Shown here in pieces: positions 1 through 32,321 of a stretch of DNA of 32,321 nt. The DNA is taken from the IMG/VR virus record IMGVR_UViG_3300030098_006700, positions 43,582 to 75,902 of that record. The stretch is one strand, 5' to 3'. The stretch is from a virus. How positions within the stretch are numbered: position 1 is the first letter of the stretch; each line of letters starts with the position of its first letter. A model generated the notes under the pieces. The model made no database searches and was not told the origin of the DNA. It saw only the letters and a list, made by a program, of their open reading frames with translations. Both the position numbers and the translations under genes were made by a program.

Positions 1-3000
1 CCATCATTCAATAAAATTAATCGAAACCCACGTCGCCGTTTAATCGAGACAGAACCAGGAGTTTATCTGACAGCATCCCAATATGACAATTATTGGGTTC
101 AGCATACAATACCTCGTGCTGATCGGCAATATGCCTGGATTACGGGTGCCATTGGAAATGATTCGAATTTAAGATATTATGGATATGCTCCAGTTGGCGG
201 CGATACTGCCGGAATGTATTCAAGCTCTGCTAATGGATGGGAGGCATATTTTAATTTTATTACCCAAAGTGATGTTGGAACAAGTAATCCAATTACACAG
301 CCAGCGGTTGATTTGAATTATTACGTTACTGATCCTGCTGATGACTTTGATGACAACACTTTAGGCAAAGCTTTGACAACGCTTGCCACTACATATTATA
401 ACACGACATTGTTAGACGTTTATAGTATCACTCCCAATAATGCAGACTACTTTAATCTTTTGATGACTAAGCGTCGTTCTGCATTTAAAACTCGCAATGC
501 GCCACTGGCAGATAGCTATACAGAGAAAGTCTTGCGACGGCATCGCGATGAGTCAGTTATAACTCTCAAGCGAGATCGACAGCCATTAGAGCGCTATACT
601 ATTAAGCCAGTATCTATGCGTGGCCGCCCAGTTAGCCTGAACATGACCATTAATGAGCAGACTGATGTTACAGTGTGCGGAACCTATAATAACAATTTTA
701 TATATTTTAGTGATCTTCAGCTTAATAACGCGATGCAAACCTCATTGCCTAAATCGACAACACCCGAACAGCTTATGGCCATAGCAAATTTATCTGAAGA
801 ATATAATTTAAATTGGATATTGTATACAGAGATGCTCTTCCCGTCGGCGTTAAATGAATTTCTTTCATCATCATCCGAAAGAATAGATTATGATAATCGC
901 TTTTGGAGAAATACACTAGAAGATCGTTATTTGCTTGGAAGTGAAACAATTAAGCAAAATTCTTGGGGATTATCGGTTTCACAAAGTTCTTGGCCATTAG
1001 ATGAGCCACGCGACTTCACCACGCGCACTGGAATCCCCGCTGTTAATTTGCCTAGTAAGTTTTATTTACGAGGGCAAAATAGAGCCGGAGAACTCCAAAA
1101 CGCATACTATCATGTGTTGAGTGGAACCCAGGCTACTAATGCACTATATCGTGCCCCGAGTTTGGTGCCTAGTGCTCTATACGCTAGAAAACACACACTT
1201 CCACAATCTAGAACAGTGGTATCGCCTTCTGGTATGCCGATTCCCGAGACAGGTTCTGCGGGCATCACATTATATAGTGCCGCTATAGACACTTTGGCAG
1301 GCGAAGCTGCATGGCAAGCTGACACGCAAGCAGGAATTGTTGCAAAAACGGGTTCTACTGTATCTTTTGAATCACATCCATCGCAGCCATGGTTCTCAAC
1401 ATATGAAGATTATAAAGAAGATTTGAGAACAGTAGCTAAAGATTATGCTATTGTACCCGAGTTTAGAATTAGTGAACACCTTGAAGAACTTAAAAAGTTG
1501 GGTACTCGTGCTAATAATAAATTTGATTGGTTTGAGATCGTAGGTACAGATAAAAACAGTTCCCAATCATCATTTTATAAAGATTATTCAAATTCAGAGT
1601 TTATGGGTCGATTTACTAATATCCATGAATTATCAAAACTTAGACCCAAAGAAATTAAATTGGTGTGTAGCGGCACGATCAGGTTTAACCCATATAAAGG
1701 GTTTTATCCAGCACAACGTACTATAGATCTAACTAGCCAACTTTCTCGCTCATACTCAAATTCATTTTTAGCAATGTTTAATAACAATACTATTGAGGCT
1801 GAAGATGGAGCTATACGACCACTCTTACAATCGCTATGTGCCCCAGGTGTCCTTTTTAACTCAATTAAAAGTGGAATTGCAGTAGACTATCCTATTATCT
1901 CTGATAGTAACAAGGTTTTAAAAACACATTTTGGCAACACATTATCATCAGCCGCTGATGTAGCTTGGATGATCCTCGCTACTAGTTCGGTAGGGGCATC
2001 GGGAGATACGGTAGGATACGAGGGTGGAGTTTTTTGGGACTATCGAGTACCATTTGAATCAATTATAACACCCGAAGCTTACTTGGGCGGTCTCGAATTT
2101 GTTGATATGGAACCGCACCCATCTTGCTCAATAACAGGACTTACAGCGTCTTTTGTTGGTAAACAAAATGACGACATATACACATCTATGGCTTCTAACT
2201 GGGCTGCACAAGTCGGTGCCTTCTTCCTTAAAGACGGGCAATATACTAGACTAGAATCTGAAATGGTGACTGACGATTTGAGGTTTGAAGCAGGGAGTAC
2301 ATATGCATCACGACTAGTGCTTAAGCGTAGCACGACTGGCCCTAGGACTTATCAAAATGAGTCAGGTTCATCGGGTGATAATACTGCCTATAGTCGATTT
2401 GGTGCGCGGAGATATTTCTCTTCATCTAGTCCAACGTTTGGTAAAGGAACTTTCCCAATTCCTCAAGATCCGCGACAGCATGATACAGCCAATTTTTATG
2501 AGAACTTTACAATGTACTCACGCCCAACAGCATTTGGTCCCCCCATTGCTGGGCGCCCAATAAGTCCACCAGCAACCGCCGCAGGAATTACTGCTTCGTT
2601 GTCTTACCCATCCGATTCTTTGATCGGGTGTAACTGGGCTTTTACACCTCCCTATTACAATGGTGAGGCGTGGGTTGACTTTATCTTTACACCGTCGGCC
2701 AGCGTAGCATATGATTTAGAAAGGATTCTTTCCGAAACAAAAATGATCTATTGGCGGGCTGACCCAGGAGTTTCGGCGTCCGCTGGTATCGGTACTTTGA
2801 ATATGTCGGGGACACAGCTTTTGCCGACATTTAAGGGTAATATTCCTGGTGTGGGGGCTATGCCATATGATGGTGAAAACGTCAATGCCAATGCTATGCA
2901 GATAAGTGCCAGCTTCCTCTTGGGAGGCGTAGAAAGGGTCCTTGAGGCGGAAGAAGATAAGTTCGGCAATCAGACTAAAAGTGTTAATAAAACAGTTGGT

Positions 3001-4539
3001 AAAAAATGGGTTATTCAGCCTAAGTTTGAAACTCCCATGCTTAATTTTAATAATACTGGAATACATCCAATTACCAATGCTGATGGCAATCTTGAACTTC
3101 CAACATTCGCTTCGGCCTCTGTTCCTCGTGGGATGTGGCACCAATTTGGTGTGATTCCAGAAACTCCCGACAAAGGAATTTTTATAGAAATTGGTGATAT
3201 TCCCCCTAACTGGTTGAAAAATCATTATATGGTCGTTAATACTTCTAGTGTTTATAATGGATTCAATGTTCAGAATGGTGCAGCAATGCATCGTAAAATG
3301 AAGCCTTTTACTGATGTTGTTAGATTTAAGCCAGAAAACCGACGAGCGCGTTTGGGCGAAATAGCCGAATCGCAAACCATACGAGAAGCTATTGTAGCAG
3401 TTCCTTATGTTGTGGATTCTAATGAAGATACCCTGCAGAATTCCTCTCAGGAGAAGTATAGAAATCGTACTTTGAAAAAATTCTTTAGTGTTGATAAAGA
3501 GAAGATCGATGCTGCTATGACAGATCAGATTGGAAGTATACGCGGCGACTCTTTAAATGCTTCGGGAGAATCAGTGAGATTGATGGTACAAAAGATGCAA
3601 AGATATGTATTGCCGCCCATGTTTGATTTTATTAACGATCCTACGATTGATCCAGTGGCTATGTACTTTTTTGAATTTGAGTATGAATTAGACCAAGATG
3701 ATCTTAGTTACATCTGGCAAAATATCGCCCCTCGTGATTACAAAAAAATGACGAAAGCTGTGAGTAGTGTGGCATATTCTTTAGATGACAACGAACTTTT
3801 GGCTTCTGAAGACGTATTACAGGAAAATATGCGCTGGATGGTCTTTAAAGTTAAGCAGCGAGCAACGGAAACCTATACTGATATGATAGCTCCGCAAGTT
3901 GGATCCGCAGCAGGAAGTAAAAATCTTTTCGATGATAACGAAAAAACAACACCCACTTATCCAGTTGAGGCAAACTGGCCTTATGATTATTTATCATTTG
4001 TAGAGACAGTTAAATTTGATGTCTCGGTGCTATATAAAGAAGATGAGTCGGCGGCTTCTATGGGTGAAGATAACAAGACGACAACGATGTTAACTGGTGT
4101 TTCTTCTGATGTTCAAGGGCACACGCATGCTTATAACATCGAATCGAGCAATGGAGGTAATGGATACACTGATTATGCATACCATCCAGAAAATAAGAGT
4201 GTAAAGCATAGACATCGGGTAATCGATGGAGTGGTTCAATCAGCACAATCAGATTGTTACCCTAATTGTAAGGAAGCATACGGAGTTGATGGTGTTCCAG
4301 AGCATATACACGCCTTAACCCCGACACAGACTACAAATAAAAGTTTTTCTTCGAATCGAATGAATAGAAGATTGCCTGCAGGAATATCTTCTCGAAACAA
4401 TGGTAAAGAAACAAAAACTTCTGCCAACATAGGCAGTAGGAGTGCTAAAGCTAATTCCAGAGAGCCTAATTCAAAGAAGACGAACAATAATATTTCTGCT
4501 AATAAGACTGGGCGTTCTAAGGGAAATAAAGGGTACTAA
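1..4539 (+). CDS. Large virion structural protein, 5' end outside window
   Basis: The reading frame is open from base 1 with no start in the window, so the ATG at 214 is internal and the gene begins further left. At least 1512 residues are present. The composition (Ser/Thr/Asn/Tyr-rich, no membrane segment, no enzyme motif) and the position at the head of a run of similar genes suggest a tail, baseplate or fibre component of the particle. The C-terminal part holds a His/Cys module coded at about 4114-4314, with three H-x-H pairs and a C-x3-C. It is followed by a basic Asn/Ser/Lys-rich tail of about 70 residues that looks disordered. The next gene starts two bases after the stop. The structural role is inferred from composition and context; I recognise no named family. 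Confidence 0.75.
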   Translation, partial: PSFNKINRNPRRRLIETEPGVYLTASQYDNYWVQHTIPRADRQYAWITGAIGNDSNLRYYGYAPVGGDTAGMYSSSANGWEAYFNFITQSDVGTSNPITQPAVDLNYYVTDPADDFDDNTLGKALTTLATTYYNTTLLDVYSITPNNADYFNLLMTKRRSAFKTRNAPLADSYTEKVLRRHRDESVITLKRDRQPLERYTIKPVSMRGRPVSLNMTINEQTDVTVCGTYNNNFIYFSDLQLNNAMQTSLPKSTTPEQLMAIANLSEEYNLNWILYTEMLFPSALNEFLSSSSERIDYDNRFWRNTLEDRYLLGSETIKQNSWGLSVSQSSWPLDEPRDFTTRTGIPAVNLPSKFYLRGQNRAGELQNAYYHVLSGTQATNALYRAPSLVPSALYARKHTLPQSRTVVSPSGMPIPETGSAGITLYSAAIDTLAGEAAWQADTQAGIVAKTGSTVSFESHPSQPWFSTYEDYKEDLRTVAKDYAIVPEFRISEHLEELKKLGTRANNKFDWFEIVGTDKNSSQSSFYKDYSNSEFMGRFTNIHELSKLRPKEIKLVCSGTIRFNPYKGFYPAQRTIDLTSQLSRSYSNSFLAMFNNNTIEAEDGAIRPLLQSLCAPGVLFNSIKSGIAVDYPIISDSNKVLKTHFGNTLSSAADVAWMILATSSVGASGDTVGYEGGVFWDYRVPFESIITPEAYLGGLEFVDMEPHPSCSITGLTASFVGKQNDDIYTSMASNWAAQVGAFFLKDGQYTRLESEMVTDDLRFEAGSTYASRLVLKRSTTGPRTYQNESGSSGDNTAYSRFGARRYFSSSSPTFGKGTFPIPQDPRQHDTANFYENFTMYSRPTAFGPPIAGRPISPPATAAGITASLSYPSDSLIGCNWAFTPPYYNGEAWVDFIFTPSASVAYDLERILSETKMIYWRADPGVSASAGIGTLNMSGTQLLPTFKGNIPGVGAMPYDGENVNANAMQISASFLLGGVERVLEAEEDKFGNQTKSVNKTVGKKWVIQPKFETPMLNFNNTGIHPITNADGNLELPTFASASVPRGMWHQFGVIPETPDKGIFIEIGDIPPNWLKNHYMVVNTSSVYNGFNVQNGAAMHRKMKPFTDVVRFKPENRRARLGEIAESQTIREAIVAVPYVVDSNEDTLQNSSQEKYRNRTLKKFFSVDKEKIDAAMTDQIGSIRGDSLNASGESVRLMVQKMQRYVLPPMFDFINDPTIDPVAMYFFEFEYELDQDDLSYIWQNIAPRDYKKMTKAVSSVAYSLDDNELLASEDVLQENMRWMVFKVKQRATETYTDMIAPQVGSAAGSKNLFDDNEKTTPTYPVEANWPYDYLSFVETVKFDVSVLYKEDESAASMGEDNKTTTMLTGVSSDVQGHTHAYNIESSNGGNGYTDYAYHPENKSVKHRHRVIDGVVQSAQSDCYPNCKEAYGVDGVPEHIHALTPTQTTNKSFSSNRMNRRLPAGISSRNNGKETKTSANIGSRSAKANSREPNSKKTNNNISANKTGRSKGNKGY
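4114..4314 (+). other. HxH/Cys putative metal-binding module in the large structural protein
   Basis: Within the first gene, codons for H-T-H (4120-4128), H-R-H (4207-4215), C-Y-P-N-C (4255-4269) and H-I-H (4303-4311) occur in about 65 residues. H-x-H pairs bind iron in trimeric phage tail spikes and fibres (for example T4 gp12-type and P2 spike proteins). Metal binding here is inferred from the spacing alone. Confidence 0.45.
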
Positions 4540-4541
4540 AG

Positions 4542-5582
4542 ATGGGAACTTTTATCGATAAAAAATTACGAGTTTATGATCTAAGGCTAACACCTTATGC
4601 TCACTATCTTATGGCTATAGGAAAATTTAGGCCCGATAGTTATGCATTTTATGATGATAATATTCTTTATGATATATCTTATGCTGCAACTTCTTCAGTA
4701 GAGGATCAGAGCAAGGTTGTCCAACGTATTCGAGATACACATTTTCACGAGAGTCAAGTTTTATTCGAAGGTGTTTCGGCATCAATAGCTAATTTTCCTG
4801 GTGCAACATTTGATCAGTTTACAAATGAGCCTACCCCTTTTGAAGAGCGTCCACGAGAATCTATATATCGGTATGAAAGTATGATAGGTGACGCACGCCT
4901 TGACGGAAAAGCTGATTATGCACCTGCATGGAAAATAGTAGCTTTGCAAAGTACCATTACTTCTTCTACATTGAATAATCCAAGTCACCAATCATTAATT
5001 CCACAACTCAATATAGATGCTAACTATCGATTAACTACGGTTGAAGCTGAAGCCGAATATAATCCCAAATCAATACGCACGATATCGCAAAAAACACCCG
5101 CCTTTATTGATGGTAGAATGATAATTTTACAAAGAGATGATCCTGTTTTTTATGTTGAAGAATTGAATACTTTATTGTTGACCACGAATTTTGATATTGA
5201 AGTTTTTGAGGTGGGTTCCGATTTGACACCTACGGCATTACTCAAAAAATACTTTCGGAAGACCGCACCTCAAATAGAAAATGGATTTTTAGTTTCACAC
5301 GTCGCAGCAGCAGTAGACGATTCTGCTGCTTCATCAATAACAGGGAGTGTAGAATACTATTTTGATGTTTTAACAGATGGTATGGCTAACGAAGATATTG
5401 CATGTCGGGGCGCATTACAATTTAACAAAGAATCCTATTACGTTGATTTAGACTTTGATTGCGGAATGGAACAAGAAGATACAACTTATTACGATATTTA
5501 TGGTTCAGTCTCTGATGATATTGAAATTTGCGATGCCGTAAGTAACGATGATGATGAAGGGGGTAGCGGATGTCTGGATTAG
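4542..5582 (+). CDS. Virion structural protein with LLxxGKF-type N-terminal module
   Basis: 346 residues, soluble, acidic towards the C-terminus, no membrane segment. The ATG at 4542 lies two bases after the previous stop and has an AAAGGG sequence upstream at suitable spacing, inside the end of the previous gene. Residues about 8-45 (D-x2-LTPYAHYLMAIGKF followed by a DDNILYD stretch) resemble the start of the gene at 13074 (D-x2-LTNEGRKLLATGKF, then GDDEINY). The two proteins therefore probably share a fold used in the particle. The last 13 bases overlap the next gene, implying translational coupling. No specific function is recognisable; the structural call comes from context and this shared module. 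Confidence 0.65.
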   Translation: MGTFIDKKLRVYDLRLTPYAHYLMAIGKFRPDSYAFYDDNILYDISYAATSSVEDQSKVVQRIRDTHFHESQVLFEGVSASIANFPGATFDQFTNEPTPFEERPRESIYRYESMIGDARLDGKADYAPAWKIVALQSTITSSTLNNPSHQSLIPQLNIDANYRLTTVEAEAEYNPKSIRTISQKTPAFIDGRMIILQRDDPVFYVEELNTLLLTTNFDIEVFEVGSDLTPTALLKKYFRKTAPQIENGFLVSHVAAAVDDSAASSITGSVEYYFDVLTDGMANEDIACRGALQFNKESYYVDLDFDCGMEQEDTTYYDIYGSVSDDIEICDAVSNDDDEGGSGCLD

Positions 5583-8500
5583 TACTTAAAGGTAATTCTC
5601 TAAGTCAGACGGGTGAATATTTGCCGTCTGTTTATATTGATAAAATTACAATTGTTGATCATGGTTTAACTGTAAATGTAGATCTGTTTATTCCCAATTT
5701 AGAAAATCGATATGTTGAAGAAGATGAATCAGATGCTACGACAACAACCGTTATAACAGATGAGGCTTCTTATCGAAGAGAGATGCTGGCAAATAGCGAA
5801 TATGCATATTATGTGGTGGTTAGATTATACGGACAATCCATTTCAATAGCAGCCGGGCCATGGATGTCTTCCGCACTTGATTTGGGTTCATTAGCTTATG
5901 ACGATATTGTAGAAAACAAAACAAGCATTTGGGACTTAATTGCCAATAGTTCTGTTTCGTTTAGTGATAATGCGGTGTCAATATTTGATACGGTGCCTTA
6001 TTTCGAAGGAGATGAGGCAGTATGGTCAGAGGAGTGGACCGAGGCGTATGGATACGACCTGGCATTTCTACACCAGATAGATACTGAAACTACTGGTGAA
6101 TTAGATAGAGTGTGGGATGAGTCTGGCCGAGAATATCTTAGATATCGCACACAGATAGAATATACAGATGAAGCATGGGATTGGGATAAATATAATATTG
6201 TCAATGATTTACAAGTATTTGCTTTTAGTAGTACATACACATATACTGCAGACACCATTGAAGAAGAAAGAGAAGAACCTGTTTTATTAGATAAAAAGAC
6301 GGGTGATCTTTCTTACGAAAAAGTTTGGGCTGATGGCAGTTTGGCAAATCGACTACAAACAGAATATATTGATGATAAGGGGGCGATTTATGACCAAGTT
6401 CCCCTGCAGGCGACAGATTCAGACTTTTATAAAATTAATCGGATTAACCACGAAGAAATAGTAGATTTTTTTGAAAATTTAGTTCAACAATACAGTGATG
6501 ATTATAGGCTCGAAGAAGTCGATGAAAATAAATATGTCTATCTACGTTCTGCTATGGACATTATATCTACAGTAGTGGCCTCACGTGGCAATAAAGTAGA
6601 TTTGGTGCCAGCTATAAAACGAGCCATGGCTCTATTTCCAGAAAAAGCTCCAGCCCTTCCAGTGGGTAAATTTTATAGAAGTCTTCGGAAGCGGTTGCAT
6701 ACTGTTGACAAACTGGTAAGAGACAGTCAAAAGTTACGAAAGAAAATATTATACAATGGTAAAATATTTGATAATAGATCTCAGCCGCCCGCAGAATTAG
6801 GTTCGAGTTGGAATGAAGAGATATCTGATTGTGAATTAATATATGAAAACTGGGTTGGCGCCCTAACGTGGTTTTATGATTGGTCTACGGGGGATTTATA
6901 TACATACGACGAAGAGACTTTATCATATTATATTGATCCTGATGAAGTAATCAACTATGACGTTGATTGGCACGGTGCGCTAGCTAATGGGTTCATTTTT
7001 TTCGATTATGAAAAAGCGCTTAGAAAAACCAGCATCCTTTCTCGCTATATGGATGTCAACAAATTAGAAAATAGAGGACTTCATGTTCCATATTCTTTGT
7101 ATAGAGTCTCTCAATTTATTTATATGAATAAAGTAGGATGGAACAAGCGTATGGGTTTTGAATCAGGCGAGATTGACATACGAATCAAATCCAACATGGA
7201 TGATAGCGCCGAATATCCATTGACAGAATATTCGTCGATTTCCGATATGGGCAGCCCTGATCCTCCCGATGGGGGCAGCCCTGGTGCAAATACAAACAAC
7301 CCAGGGGGTTCCAGCAACTGGTCCAACGCGTTGTCGTGTACATTTCTTGAAGATACAAGATCTCATATCCAAACTCGCCGTTTGGTGGACATGTCGGCTC
7401 AAAGGTGGACCGACATTGATGATTATCGTTTACTGACATTTAGCGTGATGGATTATATAAATTCTAGTTTAATATCAAACACTGCTCTTGTATGGTATGA
7501 TACAGTTGCTTATGCCGCCGACGGCGGTATGGATATTAGTCCCGAGAGAACATTTAAGATAGATATATCGGACAATACTATTAGACTAGTAAAACAACTG
7601 GATGAAGTATATGCATATTACGAAGAAGTATATGCTGAGTATGTTGAAAGGTGCGAACAGGTTTGTTCAGCCAATGATAGTAACAATTTGTTTAACGCGT
7701 TCTTTGGTGAGTCAATGATGTCTGAATATGAGGAAAACATGTCTCAGGCGCCCTGGGCTAACGTTCCTATCTTTTTCTCGTTGTTCCAAGATTTGTTGTC
7801 TGATATGTGGGATGGCAGCGATGAAAAGATAGTTGCTGCAGCCGCAGTTATCACGGGACAAATAAACCCCGTTAATGGTAATTTAGAGGCTGTAAGAAAT
7901 TTTCAAGAAGCTTTAGCGTCATATCGTTCCGAAATTACCAACATTCAGGATGCAATGTATGATGATGGATATCTTGTATATGTTGATAATAGCGACTATA
8001 CTGGTTATGTGACAGCGGCAGGCAAACAATGGTATCAACTTCGCGAAGAGGTGGAATATTCATGTGAGCCAATTTGGCCAGGAGACATGACCGATTATAA
8101 CGATGGCCAGGGAATATTTCCCTTAGAGGCTTCAGATTGTAATTCGATGATTGAAGAAGGTGACATATGCGATGACGATGTGGGCTATCTCTGTTGGACG
8201 CCTGATGAAATGCTTGCAACACTGGTGGTGAACGTTTACGGGAATTTAGGCCTGGGGTCTTACCCAGAGGTAAACCCGCGCTTTCTTCATCAATGTTTTA
8301 GGGAGTTTATGCAGAGATTTATTGAAATGGCAGCTACCTGGAGTCCTTATGCGTTTACCGATGATCATAACATGTGGGGATACGATTATCATGCTTCATA
8401 CGATGAGGGCAACTTTATTTTTGATTGTGATTGGCTAACTGGTAATAGTGGTGCCCTTTCTCCGTGTAGTGATGGTTATGAAGATGCTGCCGGGGCAGTG

Positions 8501-8860
8501 GGAATGTTATACCAAGCTGCCGTCGAAATTTTTGAGGCGGGAGAAGCGCAGGACTGGTGCCAGTGGATGTGGGAAGAAGAAAATTATGCTGAAACAGGTT
8601 GGACATTCCCAGAATACGCATTGCTGGCGTTTCAAGCCGTACATTCGATTTTGGGGGCAAACACACCCGAAGGTACTGATATGAATGACGTAATTGAGAA
8701 GTTAGATACTGCGATTAAGGCTGCATGGGGTAATAGCAGCAAGTGCTTCTCGATCCCGGTTTGCGGCGGGGCGCAAGCATCAAATTCTTCATCGTCTGGC
8801 GGCGGCGGCCACAAAAGTGAGGATGTATCTTCTAAACAATTTGAAACGAGGGAATATTAA
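5570..8860 (+). CDS. Large virion structural protein (1096 aa)
   Basis: Unrecognised family. The protein is very rich in Asp, Glu, Tyr, Ser and Trp and has no membrane segment. A Gly/Pro/Asn/Ser-rich linker at residues about 558-582 (coded near 7245-7320) separates N- and C-terminal halves. The C-terminal half carries scattered cysteines, and the last 30 residues are a Ser/Gly-rich low-complexity tail. Its start overlaps the preceding gene by 13 bases and the next gene begins two bases after its stop, so it belongs to the same late structural operon. Size, linker and neighbours suit a tail or baseplate-associated protein, but the sequence itself does not show which one. Confidence 0.65.
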   Translation: MSGLVLKGNSLSQTGEYLPSVYIDKITIVDHGLTVNVDLFIPNLENRYVEEDESDATTTTVITDEASYRREMLANSEYAYYVVVRLYGQSISIAAGPWMSSALDLGSLAYDDIVENKTSIWDLIANSSVSFSDNAVSIFDTVPYFEGDEAVWSEEWTEAYGYDLAFLHQIDTETTGELDRVWDESGREYLRYRTQIEYTDEAWDWDKYNIVNDLQVFAFSSTYTYTADTIEEEREEPVLLDKKTGDLSYEKVWADGSLANRLQTEYIDDKGAIYDQVPLQATDSDFYKINRINHEEIVDFFENLVQQYSDDYRLEEVDENKYVYLRSAMDIISTVVASRGNKVDLVPAIKRAMALFPEKAPALPVGKFYRSLRKRLHTVDKLVRDSQKLRKKILYNGKIFDNRSQPPAELGSSWNEEISDCELIYENWVGALTWFYDWSTGDLYTYDEETLSYYIDPDEVINYDVDWHGALANGFIFFDYEKALRKTSILSRYMDVNKLENRGLHVPYSLYRVSQFIYMNKVGWNKRMGFESGEIDIRIKSNMDDSAEYPLTEYSSISDMGSPDPPDGGSPGANTNNPGGSSNWSNALSCTFLEDTRSHIQTRRLVDMSAQRWTDIDDYRLLTFSVMDYINSSLISNTALVWYDTVAYAADGGMDISPERTFKIDISDNTIRLVKQLDEVYAYYEEVYAEYVERCEQVCSANDSNNLFNAFFGESMMSEYEENMSQAPWANVPIFFSLFQDLLSDMWDGSDEKIVAAAAVITGQINPVNGNLEAVRNFQEALASYRSEITNIQDAMYDDGYLVYVDNSDYTGYVTAAGKQWYQLREEVEYSCEPIWPGDMTDYNDGQGIFPLEASDCNSMIEEGDICDDDVGYLCWTPDEMLATLVVNVYGNLGLGSYPEVNPRFLHQCFREFMQRFIEMAATWSPYAFTDDHNMWGYDYHASYDEGNFIFDCDWLTGNSGALSPCSDGYEDAAGAVGMLYQAAVEIFEAGEAQDWCQWMWEEENYAETGWTFPEYALLAFQAVHSILGANTPEGTDMNDVIEKLDTAIKAAWGNSSKCFSIPVCGGAQASNSSSSGGGGHKSEDVSSKQFETREY

Positions 8861-8862
8861 TA

Positions 8863-9528
8863 ATGTCAAAAAATGATTTACAAATACAACAATTAGTAAC
8901 AGAAAGACTATCAAAAGTTTCGATGGGTACAGGTTTATCTAATGCCAGGAGAAATGCAAAGACGCCAGCACGCGCAAGAACTAAAATGAAGTTATCCAAA
9001 GAGAGTGTTACACAGATGCCAGATTTAGACAAATCGCGCGTCTATTATGGTGGTAGAATTATAGATCAAAATGATACTTATAAAATATCAACAATGAAGG
9101 GGCTTCAAGAAACACAGCAATTATCTTCGGACCAATCATACGCAACATTGAGTGGTCCCGACGCCTCTCTCGAATTGTTAAAAAGATTAGATTGTGATAT
9201 ATGTACAGATATGGGTAAAGATTTTTCGCTATTGGACACTCAAACTGACCGTGAAATTATAGATAATCCTAATATTATGGTAGAACAGCGAGGCACAAGA
9301 AAAGGCGCAAAACAAGTTGCAACAACAGATAAATTTCCTTCTCAAGAAGATCCGTTCTATGAGGTGGATCGCAACATACCTGATAAACAGAATTTAGAAA
9401 AGCAGCAACAAGACTATAATCAAAAAGGTCAACAATCAGAGCGTATCGTAAAAGATTTAGTAAGATTAAATACGGCATTTAAAGCTCAAGGTCTTGCAGA
9501 TTATCAATTAAAGCAGTTTAACAAATAG
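8863..9528 (+). CDS. Hypothetical hydrophilic protein in structural operon
   Basis: 221 residues, strongly hydrophilic. A basic segment at about residues 28-48 is rich in Arg/Lys/Ala, and the C-terminal third is Gln/Lys-rich and probably helical. There is no signal peptide, membrane segment or enzyme motif. The ATG at 8863 follows the previous TAA by two bases, with a GAGGGA sequence upstream as ribosome site; the next gene begins nine bases after the stop. Its place between large structural genes suggests a minor virion or assembly protein, but nothing in the sequence fixes its role. Confidence 0.6.
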   Translation: MSKNDLQIQQLVTERLSKVSMGTGLSNARRNAKTPARARTKMKLSKESVTQMPDLDKSRVYYGGRIIDQNDTYKISTMKGLQETQQLSSDQSYATLSGPDASLELLKRLDCDICTDMGKDFSLLDTQTDREIIDNPNIMVEQRGTRKGAKQVATTDKFPSQEDPFYEVDRNIPDKQNLEKQQQDYNQKGQQSERIVKDLVRLNTAFKAQGLADYQLKQFNK

Positions 9529-9537
9529 GAGAACATA

Positions 9538-10257
9538 ATGCCAATCGTTGAATTTGTTCAAAATTTAGGCCTCGAAAGCATGGTAGAAACGGTATTGAGT
9601 GAGACTACTGAACCAGACTTTCCAGATACTGCATATTACTTCCTTACTTTGGGTGAGAATGATGTAGACGACGAAGGTCTGATTGATACATTTAATCCAC
9701 AAATGGAGCAATATTTTGTTACTGACGGTGCTATCAATACGAATTATTCAGATTTAAATTGGGATATGTTACCCAATCCTTCAGAGGAATATCTTGTAGC
9801 AGGAGTGGTGCCAGCATACGTATATTCCACTGCAAAAGCCACAGAAGGTCTCGACACGGCTCAGACCCATCATGGCTTATATTCCTATGCTAGTGACGGG
9901 ATGATGTATTTATATAGCTATGGAGAGACTGATGATGGCTATTTGGTTCCAACTTTGAGTGACGAGGAGAAGGATTCTTTAGACGCACAATATAATAAAT
10001 TAGGCTATGAGATTGGCGAGGCGATGGATTGGAGTCAATATGATGACTCTCCGTTTCTGGATAAAACCAAAGAAGTGGTTGAAGAACTTACGGAACAACT
10101 TATTAGTTATATAGGACCTTTATTAGATCCAGCTATCAACTTTCACAAAACTAAGAATAAGAAGATTTTTGATAATCAGATATCAGTTTTGGGTAGTGAC
10201 ACTGATGAAACAATGATTTCTGTCTCCGCAGACCTGACGTCAGAATACACATCTTAG
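9538..10257 (+). CDS. Hypothetical acidic protein in structural operon
   Basis: 239 residues, markedly acidic (many Asp/Glu, few basic residues), no membrane segment and no recognised domain. A good ribosome site (AGGAG) lies about 8 bases before the ATG. It sits between a 221-residue hydrophilic protein and a 916-residue structural-type protein on the same strand with short gaps, so it is probably made late with the particle proteins. Function unknown. Confidence 0.6.
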   Translation: MPIVEFVQNLGLESMVETVLSETTEPDFPDTAYYFLTLGENDVDDEGLIDTFNPQMEQYFVTDGAINTNYSDLNWDMLPNPSEEYLVAGVVPAYVYSTAKATEGLDTAQTHHGLYSYASDGMMYLYSYGETDDGYLVPTLSDEEKDSLDAQYNKLGYEIGEAMDWSQYDDSPFLDKTKEVVEELTEQLISYIGPLLDPAINFHKTKNKKIFDNQISVLGSDTDETMISVSADLTSEYTS

Positions 10258-10284
10258 GACATACGAGAGGAAATAAGGAAGAAA

Positions 10285-13035
10285 ATGGCAATAGAAAATT
10301 ATAAAATGCTGCAACTTACTGCGCAAGATTTGATGTCAGGCTCCGCTGATACTATGCGTACTGCACATGGGGGATTTTATGAAGTTGTTGAAGACTCCAC
10401 CGAGGAGGGAACAACGCTGGAATTTATAGAAGCCCAGGCTACCATGATGACAGATCCAGACACAGCTTCTCCATTTATTGATTATGGACCCTTTATGATC
10501 GGCGGCCCATGGGGCAAAATGCAACAATTGCAAGTTGATGCTGCAACTCCTATTAGCACAGATGTACTTGTTCCTAACATGAAAATACCTTTGAGAATAG
10601 CAGGTGATTCTGATGCGGTTAAAAGCGATTACCATTGGAAAGTGATATTAGTTGGTGGTGTTTTTGGTGATGAAGTATATTCTCCTATTTATAATCAGAA
10701 GGTACATTCTTATTTTAATCTCAAATATGGCAAGCCGTATTCAGCGACTGAATATCTTACTTTAAAAACGTATTCTCAAGAAACAATAACGGCTAGTTAT
10801 GATTATAATTTATACCTTCCCGAATATCAGCAATATATCGATACGTTGGATTCTGAACTATTATTGCCGAATATTGATTTGTTTTATGATGTGGTAAGAA
10901 GTGATTATGATTTGACTGGTAGTTTGGGTGATATTGCATTATACCCTCAGCAATTAATTAATTTCCTTACGCTCGAAGGTAATTACGGTTCTGTAAGTGA
11001 TATTTTGGATTATAATCCTGTTAATTTAGCATATGAACCTTATCAGAGTGCTGCTGAATCACTTATAGCAAATATTTATAGCGATACTTGGTCGAAGAAT
11101 ACAAATTTAACTGTTAACTATTTGACAGGCGCCTATGTTCGAACGACATATTCTGGTTCTACACAGCAGTGGGTAAAATCCAAATTAAAGAATATATTAT
11201 ATGATAACACGGCAGTTGAAATAAGGACTGACAGCTATGGACCTTTTTATGAAACAGCCGTCAGTAAAGCACCATATAAGGTGAAAATTAAATTTCCGCA
11301 CGATAGCGGAGACATTTCAGATTGGTACGGTGGTGCTGAGAGTGATTATGAACAAGAATATTTTCTTAATTCGATTCGAGATTCCAACTTTAGTTCTAAA
11401 TTTATTAAAGAACTCTATAGAGTGTTTGGCGAGAAAGATGATGATTTATCTGCAGATGAAACAAAATATATTGAAACGTTAAATTATTTAACTGCATCGT
11501 CTGGCACAAACGATACGACTACTATTATTAATGAGGTTGAAGGATCCACAACAGCGACTTATCGCGAGGTCGAATATATGAAATTTTTAGCACATTGCTA
11601 TAACAATTATTTATCGCCCGATGATGAAAATTATTTTATGGGACCTGCAACATTGACACGCTTAAGTGCAGATGACATCAATGGGGCATATCGTCATATT
11701 AATACAGAAGCAACTTTGGGTGTCATAAAAGATACCGTCGCATGGATGTCTGGTAGTGATAACATGGCTGTCACTCATTATTTGAGCATTTTGGGAGAGC
11801 ATTTTGGACACGTTGAAACATTAGCCTATAGAGTCCAAAAGATCGGAGGAAATCCAGATATTTCTGCTTATACTCAAAATACATTGCAGAACTTTTGGCT
11901 TATGAAAAATGATGTACAAGATTTTCTTTTCTATGATACTCAAGTAAAATATGATGCCGAATATACATACAAGGTTTATGCTTATGTTTTGGTGGGAGGA
12001 TTTAAATATAAATACTCAGATTTGGCTGTTAGCCGTCAATTGGGTTGTGAATTAAGCGCCAGCGGCGACATTGGTCTTGAATTATATAATCCTTATGTAG
12101 AGGGTGAGCCTGCCACAGATTATATTTGGGAAGGACCGACCGTGGGGCAGTTCAATCAAGATGCTACAGATTCACAGGTATTCTCACAAGTTCCCTATAT
12201 AGCTGATATGTATTTAAATATTGAGCCATCTCTTAGGATCGTGGAAATTCCAATTTATTCAAAGACATTTAAAGTTCAAGATAATCCAGCGAGCACTTTA
12301 AATATTGTACCATACCAACCGTTAAACAATACACACAAGATAGGTTATGATTTAACTTTTGGAAAGTTTTCCACTGATGTTTTTCCTGATACTATTTCAG
12401 ATGATGATGAACAATATAAACAATCGTATCTCCATGCAAAAGGCTATATAGATTCTTCGGATATCATAGAAGAAAGTGTGTCACTTTCCAGATATATTCA
12501 GATTTATCGACTGACAGAAAGACCTACTGCATTGACAGACTTTGATGGTGCCTTGCATGCAGAATTGGATCTTTCAATGGCAGATATTGATTTAAGCAAA
12601 AATAGCTATACAAATACTCATTATAATGATACTGTTACACCCAATCAAAAATATTATTATTTATTTAGGGTTTTAAATCAGCAGCGTAATTTATCACATT
12701 TGTCAGAAATTTATGAGGCCGAGCTAATTAATGACGGCGGTTACTTGTACGCCTTGTTCAATGTTATCTATCATTATGAAATTGAAGAAGAGGTGTATAT
12801 CAACCCGACAAAGAGTTTTAAAAAGCTTTTCCAACTTCAGCCTAATATGCAACAGGTACAATTAGTGACCGATGATGCAGATTTTACTTCCACAGCCGCT
12901 GATCAAATAGGAAATATTGAAGTAGGAATAGCAGATGATTTGATATGGAATAAAACTTTTAAAATCAGACTTACCTCTAAAAAGACGGGTAGAAAAATTG
13001 ATTTAAACATTACTTATAATTTGAACAGCGATTAA
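10285..13035 (+). CDS. Large virion structural protein (916 aa)
   Basis: No family is recognised with confidence. The protein is Tyr/Asp/Asn-rich and beta-prone. It has fibronectin-III-like stretches, for example near residues 550-575 (a Y-x-Y-K-V-Y-A-Y strand pattern) and near 785-800. The C-terminus ends in a basic beta-strand motif (FKIRLTSKKTGRKIDLN). An AGGAA/AAGGA purine run precedes the ATG at 10285. It lies in a same-strand run of structural genes and ends 38 bases before the next start. A baseplate, tail or fibre-associated role is an inference from composition and context. Confidence 0.62.
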   Translation: MAIENYKMLQLTAQDLMSGSADTMRTAHGGFYEVVEDSTEEGTTLEFIEAQATMMTDPDTASPFIDYGPFMIGGPWGKMQQLQVDAATPISTDVLVPNMKIPLRIAGDSDAVKSDYHWKVILVGGVFGDEVYSPIYNQKVHSYFNLKYGKPYSATEYLTLKTYSQETITASYDYNLYLPEYQQYIDTLDSELLLPNIDLFYDVVRSDYDLTGSLGDIALYPQQLINFLTLEGNYGSVSDILDYNPVNLAYEPYQSAAESLIANIYSDTWSKNTNLTVNYLTGAYVRTTYSGSTQQWVKSKLKNILYDNTAVEIRTDSYGPFYETAVSKAPYKVKIKFPHDSGDISDWYGGAESDYEQEYFLNSIRDSNFSSKFIKELYRVFGEKDDDLSADETKYIETLNYLTASSGTNDTTTIINEVEGSTTATYREVEYMKFLAHCYNNYLSPDDENYFMGPATLTRLSADDINGAYRHINTEATLGVIKDTVAWMSGSDNMAVTHYLSILGEHFGHVETLAYRVQKIGGNPDISAYTQNTLQNFWLMKNDVQDFLFYDTQVKYDAEYTYKVYAYVLVGGFKYKYSDLAVSRQLGCELSASGDIGLELYNPYVEGEPATDYIWEGPTVGQFNQDATDSQVFSQVPYIADMYLNIEPSLRIVEIPIYSKTFKVQDNPASTLNIVPYQPLNNTHKIGYDLTFGKFSTDVFPDTISDDDEQYKQSYLHAKGYIDSSDIIEESVSLSRYIQIYRLTERPTALTDFDGALHAELDLSMADIDLSKNSYTNTHYNDTVTPNQKYYYLFRVLNQQRNLSHLSEIYEAELINDGGYLYALFNVIYHYEIEEEVYINPTKSFKKLFQLQPNMQQVQLVTDDADFTSTAADQIGNIEVGIADDLIWNKTFKIRLTSKKTGRKIDLNITYNLNSD

Positions 13036-13073
13036 ACAAAAGCGCAACTATTTACATAAAGAGAGGACGATAA

Positions 13074-14057
13074 ATGGCTTTTTTAGATAACTCCGGTGAC
13101 ATCATTTTAGATGCAGTTTTGACCAATGAAGGTCGCAAACTCCTTGCGACTGGAAAATTTAAAATCACTAAATTCCAATGTGGCGATGACGAGATTAACT
13201 ACACTCAATACGATAAGAATAATCCCAGCGGGAGTGCGTATTACGACTTGTCGATCCTTCAAACGCCAATTATGGAAGCAAATGGCTCTGTCACGGGTAT
13301 TCAATATGGCCTAAGATCATTAAAAGATGGTCTTTATAATATGGTGACCTTGGCAGCTACGACCAAGGCTGAAATGCAGACGGCAGGCGCCGCACTGCCA
13401 TATAGGGAAGTTTATTGGATTCCCGATACATCGAACGACACTACAACCTATCAGATAAACTCAGTTCTCTCCGATGGTGGTATAGATTATATTTCTGGCG
13501 ACGGCAATCCCTTGAATTATCTTTTTGTAGAGGGCGGTATTGCGTCCAGTAATGCATTGGGAGATGCGAGCAATCAACAGCTTTATGTGACTAATAATCA
13601 GCTTTATGACAATAACTTGTTGGTAAGTTATGACAGTCGAATTTTCGGAAGTATGATGCAGGGCGTTGGTTCTGTAGCCAATAATGCATCGAATAACGCA
13701 CTTAACGCCAAAGTTAATATGCAAAATGCTAGCCGCACTAGTCAGGCTGCAGTTCAAATGAATAATTATTCGACATCTCGTATTACCACGATGAAAAACC
13801 AGATTTATAATACCAATACTGGTGTTGATACTGCGAGTAAATATTCTATGTTTTCTGGCCCTCGTTCAATGTGTGCCGCAGTGGCTCCCGTGTTGCTTAG
13901 CAATATGCAACCTCAATATTCCTTAATGGGACAGCTTAACCAAACAGTTTCAGGTGTTAGTCGTCCGATAGATTTTATTGACACTACCCTCTATATGCAA
14001 GGTGCAACTACAGGGCAATCGTTGCAGGTGACTTTGCGTGTGGCTAGACTAGCATAA
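13074..14057 (+). CDS. Virion structural protein with LLATGKF N-terminal module
   Basis: 327 residues. The N-terminus (LDNSGDIILDAVLTNEGRK, then LLATGKF and GDDEINY) has a pattern I associate with conserved virion proteins of T4-like marine phages, and it resembles the N-terminus of the protein at 4542. The middle (about residues 150-250) is Asn/Gln/Ser/Ala-rich and probably repetitive or extended. The C-terminus ends in a hydrophobic beta-strand (LQVTLRVARL) like those closing the next two proteins. GAGAGGA ahead of the ATG is a strong ribosome site. The exact location in the particle is not evident. Confidence 0.65.
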   Translation: MAFLDNSGDIILDAVLTNEGRKLLATGKFKITKFQCGDDEINYTQYDKNNPSGSAYYDLSILQTPIMEANGSVTGIQYGLRSLKDGLYNMVTLAATTKAEMQTAGAALPYREVYWIPDTSNDTTTYQINSVLSDGGIDYISGDGNPLNYLFVEGGIASSNALGDASNQQLYVTNNQLYDNNLLVSYDSRIFGSMMQGVGSVANNASNNALNAKVNMQNASRTSQAAVQMNNYSTSRITTMKNQIYNTNTGVDTASKYSMFSGPRSMCAAVAPVLLSNMQPQYSLMGQLNQTVSGVSRPIDFIDTTLYMQGATTGQSLQVTLRVARLA

Positions 14058-14084
14058 CCTATACTTTAGATTTGGAGAAAATAA

Positions 14085-15113
14085 ATGGCAGAATATATAG
14101 TCTTAACTGGTGAAGACACGCTTACATCGCGAACATTATTGCATGAGTCAATTCCACTTACTGGTGCAATTGTGAGTGGTACATACAGCGATAATAATAT
14201 CAAAAACTACACACACGGCCAGTTTCAGAGTGTGTACGACTATCCTTATTTGAGTTCGTCGGCAAATCATATCTTTGATCTTACTGTGGGTATTGATGAT
14301 ACTTCCACTCTAAGTTCTAGTGCGGCCACACAGAATGCCAAAAAGATCAATATGTATAATGAGTGGGGACAGGTTTTAAATGGGTTCTCGTCCTCTGGTG
14401 ACTCTTATGTGGTCAATCCTTTTGAATTGGATCTCTCTGTAGACGCCGCTGGTCGTTCTTTGGAAGGGTTCTTCATTCCCTTCAGTCGCTTGCTTGTTAA
14501 AGATGAAATCAAGAAAGGATCTTTTAGTATAACTCTTGGGACTGGCTCCTGGGCTTCTCCATTCGGTTCTACTATTGTATTGCAAGATTCCAACGCGACC
14601 GATACTAGTGGCTTCGGCACATGTCAAGCTGGCGATTATGCAGTTTTGATTAGGTCGGGTTCTGGCGGAACAGCTTTGGGGCTAATTTATTATCAGGCTG
14701 GAGTTGCCTATATTCACTCTGGTGCTTTTGACGGTGTGTCTGATTTTTATAGCGGCTCCTGGGGCAATTATAGTGTAGCTCAAGCATTGGTTAGTTCATC
14801 TATTAGTGGCTCGTGTGATGCTATGAGACACCGCATGCAGAACATTAGCTTTAACAATAGTACAGAAATTAATTCAACAATTTATTTCTGCCGAGTTCCA
14901 TCGAACAAATACAATTATAGTACAAACCCGACATATGTTTCGGGTGGCTCTATCGTAGTCAAAAACAAGGCATCTGATCCTGCCGTTTCGTATATAACAA
15001 CAGTGGGGCTGTATGATGCTAGCAACACTTTGTTGGCTGTGGCAAAACTATCTGAACCACTCAAGAAAGACGCTACTAATGAGCTTACGATGCGTGTGAG
15101 ATTAGACTATTGA
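14085..15113 (+). CDS. Virion structural protein, first of a paralogous pair
   Basis: 342 residues, Ser/Thr/Gly-rich and beta-prone, with no membrane segment. It shares two regions with the downstream 15117 protein. One is a central KKGSFSI stretch, matching KPGSVSL, each followed later by LQD. The other is the C-terminus: Y-I-T-T-V-G-L-Y-D with N-x2-L-L-A-V-A-K-L-S-x-P-L-K-K and a closing RVRLDY. The two genes are three bases apart. A GGAG ribosome site precedes the ATG. The shared ends suggest related subunits of one virion structure, such as neck, tail or fibre; which structure is not shown. Confidence 0.65.
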   Translation: MAEYIVLTGEDTLTSRTLLHESIPLTGAIVSGTYSDNNIKNYTHGQFQSVYDYPYLSSSANHIFDLTVGIDDTSTLSSSAATQNAKKINMYNEWGQVLNGFSSSGDSYVVNPFELDLSVDAAGRSLEGFFIPFSRLLVKDEIKKGSFSITLGTGSWASPFGSTIVLQDSNATDTSGFGTCQAGDYAVLIRSGSGGTALGLIYYQAGVAYIHSGAFDGVSDFYSGSWGNYSVAQALVSSSISGSCDAMRHRMQNISFNNSTEINSTIYFCRVPSNKYNYSTNPTYVSGGSIVVKNKASDPAVSYITTVGLYDASNTLLAVAKLSEPLKKDATNELTMRVRLDY

Positions 15114-15116
15114 AAA

Positions 15117-16397
15117 ATGACATTCAAAAAATTTGGAAAGAATGATGTTATAACCAACACAATGAAAACTTACCCTTCGTGTGAGTTTTTCATTTATGAT
15201 ACACGTATCTTTTATAACAATACTCCGATACGTTCTGGTTCATTTTCAGCCGCCATTTTGAATGTGCCAGCGGGCCATTTAAGCTTGTACGAATATAACA
15301 TTGATCGAGCGGCAGATACCAATCCATTAATTTATCCTTTCATAACATGGGGTTCTGATCGGATGGATTTCAACACGGTGTCCCATCTGTCCAGTTCGGT
15401 AACATATACATATGGTGACACGCTTACTGGAAGTTACCCCATGTCTGCCTCTATTGTAAGAGAGCTTTTGGGCACTGGCTCTGAAACAGCAGGCACGTCA
15501 TATTACCCTAGCGGTTCGTTTTATAATACGCCGTCACACCCTGCATCTCCATGGCCACGATATCCCCATTATGCCGCATTGAAGAACACACTCAATTATT
15601 ATTCGACTATGAACCGCAATTTTGCGGTCCTTGGTCCAAGCAGTTCCACTGGATATGCATGGGATAAAGATAAACAAAAGATAAATTTAATTTCTATACC
15701 TTCTATTTTCTACGGCTCAGAAATTAAGCCTGGTTCTGTATCTTTGAAATGGTATTATACTGGTTCTTTGATAGGCGAATTACAAGATACACAACAGAAC
15801 GGCGCCTTGATACAAGTGGGTCCGGCTGGCAGTGTAAATTCTGGCTCTGTGGGTGGAGTGGTCCTTTATGAGCAAGGGTTTATTCTGCTTACAGGTTCGT
15901 GGGCCTTAAATACCGAGCAACTTCATTTAATATCTGGAAGCGCCCTAAAGGTAAGACCTCAATGGTTATATTTTGGTGTTGGGGCTTTGGATAATGTCAA
16001 CGCCGCCACGACGACGGATTCTGGCGTCGGCCTTGCTAGCGCTTCTTTTGGTCTTTCTTTTAAGGGCACCACAGAAACCCAAGTAGTCACTATGTTTGCC
16101 CACGCGCGCAGAGGAGAAGTTAACTTTTCCAGCAATCCTTCGTTTATTAAAAAAGGCCAAAGCCCCTTGGCGCAAACATCTTCATATATTTATGAAGAAA
16201 ATTCATCACGGGTTTTATTTAATAGTGTCAGTTCGAGCTATGAGGGGTATGAAGCACCTTTTAAACGACAGGTATTTGTTTCTAAAGTGGCCATCTATGA
16301 TGACAAAAATAACCTCATGGGGGTTGCGTCACTGGCAAATCCAGTCTTAAAAGATGAAGAAGAAGATTTTACGTTTAAACTTAGAGTAGATGTATAG
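15117..16397 (+). CDS. Virion structural protein, second of a paralogous pair
   Basis: 426 residues with the same C-terminal design as the upstream 342-residue protein: an N-F-S-S-N-P-S-F segment, then V-S-K-V-A-I-Y-D-D-K-N-N-L-M-G-V-A and an ending in KLRVDV. The N-terminal 250 residues are longer and different, so the two are homologous at the C-terminal half only. The start is three bases after the previous stop, with no clear Shine-Dalgarno sequence, so re-initiation after the upstream gene is likely. This is the last structural gene before the replication block. Confidence 0.65.
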   Translation: MTFKKFGKNDVITNTMKTYPSCEFFIYDTRIFYNNTPIRSGSFSAAILNVPAGHLSLYEYNIDRAADTNPLIYPFITWGSDRMDFNTVSHLSSSVTYTYGDTLTGSYPMSASIVRELLGTGSETAGTSYYPSGSFYNTPSHPASPWPRYPHYAALKNTLNYYSTMNRNFAVLGPSSSTGYAWDKDKQKINLISIPSIFYGSEIKPGSVSLKWYYTGSLIGELQDTQQNGALIQVGPAGSVNSGSVGGVVLYEQGFILLTGSWALNTEQLHLISGSALKVRPQWLYFGVGALDNVNAATTTDSGVGLASASFGLSFKGTTETQVVTMFAHARRGEVNFSSNPSFIKKGQSPLAQTSSYIYEENSSRVLFNSVSSSYEGYEAPFKRQVFVSKVAIYDDKNNLMGVASLANPVLKDEEEDFTFKLRVDV

Positions 16398-16403
16398 TAT
16401 AAT
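16393..16403 (+). promoter_or_regulatory. Possible -10 elements before the resolvase gene
   Basis: Overlapping hexamers TATAGT (16393-16398) and TATAAT (16398-16403) lie immediately before the ATG at 16409, and no Shine-Dalgarno sequence is present. The only candidate -35 boxes are weak: TTAAAC at 16375 with a 17-base spacer, or TTTACG at 16368 with a longer one. If used, the transcript would be almost leaderless. The change from structural to replication genes here makes a promoter plausible, but the evidence is thin. Confidence 0.3.
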
Positions 16404-16408
16404 AAGAT

Positions 16409-16951
16409 ATGATTCTTGGTTTAGATGTATCCACTAGTATAACTGGTGTTGCCGTCGTTGCTGATGGCAAATTGGTTTATTACGATTCGATTGATTTGCG
16501 CAAATATAAAGATGTATTCGTGAAATCTGTTCAAATGAAAGAAAGGCTTTTAGATCTTTTCGAAATGTATCAGTGCGACGATAAAATTCATTCTTCCATA
16601 GAACACATTTTCATCGAACAACCGTTTACTTTCTTTAATTCAGGAGGTTCATCGGCAAAAACAATGGCATCCCTACAAAGATTTAACGGTATTGTGTCAT
16701 GGATGATATATGAATTGTTTGAGATTAAACCAGAATATATTGGCGCAACTCAAGCGCGCAAGCTTTGTGGAATAAAAGTTCCTAGAGGACAGAAGGCAAA
16801 ACAAGTAGTTTTAGAGCACTTGTTGAAAACAGAAAAAGCTTTTAAAGTTGAATATACGCGCCATGGCAACCCTAAACCAGAGTCGTTTGATCGTGCGGAT
16901 GCAATTATTATTGCGAAAGCTGGTTACGAAACTTTGAAAAACCAAAATTAG
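16409..16951 (+). CDS. RuvC-like Holliday-junction resolvase / RNase H-fold nuclease
   Basis: 180 residues with the acidic motifs of the RuvC/RNase H fold. D6 lies in the first strand (LGLDVSTSITG), E70 in FIEQP, and D161 plus D164 in DRADA near the C-terminus. These would bind two metal ions and cut branched DNA, so the likely role is resolving recombination and replication junctions before packaging. The length is typical of phage RuvC-like enzymes (about 150-190). A basic KVPRGQKAKQ stretch at about 123-132 could contact DNA. It starts 11 bases after the last structural gene and heads the replication block. The alternative is another RNase H-fold nuclease of the same superfamily. Confidence 0.85.
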   Translation: MILGLDVSTSITGVAVVADGKLVYYDSIDLRKYKDVFVKSVQMKERLLDLFEMYQCDDKIHSSIEHIFIEQPFTFFNSGGSSAKTMASLQRFNGIVSWMIYELFEIKPEYIGATQARKLCGIKVPRGQKAKQVVLEHLLKTEKAFKVEYTRHGNPKPESFDRADAIIIAKAGYETLKNQN

Positions 16952-16982
16952 TTAATAGTTAAGATAGGGAGCACAAATACCG

Positions 16983-17429
16983 ATGAATCTTTTACTCTTC
17001 TGCATGGGTATCATATATGCCAATGCTATAGAGTATATTGTCCATCGGTATTTTTTCCATGGTTTGGGTAGGAAAAAGGGCAGCATTTTCTCTTTCCATT
17101 TGCGTGAGCACCACATTACAGCCCGTCGCAATGGATTTGAGGATCGGAAGGTATCGGCAAATGAAGCAATTGGTTTGCCAATATTAGTAGCCAGTCACTT
17201 GCCGGTGTGCGCCTTCGCACCGGCATTTTTTAGTGCGCTAGTTGTATATGCTGTTGCGTTTGGCGTACTTCACAATTATCAGCACAGACATCCAGAATTC
17301 ACCAAGAAATATTTCCCATGGCACTGGAACCATCACATGGGAAACCCCAATAAGAGTTGGGGAGTTGTATTGCCTATTATGGATTGGCTCACGGGAACTT
17401 TAGAAAAACCACTTGACTCGCGGAAGTGA
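16983..17429 (+). CDS. Fatty-acid-hydroxylase-like membrane di-iron enzyme
   Basis: 148 residues with four histidine clusters in the order expected of the fatty acid hydroxylase/sterol desaturase superfamily: H21-x4-H26, H39-x3-H43-H44, H97-x3-H101-x-H103 and H114-x2-H117-H118. These would hold a di-iron centre that inserts oxygen into a lipid or carotenoid chain at the membrane. Hydrophobic segments at about 2-19 and 63-95 fit membrane insertion. The short length resembles beta-carotene-hydroxylase-like members rather than full sterol desaturases; the substrate cannot be told. An AGGGAG ribosome site precedes the ATG by 11 bases. This is an unusual enzyme for a phage, placed between a resolvase and a primase. 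A terminator-like hairpin lies within the gene at 17201-17231. Confidence 0.8.
   Translation: MNLLLFCMGIIYANAIEYIVHRYFFHGLGRKKGSIFSFHLREHHITARRNGFEDRKVSANEAIGLPILVASHLPVCAFAPAFFSALVVYAVAFGVLHNYQHRHPEFTKKYFPWHWNHHMGNPNKSWGVVLPIMDWLTGTLEKPLDSRK
17201..17231 (+). terminator. Intrinsic-terminator-like hairpin inside the hydroxylase gene
   Basis: GCCGGTG (17201-17207) can pair perfectly with CACCGGC (17218-17224). A register using GTGCG and CGCAC closes the loop further with a two-base bulge. The stem is followed by one A and six T residues (17226-17231), which is the classic rho-independent pattern. It lies inside codons about 73-83 of an open frame. Activity is unproven, since the stem also encodes protein. 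Confidence 0.5.
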
Positions 17430-17441
17430 TCGTGCTATAGT
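17413..17441 (+). promoter_or_regulatory. Sigma70-like promoter for the primase gene
   Basis: TTGACT (17413-17418), a 17-base spacer, then TATAGT (17436-17441): five of six bases match at each box with ideal spacing. The expected start near 17448 leaves a leader of about 10 bases made almost only of the GAGGGC ribosome site before the ATG at 17458. The -35 box overlaps the end of the hydroxylase gene. The downstream GAGGGCAAAATGAAT is identical to that after the 19420 promoter. Confidence 0.7.
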
Positions 17442-17457
17442 TTAGTACGAGGGCAAA

Positions 17458-18396
17458 ATGAATAAAACTGAAGCGAAGAAGATCTTATATGAAGTTATTG
17501 GTTACCACAAAACATCGGGTTCTGAATTACTTTTCAAATGTCCGTCGTGCAATCATCACAAACTTAAGCTCTCTGTTAACATGGACAAGAATGCTTTTAA
17601 GTGTTGGATATGCGATTATCGTGGTCGTAATATACGCCGCATTATTAGACGTTTTGGTACGTATACACAACTACAGAAATGGGACCAAGTTACAGACCGT
17701 CCAGATCTTCAAAGATTCGCTGAACTTTTTATGGAACGAAGGGATGAGGAGAGCAAGGATACAGTGGAACTCCCGCCACAATTCGTAAGCCTCGCATCCA
17801 AAAGACTCCCTGCAACAGCCAAATTTGCTTATCGCTATCTTCGCGATAGAGGAGTTACCGATAGCGATATACTACGATGGAAGATCGGTTATTGTTTTGA
17901 GGGTCAATATCGAAATCGTGTTGTAATCCCCTCTTTCGATGATGACGGCGATGTCAATTATTTTATTGCCAGATCGTACAGTGGTGATTCCTATAAATAT
18001 AAGAATCCGAGAGCATCGAAGAATGTTGTGTTTAATGAATTGTTTGTAAACTGGGACGCTGATTTAACAATTGTTGAAGGCGCCTTTGATGCGATTGTTG
18101 CTGGAAATGCTGTGCCGATTCTGGGTTCAACTTTGAGAACAGATTCGAGACTCCTACAGAAAATTGTAATGAATGATACACCAGTTTATTTAGCGCTCGA
18201 TGCTGATGCTGCAGATAAAGAACGAAGGATTATTCAAACCCTTCTTCGATACGATATAGAACTTTACAAAATAGACACATCTGGTTATGAAGATGTTGGC
18301 ACAATGCCACGCGAGGTTTTTCAACAACGTAAGAAAGCAGCTTCCTTTATTGATGGGGATAACTATTTACTGTTGAATTTGCTGTCAGCAATATGA
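17458..18396 (+). CDS. DNA primase (DnaG-type, zinc finger plus Toprim)
   Basis: 312 residues. An N-terminal zinc-binding domain has C28-x2-C31 and C49-x2-C52, expected to recognise template DNA. A catalytic core follows, with a Toprim fold showing E207 in the VEGAFDA motif and D248/D250 in ALDADAA. These acidic residues bind metal for making RNA primers at the replication fork. There is no helicase domain, so the partner helicase must be encoded elsewhere. The gene has its own promoter at 17413-17441 and a GAGGGC ribosome site. It follows the hydroxylase gene after 28 bases and precedes the tagged membrane protein by 9. Family assignment is strong. Confidence 0.88.
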   Translation: MNKTEAKKILYEVIGYHKTSGSELLFKCPSCNHHKLKLSVNMDKNAFKCWICDYRGRNIRRIIRRFGTYTQLQKWDQVTDRPDLQRFAELFMERRDEESKDTVELPPQFVSLASKRLPATAKFAYRYLRDRGVTDSDILRWKIGYCFEGQYRNRVVIPSFDDDGDVNYFIARSYSGDSYKYKNPRASKNVVFNELFVNWDADLTIVEGAFDAIVAGNAVPILGSTLRTDSRLLQKIVMNDTPVYLALDADAADKERRIIQTLLRYDIELYKIDTSGYEDVGTMPREVFQQRKKAASFIDGDNYLLLNLLSAI

Positions 18397-18405
18397 GGGA
18401 TTATT

Positions 18406-19413
18406 ATGAGATTAACTGAGGCACGCCTAAAAGAGATTATTAGAGAAGAAGTTGAACGCCGTTTATTCAATCAATTGGTAGATACTTTAATTGTAGAAGA
18501 ATTAAAGAGAGTGGGGATTGTTGAAGGCAGCGATTCATTCGAGGATTATAAGAAGGCCGCCCGAAAAGCTTTCTTGAAGAAGTTGGTTGCCTGGGGTCTT
18601 CTGGCTTCAGTCGCTGGTGGAATTGGAGCATATGGGCAAATCCAAGCTGATCAGATTTCTGCACAAAATGTTGCAGCTTGGGATCAAAGAGGGGCGGATT
18701 ACGAAGCCTACAAACAAACACCTCAATATGCGTTAGAAGAAATTACAGCCGCCATGAGCCGCCCTAGTAATTATAGTTGGACATTTGGAAGTGAATCTGG
18801 GACGATGCAATCAGCAGACCAGGAAAGCTCAGGAGAAGTGTCGCAGCCAGAAAACTTTCCGCTTTTGCTAGATAAAGATTACGGACAAGTAGGGGTTTTA
18901 TCCCCAGAATATGGAGTTGTGCGGCAGTTATATGATGATGTTTCTGAACAGTTGGCGCAGAGGGATGCCTTAAAAATAGAATTACAACAGATGATCGAAG
19001 AAGTCGAAAACAATGACTCTATAACTATGGATGGTAAGCGCGCACTAATAGAGGAATACACATTAGAAATACAGATTTTAGACGACATGCCTCTAAACCC
19101 AAGTGTGGATTTAGCCATAGAAGGCACAGGCGATGCATCCGAATGGCTGCAGGACTTCCCAGGAAGATATGATCTGCCTGTCACTCCTAATTATGAAGCT
19201 CCTCCGGAGGGCTTGATCCAGGGTGCTTTTGACGCAGGTTTTTCTGGCGATGTGCCAGTTAGCCCACATTACGACGGCATGATTTATTTGCCGTATGATA
19301 ACTTGCCAGAAGATATGATTTTGCCTTTGGCGCAGGAAACACCTTCGGAATATTATATAACTCTGTGGAATGAGTATTTCCCAGACAATCCCATTGAACA
19401 AGAAAGTGAATAA
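18406..19413 (+). CDS. Membrane-anchored protein with IIREE-type N-terminal tag
   Basis: 335 residues, no recognised enzyme domain. The first 20 residues (MRLTEARLKEIIREEV...) match the peptide that opens five other proteins at 24756-27347. A hydrophobic segment at about 57-77 (LLASVAGGIGAYG) could span a membrane. The remainder is acidic, with a likely coiled coil at about 175-225 and a Pro-rich, Asp/Glu-rich end. A GAGGGATT ribosome site precedes the ATG, nine bases after the primase stop. By analogy with T4 internal head proteins, the tag may direct it into the prohead and be cleaved near I-x-E; this is inference. Combining such a tag with a membrane segment is unusual. Confidence 0.65.
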   Translation: MRLTEARLKEIIREEVERRLFNQLVDTLIVEELKRVGIVEGSDSFEDYKKAARKAFLKKLVAWGLLASVAGGIGAYGQIQADQISAQNVAAWDQRGADYEAYKQTPQYALEEITAAMSRPSNYSWTFGSESGTMQSADQESSGEVSQPENFPLLLDKDYGQVGVLSPEYGVVRQLYDDVSEQLAQRDALKIELQQMIEEVENNDSITMDGKRALIEEYTLEIQILDDMPLNPSVDLAIEGTGDASEWLQDFPGRYDLPVTPNYEAPPEGLIQGAFDAGFSGDVPVSPHYDGMIYLPYDNLPEDMILPLAQETPSEYYITLWNEYFPDNPIEQESE

Positions 19414-19419
19414 AAACAC

Positions 19420-19448
19420 TTGACATTGGTTCTCATTTGTGTTAAATT
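19420..19448 (+). promoter_or_regulatory. Sigma70-like promoter upstream of the small ORF and sbcCD fusion
   Basis: A perfect TTGACA (19420-19425), a 17-base spacer, and TAAATT (19443-19448, four of six matches). It lies in the intergenic stretch after the stop at 19413. The context around the -35 box (ACACTTGACA) resembles that of the primase promoter (CCACTTGACT). A GAGGGC ribosome site follows at 19458-19463. Confidence 0.65.
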
Positions 19449-19466
19449 AATAATCAAGAGGGCAAA

Positions 19467-19583
19467 ATGAATTTTTTTATTGATACAATGATTAAAGTGA
19501 TCGTGTTTGAGGTGTGTTTTTGTTTCGGCTCGGTTGTACTTAATCCAATCTTTCGTCATTTCGTTGCTCTCGCTGTAAACTAA
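19467..19583 (+). CDS. Small hydrophobic protein (38 aa)
   Basis: ATG at 19467, TAA at 19581-19583. Support comes from the GAGGGCAAAATGAAT start context, identical to that of the primase gene, and from the promoter just upstream. The product is Phe/Val/Ile-rich with two cysteines and could form one membrane helix (about residues 9-26). Its stop is 12 bases before the TTG start of the nuclease fusion, so it may act mainly as a leader that couples translation of that gene. No homologue is recognised. Confidence 0.45.
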   Translation: MNFFIDTMIKVIVFEVCFCFGSVVLNPIFRHFVALAVN

Positions 19584-19595
19584 AGGGAGCAACAA

Positions 19596-22500
19596 TTGAA
19601 GTTTGCGCATATTGCGGATACTCATATTAAAAATTTGAAGTATCATTATGAATATAACATTATCTTTGAGCAGTTATATGAGACACTGCGAAAGGAAGAA
19701 GTAGATTACATCGTACACTGCGGTGATATCGCTCATACGAAGACACAAATCTCACCAGAATTTGTTGAGATGTGTTCACAATTCTTTAAGAATTTGGCAG
19801 AGATTGCACCAACATATATCATTTTGGGTAATCACGATGGCAACTTGAAGAACAGTAGCCGTCAAGATGCTTTGACGCCGATTGTCGAAGCGCTTGATTT
19901 GGACGATCTACATCTTCTTAAGGAGTCGGGGGAGACACATATTGATGATGATTTTTGTCTGAATGTGCTTTCAGTGTTTGATCGCGATAACTGGATTAAG
20001 CCGACCAATACAGACAAGATTAACATCGCCCTATATCACGGATCGATTAGTCGCTGTAAGACCGACACCAACTGGACAATGACACATGGCGAAGATGAGC
20101 TTAGCATCTTTAATGATTTTGACTTTTCTATGCTAGGAGACATTCATCGTCGTCAATTCTTGGATGAAGATGGTCGTGTCTGGTATGCAGGTTCTACTGT
20201 TCAACAGAATCATGGCGAGACTAATGATAAAGGTATTTTGATTTGGGATATTAAGTCAAAGGATGATTGGGAGATTGAGCCTTATGTGCTTGAAAATCCT
20301 AAACCTTTCTTTACAATTCCGCTGACATTGACTGGTCGGATGCCTCGTAATATTGAGGTGCCAAAAAATGCCCGCTTGCGTCTTGTTAGCACAAACAATC
20401 TTCCGCTTGATTCTATGCGACGTGCTATGGATATTGCCAAGCATCGCTTTAAGCCTGAAAGTATCTCGTTTTTGAATAGAGCAGCAGGCGAGCGCGGCAA
20501 TGTCGAGGATATCACTGACACACTGCAGACGGAAAACCTTCGAGACATCAATATCCAAGAAGAATTGATTGACGAATATCTAAAAGATTTCCAGGTTGAT
20601 GGCGATACGCTCGAAGCAGTCTACGAACTCAACCGCAAATATAACAAAATTGTTGAGGACAACGAAGAAATTTCTAGAAATGTTAACTGGAAAATCAACA
20701 ATTTTAAATGGGACAACTTATTTAATTATGGAGAGGACAATGCCATTGATTTTCACAGCATGGCTGGGATTGTTGGAATATTTGGAAAGAACTTTTCTGG
20801 GAAGAGTTCTATTATCGACGCTGCACTTTACACTCTCTTTAATACAACTTCCAAAAACGAACGAAAAAACCTTAATGTCATCAACCAAAATAAGGACTTT
20901 GGAAGAGGAGAAATAGAGATTCAAGTTGGTACGAAGCGTTATACAATTACCAGAGCATCTGAAAAGTATATTCGACGCCTTAAGGGTGAAGAAACCCAAG
21001 AGGCAAAGACCGATTTGAATTTCGAAGTTTATGATGAAACTACAGGCGAGACAACTTCGTTGAACGGCACCACGCGCAACCAGACGGACGCAAATATTCG
21101 CAGACACTTTGGCACTGTAGAAGATTTTTCTGTGTCTTCTCTGGCCTCACAGCACGGTGCATTCTCATTCGTGGATGAAGGATCGACTCGACGTAAAGAG
21201 ATTATCGCTAAATTCTTGGATTTGGAGGTTTTCGATCAGAAATTCAAACTTGCAAAAGAGGACTCTGTTGAAACAAAAGTTCTCCTGAAAAAGAATGATG
21301 ATCGAGATTTTGATTCGGAGATTGAAGAAGTATTAGCGCAGCTAAAGAAAGCAAAGAAATCTTCCACTAGGAATCAGGCGACTTGCGCACGATTGAAGGA
21401 AGGTATTGTTACAACTGAAGCAGCTTTGGCTTCGTTGAATATGCAGATTGAATCGTTGCCTGCCGAATATATCAATATTAGCGAAGCTATCACTGCGCGC
21501 GACAAGAAGAGCAAACTTCTAACCATCACGACAGATAAGATAATCGTTGACAATGCTGCTATTGACGCAAAGGTGGAGAAGATAAGCCGCTCAAATGAAT
21601 TATTGAACTCCATTGACATCGATGCTATTCGAGAAAAGAAGATTGATGCCGACACGCTGCAGATCACTGTCACTCGCCTTAAGGAAGAGATGGAAAACAT
21701 TGATAAGAAAAAGCAACTCCTATCAGGCATTCCTTGTGGAGACTCGTTTCCAACATGTCGCTTTATTAAAGACGCCCATGTTGCAGTGTCTTCGTCTGAT
21801 TTAGTAGAGCGCGATCTTAAACAGGCTGTCGATGAATTGGCTGCCATGGAGGTGGCGACTATTGATCGCCGCTTAGAACAATATACTAAAATTACAGATT
21901 TAGTTAGAAATTTAGAAGTTGAACTGAACTCCTTGAAATTACGTCGAGAGAGAAATAAAAATGCATCAACCAAATTACAATTTGAATTGAGAGAGATTCA
22001 AACTAAAATCGAAGAATACAATCAAAACAAAGATGTAATTGAAAACTTAGAAAAACTATTAAAACAAAGGAGAGGATATGAAGAGGAAATCGAATTGTCG
22101 CAAGCTAAGATCGTTAGCTGCGAGAAGAAGACGCTTGACTTATACAAACAGGTTGGCTCTAAGGAAGAAAGACTGCAATCACTCCGAGATGATAAATTAT
22201 CCCATCTTAGATTACGGAGAGAGTTTGCCGCCTATGATCTCTTCATGCGATGTATGCATGCCAACGGAATCGCCTACGATGTAATCAAAAAGAAAATTCC
22301 AGTTATCAATCAAGAAATTGCAAAGATTCTTGCGAACATTGTTGACTTCGAAATATTCTTCGAGAGTAATGGAAACAAATTTGACATTTTCATCAAACAT
22401 CCCCAATACGATGAGAGACCGATTGAAATGTCGTCAGGTGCGGAGAAGACAATGGCTGCGATGGCTATACGTTTAGCACTTTTGAGTGTTTCATCGTTGC

Positions 22501-22703
22501 CTAAAGCGGACTTATTTATTCTCGACGAACCGGGTACTGCATTAGACGAAGAAAATATGGAAGGATTTATTCGGATATTGGAACTAATTAAAGTATATTT
22601 TAAGAACGTCCTGCTTATCTCCCACCTTGATTCTCTGAAAGATTGTGTAGATATGCAGATTGTTATTGAAAAATCTAAAGGATATGCGAGGGTAAATCAA
22701 TGA
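19596..22703 (+). CDS. Fused Mre11/SbcD-Rad50/SbcC recombination nuclease (gp47-gp46-like)
   Basis: 1035 residues joining two normally separate proteins. The N-terminal part (about 1-340) is the Mre11/SbcD/gp47 metallophosphoesterase, with D8-x-H10, G43-D44, GNHD (78-81), H148 and GDIH (181-184). The rest is the Rad50/SbcC/gp46 ATPase: Walker A GKNFSGKS (397-404), long coiled coils, a hook with C714 and C721 (C-x6-C rather than C-x2-C), signature MSSGAEK (945-951), Walker B ending D977-E978, and H1010. The complex would resect DNA ends for recombination-dependent replication and possibly degrade host DNA. The start is TTG at 19596, supported by GGGAG at 19585-19589 and by the conserved MKFAHIADTH start. 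Its stop overlaps the next ATG (ATGA). Confidence 0.9.
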   Translation: MKFAHIADTHIKNLKYHYEYNIIFEQLYETLRKEEVDYIVHCGDIAHTKTQISPEFVEMCSQFFKNLAEIAPTYIILGNHDGNLKNSSRQDALTPIVEALDLDDLHLLKESGETHIDDDFCLNVLSVFDRDNWIKPTNTDKINIALYHGSISRCKTDTNWTMTHGEDELSIFNDFDFSMLGDIHRRQFLDEDGRVWYAGSTVQQNHGETNDKGILIWDIKSKDDWEIEPYVLENPKPFFTIPLTLTGRMPRNIEVPKNARLRLVSTNNLPLDSMRRAMDIAKHRFKPESISFLNRAAGERGNVEDITDTLQTENLRDINIQEELIDEYLKDFQVDGDTLEAVYELNRKYNKIVEDNEEISRNVNWKINNFKWDNLFNYGEDNAIDFHSMAGIVGIFGKNFSGKSSIIDAALYTLFNTTSKNERKNLNVINQNKDFGRGEIEIQVGTKRYTITRASEKYIRRLKGEETQEAKTDLNFEVYDETTGETTSLNGTTRNQTDANIRRHFGTVEDFSVSSLASQHGAFSFVDEGSTRRKEIIAKFLDLEVFDQKFKLAKEDSVETKVLLKKNDDRDFDSEIEEVLAQLKKAKKSSTRNQATCARLKEGIVTTEAALASLNMQIESLPAEYINISEAITARDKKSKLLTITTDKIIVDNAAIDAKVEKISRSNELLNSIDIDAIREKKIDADTLQITVTRLKEEMENIDKKKQLLSGIPCGDSFPTCRFIKDAHVAVSSSDLVERDLKQAVDELAAMEVATIDRRLEQYTKITDLVRNLEVELNSLKLRRERNKNASTKLQFELREIQTKIEEYNQNKDVIENLEKLLKQRRGYEEEIELSQAKIVSCEKKTLDLYKQVGSKEERLQSLRDDKLSHLRLRREFAAYDLFMRCMHANGIAYDVIKKKIPVINQEIAKILANIVDFEIFFESNGNKFDIFIKHPQYDERPIEMSSGAEKTMAAMAIRLALLSVSSLPKADLFILDEPGTALDEENMEGFIRILELIKVYFKNVLLISHLDSLKDCVDMQIVIEKSKGYARVNQ

Positions 22704-23593
22704 AAAAACTTTTAGAGAATTGGAGAAGATTTGTTAATGAACAAGAAATCGATAAGGGAGGAATTCGTGCTTTAAATGATCCAAATACCCCTTTGGCTAC
22801 ATATGTGGCAGTACTTAAAAAATATGCGAACGATCCCACATTTGATAGTATAGCCGCTGCTGGGCAAACCGACGGACAACCCGCCGACGAACAAGTTTCT
22901 GTTGATAGAGCTTCTACCCAGGCTGCTAACCTTGTTGCAACACAAGCAGAGATCGGCTTTAGTAATAGTTTGGCAGATCAGATGACCAATCCGCCCTGGA
23001 AGCCGGTTCAAAAAGCCCTTGGTTTGGCTGGCACGCCTATTATCATGCCGAGTACAGACGATCCCCCTCCAGCTATTTTAGTTTGGAATGGGAGATATAT
23101 TCTTGATGGGCACCACCGCTGGTCTCAAGTTATGATGATGAATCCTACTGGAGAAGTGGCTATTGATAATGTCACCGGACCAGCTTTAGATAACGAAGAA
23201 GAAGCGCTTAAAGCCATGCAATTTGCAATTGCGGCAACTTCTGATAAAGTTGTAACAAAGCCATTTAAAGGACAAAACCTTATGCAAGCTAGTGAACAAG
23301 AAGTTGCTCAGTATGTTATGGAAAATATAACAGATGAAGTTTTACAGCTTTTGGTCCAAGCGGGTAAAATTCCAAAGCCCGATAAACAGCTAGCGGCTGA
23401 ATACGTTGCCGGCAATTTACCTGTTATTAAAAGATCTGTTGGTAAATTCTCTCGTGAAAAAAGCATGCCTCAAGCCGGCGCCTCTGGAGTTTCACAAAAT
23501 GCTGTCAATCAAGCACTTGGATCAGGCAAGGTTAATTTCGATCAGCCTAAGCCATCTGATGTGCGCCGCGCCGACGAGCAAAAGCTTAAATAA
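22700..23593 (+). CDS. ParB-like (DGHHRW) protein with MKKLLENW-type N-terminal tag
   Basis: 297 residues. The start, MKKLLENWRRFVNEQ, matches in type the start of the 25121 protein (MKKLFEDWNNYLDKE). Residues about 112-150 include ILVWNGRYILDGHHRW (DGHHRW at 136-141), the core motif of ParB/Srx-fold proteins, which bind nucleotide or nick DNA. The C-terminal half is helical, Gln/Ala/Lys-rich and has no recognised domain. The ATG overlaps the TGA of the nuclease fusion, and the tubulin-like gene begins 11 bases after the stop. The tag suggests packaging in the head, so an injected DNA-acting protein is a reasonable guess; a partition-type partner of the tubulin is an alternative. Neither is shown. 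Confidence 0.65.
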   Translation: MKKLLENWRRFVNEQEIDKGGIRALNDPNTPLATYVAVLKKYANDPTFDSIAAAGQTDGQPADEQVSVDRASTQAANLVATQAEIGFSNSLADQMTNPPWKPVQKALGLAGTPIIMPSTDDPPPAILVWNGRYILDGHHRWSQVMMMNPTGEVAIDNVTGPALDNEEEALKAMQFAIAATSDKVVTKPFKGQNLMQASEQEVAQYVMENITDEVLQLLVQAGKIPKPDKQLAAEYVAGNLPVIKRSVGKFSREKSMPQAGASGVSQNAVNQALGSGKVNFDQPKPSDVRRADEQKLK

Positions 23594-23604
23594 AGGAATA
23601 ACTT

Positions 23605-24744
23605 ATGTCAGGCAAAGATGACAAAAACGAATTTGATTTTCTGCCTCCCGCAGAGCCACCACCCTCCTTTAATCAGGAGAAAGACCACTATCACGAAGAA
23701 GTTGCAGCAGAGGATTTCGGTATGGTCGAGGACTTTGGACTTCAAATGGAATATTCTGATGAAGACCTCCTCCCTGAAAATACCGCTCCATCTTCATTGA
23801 ACGTGGGCTTTGTAGGCGTCGGCGGTGGAGGCAACAAAATGGCCAATGCTTTCATCGAGCTTGGTTTCAATAAAACGTTGCTAGTGAATACCACTGGCAA
23901 AGATATTCCAAAGAACGTCGAAGAAGATCATGTTGTTCTTATTCCAGATTCTGACGGAATCGGAAAGAACACAACATATGGAAAAGAGGTGTTAAGTCAA
24001 AATGGTGCAATTATTGAAGATGCACTGCGAATCAAACTTGGCAAAGTTGATTGGCTTTTTGTTTTTGCTGGCGGTGGTGGTGGCACCGGTAGCTCTGTCT
24101 CTGCTTTGCATCCTGTTTTTGAGCGTTACATGCGCTCCGTTCAGTCTTCTGGCAAAGTCGTTTATGTAGTTTCGTGGCCGACAGCACAAGAAAACCTTAA
24201 CCCCACAATTGCTCGAAATGCTCTCACGCTTGTAAACGACGTTTCGAAACACCCTCACATCGTTCTTGATAACGAAAGATCTACACGTTTACTTCGCGGC
24301 AGAATTGGCATGCTTGGCATGTATCCTGTCGCCAACACACAATTTGCTAAGTCATTTGCCCAAGTTCTCAAACTCTCCACCGAAGACTCACCGATCCAAT
24401 CTTTTGACAGCAAGGATCTAGAGACTTGTTTAGGCAATGACGGTCGCGCCTTTTTGGGTTCGACTATGATTAAAGATCCGAATACTGGAAAGTTGGGATC
24501 GGTGATTCTTCACAATTGCATGAACCGCTCAGCCTGTCCTCCACCGAAGGGCAAGGCTGCGGCAGGTTCTTTAATTTTGGTCGCATCTGAAGAAATGGTT
24601 GCTGACCCGAGAGTAAGTAAACATCTTGAATCAGCTATCGCCTATGTTGGTGGTCGTTGCGAAACACTTTTTTCAGGGGTTTATGTTCGCAAGAATGTCC
24701 CTGGCTTGATTGCAATACTAAGTATGAATGGCTTAGATACATAA
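23605..24744 (+). CDS. Tubulin/FtsZ-family GTPase homologue
   Basis: 379 residues. After an acidic, Pro-rich, probably disordered extension (about 1-63) comes a tubulin/FtsZ nucleotide-binding domain. It has V-G-F-V-G-V-G-G-G-G-N (67-77, loop T1), VNTTGKDI (94-101, T3 region), the signature loop AGGGGGTGSS (155-164, canonical GGGTGTG with the last Gly replaced by Ser), and an IVLDNERSTRLL segment (219-230) like the start of helix H7. The T7 loop appears to be PVANTQFAK (241-249), where FtsZ has N-x-D-x2-D; both acidic positions would be Gln and Lys. A C-terminal beta domain follows. Such proteins form filaments that move DNA or capsids (TubZ, PhuZ). Start ATG 23605 has AAGGAA upstream. Family call firm, function open. 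Confidence 0.82.
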   Translation: MSGKDDKNEFDFLPPAEPPPSFNQEKDHYHEEVAAEDFGMVEDFGLQMEYSDEDLLPENTAPSSLNVGFVGVGGGGNKMANAFIELGFNKTLLVNTTGKDIPKNVEEDHVVLIPDSDGIGKNTTYGKEVLSQNGAIIEDALRIKLGKVDWLFVFAGGGGGTGSSVSALHPVFERYMRSVQSSGKVVYVVSWPTAQENLNPTIARNALTLVNDVSKHPHIVLDNERSTRLLRGRIGMLGMYPVANTQFAKSFAQVLKLSTEDSPIQSFDSKDLETCLGNDGRAFLGSTMIKDPNTGKLGSVILHNCMNRSACPPPKGKAAAGSLILVASEEMVADPRVSKHLESAIAYVGGRCETLFSGVYVRKNVPGLIAILSMNGLDT

Positions 24745-24755
24745 GGAATATTACA

Positions 24756-25121
24756 ATGAAGATCACAAAGAAGCAACTTAGACAGATTATTAAAGAAGAA
24801 CTTAATGCTGTTATTGAGTCTCGCGCCGATCATATCGGCGGGATTGATGCCAAGTTGGATAGGCTTGAAGATGAAATTGAGAGAGCGGAGGATTCGCTGG
24901 GTAGACAAGATGCAAGTGCTGACATGAGCGCTTATGGCGGTTCTGCGTGGGAAACCGAGGCTAACTTGGATGATATCCGTAGTCACCCAAGCTACTTTGA
25001 GACACAACAGAGAATCATGCGCATGCGAGAGAAGATCGATCTTCTTCAAAGTCAATTGGACACCTTAGAGAGCGCCCCAGAAGGCGAATATGTTGGTGAA
25101 CTCCCGAGAGGAGATGGGTGA
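24756..25121 (+). CDS. Small tagged protein (MKITKKQL...IIKEE), coiled-coil body
   Basis: 121 residues from the ATG at 24756. This start is preferred because the AAGGAA ribosome site follows the tubulin stop and because the peptide MKITKKQLRQIIKEELNAV is shared with neighbours; the frame is open upstream to 24657. After the tag the body is acidic and helical, with heptad-like patterns at about 25-45 (L-D-R-L-E-D-E-I-E) and 90-112 (M-R-M-R-E-K-I-D-L-L). No enzyme motif is visible. The stop TGA overlaps the next ATG. It is a candidate internal head protein by the tag only. Confidence 0.65.
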   Translation: MKITKKQLRQIIKEELNAVIESRADHIGGIDAKLDRLEDEIERAEDSLGRQDASADMSAYGGSAWETEANLDDIRSHPSYFETQQRIMRMREKIDLLQSQLDTLESAPEGEYVGELPRGDG

Positions 25122-25516
25122 TGAAAAAGCTATTTGAAGACTGGAACAATTACCTGGACAAAGAAAGCGTTTTAAATGAATCGATAGGGGTAGAAACTGA
25201 AGAACTACTTCGTACAGCCGTCGAAAAAGCGTATAAAGATATGGTTGCCTCTCATCATCCCGAACAGATTTATGCAGACACAGGTGAGCCAGTAGACCCG
25301 GATGCCGCTGCTGAGGCACGCGCACAAATTATGAAGCTTGTTGCATCCTATCTAGAAAATTCATCAGAGTCTGAAGAACAGGAAAAAGACAAGAAAGATG
25401 TATATGAGAAAGGATACAGTGACGGACGGCAGGGTTATAATTTTTCAAGTTCTTATCACGGAGAAATGAAAAAGATATATCTTGATGGAAATCTTGCGGG
25501 TGCGGAAGGTTTATAA
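25121..25516 (+). CDS. Small protein with MKKLFEDW-type N-terminal tag
   Basis: 131 residues from the ATG at 25121, which overlaps the preceding TGA by one base; a GTG one codon earlier is less likely. GAGGAG upstream is a strong ribosome site. The start (MKKLFEDWNNYLDKE) is the same type as that of the ParB-like protein at 22700. The middle is helical and acidic (SESEEQEKDKKD at about 94-105). The C-terminal Y-x-K-G-Y-S-D-G-R-Q-G and Y-L-D-G-N-L-A-G-A motifs look like a small conserved fold. No function is recognised. Confidence 0.62.
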   Translation: MKKLFEDWNNYLDKESVLNESIGVETEELLRTAVEKAYKDMVASHHPEQIYADTGEPVDPDAAAEARAQIMKLVASYLENSSESEEQEKDKKDVYEKGYSDGRQGYNFSSSYHGEMKKIYLDGNLAGAEGL

Positions 25517-25531
25517 AAAGGACATTAAAAG

Positions 25532-25864
25532 ATGAAAATCACAAAGAAACAGCTTAAGGGGCTTATTAAAGAGGAGCTATCAGCAGTCTTGAGAGAGGGG
25601 TATCATCACGGAGAATCTGACTCTTGGGAGGTTGATATAAACGTAGATTATAACAAAGAACCGATTTTGACGTGGGGGATTGGCTTAAAAACATCCACTG
25701 GCGTAAACTCTACTTTGGAGGGTTCTTCAGAAAGTTTGAATTTAGACACCTTGGAAAATGCAATTAGGCAAATCATAAAGACAGAAAGGCTTGATGTGGA
25801 CGAAGCCGATGATTTAAAAGACGCTTTCTATAAAGCTGAAGAAAGTTTTCGCAGAGAGAGATAA
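25532..25864 (+). CDS. Small tagged protein (MKITKKQL...LIKEE)
   Basis: 110 residues. The first 19 residues (MKITKKQLKGLIKEELSAV) repeat the shared tag, followed by a REGYHHGE stretch resembling EGHDEYHEDD in the next protein. The body has a beta-like middle (VDINVDYNKEPILTWGIGL) and a charged helical end, unlike the other tagged proteins. AAAAGGAC upstream provides a ribosome site. No known domain is evident. Confidence 0.62.
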   Translation: MKITKKQLKGLIKEELSAVLREGYHHGESDSWEVDINVDYNKEPILTWGIGLKTSTGVNSTLEGSSESLNLDTLENAIRQIIKTERLDVDEADDLKDAFYKAEESFRRER

Positions 25865-25867
25865 ACC

Positions 25868-26173
25868 ATGAAAATTACAAAGAAACAACTTAAACAACTT
25901 ATTCGCGAACAGGTCGCAACAGTCCTTGAAGGGCACGACGAATATCATGAGGATGATTGGTTTGATATTCTTGCGGGCGAGAGGGGAAGTCCGATTTCTT
26001 TTGATCCTGACGGGACAGAAGCTTCGATGACTCCGAATGAAGAAGTAGAAGCAGAAAACGCTTTGATGGCTGCAGTAGATCAACTAGCCAATGCAGGGTA
26101 TACTCCAGAAGAGATAAGAGATCTACTTATGGACGTCACTCCAGAACAGGGAGACAAGGACAATTCGAAATGA
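25868..26173 (+). CDS. Small tagged protein (MKITKKQL...LIREQ)
   Basis: 101 residues. The coding start is nearly identical at the DNA level to that of the 25532 gene over about 25 bases, with the differences largely at third codon positions. The tag is followed by EGHDEYHEDDW and an acidic body with a C-terminal helix (about 60-90). There are no cysteines and no recognised domain. It starts three bases after the previous stop and overlaps the next gene by four bases (ATGA). Confidence 0.6.
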   Translation: MKITKKQLKQLIREQVATVLEGHDEYHEDDWFDILAGERGSPISFDPDGTEASMTPNEEVEAENALMAAVDQLANAGYTPEEIRDLLMDVTPEQGDKDNSK

Positions 26174-26610
26174 AAATCTCCAAGTCCAGACTTAAGGAAA
26201 TTATTAAAGAAGAGGTTGAGAGTAATAAAGCTTTGATCTCTGCTATCGAGAGCCTATCAGGCAAAATTGATAGTTTAGATGTTAGTATCGATTTCTTGGC
26301 TGCAGCTTTTATTGGCGGTGATCCGCTTTCAATTGGCGCCGCACAAAAGAGCCTTGGCAGAGCTTATCGTCCCGTGGTAAAAACTCCACAACAAGTGGAC
26401 GAAGGATACGGAGATCGCCCCGCCTGGGAAGACGACGCCAGTCATCCTGATTATGTAGATCCTAAAGAGGTATGTCCAGAGATACGGAAAATGATAGAGG
26501 AGCGTCAGGCAACTTTAAGTGATGGCAGTCTGCCAGAAGATAAAGCCCTCGAAGTCCAAAATCAAATCGATGTTCTTGAAGAGATTGCCACGATGAGAGG
26601 CTGCAAATAA
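26170..26610 (+). CDS. Small tagged protein (MKISKSRL...IIKEE)
   Basis: 146 residues. The tag MKISKSRLKEIIKEEVES is followed by a helical segment (LISAIESLSGKIDSLDVSI) and a linker. An acidic C-terminal helix region contains two cysteines (C-P-E-I-R near residue 103, and the penultimate residue). The gene overlaps both neighbours (ATGA at the start, TAATG at the end), so it is translated with them. Function not recognised. Confidence 0.6.
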   Translation: MKISKSRLKEIIKEEVESNKALISAIESLSGKIDSLDVSIDFLAAAFIGGDPLSIGAAQKSLGRAYRPVVKTPQQVDEGYGDRPAWEDDASHPDYVDPKEVCPEIRKMIEERQATLSDGSLPEDKALEVQNQIDVLEEIATMRGCK

Positions 26611-27347
26611 TGAACATTACCAAGCAGAGATTAATCGAGATCATCAAAGAAGAAGTCTTGGCTGAAGGTCACGACGACGCGCGAATGATTTCCCCTGAAG
26701 AAATGGAAGAAGCTAGGAAATTGCATGCAAAATTGGAAGCCATTGATAACATGTTAGCTGTGATTGATCCGCAGGTTGCGATTTCAGCGCTGAAGGGTGC
26801 TGGCGCCAAAGTTGGTGACAAGCTCATGTATGTTCTACGGTCATTAAGTTCAGAAGGGAGAACTGCTAAGTTGGATGAATCTGGTGGTGTCGCTGGCAAT
26901 TTTGGTGGTGCAGCAATGGAATTGGGCGCCCAGCGCGCTAGCGGCAATGACATGCCCGATCATGACTTATACGGACCACAACAGACAGCAGAAGACAACT
27001 TTGTTGGCATTTTAATTGATATTGGTCGCATGCTTGATATATGGGAGCAGAAAGAATACCCATCCGATGAAGCAAGATATATGAGCTACTTTGAGGATCT
27101 TCAGGGTTTATTGGAACAATATGATCCTTGCGCGCATGTCGGACAAAAATGTGAAGACAATCACCCAAATCAAAGTCACGAAGAATGTATAGAAGTGACA
27201 ATTAATAATGCACTGTACGAGGTTTCCTCTGAGAAACAAAGAAGATATATGTGTGCAATGAAAGATGCATCGGCTAACAAACGACCAAAAGGCTTGTCGA
27301 AGGCTGAAGCAGAAGAAATGTGTAAATCAAAAGTGGAGGATAAATGA
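26610..27347 (+). CDS. Tagged protein with Cys/His-rich C-terminus (245 aa)
   Basis: The largest member of the 24756-27347 tagged run. The tag MNITKQRLIEIIKEEVLAEGH is followed by a helical domain (about 28-80). A Gly-rich segment follows (SGGVAGNFGGAAMELG, about 91-106), then an acidic helix at about 130-170. The C-terminal region has five cysteines (174, 181, 193, 215, 238) and two histidines (185, 190), suggesting metal binding or disulphides. It overlaps the preceding stop by one base and the next start. No known family is recognised. Confidence 0.62.
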   Translation: MNITKQRLIEIIKEEVLAEGHDDARMISPEEMEEARKLHAKLEAIDNMLAVIDPQVAISALKGAGAKVGDKLMYVLRSLSSEGRTAKLDESGGVAGNFGGAAMELGAQRASGNDMPDHDLYGPQQTAEDNFVGILIDIGRMLDIWEQKEYPSDEARYMSYFEDLQGLLEQYDPCAHVGQKCEDNHPNQSHEECIEVTINNALYEVSSEKQRRYMCAMKDASANKRPKGLSKAEAEEMCKSKVEDK

Positions 27348-27547
27348 TGGCAAAATCAAAAGCATTTGTTGATACATGGTTATCAAAATTAACATCGCGT
27401 AAACTATTAGTGTGGGGTATGGCTACTGGCTTAACGTTCGCCGGTCACCTTGCTAGCGAAGACTGGGTTATTATTTCCGCAATCTATATCGGTGGTCAAA
27501 CAGTTATTGACTCTATCGCAAGATTAAGAGGATATAATGACGAGTGA
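27344..27547 (+). CDS. Holin-like small membrane protein
   Basis: 67 residues (or 66 from the second ATG at 27347). A short basic N-terminus precedes two hydrophobic helices, about 20-37 (KLLVWGMATGLTFAGHLA) and 41-58 (WVIISAIYIGGQTVID), with a charged tail. Size and topology suit phage holins, which open the inner membrane at lysis. The next gene encodes an i-spanin-like protein, which supports a lysis role. No endolysin is present in the window. The call rests on topology and context. Confidence 0.55.
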   Translation: MMAKSKAFVDTWLSKLTSRKLLVWGMATGLTFAGHLASEDWVIISAIYIGGQTVIDSIARLRGYNDE

Positions 27548-27920
27548 TGCAGCTTTAAAGTTTATTATAAAGCACTGGAAAGAGATTCTGATGGGCGCCC
27601 TTTTGTTGGCGGTTATTGGAAAGTTTCGTTATGACCATAAGCAACTGCAATTGGCTTACGAGACTAGTCAGCAATCATTAGAAGAACAAATCGCAGGACT
27701 AAAAGACATCCATCAGCGCGAGATTGAAAGGCGAGATGAGGCACTGCAAGACTATAGAGATGCGCTGGCGGAGCTAGAAAGAAATTATTTAGAATCTCAA
27801 TTGGAACTTGAGAGGCAGAAAAGAGAAACTCGCCGTCAACATGTCGAAGACTTTTCAGGTAACCGAGATCAGTTAATAAACGATATTGAAGAGATTTTTG
27901 GGTTTACACATGTTGATTAA
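27537..27920 (+). CDS. i-spanin-like (Rz-like) protein
   Basis: 127 residues. An N-terminal membrane anchor (about 14-29, ILMGALLLAVIGKF) is followed by a long, highly charged coiled coil (about 33-108, rich in Glu, Gln, Arg and Leu). This is the Rz-type inner-membrane spanin arrangement, which bridges the periplasm to disrupt the outer membrane. The start overlaps the holin-like gene by 11 bases, and the end overlaps the secreted coiled-coil gene. Rz proteins are poorly conserved in sequence, so the call depends on topology and on neighbours. If right, the host is Gram-negative. Confidence 0.6.
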   Translation: MTSDAALKFIIKHWKEILMGALLLAVIGKFRYDHKQLQLAYETSQQSLEEQIAGLKDIHQREIERRDEALQDYRDALAELERNYLESQLELERQKRETRRQHVEDFSGNRDQLINDIEEIFGFTHVD

Positions 27921-28329
27921 TGTGTTATTATTTATGAGTACTATAGCCCACGCAGAAGACGTGGGTCGTTTTACTATCATGGGGCATAACGAGCCTGCAC
28001 CCTTTGAGGGGGTCTTGTTTGATCCGATTGCAACTGCGGACATTTTGACAGCGCGCACTTTTACTTTAGAAGAGTGTGATTTGAGAACTACTCACGAGCT
28101 TGACAAGAAGGAAGCAGAATTTCAATTGGAGAGAGAAAACTTTAATATTCGTTATGATGCCCTTAGAGAAGAATATGAATTGATTATCCAACAGAAAGAT
28201 TTGGAAATTACGCAACTTCGCGAATCACTACTTAAACAATCACCACGTAATAATTGGTGGTGGGCTGCAGGTGGCGCTGTTGTTGGCGCTGCAGCAACTT
28301 ATGGAGCATATAGGGCTTTTAATGACTAA
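27886..28329 (+). CDS. Secreted coiled-coil protein with C-terminal membrane segment, possible spanin partner
   Basis: The start is uncertain. TTG at 27886 gives a full signal peptide (MKRFLGLHMLINVLLF...AHA, cleavage before ED), while ATG at 27910 gives a shorter one with no positive residues. Neither has a good ribosome site. The mature part has a coiled coil (about residues 78-122 of the long form) and ends in a Gly/Ala-rich hydrophobic stretch (NNWWWAAGGAVVGAAATYGA). It overlaps the i-spanin-like gene, as o-spanins do, but there is no lipobox cysteine, so it is not a standard o-spanin lipoprotein. A two-ended envelope protein acting with the i-spanin is possible. Confidence 0.5.
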   Translation: MKRFLGLHMLINVLLFMSTIAHAEDVGRFTIMGHNEPAPFEGVLFDPIATADILTARTFTLEECDLRTTHELDKKEAEFQLERENFNIRYDALREEYELIIQQKDLEITQLRESLLKQSPRNNWWWAAGGAVVGAAATYGAYRAFND

Positions 28330-28699
28330 AGATAATCCTGATCGAATTGCTGCAATTGAAAAAGCAATATCGAAGAAGTACGGAGATGAAACTGTTCAAA
28401 ATCCTAAGTCCAATTGGACACCAGAAAAGGAAAAAGAATACCTCGAACAAATGAAGAGTTTGTATTCAAAAGTCAAGTCTACAGAAGAGACACAGGAAAA
28501 AGTAGACATTAATGGTATAAAGGTTTCAAAAAAACTACTTAATAGAGAATCTTTAAGGAGTTGTTCAATCTGCGGAAGTTTTCCAAAGAAATCAATGGAT
28601 GATGTCTGCCTTATCAAGTTTGATTGTTGCAGTAAATGCCACCTTCAATACGTGGAAGGCAGAGAAGAAAGATGGTTAAAAGGATGGAGACCTGAATAA
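28322..28699 (+). CDS. Small zinc-ribbon protein upstream of terminase
   Basis: 125 residues from the ATG at 28322, which overlaps the previous gene by 8 bases. An earlier in-frame GTG (28271) would start deep inside that gene and is rejected. The N-terminal half is charged and helical. The C-terminal part carries C81-x2-C84 and C103-x2-C106 with extra C96 and C102, a likely zinc ribbon. Such folds bind DNA, RNA polymerase or proteins. The position before the packaging genes would suit a late regulator or packaging helper, but this is a guess. Its stop overlaps the next start (TAATG). Confidence 0.6.
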   Translation: MTKDNPDRIAAIEKAISKKYGDETVQNPKSNWTPEKEKEYLEQMKSLYSKVKSTEETQEKVDINGIKVSKKLLNRESLRSCSICGSFPKKSMDDVCLIKFDCCSKCHLQYVEGREERWLKGWRPE

Positions 28700-29262
28700 T
28701 GGCAACAGTTTATGAAATCGTTCAAGGCTTGTCTCAAGCTGCCGCTAATGCATATGACGGCGCTTTGGGCGAGGACTATGAACCTGTAAGTACGGGCGCT
28801 TTGCGCCGCGAAGAGGGGGATGCCCTCATTGACCAACGAGTGATGGACGGCTTCAACGTCAAATTTTACGGCAATATGATGTGCCTTACTTATCAGTCCG
28901 AAATTCAACTTAAGGAAGTATATGCTTCTGGTTTTGAAACTGACATGGAACAACGCATTTCCGATATTTCTAAGTGGCTCAAAAAAGAGTACAAGCGTAT
29001 CACTGGTGATAGCGTAACTCTTACCAAAGATGGTGAGATTGATGTACGAGTTGAAAATTCTTCACGAGTGCGTTCTTGGGTTGTGGCTAAGATGCATTAT
29101 AGTGTCGGCGGCTTAGATGAAGAAATGCACGTAGAGGCTCCTTCTCGTGATCGCTTAGAGAAAGGGTGGCAAACATTCCTCGACCAAGGTGGTTGGAACG
29201 GCGAAGGCGGCAAGCGCCCCGATAATGATTCCCGTAAGAAGGACAAAGGGCCACAGTCGTAA
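28699..29262 (+). CDS. Hypothetical protein next to terminase
   Basis: 187 residues. The N-terminus (MATVYEIVQGLSQAAANAYDG) is helical. A central alpha/beta part (about 50-145) has no enzyme motif, and the C-terminal 25 residues are Gly/Lys/Asp-rich and probably disordered. Immediately before the large terminase one would look for a small terminase subunit (gp16-like), but no helix-turn-helix is obvious, so I leave it unassigned; a minor virion protein is equally possible. The start overlaps the previous stop, and 15 bases separate it from the terminase. Confidence 0.6.
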   Translation: MATVYEIVQGLSQAAANAYDGALGEDYEPVSTGALRREEGDALIDQRVMDGFNVKFYGNMMCLTYQSEIQLKEVYASGFETDMEQRISDISKWLKKEYKRITGDSVTLTKDGEIDVRVENSSRVRSWVVAKMHYSVGGLDEEMHVEAPSRDRLEKGWQTFLDQGGWNGEGGKRPDNDSRKKDKGPQS

Positions 29263-29277
29263 TACACTTAATGATGC

Positions 29278-30861
29278 ATGACTTTTCAATTAGACAAGAA
29301 ACAAAGAGTAAAGGAAATATTAAAGTGCGGTAAGGATCCTGCTTACTTCTTGAAGACGTATGCCCGTATATCACACCCGATGCACGGGCTTATTCTTTTC
29401 AATACATATGATTTTCAAGATCAGCTTCTCGCAGACTTTAATGACCATCGCTTTAATGTAATCCTCAAGGCACGCCAGCTTGGTATTTCTACAATTACCG
29501 CTGGCTATATTGTATGGATGATGCTTTTCCATCGCGATAAAGCCGTGCTTGTCATGGCTACCAAATTCGCTACAGCAGGAAACTTGGTCAACAAGGTCAA
29601 GAAGATCATGAAGAACCTTCCAGATTGGATTCGAATCGCAGATATTGATATTGATAATAGAACGTCGTTTATGCTCTCCAATGGCTCTTCAATCAAAGCT
29701 GCTTCCACTTCTGGCGATGCTGGTCGTTCGGAAGCTTTGTCGCTTTTGGTTCTTGACGAGGCGGCACACATTGAGGGTTTGGAGGAATTATGGACAGGTT
29801 TGTATCCGACACTTTCGACAGGTGGTCGTTGTATCGCACTTTCGACTCCAAACGGCGTTGGTAATTGGTTTCATAAGACGTGTACAGACGCAGAAGCTGG
29901 AGCGAATAATTTTCACCTGACAACACTTATGTGGGATGTGCATCCTGAAAGGGATGAAGAGTGGTTTAAAAAAGAAACCAGGAACATGTCCAAACGACAG
30001 ATTGCGCAAGAGCTTGAATGCAATTTCAATACATCTGGCGACACTGTTATAGATCCAGAAGATATGGGATGGTTGTTGTCGCAGTGCAAAGAACCAAAGT
30101 ATCGTACTGGATTTGATCGCAATTTTTGGATTTGGGAAGAGTTTGATCCGACCTGTAATTATTTGATGGTTGCAGACGTTGCGCGAGGAGATGGCGAAGA
30201 CTTCTCGACGTTTCACATAATTAAGTTAGAAACGGTGGAAGCAATAGGGGAATATCAAGGAAAACCCACTCCCGATATGTTCGCTAATATGCTTAATCAA
30301 GTCGGTAGAGAATTCGGCGGATGTATGCTGGTTGTAGAAAATAACAATATTGGCTACACAGTTCTTGATAAGCTGATAGAATATCAGTATCCAAATTTAT
30401 ATTATTCGATTAAGTCAACACATGAATATATTGAGCAGCATCAAGCTGAAGTCCGCAATTCAGCAGTTCCTGGCTTTTCAACCAGCATGAAGACGCGCCC
30501 TCTCATCATTGCGAAATTAGAGGAGTTTATAAGAAACAAACTAATTAAGTTATATTCTTCGCGTACTGTTAATGAAATGAAGACTTTTATATGGAGGAAC
30601 GGCAAGCCGCAAGCAATGAAAGGTTATCATGATGATTTGGTTATGGCATTGGCTATAGCATGCTGGGTGAGAGATACAGCCTTGCAGGCAAACGCGCGTG
30701 AATTAAATTATCAAAAAGCTTTCGTGGATGCGATCATTACATCTAAAACCACAATAAATACCCAGATTGCCGGCCAACATGGATATAAAAAGGATAATAT
30801 TATGGACAAGCAACTTGACGCTCAAAAAATGTACGATCAATTTAAATGGATTATAAAGTGA
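29278..30861 (+). CDS. Terminase large subunit (T4 gp17-like)
   Basis: 527 residues. The ATPase domain has a Walker A variant KARQLGIST (64-72), Walker B LLVLDE (156-161, D160/E161) and coupling motif ALSTPNG (187-193). The RNase H-fold nuclease domain follows, with D300 (MVADVARGD), E354 (LVVENNN) and D452/D453 (YHDDLVMAL). It pumps genomic DNA into proheads through the portal and cuts the concatemer. Gene order (terminase, then portal after 8 bases) and motifs are those of T4-type phages, although T4 gp17 is longer (about 610 residues). Another ATG at 29271 is out of frame. No strong ribosome site is seen, so coupling to the upstream gene is likely. Confidence 0.93.
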   Translation: MTFQLDKKQRVKEILKCGKDPAYFLKTYARISHPMHGLILFNTYDFQDQLLADFNDHRFNVILKARQLGISTITAGYIVWMMLFHRDKAVLVMATKFATAGNLVNKVKKIMKNLPDWIRIADIDIDNRTSFMLSNGSSIKAASTSGDAGRSEALSLLVLDEAAHIEGLEELWTGLYPTLSTGGRCIALSTPNGVGNWFHKTCTDAEAGANNFHLTTLMWDVHPERDEEWFKKETRNMSKRQIAQELECNFNTSGDTVIDPEDMGWLLSQCKEPKYRTGFDRNFWIWEEFDPTCNYLMVADVARGDGEDFSTFHIIKLETVEAIGEYQGKPTPDMFANMLNQVGREFGGCMLVVENNNIGYTVLDKLIEYQYPNLYYSIKSTHEYIEQHQAEVRNSAVPGFSTSMKTRPLIIAKLEEFIRNKLIKLYSSRTVNEMKTFIWRNGKPQAMKGYHDDLVMALAIACWVRDTALQANARELNYQKAFVDAIITSKTTINTQIAGQHGYKKDNIMDKQLDAQKMYDQFKWIIK

Positions 30862-30869
30862 GAAAATAA

Positions 30870-32321
30870 ATGCCACCTAATAGAAATGGAAAAAACCCCG
30901 CCAACGCACAGTCAGCCTTATTTAAAGCGCTGACTAGGCTCTTTTCTGGGCCAATTATTAATTATCGGTCTCAATCTGGTAGACGAATTCGCAGACAGCA
31001 TCTTGACAAGTTTGGCTCTCGATTTAAATCCGCCTCTGGTCAACAGTTTAAAAAGTCCTTATACAATCCTCTGGATGTCGTGGCCACAGATGCTATCGCA
31101 AATCAACGCAGAACAGAGCGTTATGTTGATTTCGACCAGATGGAATATATGCCTGAAATTGCTTCTGCTCTGGACATCTATGCAGACGAAATGACCACTT
31201 ATTCTCAATTGAGACCGATGCTGAATGTTCGCTGCCCCAATGAAGAAATCAAAGCCGTACTTACTATTCTCTTTGATCAAGTTTTAAATATTCAATATAA
31301 TCTTTTTGGTTGGAGTCGCACCATGTGTAAATATGGTGACTTTTTCTTATACCTAGATATTGATGACAAGTATGGTGTTAAATCGGTTATTGCTCTTCCT
31401 CCACAAGAGATTGAAAGATTAGAAGGAAAAGACGCAACCAATCCAAATTATGTCCAATATCAGTGGAATTCCGCTGGTATGACTTTCGAGAATTGGCAGA
31501 TGTGCCATTTCCGTATTTTAGGGAATGACAAATACATGCCATATGGTTCTTCTATTATGGAGCCTGCACGTCGTATCTGGCGCCAGCTTACACTAATGGA
31601 AGATGCCATGATGGCGTATCGAGTTGTGCGCTCATCTGAACGTCGTGTGTTTAAGATTGACGTTGGTGCAATTCCTCCACAAGATGTAGAGCAGTACATG
31701 CAAAAGATTGTAACGCAGCTTAAGCGACATTCTGTTGTCGATCCTAAAACGGGACATTTGGACCTTCGTTATAATCCAATGAGTATTGAAGAGGATTATT
31801 TCATCCCTGTTCGTGCTGGTTCTGCCACAGAGATTCAATCCCTCGCAGGCGCACAAAACATCACAGCGATTGACGACATTAAGTATTTGCGCGATAAGCT
31901 GTTTTCTGCTCTTAAGATTCCTGCCGCATATCTTTCGATGGGCGAGGAGGCCGCAGAAGACAAGACAACCCTCGCACAGAAAGACATTCGTTTCGCGAGA
32001 ACAGTACAGAGACTCCAGAGAGTTATTATTGCAGAACTCACAAAGATTGGTATTATCCATCTTTATACGCTTGGATTCCGAGGTGATGATCTTCTTGGGT
32101 TTGATTTAACTCTTAATAACCCTTCCAAAATTGCCGAGCTTCAAGAGCTTGAGCACTGGAAACAAAAGTTCGATATCGCCGCCTCGGCAACTGAAGGCTA
32201 TTTCTCTCGTCGGTGGGTAACCGAACACATCTTCGGAATGTCTAATGAGGAATTTGTGCGTAATCAGCGAGAAATGTATTATGATCGCAAGCAAGACGCG
32301 GCCCTTCAGGCAGTTGCTGAA
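30870..32321 (+). CDS. Portal protein (T4 gp20-like), 3' end outside window
   Basis: ATG at 30870, open to the last base: 484 codons with no stop, so the gene continues right. The sequence matches the T4 portal family in pattern: YNPLDVVATDAIANQRRTERY near 70-90, MPEIASALDIYADE near 95-110, the conserved core with MPYGSSIMEPARRIWRQ (about 225-241), EDYFIPVR, and LKIPAAYLSMGEE (about 349-361). The dodecameric portal forms the vertex ring through which terminase loads DNA and to which the neck attaches. T4 gp20 has about 524 residues, so little more than a C-terminal tail is probably missing. It starts 8 bases after the terminase stop. Confidence 0.92.
   Translation, partial: MPPNRNGKNPANAQSALFKALTRLFSGPIINYRSQSGRRIRRQHLDKFGSRFKSASGQQFKKSLYNPLDVVATDAIANQRRTERYVDFDQMEYMPEIASALDIYADEMTTYSQLRPMLNVRCPNEEIKAVLTILFDQVLNIQYNLFGWSRTMCKYGDFFLYLDIDDKYGVKSVIALPPQEIERLEGKDATNPNYVQYQWNSAGMTFENWQMCHFRILGNDKYMPYGSSIMEPARRIWRQLTLMEDAMMAYRVVRSSERRVFKIDVGAIPPQDVEQYMQKIVTQLKRHSVVDPKTGHLDLRYNPMSIEEDYFIPVRAGSATEIQSLAGAQNITAIDDIKYLRDKLFSALKIPAAYLSMGEEAAEDKTTLAQKDIRFARTVQRLQRVIIAELTKIGIIHLYTLGFRGDDLLGFDLTLNNPSKIAELQELEHWKQKFDIAASATEGYFSRRWVTEHIFGMSNEEFVRNQREMYYDRKQDAALQAVAE

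Follow-up and report, generated by a model that had tools for sequence, protein, structure and literature searches.

A recurrent N-terminal leader on proteins with differing bodies is a probable capsid-targeting propeptide in uncultured T4-like viruses

In the record IMGVR_UViG_3300030098_006700 (86,978 bases), from a T4-like marine virus, six open reading frames with differing bodies begin with the same short peptide, M-K-[IL]-[TS]-x3-L-x2-[IL]-I-[KR]-E (leader A), which very probably is a capsid-targeting propeptide for a mosaic set of head cargo proteins and would be cut by the virus's own S77 prohead protease; a second leader (leader B) would do the same job. All six lie in bases 43582-75902 of the record, the 32,321-nucleotide stretch of DNA that was analyzed here (the window; coordinates are window positions unless given as record positions, and genes are named by their first base). 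The original prediction that the repeated peptide is a head-packaging tag is supported by the sequence on several counts: an S77 protease is encoded in the genome, the leader contains [LI]-x-E, the bodies as a class avoid this motif, homology between bodies has junctions at it, leaders are exchanged, and leader genes occur in the neighborhood of the protease and terminase genes.

The shared N-terminal pattern was confirmed in all six reading frames (18406, 24756, 25532, 25868, 26170, and 26610), each of which has an ATG start, a purine-rich stretch upstream, and I-[KR]-E at residues 12-14. All are on the plus strand. The gene at 18406..19413 encodes a 335-aa protein that begins with MRLTEARLKEIIRE/EV... 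(slashes mark putative cut sites) and has a hydrophobic stretch near residues 63-79 and many further [LI]xE sites. The remaining five encode a 121-aa protein with a coiled-coil body, whose sole [LI]xE is at residue 14 in the leader (24756..25121); a 110-aa protein with [LI]xE only at residues 14 and 22 (LRE/G; 25532..25864); a 101-aa protein with its sole [LI]xE at residue 14 (25868..26173); a 146-aa protein whose body module has 13 matches in relatives, mostly in leader-bearing genes (26170..26610); and a 245-aa protein whose body (GGVAGNFGG...) follows LDE-90 and has a Cys-containing C terminus (26610..27347). In relatives, the 26610 body is found behind different leaders and inserts. The bodies had been described as diverging completely, but across viruses they are not entirely unrelated, the 26170 and 26610 modules being fused in one relative (L131). 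All members of the predicted run of five leader-A proteins are present, but gene 25118 inside the run bears leader B, as does gene 22700. Leader A continues past the window into the head-gene operon, where three more genes were found in the record, at 78687, at 79112 (where the peptide recurs at the C terminus as INKDDLYGIIEEEL), and, in a looser form, at 81458. The 312-aa protein of the second of these (record 79112-80050; L009:4113-5051) and that at L328:429 have leader-A-like helices at both termini and are encoded near an S77 protease; for T4 Alt, processing at both ends has been reported (PMC9026906). Relatives of 18406 and of the 312-aa protein were sought in viral contigs, and none was found beyond a near-identical contig.

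A chance origin of the repeated leader is negligible. A relaxed leader-A pattern, in which Glu14 was not required, gave 85 matches at open reading frame starts in the loci of related viruses, 77 of them with Glu14, compared with 22 internal matches in 306,477 residues, one of them with Glu at position 14; a reversed control pattern gave no match in 44 large viral contigs. Among the six window copies, 63 of 131 same-residue codon pairs are different codons, and differences by codon position number 118 (third), 74 (first), and 44 (second), so it is the peptide and not the DNA that is conserved. The proposal that the copies differ largely at third positions is thus only partly right and too strongly put. 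In the profile drawn from S77 loci, Glu14 and Ile/Leu at residue 12 are both invariant (100%), and the hydrophobic positions 8, 11, and 12 come close to Glu14 in conservation. Residue 15 varies among Glu, Ala, Ser, and Gln. The leader is predicted, with low confidence, to be a helix, and an [LI]-x-E cleavage motif closes it, as in the T4-type capsid-targeted internal proteins. The predicted cut does not follow residue 14 in every case. A second [LI]xE is common, ending at residues 18-22 in many members or lying farther along; of 398 leader proteins, 229 have one within residues 17-34, compared with 338 of 1050 other genes. Propeptides with redundant cleavage sites have been described in phiKZ (PMC9026906) and SPN3US (PMC10052503).

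Leader B follows MKxLxExW-x-x-[FY]-[LV]-x-E (consensus MKLLxENWRxFLxE) and opens four genes in the 87-kb record, two in the window and two outside it (record 77822 and 80637). The gene at 22700..23593 (plus strand) encodes a 297-aa protein, MKKLLENWRRFVNE/QE..., with a DGHHRW motif, which is kept in all four 22700 homologs and which resembles, by motif rather than by a database match, ParB/sulfiredoxin-like domains or active sites. One homolog (L462:2674-3963), about 46-49% identical, also starts with leader B and is encoded two genes past the S77 protease gene. The gene at 25118..25516 (plus strand; GTG start at 25118 or ATG at 25121) encodes a 132-aa protein, MMKKLFEDWNNYLDKESVLNE/SIG..., whose homolog L027:511-888 has leader A, the likeness beginning at L-x-E/SI. 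Leaders A and B are also found on homologous bodies in other viruses. Judged from these alignments, leaders A and B are swapped on one body, that of window gene 25118 included.

The absence of a gp21-type prohead protease from the genome had been named as a finding that would count against the packaging tag. The record encodes such a protease at 80054-80659 (PF03420 Peptidase_S77, E=1.2e-34; phrog_207 head maturation protease, 2.6e-56), just outside the window and ten kilobases past the leader run, with leader genes on both sides. The gene order of the record is T4-like (terminase, portal position, protease), and scaffold and gp23-like capsid protein genes come next in relatives. Downstream of the leader run, on the plus strand, are a T4-type large terminase gene (29278..30861; PF03237, phrog_2 E=4e-52) and, by gene order compared with T4 and immuto, the start of a gene in the gp20 (portal) position (30870..32321), which runs past the window toward the head operon and the S77 gene. 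Directly upstream of the run is a plus-strand gene for an FtsZ/tubulin-like GTPase (23605..24744; PF00091, E=6e-10), a neighbor of the leader genes rather than cargo; the same neighbor is found in relatives, and its similarity to PhuZ is weak (E=0.05). The major capsid protein (MCP) of relatives is gp23-like, with a predicted propeptide end, ...KELLRE/SS, that aligns to the T4 gp23 propeptide region. The N terminus of T4 gp24 is MAKINELLRES, which is cut after the Glu (MAKINELLRE/S). Among 38 S77 loci with sufficient flanking sequence, a leader gene was found at most 2.5 kb upstream of the protease in 26. Past the terminase and portal genes, further leader genes occur 7-10 kb upstream of the protease, and the 10 kb downstream of it contain only one.

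Several other features of the head operon and the record were observed. Within the head operon, record 81865-82128 (L009:6866-7129) encodes a bS21-like protein that is small and basic; in Microcystis phage Mel-JY01, RpsU is annotated at the matching place. A C-terminal motif, W/M-x-x-LAG-[IVL], ends scaffold proteins and some other head-operon proteins (49 genes at 43 loci, including the scaffolds of L132, L133, L226, and L227) and is possibly a C-terminal counterpart of the leaders. Adjacent structural genes at record 82585-86978 (L009:7586-11979) share the C-terminal sequence SIxLYxNGxxxF..., which looks like repetition of a single tail module. At about 9-22 kb of the record (L005 and L006), a sugar-nucleotide gene cluster (NeuB-like, dehydratase/reductase-like, and glycosyltransferase genes) suggests surface-glycan synthesis.

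Bodies that share a compartment with the protease should avoid its site. In a blind scan, every ordered residue pair was therefore counted against its mirror in leader-A bodies, after removal of redundancy, with the remaining genes of these loci as the reference. Avoidance in leader-A bodies was strongest for [LI]-x-E (383 compared with 599 for the mirror; other genes, 3027 compared with 2866; p=6.5e-13, the next best pair reaching 7.6e-5). With single residues and counting only after residue 34, L-x-E still ranked first of 1,938 tests (5.7e-9). Leader-B bodies behaved similarly (61 compared with 102, p=4.5e-4), and the two main groups were concordant, with [LI]xE ratios for leader bodies and others of 0.61 and 1.05 in one and 0.62 and 1.02 in the other. 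The depletion was not significant in the giant-phage or the cell-MAG subset (ratio 0.89 each), and the six nonredundant leader bodies of the record itself had no group-level depletion (14 compared with 15). In the T4 internal proteins IPI, IPII, and IPIII, [LI]xE occurs once per protein, inside the propeptide, whereas T4 gp22 has 16 compared with 6 for the mirror, and the S77 protease family itself is enriched about 5:1. Folded head proteins (MCP and portal), taken as a positive control, were not depleted, which argues that avoidance marks exposed cargo and not every head protein. In the window, 24756, 25532, 25868, 22700, and 25118 have no [LI]xE past the leader region and, by this measure, fit retained cargo.

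The place at which homology between bodies begins also points to the cleavage site. Fifty independent pairs of leader proteins with upstream parts unlike in length or class were compared. A shared [LIVM]-x-E was found near the homology start in 12 of them, compared with 3.4 expected (p=1e-4), and exactly at it in 8; neither the mirror motif nor Asp, Gln, or Lys at P1 was enriched there. In the 26610 family, leaders and inserts of varied length precede a shared body that starts with [x]E/[ASY]-G-[GS]-[VA]. Homology between differently led proteins tends to start at [LIVM]-x-E.

The leader proteins are small (median whole protein, 120 aa), and their bodies are fast-changing and mostly without Pfam matches. 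The window leader proteins gave no reliable body-family match in Pfam or PHROG, and the predicted structures were too poor to use (pLDDT 36 for 22700 and 52 for 26610). Eighty long leader proteins have nothing in common but the leader, and in a set of 80 of the longest, individual proteins match kinase-like AAA_33, GNAT acetyltransferase, and pentapeptide repeats.

These observations bear on three other explanations. The leader proteins could belong to the prohead core, being scaffold-like proteins of the gp67/gp68/gp22 kind that are chopped and expelled during maturation rather than retained and injected. Some leader genes do occupy the gp67/gp68 position between portal and protease, and the 312-aa leader protein with leader-like helices at both ends adjoins the protease. 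Furthermore, several [LI]xE sites remain in each of 18406, 26170, and 26610, and these three may be partly processed or core proteins, some of them perhaps degraded and not retained as cargo. However, proteins known to be degraded are rich in sites, as gp22 and the S77 family illustrate, whereas the leader bodies, taken as a class, show depletion, and some bodies are enzyme-like or have repeat folds. We therefore consider a core role for the leader proteins unlikely, though it retains appreciable weight.

If the leader were instead only a docking helix that binds scaffold or shell and remains uncut on the mature protein, the near-equal conservation of positions 8, 11, and 12 and of Glu14, and the predicted helix, would be accounted for, but the avoidance of [LI]xE in bodies, the homology starts at the site, and the extra site at residues 18-22 would be left unexplained, and we regard docking alone as improbable. 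Less probable still, to a degree that makes it hardly credible, is a leader unrelated to the head that addresses proteins elsewhere (the FtsZ/tubulin-like filament or the membrane) or serves expression: a tubulin-like gene does adjoin the leader run, but leader genes lie beside the protease and terminase genes and bear protease-site signatures, leader A interchanges with leader B, which is itself found beside the protease, and the copies vary synonymously, which indicates that the peptide and not the DNA is conserved.

To gauge how widely the leader occurs, we searched for the leader-A DNA pattern, which gave at least 120 stretches in IMG/VR viral contigs and 16 stretches in 84,980 cellular genomes. 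Because an S77 protease was found in two of five checked cellular genomes with a leader-A match, some of the matches in MAGs are probably viral contigs. Three cellular stretches (L210, L211, and L224) were rejected as leader loci because they contain no convincing leader gene and look like chance matches. Large leader-bearing contigs have up to ten copies of leader A, almost always on the same strand, and 1 of 20 random large viral contigs has leader A. Of 24 large leader-bearing contigs, 20 have an S77 protease, but so do 12 of 20 random large contigs, which makes co-occurrence weak evidence by itself; one S77-negative leader contig is probably a fragment because it has leader sequences in common with an S77-positive contig. 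A tblastn search of cultured phages with a 20-residue leader consensus was uninformative (1 and 0 matches).

Taken together, we propose that leader A acts as a propeptide as follows. A short amphipathic leader helix would dock the nascent protein into the prohead core, and the S77 prohead protease would cut after [LI]-x-E in or just behind the leader, at residue 14 and often at a second site near residues 18-22. The mature head would then keep the body together with the DNA; only the T4 analogy suggests that the body is injected into the host and acts on its functions. Leader B would play the same role, A and B being exchanged on the same bodies. More tentatively, with chances that we put a little short of even, head-targeting leaders may serve as adaptors in many uncultured T4-like viruses, each having two or more that are interchangeable, such that any gene gaining a leader would become virion cargo, its body evolving away from the protease site; hundreds of injected effectors, mostly unknown, would make up a mosaic cargo pool and could be identified from sequence alone. 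Host defenses first encounter the proteins that arrive with the phage DNA, yet these are small, orphan, and usually unannotated. The leader together with the site-avoidance signature would allow candidate virion cargo to be listed across thousands of uncultured T4-like viruses, and the leaders would supply new short packaging signals and would test the generality of the T4 targeting-sequence principle, each lineage having its own leader with cargo swapped behind it.

The closest known counterpart is the T4 capsid-targeting sequence (CTS) of IPI, IPII, and IPIII, in which gp21 cuts after L/I-x-E (PMC9026906). For IPIII, the first ten residues are enough for packaging, and an Asp replacing the P1 Glu blocks cutting and leaves targeting unaffected (PMC9026906). 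Like the CTS, leader A is a short N-terminal peptide on unrelated small bodies that ends in [LI]-x-E in a genome with an S77 protease; T4 internal protein bodies are free of further sites, and leader-A bodies are depleted in them as a class, though not in the giant-phage and cell-MAG subsets and with sites retained in 18406, 26170, and 26610. That the leader would work like the CTS is, on these comparisons, well supported. The differences are also clear: leader A spans 14-22 residues with its own consensus and has no clear likeness to the CTS (MKTYQEFIAE) beyond the cleavage motif, which by sequence places it outside the T4 CTS family, it coexists and is exchanged with a second leader, it occurs in up to ten copies per genome, and its genes adjoin the terminase and protease genes, whereas the T4 ip genes lie elsewhere. 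Leader B loosely resembles the CTS in its F-[LV]-x-E end. In relation to the T4 core proteins gp67, gp68, and gp22, some leader genes are at the gp67/gp68 position just upstream of the protease, but the scaffold gp22 is rich in cleavage sites, which leader bodies as a class avoid. The ejection proteins of phiKZ and SPN3US have N-terminal propeptides with several cleavage sites that a gp21-like protease removes, as is proposed for the leaders, but these propeptides are mostly long (111-254 residues in SPN3US), end in S/A-x-E or A-x-E, and are not described in these reports as a repeated peptide common to unrelated proteins (PMC10052503, PMC9026906). No earlier description of leader A was found in the open-access literature, the scope of our search. 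In cultured Flavobacterium phage immuto, which has an S77 protease, three unrelated proteins have a common leader, F[DN]L[KR]xFL[VT]EN[KR]LT...[LI][KN]E, that differs in sequence from leader A; of the three genes, two lie just upstream of the terminase gene (L226:7936-9236, L468:1803-2318). Overall, the leader system is apparently a new, undescribed variant of the T4 targeting-sequence principle.
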